20,017 bases of DNA from a virus, in IMG/VR virus record IMGVR_UViG_3300030380_003513, positions 1-20,017 of that record. One strand, given 5' to 3'. The notes beneath the pieces were generated by a model, which made no database searches, was not told the origin of the DNA, and saw nothing but the letters and a program-made list of their open reading frames with translations. Both the position numbers and the translations under genes were made by a program. Below are positions 1 to 20,017 of this stretch, one piece after another; positions within the stretch are counted from its first letter, which is position 1; each line of letters begins with the position of its first letter.

Positions 1-3000
1 TCTATAGTCTGTGTCGTAGCGTTTACAGTTATAGCTCCACCATACAAACCCTCACTTCCATCAGAGCCTGTACCTTTAACAGCTATAATAACTCTATCTT
101 CTGTATAACCTATGTGAGAAACGTAATGATCTGTAACTCCTGTATTTAAAGTTAAGTTATTTAAATTAGCATCTTTTGAAGTTACTTTTGATCTGTACGG
201 AGCAAAATAAGGTGTGTTAGTTTTTGTTAAGTTCATCGGTATAGCATTAGAAGCTTCGTAGTATATATCTAAACCTACATCTTCTTTTGGCTCTGTTTCA
301 AAACAAGCAGCATTAGTTGTTGGTGAAGCTTCTCCACCAATAACGTTTGATTCAACTAAACTAATTATTATAGCTTCTCTACCATCGTGACAAACAGTTG
401 ATCTTGGATCAAACACTGTAGTATCTATACCTTGATTACCATCTCCTGCTAATAAGCCATTTTGTGTATCTAGTTTTCTAAACTCAACTCTAATACTTTC
501 TCTACGACCCCAAAAAAATTCACCATCATCATTACCACATTTTTCACAAGTATTACTAGAATCTAAAAGCTGTATACCACTGCTATTTGTAGAATTACCA
601 ACACCACCTATAAATAAACCTGAGTAATCGTTAAAGTCTTCTAATGGTCCACCTGCTTGATATCCACCACTACCAGTATCAAGTAAGAAGTCATCGAGAC
701 TCAAACCAGGTTGACCTTCACCACCTGAACCTGAAACATTATTATTAGAAGAACCATATTGATCTGATAACTTACTGTGATTAGCAGAATTATTTACTTC
801 TAAAACATCGTGATCACCTACTACTTGATAAACGCTTTGTGTTGGATCCGAGTTAAATCTAAATAAAGTTCCGTCTTTAATCATCTCGTCTCTAAAAAAA
901 GCTTCATCACCTGCAGCAAAACCCCAAAGACTATCACCATTACCATTGTTAGGACCATCAACAGTATGAGCTGATATAACTATTCTACCTAAATGACCAG
1001 ACTGTGTTGGTAAAAAGTTATCACCTGATTGAATACCAGCGTCTAGTCCAGTAGGTTTATAATAATCCGGACTTCTAAGTATTTGACCATCTTGCGTACC
1101 ATCGTTGTTATTACCAAAATTTTCACCAGCTTGATTAGGTCCTGTATATTTTAAAAACTTACCCCTACAACCGTCAATAAACATTCTAGCCTTAAGAGTA
1201 CTCTCAGCTTCTCTAATGTGTTGCCAAAAATTAAAAGTTTTTCTAGCCCAGTTTATAGAATTATCACTAGGATTAAATGCTAAATCACCAGGAGGATTAT
1301 TATTACCATCTTCTGATTTGTGATCGCAACCTAAAGCCATAAATTTAGCTTGTGTTTCAGCGGTTGTACCAGGCGCGTTATCAACGTTACTACCCCAACC
1401 AGCAACATTAGCGTTATAGATATTATTACCTAAAATGTTGTCTTCACTAAAACCGGTGTCAGTATCGTTTTGTACTGCTGGTACACCTGATCCATCTAAG
1501 AAAGTGTAGTTGTGTCTATTAGATGATGTAGTGTTACCATTTTCATCCTCATAAGTCCACTCTACACCAGGATTTGTCCCTTGACTATCTATGTATGATA
1601 ATGTAAAACTTCTTATATTATCATAGTCTGCTGATTTACCAGCTAATTTTAAAACTTTATTTTGTAAAGCTTCGTCTTTTTCTATTTTAACAAAAAACTT
1701 ACCATCAAACTCTGGCTTGTTTAACGCTATAACACTTTCTTTAAATACTATAGAATATTGTAAACCAGAAACAGTTATACCAAGATTAGTAAATCTATCA
1801 AGCATATCCGCTGCTTCACCAAAAGGTTTGTTCCATCTTATCACACCATCTTGATCTTCACCACCACTATAATACGTTACAGTTCTAAATATTCTACTAG
1901 TTAATTTTGTACCAGCAACTTCACCTACAATACCTATTTTTAAATCACCTTTTGGTGCGTATTGTTTTAAATAATCACCCCAAACTTCTTTATCTATTAC
2001 AAGTTCTTGACCTGTCATTAATAAATTAGGAGCTGTGTTGTCAGGATTTAAACCAACAGTGTCAGAAAACATACTAGGAAACTCAGTAGATGTTAGAGTT
2101 AAACCACCCATATCTCTGTCTTCTGTTTTTATATCATTAGGTGCTTCATTAGATATTGCTATAACTTTATATCTAGCTTTTTCAAGTACAGCTCTATCAG
2201 AGTTGTGTTCTTTTTTAAGTACTAAATAAGTTTCTTCATCAACCTTATTTCTGTCAGCTGAGTTAAAAGATATCCAAGCGTTACCATCTTCAGCGTTATA
2301 CCACCTGTCCATTACTAAGTTGTAGTATTCGTTAGATGTTTCTTTAACATAATACTTAACGTATTCCATCCACTCTTCTGGAACACCATCTGTTTCAACT
2401 GAGTTCCAATTTTGTGTTAACTCAAAATAGTTTCTCATAGCAGCAAACTGCTTTTCAACTGTTAAGTCACCACCTAAAAGCGTAGGATTATTAACAGTGC
2501 TACCTTGTAAAAATCCATTTGCTATTACTGGTGTTTCTCTACCATACTTATCACCAAACACCATACCAAACTTATAGTTTCGTTTTGTTTTAACAGATTT
2601 TTTAGGAGCATCAATAGAAGCAGTGTTATCAAAGTTATGACTAGTTAATAAACCTACAACACTATTTATATCATAGCCTTGTACGTAATTTGAAAACATA
2701 AGTCTATTAGCAGCTATTTCTTGAGCTAATGCTTTTCTAGGAACATTGTCCCAAGATCTTAATAGTTGATTAGCGTCAACAGCTTTATATATCATTTCTG
2801 ATGTTATAACTAATTCACCAAACAACCAATCAGATGGTGGTTGAATAGCTGGTGAAGATGTTGTGTAGTTAGTCCACTCTGGATCTATACCTCTTTTTAT
2901 TGTTTTTACAATATAACAAACAGGTGAATCTGTAGGTTTATATAGTATTTCAACGGCAACAATATTAGCGTCTCTTGATCTTTGATATGGTATAAAGTCT

Positions 3001-4541
3001 TTTATTTTTAAACTTCTAAGATTATTAACCATACCTAAGTTAAAACCTTTTTTATGATTATATTTAAACCTACCAGGTAAAAAAGCTATTTCTGACCAAG
3101 GACCAAAGCTAGAACATTCACCATCATCATATTTATATCTACAACCAAACCTAACCATTTTAAGTTCAAATAAAGGATCTTTTTGTTGTATATCAACATC
3201 CCAAACACCAGATCCAGCTATATCACTATTAGTAGCTATTATTTCAGAACTAAATGAAATTAGTGTTAATTCTAATGTACCAGTTGTATCGTCAAAATTA
3301 TTTATACTAGCTTTTACTATAGATGCTGATTGATCGCTTTGCTCGGTAAATATTAGTATATCATTAGGTAACCAATTAGGTGCATTAGCACCTTGAATTA
3401 AACTACTTGTTATTGTAAATTCATAACCGTTTTCAAAAGTATTACTAGCTAAATCAGCAACACCTACAAAGTCATACTCTAATCCAAAAGCTGTAGTCTC
3501 ACCATCTCTATCAGTATCTTTCATTTCTAATGTTGGAGCAACTCTAGGAGCTTTTTTAATAACAGTTACATGATCTATTTTTAAATCATTATTAACAGCT
3601 GGTGATAAAGATATTTCTAACGCACTATCATTTACACCTCCAGAATAATTTAATAATAAATCTTTGTCTTTAGGATCTGAAAGTTTTAATTGAGTATGTG
3701 TAGTACCATCTTGCGCTGTTCCTTCAATACACTTTTTTATATTTATTTTTTTAGGTTCATTAACACCGTCTGTAAAAAATAATAAATCATCAATAATATT
3801 TATAGCATTTATTTTAACATTTAAATCAAAATTTAAAACTCTATTATTATTTTCAAAAAATATAGCAACAGCAGATATGTCACTAAAGTTATTAAAGCTT
3901 ACTTCATCATATAAAGTTATTTCATTATCGACTATATTTTGTATAGTAGATTTAAATATTTCAAATTCACTACCACTACTAAAAGCTACAATTTTCATAC
4001 CAACTCTGTATTCACTAGCGTCTACAGCTGTAAAAGTTTGAAAAGTATTTACTTGATTTGTATTAGCAAAAACATTAGCTCTAGTATCTACAACACCATA
4101 TTTATCAACAACAACTAATTTTGTTGTAGGTATAGATGCACTATCAACCGTGTCAACTTCTATAATAGAATCTGCTAAAATTTTTTTAGAATTAATTGAT
4201 GCTACAGGAAATATAAAGCTAAGTATATTTGGAGATGCCACAAAGAAATACGCTTTGTTATTTTTTTCATTAGATATAGATCCAACTATTTTTGGCTCAG
4301 AACCATTACCAAATGGTATGCTAGTAGAATATGCTTCAGAAAGTATTTGACTTTGAGTTAGCTCAAGATTACCTTTAATATTTTGTACAGTACCAGCGTC
4401 ACCAACACCGTCATTACCAACGCTATCAGTGTTTCTAATCTTTACATTTTGAGCATCTCTATATTCTCCGTTTGGTATTAGTCTTTCATCAACATCTTTG
4501 TTCATTCTAGCACCAGCGAAACTACGTTTAATTTCTGCCAT
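1..4541 (-). CDS. Very large virion protein, crAss-like stabilization-protein type (3' end outside window)
   Basis: The frame is open from the ATG at 4541 to the window edge, giving 1513 visible codons and no stop, so the C-terminus is missing. The N-terminus (about residues 8-60) has a K-D-x-D-E-R-L-x-P-x-G-E-Y-R-D-A-x-N pattern followed by a V-G-x-x-G-T-V-Q-N segment. I remember this signature from large tail or neck 'stabilization' proteins of crAss-like and related marine phages. The rest is rich in Asn, Asp, Ser, Thr and aromatic residues, as in beta-rich tail proteins. A Cys-x-x-Cys pair lies near residue 1330. No membrane segment or enzyme motif was seen. It starts 2 nt after the preceding gene's stop, in the connector block. 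Coding status is very secure; the role is inferred from the N-terminal pattern and position. A tail fibre or tailspike-associated protein is the main alternative. Confidence 0.85.
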   Translation of the reverse strand, partial: MAEIKRSFAGARMNKDVDERLIPNGEYRDAQNVKIRNTDSVGNDGVGDAGTVQNIKGNLELTQSQILSEAYSTSIPFGNGSEPKIVGSISNEKNNKAYFFVASPNILSFIFPVASINSKKILADSIIEVDTVDSASIPTTKLVVVDKYGVVDTRANVFANTNQVNTFQTFTAVDASEYRVGMKIVAFSSGSEFEIFKSTIQNIVDNEITLYDEVSFNNFSDISAVAIFFENNNRVLNFDLNVKINAINIIDDLLFFTDGVNEPKKINIKKCIEGTAQDGTTHTQLKLSDPKDKDLLLNYSGGVNDSALEISLSPAVNNDLKIDHVTVIKKAPRVAPTLEMKDTDRDGETTAFGLEYDFVGVADLASNTFENGYEFTITSSLIQGANAPNWLPNDILIFTEQSDQSASIVKASINNFDDTTGTLELTLISFSSEIIATNSDIAGSGVWDVDIQQKDPLFELKMVRFGCRYKYDDGECSSFGPWSEIAFLPGRFKYNHKKGFNLGMVNNLRSLKIKDFIPYQRSRDANIVAVEILYKPTDSPVCYIVKTIKRGIDPEWTNYTTSSPAIQPPSDWLFGELVITSEMIYKAVDANQLLRSWDNVPRKALAQEIAANRLMFSNYVQGYDINSVVGLLTSHNFDNTASIDAPKKSVKTKRNYKFGMVFGDKYGRETPVIANGFLQGSTVNNPTLLGGDLTVEKQFAAMRNYFELTQNWNSVETDGVPEEWMEYVKYYVKETSNEYYNLVMDRWYNAEDGNAWISFNSADRNKVDEETYLVLKKEHNSDRAVLEKARYKVIAISNEAPNDIKTEDRDMGGLTLTSTEFPSMFSDTVGLNPDNTAPNLLMTGQELVIDKEVWGDYLKQYAPKGDLKIGIVGEVAGTKLTSRIFRTVTYYSGGEDQDGVIRWNKPFGEAADMLDRFTNLGITVSGLQYSIVFKESVIALNKPEFDGKFFVKIEKDEALQNKVLKLAGKSADYDNIRSFTLSYIDSQGTNPGVEWTYEDENGNTTSSNRHNYTFLDGSGVPAVQNDTDTGFSEDNILGNNIYNANVAGWGSNVDNAPGTTAETQAKFMALGCDHKSEDGNNNPPGDLAFNPSDNSINWARKTFNFWQHIREAESTLKARMFIDGCRGKFLKYTGPNQAGENFGNNNDGTQDGQILRSPDYYKPTGLDAGIQSGDNFLPTQSGHLGRIVISAHTVDGPNNGNGDSLWGFAAGDEAFFRDEMIKDGTLFRFNSDPTQSVYQVVGDHDVLEVNNSANHSKLSDQYGSSNNNVSGSGGEGQPGLSLDDFLLDTGSGGYQAGGPLEDFNDYSGLFIGGVGNSTNSSGIQLLDSSNTCEKCGNDDGEFFWGRRESIRVEFRKLDTQNGLLAGDGNQGIDTTVFDPRSTVCHDGREAIIISLVESNVIGGEASPTTNAACFETEPKEDVGLDIYYEASNAIPMNLTKTNTPYFAPYRSKVTSKDANLNNLTLNTGVTDHYVSHIGYTEDRVIIAVKGTGSDGSEGLYGGAITVNATTQTI

Positions 4542-4543
4542 AA

Positions 4544-5434
4544 TTATTTTATTTGTTTACTCATACCTTTCAGTACTTGTGTAAATTCTTCTATTTTAAT
4601 ATTTGACAATCTTATTTTTGCTTTTCTAGTTTCAGCAAATCTTTCTTTTTTATATCTTTGAACTATGTATTCAGGTATATTACTTCTTGTTGATAATACA
4701 CCATACATTATATGTTTATATACAGCTTCTTCACAAAACTTATGCACAACCATTTCAGCGTCGGTACCTAGTCCATCACTAACGTATTTTAACAATATTG
4801 TTTTATTAGCAAGTCCAGAACTAAAATTAATAAAACCTCTTAAATAATCTATATAAAAAGTACCGTGTTGTGTAGCGTATTGTGGATCTAATCCATATCT
4901 TCTACCTTGAAAATCAAGCTCTACGTCATAAGAGTCTTTAGCGCTTGTATCAGTATCGTCTATTACTAAAGATCCACTAGAATATGTTTGATAACCAGAT
5001 AAAGTTTTACTTTCAGTTTCAATTAAATTATTATTTTGAAACTGATAATTACCATTATCATCTTGTTGTATAGCAAATGGATTAGCTGTTTTACTTGTAG
5101 GATATAAATTCTTTTTAATACCATCTTCTCCAACACAAGATATAGAAACGTAGTTAACGTAATCTTGAGGTAGTATCATTTTTAATGTAGAAGGTAGTTT
5201 TATTTCTTGAACTTTAAAACATCTAAGAACATCGTATGATAATTCTTGTATAGCTCGCATACCATGAAATTGAACATCAGTTCTACTAACTTTAGATATT
5301 ATTTTACCTTCACCAACGTGAATCACCATGAAAGCTTTTATTATATTTTCTAATGTTACAAACTGATAATCACCGTAATTAGCGGAGTTACTATCATTAT
5401 AATATTGTTCTTGATTTTGAGTTAATAATCCCAT
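4544..5434 (-). CDS. Probable head-tail connector / neck ring protein (296 aa)
   Basis: This 296-residue soluble protein starts with M-G-L-L-T-Q-N-Q-E-Q-Y-Y. It has no signal peptide or membrane segment. The first two thirds look beta-rich; the last 80 residues are helical and basic, with a V-V-H-K-F-C-E-E-A-V-Y-K-H helix followed by an R-Y-K-K-E-R-F-A-E-T-R-K-A-K stretch. The gene lies between another connector candidate and the giant virion protein, with 2-nt gaps on both sides, as in a co-translated structural cassette. In crAss-like and podoviral genomes this slot after the capsid gene usually holds ring or adaptor proteins joining portal and tail. That position is the main evidence, so the role is inferred. 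A tail-tube-like protein is the alternative. Confidence 0.8.
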   Translation of the reverse strand: MGLLTQNQEQYYNDSNSANYGDYQFVTLENIIKAFMVIHVGEGKIISKVSRTDVQFHGMRAIQELSYDVLRCFKVQEIKLPSTLKMILPQDYVNYVSISCVGEDGIKKNLYPTSKTANPFAIQQDDNGNYQFQNNNLIETESKTLSGYQTYSSGSLVIDDTDTSAKDSYDVELDFQGRRYGLDPQYATQHGTFYIDYLRGFINFSSGLANKTILLKYVSDGLGTDAEMVVHKFCEEAVYKHIMYGVLSTRSNIPEYIVQRYKKERFAETRKAKIRLSNIKIEEFTQVLKGMSKQIK

Positions 5435-5436
5435 AG

Positions 5437-6177
5437 TTAATCATTTTGTGATTGTTTTGTTTGAGCTCTATCTGTCATAGCTACCTCTACTAAACCTGGT
5501 TTTTGTAAAACTACACCTGCTAATTGTAATATTCTCATAACTAAATTTTCTTCTTCTGAAACATGTAATTGAAAGTCTGTAGTATATGTTGCGCTATTGT
5601 TGTGCAGTGCTCTACCATTTACTACTACATATCCCCAAACAGGTGTTGATGGTATAGAATAATAATGATAAGTTAAAGTTGTAGCTACAGTAGGTGTTGG
5701 ATGTATTTCTATAGTACCAGAGTTTCTAACATATAGAGGTCTAGAACCTGTTGGAGCTAACAAAGGATTACCATTTATATTTATAATATCTCTTCTATCT
5801 ACTTCATTTAAAAAAATTTCAGATCCATAACCTTCAACGCTTACGTCAGAACTATTTGTTTTCTTTATAGATATAGATTTTAAATGATATTGAGTTGCAG
5901 GAAAACTAGATGAATTAGTATCAGCTGCTATGTTTTCAGTTGAAGTAGCTAAAAACGGTCTTAGTTTTTCTTCTAACATTTCTAACTCATCACTATATTT
6001 AGAGTTGTTACTTGACTTATTATACGCTGTTTTAACATCGTGAAAATAACTATCAAATATTTCCATTTGAGCTTTATCAGCTAATAAAGCAAACTCTTGA
6101 GGTGTTATATAACCTCTTTGTTCTTTATTTGCTAAAGCTAAAACTTTTTGATATACTGTATCTATACTTACTGCCAT
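5437..6177 (-). CDS. Probable head-tail adaptor/connector protein (246 aa)
   Basis: A 246-residue protein with a helical N-terminus containing A-N-K-E-Q-R-G-Y-I-T-P-Q-E-F and a following Q-M-E-I-F-D helix. I associate this pattern with structural proteins encoded after the capsid gene in marine podovirus-like and crAss-like phages. The middle is beta-rich, with a P-L-Y-V-R-N-S-G-T-I-E-I-H-P-T-P hairpin, and a C-terminal helix (about residues 205-225) follows. It starts 2 nt after the 53-aa gene's stop and ends 2 nt before the next start, so translation of the cassette is probably coupled. An N-terminal helical bundle with a beta core fits a connector or ring subunit, but no catalytic or diagnostic motif proves it. 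Confidence 0.8.
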   Translation of the reverse strand: MAVSIDTVYQKVLALANKEQRGYITPQEFALLADKAQMEIFDSYFHDVKTAYNKSSNNSKYSDELEMLEEKLRPFLATSTENIAADTNSSSFPATQYHLKSISIKKTNSSDVSVEGYGSEIFLNEVDRRDIININGNPLLAPTGSRPLYVRNSGTIEIHPTPTVATTLTYHYYSIPSTPVWGYVVVNGRALHNNSATYTTDFQLHVSEEENLVMRILQLAGVVLQKPGLVEVAMTDRAQTKQSQND

Positions 6178-6179
6178 TA

Positions 6180-6341
6180 CTATTTATTATTATATGGAAA
6201 CTTATTGTTAAGCCACTCTTTTCTATCATTACATCCACAATCTTTTTTACCTATAACTTCCATAGCCATTTGTGTTAAAGATTTTAAACCAGTAGCTTTT
6301 GTAAACTTTTCTATATCGTCGCCTAATCCTTTTGATTTCAT
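6180..6341 (-). CDS. Small conserved-looking CGC protein (53 aa)
   Basis: A 53-residue gene reads from the ATG at 6341 to a TAG at 6182-6180. Its C-terminal half has K-K-D-C-G-C-N-D-R-K-E-W-L-N-N-K-F-P-Y. The Cys-Gly-Cys pair, the basic R-K-E-W-L-N turn and the F-P-Y ending are strongly protein-like. I recall similar tiny CGC-containing proteins beside capsid and connector genes of marine and crAss-like phages. It fills the gap between a terminator (6387-6415) and the 246-aa connector gene, ending only 2 nt before that start, which fits a real translated gene. Two cysteines alone are too few for a complete zinc site unless it dimerises. Function unknown. Confidence 0.72.
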   Translation of the reverse strand: MKSKGLGDDIEKFTKATGLKSLTQMAMEVIGKKDCGCNDRKEWLNNKFPYNNK

Positions 6342-6386
6342 AATAATATAGTTACATAATAAAGCGGAAGGTTAGCCTACAAATAA

Positions 6387-6415
6387 AAATAGCCACCCGT
6401 AATGAGTGGCTATTT
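6387..6415 (-). terminator. Rho-independent terminator-like hairpin after the frameshifted gene
   Basis: A perfect 10-bp inverted repeat has arms at 6387-6396 and 6406-6415 around a 9-nt loop. Read on the minus strand, the stem carries a G/C-rich core (GTGGC/GCCAC) and is followed by a short T-rich tail (TTATTTG). It sits just downstream of the gene ending at 6433 and 46 nt before the 53-aa gene, a natural place to end or weaken a transcript. The tail is not a pure T run, so it may act as a partial terminator. Confidence 0.7.
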
Positions 6416-6432
6416 AAATTAGTTAATTAATA

Positions 6433-6993
6433 TTAATTAAACCTTTTTTCTATGTTTTGATATATTTCCATACCTTCATCAGTTTTAAACCAATGCGCTA
6501 ACGCTGTGTATGGATGTTCATCAAAAGGAACTGTCATAACTTTTCTATCAGTAGATGACCAAACAAAATTTCTTTGATCAGATGATAATCTTAATATTCC
6601 TTCTTCAACAGCTTTAATACCAAAGTTTCTGAGTTGAACATTATCATCGCTTACAAGTTCAATAAACAGCTGTGGATTTTTTTTAGCAAATAATAATAAA
6701 TCTCTTCTTAACTCTTTAGAACTTAAGCTAGATACTTCAGAACCTTTCTCAACTCTTAATATTGCTTCAGCCATGTCTATATCTAAATCTTTAGCTATAG
6801 ATAATGCTTCAACTTCATATTCTAACCAATCTAGTTCACTAGCAGCTTCTTCGGCTGGTTTAAACTCGTGAAACATTTTATCTCTATCAGGGTGATACAA
6901 TGATAGTAGTTTTTGTAAAGTTGTTTGTTCTTTAGGTACAAACAGACTACCACTTCTAAACACTACGTGCTCTAGTCTTTGATCACCTTTCAT
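6433..6993 (-). CDS. 3' part of a frameshifted phage gene, unknown function
   Basis: From the first ATG (6993) this encodes 186 residues, but the frame stays open upstream to 7116 and the extra residues look coding (S-S-N-I-Y-W-F-D-E-E-K-G-Y-E-R-E-L-K-Y). The 6993 start is therefore probably internal, and the piece probably continues the gene that starts at 7264. The protein is largely helical and acidic, with segments such as L-Q-K-L-L-S-L-Y-H-P near residue 27 and an E-E-A-A-S-E-L-D-W-L-E-Y-E-V-E-A helix. It lies between the capsid gene and the connector genes, suggesting a head-completion or virion-associated protein, but no domain is recognised. The finding on the reading-frame break covers the alternatives. 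Confidence 0.7.
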   Translation of the reverse strand: MKGDQRLEHVVFRSGSLFVPKEQTTLQKLLSLYHPDRDKMFHEFKPAEEAASELDWLEYEVEALSIAKDLDIDMAEAILRVEKGSEVSSLSSKELRRDLLLFAKKNPQLFIELVSDDNVQLRNFGIKAVEEGILRLSSDQRNFVWSSTDRKVMTVPFDEHPYTALAHWFKTDEGMEIYQNIEKRFN

Positions 6994-7093
6994 TTCATCA
7001 ACAAAAACTGTTCTTTGGTTTTGACAATATTTAAGTTCTCTTTCGTAACCTTTTTCTTCATCAAACCAATATATATTAGAACTTCTTATAGAC

Positions 7094-7264
7094 CTAGATA
7101 AAGGTTTTCTTTCCTTTTAAATAATAAACTCTATCTTTTATTTCCCAAGTATTTTTTGGTTTAGCTTTTATTTTAGGAGCTTCAACCTTTGGTTGTTCTT
7201 TTACAACAACCGTTTCTTCAACTAAAGGTTCTTCAACCTTAGTTACTTCTTTTTTCTTTGCCAT
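7094..7264 (-). CDS. 5' part of the same frameshifted gene (56 aa, Lys/Glu-rich N-terminus)
   Basis: The ATG at 7264 opens a 56-residue frame ending in a TAG at 7096-7094. The first 35 residues are low-complexity Lys/Glu/Val/Pro, like the start of the scaffold-like protein. The end (N-T-W-E-I-K-D-R-V-Y-Y-L-K-G-K-K) looks structured and stops abruptly. In the +1 frame the text continues smoothly into the next feature, so this is best read as the amino end of one roughly 276-aa protein. The leader is A/T only, lacks a Shine-Dalgarno motif and includes the T-tract of the capsid-gene terminator. This places the gene just outside the capsid transcript unless there is readthrough. Confidence 0.65.
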   Translation of the reverse strand: MAKKKEVTKVEEPLVEETVVVKEQPKVEAPKIKAKPKNTWEIKDRVYYLKGKKTFI

Positions 7265-7287
7265 AATATAATATAATAAAAATTAAT

Positions 7288-7320
7288 AAAAAAATAGAGG
7301 CAGCACTTGGCTGCCCCTAT
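7288..7320 (-). terminator. Strong intrinsic terminator after the major capsid gene
   Basis: Arms at 7294-7304 and 7310-7320 form an 11-bp stem with a 5-nt loop. In minus-strand RNA the one non-Watson-Crick position is a G-U pair. The stem has a GGGCAGC/GCTGCC core and is followed directly by seven U residues (7294-7288). It starts 11 nt past the capsid stop codon. The G-U pair makes it a better hairpin in minus-strand RNA, and the U tract is on that side, both matching the direction of transcription. Confidence 0.88.
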
Positions 7321-7330
7321 AATAAATGAT

Positions 7331-8836
7331 TTACTTCATTAACATAAAGTTGTTAGCACCTTGTGTTACTAAACATCTTTCAGTTAAAAAGTGAACCTGC
7401 ATTGCGTCAAGAGCAGCTGTAGCAGCTCCAACAGAACCAGTAGTCCAAGACTTCATTCTTCGATCGTCAGTTTGAGAAGCTCTAAATCTAACGTGTAAGA
7501 AAGGTCTTTTTATACTTTGTCCTACTATTTGATCGTATACAGATGACATACCAGCTGGGATCATAACACCTCTAATAGCGTTAGAACCAGCAGCAGCGTT
7601 AATACCACCTCTTGTAGCTAAGTCATTTAAGTATCTAAAGTCAGACTTGTAGAAGTCGTAAGAACCTCTTCGGAAACCTGAGAAACCTAAATTTAAAGCC
7701 ATATCTTCGTCGTTGTCAAATACTCCAAATGAAGTACCTCCAGCTCCGTAAGAATTAAGAGAAGCTAACATATCGTCAATTGCTAAACTAGTAGCACGAT
7801 TAACGAACATCATATACTCTTCAATAGCACCTTGCTTGTCAAACTCAGCTAAAATAGCATCGAACTCAGCTAAATCAGTAGCTGGATTAACACCATTAAC
7901 ACCAGAAGTAAGATTACCTCTTGATTCAATAGCCGCGAATAAACCTTCTGTACCAGTTTCTTTAGTAGAAGCATCAGCTCCTGTACCACCTAATACGAAA
8001 GACTCTTCAGTAATGTCATTAGATTTACCACCTAATTCACCTTCTAGCATTGCCATTTCAATATAGTCAGTAAAACGAGCTCTTGTATCAGCTTCAGCTT
8101 TTAAATACCATAAGTAACCAGACTCACCCATTTCGTTTGAAACTTCAACCCAACCAATCCTAGAAACATCAGATCCTGATACTTCGTAGTAATCTTTCAT
8201 TATAATTGGTTTGTTTCTAAAGCTTTTGAATGCAGGTTCGTTAGCACCTCTAGTAGTTGCAGTAGCATCACCAGCAGGATTAAAATAACTAACACCTTTG
8301 CCAAACTCAGATCCGTAAACTAAAATAGTTGTTGCAGTTCCTGAAGTTGTACCACTTAGAGCAGCCGCGCCATAAATAGCAACGTCAATTCTATCTGTAG
8401 CAACTTTAACTACAACACCTTTTTTAACTCCGTTTGTTGAATCAGCTATAATGATAGTATCATTAACTCTAACACCGTGATTACCTGAAGCGATATCAGT
8501 GTTACCATCAATATCTTGAATTATATCTATTTGAGAAGATGAATCTAAACCAGATGCAGTAGAGTGTACGTGTCCTTTATAAGAAAAGTGTAATCTACCT
8601 TGTTCTGACCAAACTACTTCATCAGCAGTCATTGATTCTTCTGCACCAACTTGTGATAAAAATCCAGATATTGTTCGAGGTCCAAAGACCTCTGCTTCTT
8701 GCTCCATCAAGTCTGGTACGTATTGTTGTGCCCAACCTTGATTAGCAGTAGAAGACAAATCTAAATAATTTGTAGATAGCAGTTGTTGCCCTGGAGCAGG
8801 AACGCTATTCAAATTAGGTCCATTTGTAATTGCCAT
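7331..8836 (-). CDS. Major capsid protein (501 aa, HK97-fold type inferred)
   Basis: This 501-residue protein follows portal and scaffold-like genes and is followed by a strong terminator, the classic place for a highly expressed major capsid protein. Near residues 74-83 it has V-V-W-S-E-Q-G-R-L-H, a motif I associate with capsid proteins of marine and crAss-like phages. About residues 100-190 are beta-rich and Gly/Ser/Thr-rich and could be an insertion domain. The later part carries long acidic helices and a C-terminal R-P-F-L-H-V-R-F-R-A segment. Length fits crAss-like capsid proteins (about 490-510 aa). The leader is A/T-rich without a clear Shine-Dalgarno motif. Assignment rests on position, size and the motif. 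It is also the likeliest large client of the chaperonin encoded nearby. Confidence 0.88.
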   Translation of the reverse strand: MAITNGPNLNSVPAPGQQLLSTNYLDLSSTANQGWAQQYVPDLMEQEAEVFGPRTISGFLSQVGAEESMTADEVVWSEQGRLHFSYKGHVHSTASGLDSSSQIDIIQDIDGNTDIASGNHGVRVNDTIIIADSTNGVKKGVVVKVATDRIDVAIYGAAALSGTTSGTATTILVYGSEFGKGVSYFNPAGDATATTRGANEPAFKSFRNKPIIMKDYYEVSGSDVSRIGWVEVSNEMGESGYLWYLKAEADTRARFTDYIEMAMLEGELGGKSNDITEESFVLGGTGADASTKETGTEGLFAAIESRGNLTSGVNGVNPATDLAEFDAILAEFDKQGAIEEYMMFVNRATSLAIDDMLASLNSYGAGGTSFGVFDNDEDMALNLGFSGFRRGSYDFYKSDFRYLNDLATRGGINAAAGSNAIRGVMIPAGMSSVYDQIVGQSIKRPFLHVRFRASQTDDRRMKSWTTGSVGAATAALDAMQVHFLTERCLVTQGANNFMLMK

Positions 8837-8856
8837 AATATATTGTTTTTAAATTT

Positions 8857-9993
8857 TTAATTTCGTTTTTTAATCTTAAAAGATCTGTTTTTCATCTCAG
8901 AAGTTGATTGACCTAAAACTTTATACCTAACACCATCAACGTTTGTTTCGCCAAAAGTTTTTCTAGGACTTAAATCAATATTTTTGTCTTTAGCAATTTT
9001 TTCTTTTATAGCATCTGCTTTTCCTTGCTCATAAAAATGCTTAGCAATATTATCAGCATTCATAGCAGTGTATAAAGATTTATGATAACCAGCAGCATCT
9101 TCGATAGTAGTTCTATCTTTACCAACAAACTTGTTGATAAAATTATCTAAGTTACTCTGTGTTTCTCTTACTTTGTCGACATCTTTAACATTAAATCTAA
9201 ATTTTTTATCTCCAACTTTATAATCAAAACCTTTGAAATTTTCGTTGAAAAGACTTTTAGTTTTATTTAAAAATGTTCTTTTGCTTTTTTCAGTTAACTT
9301 CTTTTGTTGTTCAGAATCTTTATTGTACCTATTAAAAAAATCAATAGCTTTTTGCTGCTCACTAGTGAGCTTACTTCCAGCTTTAATTTCTTTATAGTAT
9401 TTAGACTTTTGCCTGTCTAAGTGGGCTCTAGCCTCGGCAACTTGCTCTTTGAGGGCTATCTTTTTTTTCTTTATATCTTTTGGATCTTCAGTTTCTTCAT
9501 CGTAACTAAACTTTTCTTCTAATATAAAGTTTCTTTCTTCTGGTGATAAGTGAGACTTTGTAGTTCTATAATATTCATCAAGAACATCAGCATCGTCCAT
9601 TTTATCTATATCTTTATTTAAATTAACATAGTCAACTAAATCACCGCCAGTTTCTTCCATAAAATCTACAACTTTTTGTATATTTTCTGGTAGTGGTTTA
9701 CCTGTTGCTACAGCTTCTTCTATAGCTTCTTCAATTTCTTCTTCAGCTTCAATAACCTTTTCTTCAGTTAATTCTTGAATAATAGGTTTTACTTCTTCAG
9801 GTGTTTCAACCTTTTCTTCTTTTTTAGGTTCTTCATTAACAACAACAATCTCTTCTTCTTGTTCAACCTCTTCTTTTTTAACAGGTGGTTTATCTATATT
9901 AACTTTTGTTATATTGTCTTCAGGTTTTTTTACTTTAACCTTAGTTACATTATCTTTTTTAGTCTCTTCGACTTTTTTTGTTTCTTCTGCCAT
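8857..9993 (-). CDS. Scaffold-like head assembly protein (378 aa)
   Basis: This 378-residue, highly charged protein lies between portal and major capsid genes, the usual place for a scaffolding protein. Residues 1-85 are a disordered-looking Lys/Glu/Val/Pro repeat region. Residues 85-130 form an acidic helical segment. A structured-looking region follows with D-Y-V-N-L-N-K-D-I-D-K-M-D-D, L-S-P-E-E-R-N and F-S-Y-D-E-E-T-E-D-P motifs and long charged helices (S-K-Y-Y-K-E-I-K-A-G-S-K-L-T). The C-terminus is basic (S-F-K-I-K-K-R-N), as expected for a scaffold that contacts the capsid shell. No protease motif was seen. Function is inferred from position and composition. The upstream leader is purely A/T. 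Confidence 0.8.
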   Translation of the reverse strand: MAEETKKVEETKKDNVTKVKVKKPEDNITKVNIDKPPVKKEEVEQEEEIVVVNEEPKKEEKVETPEEVKPIIQELTEEKVIEAEEEIEEAIEEAVATGKPLPENIQKVVDFMEETGGDLVDYVNLNKDIDKMDDADVLDEYYRTTKSHLSPEERNFILEEKFSYDEETEDPKDIKKKKIALKEQVAEARAHLDRQKSKYYKEIKAGSKLTSEQQKAIDFFNRYNKDSEQQKKLTEKSKRTFLNKTKSLFNENFKGFDYKVGDKKFRFNVKDVDKVRETQSNLDNFINKFVGKDRTTIEDAAGYHKSLYTAMNADNIAKHFYEQGKADAIKEKIAKDKNIDLSPRKTFGETNVDGVRYKVLGQSTSEMKNRSFKIKKRN

Positions 9994-10019
9994 AATAAAA
10001 TTTTATAAAATATTAAATA

Positions 10020-12413
10020 TTAAAGACCAAACCTATCAAGACTTGCGTCTCCCGTAAGTATATCATTACCTGAAGACTCAAATTTATTAAGTGAATCAGC
10101 CCCTTTTCTTTGATCTATCATTTGTTTTTGATGCATAGCTTGTCTATCAACTCTTTCATCTTTTCTATCTTCACGTAAAGACTCTAACCTAGAAGCAGTT
10201 TCTTTTTCTTCACCTTTTAAATCAGTGTTTAATTTAAACTCTAACATCATTAACTCTTTTTTAATTTTAGCTTCATGCTCTAAAAACCTCATTTGTAAAG
10301 AGTTTTTAGTTCTTTCTAATCCAACTTCATTATCATATTTAGCTTGTGTTTTTTCAAGTTCTATTTTAGCAGCTTCTTGAGCAGCCATGTTAGTAGCTTG
10401 TGTTTGAGCTTGTATGTTTTGTTGTTGCATTATTTGATCACGCTCTTGCTTCTTTCTTCTTTTTATTTTTAAAAGTTGATTAGCTAGCTTTACGTTTTTA
10501 GTATCTCTTATATCTATAGCATCATCTAAGTCTATTAACTTTTGACTTAATGCCATTTGTATATTATTTTCTAATATAGCTTTTTCTTCTTCATCTGGCA
10601 TTAATTCTATAAATATACCAAAGTCATATAAATGTAAGCTACCCATTTCAGTAAGCGTTGCTACATTGTGAGCACCTATAGCTCTTATAAAAGCGTCACG
10701 CGTTGGTGAATACTCTATTATATCTGATATTCTAAGTGATAAGCACTCTGCAGCTTCAGCAGTTAAAAATAACATTGACTGTAGTATGTGTCTTGTTGCT
10801 GTGTTTGAGTTAGCTGCTGCTAGCTTCTGTACACCAACTAAAGCGTTACGATCTGGAGTGCTAGCATCTCTTGCTTCATTTAATCCGGTTACATCACGTA
10901 TCATTTGTAAATAATAATTATACGTTTGTATTAGAGCCTGTAACTTACCTCCATTAACACCGTTGTTTATTTGTTGTATTGGTACTTTACCTGGATTTTG
11001 ATCACCGTCTGCTGTAAAGCTTCTACCAATAACACTACCAGTTTGGAAGAACATGTTTAAGGCTTCTTGTGGATTATAATTTGTACCATTACCTAAATCT
11101 ATTTCAGCTAAACCATCTACATCTAAGTACACACCATCAGGTACCATACGAGACATAACTTGTTGTAACTTTAAATGTGTTAGCTGTATCATATCAGCAA
11201 AACCAGTTATTCTACCTACCAAACTTTCTATTCTACCTTCATACATACGAGGTGCTGTTATCTGGTAACTCATTTTAACTTTACTAAAATCAGAGTCTGA
11301 TCTCATCATGTTAGGCATCATACGCCATCTTAAAAGCTTATTAGAACCTAATAAATAAACACCTTCAAACAAAGCTTCAACAGATCTTTCTAATTTACTA
11401 AAATCTCCTTCTTTATCTTCTGGTGGATTAAATGTATCGTCTTTTTCAATAACTTTTTCTAAACCAGCAGATGTTTTCTTTAATTTATAAACATCGTTCA
11501 TATGTGTTTTAAAATTAAAATACAAAACGTGTACTTTGTTTTTATCTCTATGAGCTGATCTTCTAAGTGGATCTTGTCCTTTATCAACTATTTGTTTTAT
11601 GTCTGGTTCAGTTAGTCCTGGAAACTCTTTTACAATTTCGTTTACTGGTAGCTCTTTTACTTCGCCAACATAGTATAAATCATCAAAGTATGGTGACTCT
11701 GTAAATGAATAAACTAAATTAGCTGGATCAACATATTTTATTTTAGCACCTTCACTAAAATCAAAAGTAGTTTTAGTAGCACTCATACCAAGAACAGTTA
11801 AGTCGTATAAACACCTTCTTCTAACTAAGTCGTAATCACTATTTTCCATTAAAACGTTTATAGCTTGTTCTTCTGCTAATTCAACAGCTTGTTTATAATT
11901 AAGCTGCATATGTAGTTTTAGTTCTTCTTCAGAGTCTGGTAAACTTTCTTTATCATTTTCATATAAGTTCATATTAAATTGTTGAGCAACCATATCGTTA
12001 AACTCTTTTGACCTTATATCTCTCAGTACAGACTGCATGTATTCAGTACGTTTACTAACACCATAGTCGTCTTGTGAAAAGCAATTTATTTCATATGATC
12101 TTTGTGCCATACCGTTTACAACTATATCTACAAACTTTGGTATAATAGGTACTGGCTTCCAGTCTAAGTTTAAATAAGATAAATCACCATTTATTGATAA
12201 TTCGTTTTTATATTTTTGAACAGACTGTTCACCTCTTGCGTATAATCTAAGTTTGTGAAAACTATTTAGTGTGTGTTCAAATTTTGAGTTGTGACCGTTA
12301 AACCACTCATGTCTTATAGCTTGAGCAACTTTTAAACCATACTCATTACTAACTTTTTCAAAATCACTAACCGCTTGTGACGGAAAGTTTACGTGAGCGT
12401 ACATTCCTTTCAT
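10020..12413 (-). CDS. Portal protein (797 aa)
   Basis: The portal forms the dodecameric ring at the capsid vertex through which terminase pumps DNA. This 797-residue protein follows the large terminase with an ATGA overlap (12410-12413) and precedes scaffold and capsid genes. Near residues 80-100 it has L-N-L-D-W-K-P-V-P-I-I-P-K-F-V-D-I-V-V-N-G-M, which I associate with portals of crAss-like and related marine phages. A helical Q-Q-V-M-S-R-M-V-P-D-G-V-Y-L-D segment lies in the middle. The last 150 residues are a long Gln/Glu/Lys-rich coiled-coil-like region ending in a flexible tail. Size is typical of crAss-like portals and larger than many siphovirus portals. Assignment is strong from gene order plus motif. 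Confidence 0.9.
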   Translation of the reverse strand: MKGMYAHVNFPSQAVSDFEKVSNEYGLKVAQAIRHEWFNGHNSKFEHTLNSFHKLRLYARGEQSVQKYKNELSINGDLSYLNLDWKPVPIIPKFVDIVVNGMAQRSYEINCFSQDDYGVSKRTEYMQSVLRDIRSKEFNDMVAQQFNMNLYENDKESLPDSEEELKLHMQLNYKQAVELAEEQAINVLMENSDYDLVRRRCLYDLTVLGMSATKTTFDFSEGAKIKYVDPANLVYSFTESPYFDDLYYVGEVKELPVNEIVKEFPGLTEPDIKQIVDKGQDPLRRSAHRDKNKVHVLYFNFKTHMNDVYKLKKTSAGLEKVIEKDDTFNPPEDKEGDFSKLERSVEALFEGVYLLGSNKLLRWRMMPNMMRSDSDFSKVKMSYQITAPRMYEGRIESLVGRITGFADMIQLTHLKLQQVMSRMVPDGVYLDVDGLAEIDLGNGTNYNPQEALNMFFQTGSVIGRSFTADGDQNPGKVPIQQINNGVNGGKLQALIQTYNYYLQMIRDVTGLNEARDASTPDRNALVGVQKLAAANSNTATRHILQSMLFLTAEAAECLSLRISDIIEYSPTRDAFIRAIGAHNVATLTEMGSLHLYDFGIFIELMPDEEEKAILENNIQMALSQKLIDLDDAIDIRDTKNVKLANQLLKIKRRKKQERDQIMQQQNIQAQTQATNMAAQEAAKIELEKTQAKYDNEVGLERTKNSLQMRFLEHEAKIKKELMMLEFKLNTDLKGEEKETASRLESLREDRKDERVDRQAMHQKQMIDQRKGADSLNKFESSGNDILTGDASLDRFGL

Positions 12414-14647
12414 ACTTTTTTATTTATAATTCTAGATGATAATCCTTTATTATTATATTTTGTTATATTTAGGTTTAAAGCGGTTTTTTGTTTTTTAGGA
12501 TTTGGTCTATACATATGTCTGTTACAAGCCATTATAGCTAAACCAGAACTTATAGATGCATCATGTCTAGTTCTTCTATTTATATCAAACTTAGACCAGT
12601 CGTTTAGTGTTTCATTGAAATACATATTACCATGAGTATTATCTTCTAATATACCTACATAATCGTTAATGTACATTTCAATAGCAGCTGCATGAGCTTG
12701 CTTTATATCTTCACTTGAGTTTGGTACTCCACCTATTTCTTTTTCAGTTGTTGATAACTTGTTAAATATTTTATCAGGTCTGTTCATACTAAATCCTCTA
12801 TAACCTCTTCTTCGTAAATAATATAATAACCTTGGTTTATTATTTTCTGCAAGTAATGGCATACCGTAAAATACTAATGACATTAAAACGTCTTCAAAAA
12901 ATATATCAGCTGTTTGTGGTCTTGCTATATATTCTAAAAAGAAAGTATTAGCTGGTGCGTTTTCCATTGAAAACTTAGTTAAGCCATGTAATGCGCCTTT
13001 TGATCCAGTACCATCAACTGTACCTGATATATCGTAAGAGTCACAACCAAAAGCGCCAACATGCTCGTTACCTGGATATCTGATGCCATTTTTTAATATA
13101 ACATTATTTTGCATGTTGTTATCTGGAAACCAGCTTATTTTAAATCTACCATTAGGATCTGGATTAAAAACAACTCTTGTATCTTTTACACCGTTTGTCC
13201 ATTGAAAATTACCAACACTCACTGCTGTTTCATGTCTATTACCTTCGTTGTAATCTATTTGTTCGTATATTTTAATTAAGTTAAATATACTATTTTTAGT
13301 TTCATCTCTAAACGCGTGCTCTTCAGTTCTAGGAAACTGACGATAAAATTCATTTAAAGCATCTTGATCGTCGCGTAAACCATCAGCTTCGTTTTCCCAG
13401 TGGTTTATAACACCGTAATCTATTTCTAGTCCTTGTGGATCAAGTGTGTGTTGTTCAGGATTAGTGAATACAGGTCGTCCGAATTCATCAATGAATCCTT
13501 CATAATTCCATTCCATAGGAATAAACAAAGAATATAATCCCGACTTAGTTTGTCCATTTCTGTTGCGCTTGGTAACATTTGAATCATTGTATAGTTTTTT
13601 AAAATTTTCACCACCTTTATCTAATGAATTACTAGTGCTACCCATCATACACTTACCAACAACTCTACTACCTAAACGCAAACAAGTTTTTGTAACTCTC
13701 CAGTTATTTTTTATATTATCAGGTCTTTCCCATTTACCACTTTCATCGTGAACTAATAAATTTAACTTCTCACCATCATAACTATTATCACCTGTATTTT
13801 TCCAGTCTATAGTTGTATCAAGACCTTGTACATCATCCATCTCTTCTCGTTCACGTATTTTTTTACGTGTAAACTTTTTAGCTGGTACTCTATATGCTAG
13901 CTCTGACTTTGGTCTGTCCATACCATCTTGTATAGGTTTAAAAAAGAAAGGGTAGTTTAAACTTATTGGTACTACCTTGTCTGTAAACATTTTCTTTGCA
14001 TCAGCACCTGATTTAGATAATATACCAAATCTACTATCACTAGCGAGTGTAGCTAGATTAACTGTTTCAGCAGAACTCATAAACGAAAAACCTGATCGTC
14101 TATTTTTTAAATAACACATACCATAGCATCTAACATCTGCTTTGCAAGCTTCCCAAAACATAAAAAACAATTTATTTGCTTCTCTAAAATCTGGTGCACC
14201 TACGTCTATTTTACTCCATTGTAGATACATGTAATGTGAGCCTGTTATGTATGTTGGTTCACCTTTGTTCATAAACCAAAAACCTTCTTCTCTTCTTTTA
14301 AACTCTTCGTCTATATAACCGTAGTGTTCTTCTTTAAAATCAATAGAATAATCTTGCCAATCAAATACTGTTTTAATTTTTTTAAACTCAGGCTTAGCTG
14401 GAAACTGCTTCCATTTTTGCTCTGACTTTATTTTACTACAAGAATATATTTCTTTAGGTTGTTTAGGTAAAGCTATTTTTAAACCTTGTATTTCTATAAC
14501 ATCACCAATCATACCTGTTTTTGATATTACAACAACGTCATTTTCCTTGTTGTAACCATACTTCCACTTTTTAGATTTATTTAACCTTTTTAAAGTGTTT
14601 ATTCGTATTGGCTCTATTATTTTATATAACGTTTGTTCGTACTTCAT
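12410..14647 (-). CDS. terL: Terminase large subunit (745 aa, ATPase plus nuclease)
   Basis: This is the packaging motor, which drives DNA through the portal and cuts concatemers. Residues 182-190 (N-R-R-S-G-F-S-F-M) fit the degenerate Walker A of large terminases. Residues 295-302 (L-N-L-L-V-H-D-E) form a clear Walker B with the catalytic Glu, and G-K-C-M-M-G-S-T-S-N near 331-340 fits the coupling motif. In the nuclease half, G-A-F-G-C-D-S-Y-D (531-539) supplies the first acidic metal ligand, an acidic E-D-V-L segment follows near 585, and R-T-R-H-D-A-S (692-698) fits the last. Its start overlaps the small-terminase candidate by ATGA and its end overlaps the portal by ATGA, so translation of the three is coupled. 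Confidence 0.93.
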   Translation of the reverse strand: MKYEQTLYKIIEPIRINTLKRLNKSKKWKYGYNKENDVVVISKTGMIGDVIEIQGLKIALPKQPKEIYSCSKIKSEQKWKQFPAKPEFKKIKTVFDWQDYSIDFKEEHYGYIDEEFKRREEGFWFMNKGEPTYITGSHYMYLQWSKIDVGAPDFREANKLFFMFWEACKADVRCYGMCYLKNRRSGFSFMSSAETVNLATLASDSRFGILSKSGADAKKMFTDKVVPISLNYPFFFKPIQDGMDRPKSELAYRVPAKKFTRKKIREREEMDDVQGLDTTIDWKNTGDNSYDGEKLNLLVHDESGKWERPDNIKNNWRVTKTCLRLGSRVVGKCMMGSTSNSLDKGGENFKKLYNDSNVTKRNRNGQTKSGLYSLFIPMEWNYEGFIDEFGRPVFTNPEQHTLDPQGLEIDYGVINHWENEADGLRDDQDALNEFYRQFPRTEEHAFRDETKNSIFNLIKIYEQIDYNEGNRHETAVSVGNFQWTNGVKDTRVVFNPDPNGRFKISWFPDNNMQNNVILKNGIRYPGNEHVGAFGCDSYDISGTVDGTGSKGALHGLTKFSMENAPANTFFLEYIARPQTADIFFEDVLMSLVFYGMPLLAENNKPRLLYYLRRRGYRGFSMNRPDKIFNKLSTTEKEIGGVPNSSEDIKQAHAAAIEMYINDYVGILEDNTHGNMYFNETLNDWSKFDINRRTRHDASISSGLAIMACNRHMYRPNPKKQKTALNLNITKYNNKGLSSRIINKKV

Positions 14648-14916
14648 TTTGATCTACCTTCTGCAAAACCTTTAAATGTTGTTTGCTTTTTTTCTTCAGT
14701 TTTACCTTCTATTATATTTTCTTCTTCGTGTATGCGATTAAGTATTTCAAACGCATCGAATATAGCTAACTTCTTTGTAGCGGCAGCATTTTTTAATCTG
14801 TCAGCTGATATATCATCATCGCTATCAACTATAGGTTCTTTAGCAACTTTTATAAGTTCTTCAACGGCTTTGCGCCCAGCTTGGATTATATTCTTTTTCG
14901 TCTCCTTTATATTCAT
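14644..14916 (-). CDS. Probable small terminase subunit (90 aa)
   Basis: A 90-residue helical protein directly upstream of the large terminase, sharing an ATGA overlap. The middle contains D-D-D-I-S-A-D-R-L-K-N-A-A-A-T-K-K-L-A-I-F-D-A-F-E-I-L, which should form an amphipathic helix pair, followed by an acidic helix and a basic tail. Small terminase subunits are short helical oligomers that recognise the packaging site and stimulate the motor; size and position fit. The start overlaps the preceding 195-aa gene by 56 nt. No later ATG exists in frame, so either the overlap is real or a non-ATG start is used. No classical helix-turn-helix is obvious, so the role is inferred from context. Confidence 0.72.
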   Translation of the reverse strand: MNIKETKKNIIQAGRKAVEELIKVAKEPIVDSDDDISADRLKNAAATKKLAIFDAFEILNRIHEEENIIEGKTEEKKQTTFKGFAEGRSK

Positions 14917-15448
14917 ATTTAATTGTAATAAATTTATTTAAAACCCTATATAATCTTTCACCGTTTATAACAAATTCATATTCACTATTAGGTGTAAAGC
15001 CAACTAAAGTATCTATATCAAAAGTTCCGTCGTTATATTTTATAATACCTATAAGAGATCTTTCTGTTTCTTTAACAAACTTATCATTTGATACTATAGG
15101 TTTTACAAAACTATAACCAGGCATAGCAGACCAACTAGCTTTTTTATATAAGTATATTTGATCTTTTGATATTATATATTTGTCTTCTTTCCAATAAGAT
15201 CTACTATTTTTTTCCCTACCTTTAACATCATGCCATCTTCTAAAAACATTATGATGTATTATAACTTCATCACCAACACTTATAGGTGTTTTGTATAAAA
15301 GTGGTATAGATATAATCTTTGCTAATCTATTTATGTATTGGTGATTAAATATCTCTGTATTTAATATTAGTTCTTTATTGTCTATTCGTTTAACATTATT
15401 ATAACGCTCGCCAATAGGAGAAACAATAAAATCTTTATAACCATCCAT
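14861..15448 (-). CDS. Protein with two tandem Cpn10/GroES-like halves (195 aa)
   Basis: I read two repeats of a Cpn10-like pattern. Half 1 (residues 6-103) has an opening strand D-F-I-V-S-P-I, K-E-L-I-L-N-T where the mobile loop would be, A-K-I-I-S-I-P, the hallmark S-V-G-D-E-V-I-I-H-H, and a closing K-Y-I-I-S-K-D-Q-I-Y-L-Y. Half 2 (111-178) repeats the order: Y-S-F-V-K-P-I, I-G-I-I-K-Y, L-V-G-F-T-P, then G-E-R-L-Y-R-V-L-N-K-F-I-T-I-K-Y. In GroES these correspond to the VKP strand, the G-x-V-x-x-V-G strand, VGD and the closing D-I-L-A-I strand. It begins with a TAATG overlap and ends inside the small-terminase candidate. Coding is secure; the fold is inferred by eye, and its role (chaperonin lid, or structural use of the fold) is unknown. 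Confidence 0.75.
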   Translation of the reverse strand: MDGYKDFIVSPIGERYNNVKRIDNKELILNTEIFNHQYINRLAKIISIPLLYKTPISVGDEVIIHHNVFRRWHDVKGREKNSRSYWKEDKYIISKDQIYLYKKASWSAMPGYSFVKPIVSNDKFVKETERSLIGIIKYNDGTFDIDTLVGFTPNSEYEFVINGERLYRVLNKFITIKYEYKGDEKEYNPSWAQSR

Positions 15449-15672
15449 TAGTATTCTAGGTTATACTCAACTGATATAGCCATATTTTTATTAAAGTCTT
15501 TCCAAGGTATAACTACTTTTTCTTTTTTAATATAAACACAGTATTTATCTTCTTCCTCTATTATATCACAAATTTTATGACCACCATAAACTTCTTGATT
15601 AACAGAGTAGTGCATCGAGTCGTTTTTATAATCTTTACCTATAGTAATTTTTCTTATAATATTATTTTTCAT
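15448..15672 (-). CDS. Conserved small phage protein (74 aa)
   Basis: A 74-residue, probably beta-rich protein with H-Y-S-V-N-Q-E-V-Y-G-G-H-K-I-C-D-I in the first half and K-K-E-K-V-V-I-P-W-K-D-F-N-K-N in the second. The alternating strands and the G-G-H turn suggest a small beta-barrel or SH3-like fold. I recall similar sequences next to terminase genes in marine phages, but no function. It overlaps the 90-aa gene upstream by 11 nt and the 195-aa gene downstream by one nucleotide (TAATG), so it is embedded in the operon. No motif indicates catalysis. Confidence 0.75.
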   Translation of the reverse strand: MKNNIIRKITIGKDYKNDSMHYSVNQEVYGGHKICDIIEEEDKYCVYIKKEKVVIPWKDFNKNMAISVEYNLEY

Positions 15673-15934
15673 CTTTAGGCCAATTAATAGTTCCGTCTGT
15701 CAAGTTAATATCGTAACTACCATATTCTTTCAGCATCTTATCTTGTAGCAGAGAAACAGTATCATTGCCTAAAGCTATTTCGTGTAACAACTTATGCTTT
15801 TGAGTTTCTAATCTACCTATATTAAATTGAAGACTATTTATTTTATTTACCGCATCTAGTAATTGATCTAAATGCTCTTTTGATATTTTGTCAACTCTTG
15901 GTTTAAGGTCAACAACCTTTTCTTTTTTTGCCAT
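15662..15934 (-). CDS. Small coiled-coil phage protein (90 aa)
   Basis: A 90-residue protein with a basic start (M-A-K-K-E-K-V-V-D-L-K-P-R). A long helix at about residues 18-70 has heptad-like leucine/isoleucine spacing, so it is probably a coiled coil. It ends in Y-D-I-N-L-T-D-G-T-I-N-W-P, likely a short beta hairpin. The leader consists of repeated A/T pentamers with no Shine-Dalgarno motif. It overlaps the next gene by 11 nt. It may be an assembly or regulatory adaptor, but nothing identifies it. Confidence 0.75.
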   Translation of the reverse strand: MAKKEKVVDLKPRVDKISKEHLDQLLDAVNKINSLQFNIGRLETQKHKLLHEIALGNDTVSLLQDKMLKEYGSYDINLTDGTINWPKDEK

Positions 15935-15954
15935 AATTTAATTTAATTTAATTT
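15935..15954. repeat. Short A/T pentamer repeat in a gene leader
   Basis: Just upstream of the ATG at 15934 the leader holds three tandem copies of the unit AATTT/AAATT. It may be an unstructured A/T-rich translation leader of the type used without a Shine-Dalgarno sequence, or simple slippage. No protein-binding role can be shown. Confidence 0.5.
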
Positions 15955-15961
15955 GTTAATT

Positions 15962-16660
15962 TTATATAGAACCTGATAACATTACTTGTATCGGGTGTAT
16001 GTTGTATAGAAATCTATCTACACTACTAACGCTAGCGCAGTTTTTAGTTAATACAATATTATTAGCATCAGTAACAGATCTAACTGTACCAATATCTAAA
16101 TCGCTTTGATCGTTAATAACATCGCCAGGAGCAAAAGCTGTTAAAGCGGAAACAGTCTTAACTACTAACGCTGTTGTATTAGTAGCTGTTTCTGTACTAA
16201 CTTGAGGCCCAGTCGTCCTAAAATCTGGATTACTTTTACTAATAGCAGCAATATATAAATCTCCACTGACAGGTATGTTTAATCCATGCTTTCCAGCTAT
16301 ATGTAAAGCTCCTAAATCATTATCATTAAAGTCTCCAGATGCAATTTCAACAATTCCTGTTAAATTATTTTTCCATTGAAAAGTAGTTACAGCACTATTA
16401 ACAGTTCCTAAACTTGGAGGCGCTTGATCTACAGATATACCTCTTTCAACTTCTTTAATGTTACTACTTGCAAATAACAATTCTATACCAAAAGCTCCTA
16501 CACTTCTTGATATTATTTGCGCGCCGTCAATTGAAGCACCTTTAAAACCTTCTACTTTATGCCAGTCAAACAATATGTCTGCGTCTCCAAACCTAGCAGC
16601 GAACTGTAAACTAGCAGGTATAGTAGGTAATACTTTTGTAAATGTTTTTTTATTAATCAT
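15962..16660 (-). CDS. Beta-rich protein, possible virion decoration (232 aa)
   Basis: A 232-residue protein without membrane segments or enzyme motifs. The first 100 residues include F-A-A-R-F-G-D-A-D-I-L-F-D-W-H-K-V and I-E-L-L-F-A-S-S. The second half is Ser/Thr/Ala/Val-rich and alternates strands and turns (A-P-G-D-V-I-N-D, I-G-T-V-R-S-V-T-D-A-N-N-I-V-L). That half resembles small beta-barrel modules of phage decoration or head-fibre proteins, and the beta-rich stretch of the capsid protein here has a similar texture. It follows the holin candidate by one nucleotide. A virion surface or fibre-associated role is a guess from composition. Confidence 0.72.
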   Translation of the reverse strand: MINKKTFTKVLPTIPASLQFAARFGDADILFDWHKVEGFKGASIDGAQIISRSVGAFGIELLFASSNIKEVERGISVDQAPPSLGTVNSAVTTFQWKNNLTGIVEIASGDFNDNDLGALHIAGKHGLNIPVSGDLYIAAISKSNPDFRTTGPQVSTETATNTTALVVKTVSALTAFAPGDVINDQSDLDIGTVRSVTDANNIVLTKNCASVSSVDRFLYNIHPIQVMLSGSI

Positions 16661-16661
16661 T

Positions 16662-17084
16662 TTATTTTTTATTTATTTGTTCATTTTTTTTTGACGAACC
16701 TCCAAAGAAGAAGTCGACAACTGTATTAACCTTGGCACTCATAGCACCGAATATTGTTGAGATGAAACTAATTTCAAACTCACCTAAGTTTATTTCTTTA
16801 ACTACAAAGACTTTAAACATCATAAAACTTAGTCCGAAGTACGCAGCAGTAAATAACGTTGCAAGTACTTTTTGAATAAACGCGTCGTCTTTGTACATAT
16901 CTCTAGCGCTCTTTCTGTCTTCGACTTCTTTCGCAAAGGCTTCTTTCTCAGCTTCGAGTAATAAGCTCTTGAGCGCAAGCTTGGCTTCATCTCTTTCTTT
17001 GTCTGTTGTAATAACTTTATCAAGTATTCCTTCTGCATTATTAACTACTTTACTGAATAAACTACCAATTACATTTCCTATCAT
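16662..17084 (-). CDS. Probable holin, GTA 3TM-holin-like (140 aa)
   Basis: Holins permeabilise the inner membrane at lysis. This 140-residue protein has an N-terminal amphipathic segment (1-20), a charged helix rich in Glu/Lys (28-66) with E-V-E-D-R-K-S-A-R-D-M-Y, and two hydrophobic spans at about 70-92 and 104-127. It ends in F-F-F-G-G-S-S-K-K and a basic tail. The E-D-R-x-S-A-R motif followed by membrane spans and an FFFGSS-type ending matches what I remember of the GTA-type 3TM holin family. Its start overlaps the previous gene by ATGA. No endolysin is visible nearby. A membrane-anchored structural protein is the alternative. Confidence 0.75.
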   Translation of the reverse strand: MIGNVIGSLFSKVVNNAEGILDKVITTDKERDEAKLALKSLLLEAEKEAFAKEVEDRKSARDMYKDDAFIQKVLATLFTAAYFGLSFMMFKVFVVKEINLGEFEISFISTIFGAMSAKVNTVVDFFFGGSSKKNEQINKK

Positions 17085-17521
17085 CGTTCATTATCTTTTA
17101 TCATATCATCGATAGACTTATTCATTACCTTATCGGTGTATGATTTGTTATTAAAAAATACACTCTTTGCTGAAGTAGGTATATCTTCTTCACCTAAGAG
17201 TATTCTATATATTCTATTTATTAAGTGCGAACACTTAAAGGAGGTTTTGAATACAGAGTATTTGATGGTTGTTCTGTTTCTGTGTCGCCACGCTTCGATC
17301 CAACCATTCCTCCTTAATTTCTCCCAACGGTTCTTATCCCAACTCATTGTATATGTTCCGTCGATAAATTCTTGACGCGTAAATCTTTTTTTACAGTCTA
17401 AGTAAATTAGCAGTTCAAGATCAGCGTCAGTCAATCCGTAAGTTTTACAGGCCCATTTTCTAACGAGCCTGTAATACTTAAGAATTTGTAAGTCACGTAA
17501 ATCATGACTAGCTAGTTTCAT
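17081..17521 (-). CDS. Probable winged-helix DNA-binding protein (146 aa)
   Basis: The region from about residue 28 to 95 fits a winged helix: L-T-D-A-D-L-E-L-L-I-Y-L, then a basic helix R-F-T-R-Q-E-F, a recognition-helix-like W-D-K-N-R-W-E-K-L-R-R-N-G-W-I, and a wing R-H-R-N-R-T-T-I-K-Y-S-V. This arrangement is MarR-like. The C-terminal third is helical and basic. It could be a late-gene regulator for the structural operon or a DNA-binding packaging factor. A 14-nt perfect palindrome lies immediately before its ATG. It overlaps the holin candidate by ATGA. No ligand-binding site is apparent. Confidence 0.75.
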   Translation of the reverse strand: MKLASHDLRDLQILKYYRLVRKWACKTYGLTDADLELLIYLDCKKRFTRQEFIDGTYTMSWDKNRWEKLRRNGWIEAWRHRNRTTIKYSVFKTSFKCSHLINRIYRILLGEEDIPTSAKSVFFNNKSYTDKVMNKSIDDMIKDNER

Positions 17522-17535
17522 CTATTACGTAATAG
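17522..17535. promoter_or_regulatory. 14-nt palindrome before the winged-helix gene
   Basis: CTATTACGTAATAG is a perfect dyad directly abutting the start codon of the winged-helix gene and covering the tandem TAA TAG stops of the upstream gene. It could be an operator for autoregulation. Palindromes of this length are expected by chance about once or twice in 20 kb of this composition, so the case rests on position alone. Confidence 0.3.
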
Positions 17536-17926
17536 CAGCAGCTACATTAATAGAGTGAACAGAAGCAATATTAGGATCAATAGTAACAGCTAATCTTGTA
17601 CTGTCATCAAAATTTGTTGTTGCCATATCAGCAACAGTTATGATACCATCGCTTATACGCTGACCATTAATTGCTCTAGCAATAGATCGAACTACTTCTT
17701 TCATCGTGCCACTATTAATAGTAAGTGTAACATTGTCTGAAATAACGTTTTCGTTATCTGCTATGTTTCCAGCTTCATTGTTAACACTTCTAAAGAATAT
17801 TTGAACTCTTGTTCCTAATGAAGGAATTACACCGGTTATTCTACTAACTGGTACAAAGATTGAATCATCTATTCCATCGTCATCATCGACGTCTGATCTT
17901 TTTCTAAAATAAAGATATTTTTCCAT
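17525..17926 (-). CDS. Small tandem paralog B, virion-associated candidate (133 aa)
   Basis: A 133-residue protein beginning M-E-K-Y-L-Y-F-R and followed by an acidic D-V-D-D-D-D-G segment. It shares its start and overall order with the next gene upstream: an I-F-V-P-V-S-R-I strand region, a V-Q-I-F-F-R-S-V segment, a K-E-V-V-R-S-I-A-R-A-I-N helix, and an I-S-D-G-I-I-T-V hairpin with V-T-I-D-P near the end. The two are clear paralogs from duplication. No catalytic motif, signal peptide or membrane segment is seen. The position upstream of the packaging genes suggests a small structural protein, but the function is unknown. Confidence 0.72.
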   Translation of the reverse strand: MEKYLYFRKRSDVDDDDGIDDSIFVPVSRITGVIPSLGTRVQIFFRSVNNEAGNIADNENVISDNVTLTINSGTMKEVVRSIARAINGQRISDGIITVADMATTNFDDSTRLAVTIDPNIASVHSINVAAAIT

Positions 17927-17964
17927 TTTTTTTTGTTTTAAAATTTTTTACTCAGTTAATAATA

Positions 17965-18423
17965 TTATTGTGGATCTCCAACTGTTATAGCTGTGCAGTT
18001 ATCGTCAGCAACGTAAGCGAATGGTCCAGTAATAGAAGGATGTATTTTAATTTCTTCTACAGCTTCATTAGCTAAATTAGTAGTAACATGATCAAATACA
18101 GTGATAAATCCATCAGTATATAATTGATTAGAATTAATAGCCTGTATAATCGTTTCTATAATTTCTTTTTGAGTATGCCTAGCACACTCTATACCTACAG
18201 AATCAGTAAGAGTCTGTTCACTTGTTGCACCAGCTCGCAAAGCAGGTTGATTTCTAACACTTTCAAATTGTATTAAAATTCCACTATCAGTGTTTGGTGA
18301 TATAGATATAATCTTGCTAGTTGGTATCATTAAAGAAGTTGGATGATCAGTGTCAGTGCTTTTTGCAGTACCGTCATCATTATCAACATCAGCAACAACT
18401 CTAAAATATAAAAATTTTTCCAT
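17965..18423 (-). CDS. Small tandem paralog A, virion-associated candidate (152 aa)
   Basis: A 152-residue protein starting M-E-K-F-L-Y-F-R, with an acidic D-V-D-N-D-D-G run. Matched blocks with the 133-aa neighbour are the start, the L-M-I-P-T-S-K-I strand, an I-L-I-Q-F-E-S-V strand, the K-E-I-I-E-T-I-I-Q-A-I-N helix, and L-Y-T-D-G-F-I-T-V near residue 100. It carries an extra T-D-T-D-H-P-T segment near residue 22 and a longer C-terminus. Duplicated small proteins are common for phage decoration or minor head components; this is an inference. The leader is A/T-rich with no Shine-Dalgarno motif. Confidence 0.72.
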   Translation of the reverse strand: MEKFLYFRVVADVDNDDGTAKSTDTDHPTSLMIPTSKIISISPNTDSGILIQFESVRNQPALRAGATSEQTLTDSVGIECARHTQKEIIETIIQAINSNQLYTDGFITVFDHVTTNLANEAVEEIKIHPSITGPFAYVADDNCTAITVGDPQ

Positions 18424-18540
18424 TGTGTTTTTATTTTTATGATTAATAATTAATTTATGATTTTTTTGTTTATTGTTTTTGGTTTATAGTTTGTGTTTAA
18501 TCTACTTTAATAGATATTACACGTTTTTACTAAATAGTAA
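18424..18540 (-). other. 117-nt A/T-rich spacer between groES and the tandem paralogs
   Basis: This is the longest stretch with no gene in the window. It is strongly A/T-rich. It has a 6-bp inverted repeat near 18527-18540 just after the GroES stop, but no T run follows on the minus strand, so it is not a convincing terminator. No -10/-35 or Bacteroidota-type promoter could be assigned with confidence. A promoter for the downstream operon could sit here, given the spacing. Confidence 0.5.
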
Positions 18541-18798
18541 TTATTCTACTATAACTATATCCCTAGCACGTATAACTCTATACATAGTATCATTATAAGC
18601 TATATCGTGTCCAGCAACAGCATCGTAATAAACACTATCACCTTTTTTAACAATAGGTACATCATTACCTACAGATATAATGTTTGCTTTTTTATATCTA
18701 TTTGTTTCATCTGTTTCATCAGTTAATATAAGGCCACCAACTTTCTTTGGCCCTTCTTTTATTATATCAACTATTACGTAATCGTTAACTGCTTGCAT
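18541..18798 (-). CDS. groES: GroES-type co-chaperonin, compact form (85 aa)
   Basis: This is the lid that caps the GroEL ring during folding. The 85 residues follow the family: an opening strand (4-13), a mobile-loop region (15-33) with G-G-L-I-L at 21-25 matching the GroEL-binding G-G-I-V-L of E. coli GroES, I-I-S-V-G (40-44), K-K-G-D-S-V-Y-Y (51-58), and a closing R-A-R-D-I-V-I-V-E. Between I-S-V-G-N and K-K-G-D only a few residues remain where E. coli GroES has its roof beta hairpin, so the dome is probably open, as known for T4 gp31. The start overlaps the groEL 3' end by 14 nt, so the two are co-translated. Bacterial operons normally have groES first; here the order is reversed. Confidence 0.92.
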   Translation of the reverse strand: MQAVNDYVIVDIIKEGPKKVGGLILTDETDETNRYKKANIISVGNDVPIVKKGDSVYYDAVAGHDIAYNDTMYRVIRARDIVIVE

Positions 18799-20017
18799 TT
18801 TCTATTCTTATGTTTGATATTACACAATCTGCTGACATTACTGTTAACGCTACACTTACAGCATTTTTAAGTGCGGACTTAGTTACAAGCACTGGATCAA
18901 TAATACCTTCGTTAATCATATTAACAAAGCCACCTGTTATAACATTGCAGCCACAACCATCTTGCATCTGTTCACCTACTTTAATACCAGCGTTGTCTAA
19001 TATAGTTTCATAAGGTGACGATAGTGCATTAAGCAATACTTTACCAGCGTTATTAGCTATAATCTTTTGGCTAGCGTTTAATAGTGCTACGCCACCACCT
19101 GGTACTATACCTTCTTGTAGTGCAGCTCTTGTAGCATATATAGCATCTTCAACACGATCTTTCTTTTCTTTAAGTTCAACCTTAGAGTTTGCCCCTACTT
19201 TAATTATACCTACGCTACCTGACAACATAGCAAGTCTATCTTCTAGTTTCTTTTTAATAAAACCATTTGACTCTTTAGCTAGCTTACTAGTTAACTCATC
19301 TATTCTATTTTCAATATCATTAGTCATACCTTCAATTGTTAGAACTGTATGTTTATTGTCTGTAACAGCAAAATCAGCTTCACCTAAGTGTTCAGGTTTC
19401 ATTAAGTCTAAATCATCTCCTAACTCTTCGTTAAGCACTGTAGCACCTGTTAGTATAGCTAGATCTTCTGTAGCATCTTTTTTAGTAGGACCAAAGCCTG
19501 GTAAATCAATAATGTTTACTTTAATATTACCCTTTACCTTATTCATCATAAGCGCGGCTTTAACAGGTTGTGCTACTGGCGCTATAACTAATAAAGCCCT
19601 ATTGTTTTTGATAACATGTTCTAGTATGTTTTGTATTTTACGCACGTTAGGTATTTCAGATGAACATATAAACACTAAAGGATTATCTAGTTCACAAGCT
19701 TGCTTTTCATTATTAGTAACAAAATGCGGTGAAGTAAGCCCACACTCTACTTTAACACCATCTACGATGTCAACATATGTTTCATCTGACTCGCTTTCTT
19801 CCATAAGTACAACACCTTGCTTACCAACTTTTTCATAAGCTTCTGCTATAATAGCACCTAGCTTTTCATCGTTATTACAAGATATAGCACTAACAGACTT
19901 TAACATATCACCTTCAACGTCAGTAGCTATATCATTTAAATAACTAATAACCTCGTCTAGCGTTTTGTTTACTCCATCTTTTATTTCTCTGATTGTAAGA
20001 CCATCTGCGACCGCAGC
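18785..20017 (-). CDS. groEL: GroEL-type chaperonin, 5' end cut by the window (410 residues visible)
   Basis: The frame is open to position 20017, starting in A-A-V-A-D-G, equivalent to about residue 109 of E. coli GroEL; the ATG at 19906 is internal. It covers the rest of the intermediate, apical and C-terminal equatorial domains. Conserved features include N-D-E-K-L-G near the start, P-G-F-G-P, V-E-L-K-E-K-K-D-R-V-E-D-A, P-G-G-G-V-A-L (nucleotide-binding Gly loop) and I-I-D-P-V, whose Asp matches the ATP-hydrolysis Asp398. Regions near the C-terminal equatorial domain are shortened, and the protein ends without the Gly-Gly-Met tail. Several apical positions that bind GroES or substrate differ. 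It probably assembles with the overlapping GroES to fold phage proteins. Single- or double-ring state cannot be judged here. Confidence 0.95.
   Translation of the reverse strand, partial: AAVADGLTIREIKDGVNKTLDEVISYLNDIATDVEGDMLKSVSAISCNNDEKLGAIIAEAYEKVGKQGVVLMEESESDETYVDIVDGVKVECGLTSPHFVTNNEKQACELDNPLVFICSSEIPNVRKIQNILEHVIKNNRALLVIAPVAQPVKAALMMNKVKGNIKVNIIDLPGFGPTKKDATEDLAILTGATVLNEELGDDLDLMKPEHLGEADFAVTDNKHTVLTIEGMTNDIENRIDELTSKLAKESNGFIKKKLEDRLAMLSGSVGIIKVGANSKVELKEKKDRVEDAIYATRAALQEGIVPGGGVALLNASQKIIANNAGKVLLNALSSPYETILDNAGIKVGEQMQDGCGCNVITGGFVNMINEGIIDPVLVTKSALKNAVSVALTVMSADCVISNIRIENASS

Follow-up and report, generated by a model that had tools for sequence, protein, structure and literature searches.

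A conserved GroES without a roof hairpin is encoded beside its own GroEL in a phage of a likely Bacteroidota host

Introduction

Why would a phage encode a GroES whose roof hairpin is absent, and does that absence reflect the folding of a large virion protein? How a phage lid can tune the folding cage is known, in the literature that we found, mainly from gp31 of phage T4, which serves the folding of its capsid protein (PMC3012670). The locus considered here lies in a window (the whole stretch of DNA that was analyzed) that is identical to the complete 20,017-base virus record IMGVR_UViG_3300030380_003513, so that the phage genome is present only as a fragment. The original prediction for this locus, made from its sequence, was that a phage unrelated to T4 had lost the GroES roof as in gp31, that the loss enlarges the folding cage and that it was selected for a large client, most simply the 501-residue capsid protein encoded in the same window.

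Results

All of the recognizable genes of the window are on the minus strand, and they comprise GroEL (cut at the window end), GroES, two small paralogues, a possible holin, small proteins, a 195-aa protein, the terminase, the portal, a 378-aa protein, the major capsid protein and more virion genes. The major capsid protein (7331..8836, minus strand; 501 aa, 53.6 kDa), which is the candidate client, matched phrog_13704 with 320 bits, and relatives with ~39–44% identity to it were found in Caudoviricetes MW202828, Maribacter phage Panino, the Flavobacterium elemo phages and Cellulophaga phages. Based on this kinship to phages of Bacteroidota, the host is likely a Bacteroidota bacterium, with Bacteroidia as the likely hosts. 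Chaperonins in such phages are not without precedent, as GroEL was already known from metagenomic relatives of phi38:1 (PMC5332604) and the core genes of the Pervagoviridae include a "chaperonin cpn10" (PMC8776804). The two adjoining small paralogues (17525–17926 and 17965–18423, minus strand), which are immediately downstream of groES, have 37% identity to each other (E 5e-23) and no match to any family. The product of the possible holin gene, a 140-aa protein (16662–17084, minus strand), had a weak holin-family match (phrog_3427, E 0.0012).

The groES gene (18541..18798, minus strand) encodes an 85-aa Cpn10, an assignment based on residue counts, an AlphaFold2 model, a match to Pfam Cpn10 (PF00166; 46.4 bits with a cut-off of 21.1) and a best PHROG match to phrog_3188 (57.9 bits, versus just 21 bits for the T4-type family phrog_931). 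Roof length, counted from the residue after the glycine of "VG" to the residue before that of "GD", is 8 in the window GroES, 17 in that of E. coli K-12, 10 in T4 gp31 and 10–12 in other T4-type phages. The count of nine fewer residues than E. coli agrees with the "about ten" that had been predicted. By alignment and entropy, the stub that remains is NDVPIVKK (GroES residues 45–52; 18642..18665, minus strand, with codons 18666–18643 in descending order, ±1 base). A roof of exactly 8 residues was found in all 66 distinct close relatives of the window GroES and in all 62 distinct sequences of the sister group (MW202828-type), which ruled out chance, a sequencing slip or an error in a single genome as the cause of the short roof. 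The letters of the stub are variable, its length is constant, and by letters it is the least conserved part of GroES (entropy of 1.18 bits per position versus 0.50 for the whole protein). The part most conserved within the clade is the mobile loop (0.30 bits), whose segment (residues 13–38; 18684..18762, minus strand) was assigned from alignment, entropy and the model and contains the GroEL-binding motif (GG-hydrophobic) in the form of GGLIL, which is conserved in the clade.

The AlphaFold2 model of the GroES monomer, made from 58 aligned sequences, is a confident normal barrel with a flexible mobile loop and a bare turn in place of the roof (pLDDT 85.7 overall, ~94 at the roof and ~57–70 in the mobile loop), and has no strand from residue 43 to residue 55. 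Foldseek matches of the model were Cpn10 structures, gp31 included, with E values down to 5.8e-6, and the window protein thus has the GroES beta-barrel fold. We checked the model for an intact roof formed by other residues and found none; a rebuilt roof was ruled out as the model has no added segment able to form one. Hence, the hairpin is lost as in gp31, just as predicted. The roof hairpin is a usual but not a defining feature of Cpn10/GroES proteins, being absent in gp31 and in Arabidopsis Cpn10.

The partner groEL gene (18785..20017, minus strand) has lost its 5' end at the window edge, and its reading frame shares 14 bases with that of groES. Its identity is evident from matches to Pfam Cpn60 (114.7 bits) and phrog_5725 (321.5 bits), and from its residues and C-terminus. 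The ATPase residues D52, D87, T89 and D398 are kept in the complete GroELs of the clade, and D398 is kept in the partial gene of the window. The C-terminal GGM tail, which in E. coli GroEL sits at the chamber floor, is absent from 73 of 73 complete GroELs of the window clade and 64 of 64 of the sister group (137 in total), and 68 of the 70 complete GroELs from hosts have it; a GroEL end without this tail may provide extra room in the chamber. Clade GroELs are also changed in the groove for lid and substrate, at positions 203, 234, 259 and 386 (L234Q, L259K and E386K), and at the inter-ring positions R452, E461 and V464. The combination of retained ATPase residues with changed groove and inter-ring positions fits a dedicated GroEL-GroES pair. 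The altered inter-ring positions raise the question of a single-ring GroEL, of which residue changes of this kind are no proof. GroEL and GroES co-occur in 17 of 17 large genomes of the phage group, and the GroEL of phi38:1 has been detected as protein in infected cells (PMC13288928). These analyses confirm that the phage GroES is real, conserved, roofless and accompanied by its own GroEL.

Judged from the sequences, the phage roof is 4–5 residues shorter than that of the likely host GroES, versus nine shorter than that of E. coli. Chromosomal GroES of Bacteroidales had a roof of 12 in 80 of 80 sequences, an uneven sample picked by similarity to one Bacteroides query. A second set of 54 Bacteroidia loci, with second copies counted too, was composed of four Bacteroidales genomes, the 30 loci that scored best in a class-wide search and 20 more from its weaker or middle ranks; among the 53 that were measurable the roof was 12 in 30, 13 in 13, 17 in five and of other values in five. 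As host Bacteroidia roofs are mostly of 12–13 residues, about half of the shortening would be older than the phage. In addition, Cpn10(1) and Cpn10(2) of Arabidopsis are both without a roof loop (PMC4242682), and roof loss is thus no phage signature. Both the host roofs and the roofless Arabidopsis proteins weaken the claim of selection for a large client. A second GroES copy in one of the Bacteroidia genomes (L462 in G145) has a roof of just 9 residues and is perhaps prophage-derived.

The T4-type GroES proteins form a separate clade in the GroES tree (support 100/99) and the window GroES was not found to be a member of it, in keeping with the predicted lack of relationship to T4. In the GroEL tree, the window clade groups (98/95) with Panino, elemoB and the MW202828 types, and the GroEL of SJC03, a Bacteroides phage, lies among those of Bacteroidota hosts (98/98), outside the window clade; Panino, elemoB, phi38:1 and phi14:2 are long branches in this tree and their placement is unsure. 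In Cellulophaga phage phi14:2 there is a GroEL, and no GroES was found with phrog_3188 or phrog_13932. Roof length in the other related phages is 8 in elemoB and MW202828, 11 in Panino and 15 in phi38:1; it is also 8 in SJC03, and long roofs occur elsewhere, with 17 in immuto and 16–17 in most of the sampled large-genome phages. The proposal that separate phages arrived at the same loss was supported in part. Some convergence is likely because SJC03 has an 8-residue roof yet its GroEL groups with those of Bacteroidota hosts, but a single origin of all short-roof phage GroES was not rejected by the GroES tree (p-AU 0.115), whose ~96 columns hold little signal. Taken together, the two trees suggest that the roof was shortened separately in no fewer than three phage lineages (T4 types, the window clade and SJC03), a count which rests partly on GroEL as a proxy for GroES.

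The analogy with gp31 was less secure in regard to the cage itself. The 8% larger chamber of gp31 is tied to its longer mobile loops and heavier monomer, and its absent roof to a wider opening (PMC6318259); gp31 specificity may also depend on features subtler than size (PMC3012670). The mobile-loop segment has 28 residues in the window GroES, 31 in gp31 and 26 in both hosts and E. coli, an excess over hosts of +2 for the window and +5 for gp31. By these counts, the long mobile loop linked to the gp31 cage is mostly missing in the window GroES, which weakens the predicted enlargement. The case for tying roof loss specifically to the 501-aa capsid protein is a weak one, as that protein is smaller than T4 gp23 (~56 kDa) and elemoB also has a roof of 8 with a smaller capsid protein (452 aa, 49.0 kDa). 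Capsid proteins of the window clade range from 486 to 510 aa and the roof is constant; across 452–510 aa within the clade, where lineages are too few to test this properly, the roof was not seen to change in step with the size of the capsid protein. The smallest capsid proteins (~450-aa frames) are those of Panino and phi38:1, whose roofs are 11 and 15, which may point to a weak trend of longer roofs with smaller capsid proteins. The GroEL-GroES pair is on the opposite strand to the virion genes in elemoB and among replication genes in phi38:1, and co-expression with virion genes is therefore no general rule. Overall, a client-size explanation of roof loss is plausible, and reasonable but not established.

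A second co-chaperonin-like gene (14861..15448, minus strand), located just upstream of the terminase region, encodes the 195-aa protein. It matched phrog_13932, "co-chaperonin GroES" (E 1.5e-16), a profile that also has hits, presumably to GroES genes, in 9 of 14 bacterial and archaeal genomes used as controls. In the phi38:1 homolog, the second half was matched by the GroES profile phrog_3188 (E 1.3e-7). The AlphaFold2 model of the protein is moderate (pLDDT 70.9), and its best Foldseek match was chloroplast Cpn20 (7ekq_R, E 5.2e-4), with a TM of only 0.48 over 202 columns; aligned structurally, the protein has just 9–12% identity to chains of the Cpn20 type. From this model the protein is predicted to consist of two GroES-like halves and to be Cpn20-like. 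In 17 of 17 large genomes of the group the tandem gene occurred together with GroEL and GroES; profile searches did not find it in phi14:2 or SJC03. The gene as such was already known, since the Panino and elemoB annotations include it. By analogy to Cpn10 and Cpn20 in chloroplasts, our guess would be that the tandem protein is a second lid subunit; a function in packaging or in the virion is just as possible.

Discussion

The window GroES and T4 gp31, with the other T4-type proteins of phrog_931, are alike in being phage Cpn10s without a roof hairpin. They differ in that gp31 belongs to a separate clade, has a longer mobile loop and extra segments and uses the host GroEL, whereas the window phage supplies its own tail-less GroEL. 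The window clade is a second and largely unrelated natural case of a roofless phage lid, with its own GroEL. Chromosomal GroES of Bacteroidota is of the same family and its roof is short, although 4–5 residues longer than that of the window, and the host GroEL bears the GGM tail.

We favor an explanation, to which we give an even chance of being correct, in which the phage encodes its own dedicated group I GroEL-GroES pair with an open-topped lid, a roomier chamber and virion proteins as clients, the roof having been lost in two steps. The 85-aa GroES would form the usual ring and dock on the co-encoded GroEL via its conserved mobile loop, with its dome closing in a short turn that leaves the top open. 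The absent roof and the absent GroEL tail would leave the chamber roomier at both its top and its bottom, and a bulky chain could protrude through the open top. The roof would already have been trimmed to 12–13 residues in Bacteroidota GroES and then, probably, cut to 8 and fixed in the phage lineage. Clients would most likely be virion proteins of the phage, the capsid protein foremost. This explanation is favored by the groEL-groES overlap, the constant roof of 8, the hairpin-free model, the tail loss, the groove changes, the 17 of 17 co-occurrence and the detection of phi38:1 GroEL as protein. Against it are the mobile loop being shorter than that of gp31, the roof of 8 alongside a smaller capsid protein in elemoB, and the placement of the pair in elemoB and phi38:1.

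It is possible, if rather doubtful, that GroES can do without the roof and that drift removed it from an already short Bacteroidota form, with no relation to client size, and that the pair matters for amount, timing or escape from host control. Drift would be consistent with host roofs that are already 12–13 residues, the Arabidopsis Cpn10s without a roof (PMC4242682), the poor conservation of the stub letters and the independence of roof length from capsid-protein size over 452–510 aa. However, drift need not yield an exact length of 8 in each of 128 distinct sequences from two groups and once more in SJC03, and in the window clade roof loss is accompanied by loss of the GroEL tail. We consider it very improbable that this GroES is a decayed, non-functional remnant. 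Its shortening and its divergence from host GroES (27–34% identity) might be read in that way, but there is strong conservation across the clade, which is highest in the mobile loop, and an intact-looking GroEL always accompanies it.

The Arabidopsis chloroplast resembles the window in that a Cpn10 lacking the roof loop is accompanied by a GroES-like protein with two domains, which in the window protein are predicted, and its roofless Cpn10(1) functions solely as a hetero-oligomer with Cpn20 (PMC4242682). A comparable mixed-ring lid, in which the tandem protein joins the roofless Cpn10 and with roof absence as part of that arrangement, would suit both the presence of the tandem gene with GroEL and GroES in 17 of 17 large genomes and Cpn20 being the nearest solved structure to its product. 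Nonetheless, we regard such a lid as unlikely, as the tandem gene adjoins the terminase and not groEL, the GroEL-binding motif of its product is uncertain, the mobile loop of its second half is seemingly incomplete, the three genes co-occur within one related group and the protein may function in packaging or the virion. Similarly improbable is the broader proposal of a widespread clade of Bacteroidota podoviruses that has a chaperonin of three parts (GroEL without a tail, roofless Cpn10 and tandem Cpn20-like protein) with an open mixed-ring lid specialized for virion proteins. If true, it would represent an open mixed-ring lid of a type otherwise known from chloroplasts.

Some relatives of the window phage are in culture. 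The elemo phages, Panino, phi38:1 and MW202828 are related phages that, like the window phage, have GroEL, GroES and tandem GroES-like genes. Although elemoB and MW202828 share the roof of 8, Panino and phi38:1 differ: among the cultured relatives, the roof segment is retained in phi38:1 (15), partly retained in Panino (11) and missing in the elemo phages (8). This gradation makes the link between roof, cage and client directly testable in Cellulophaga, Maribacter and Flavobacterium phages.
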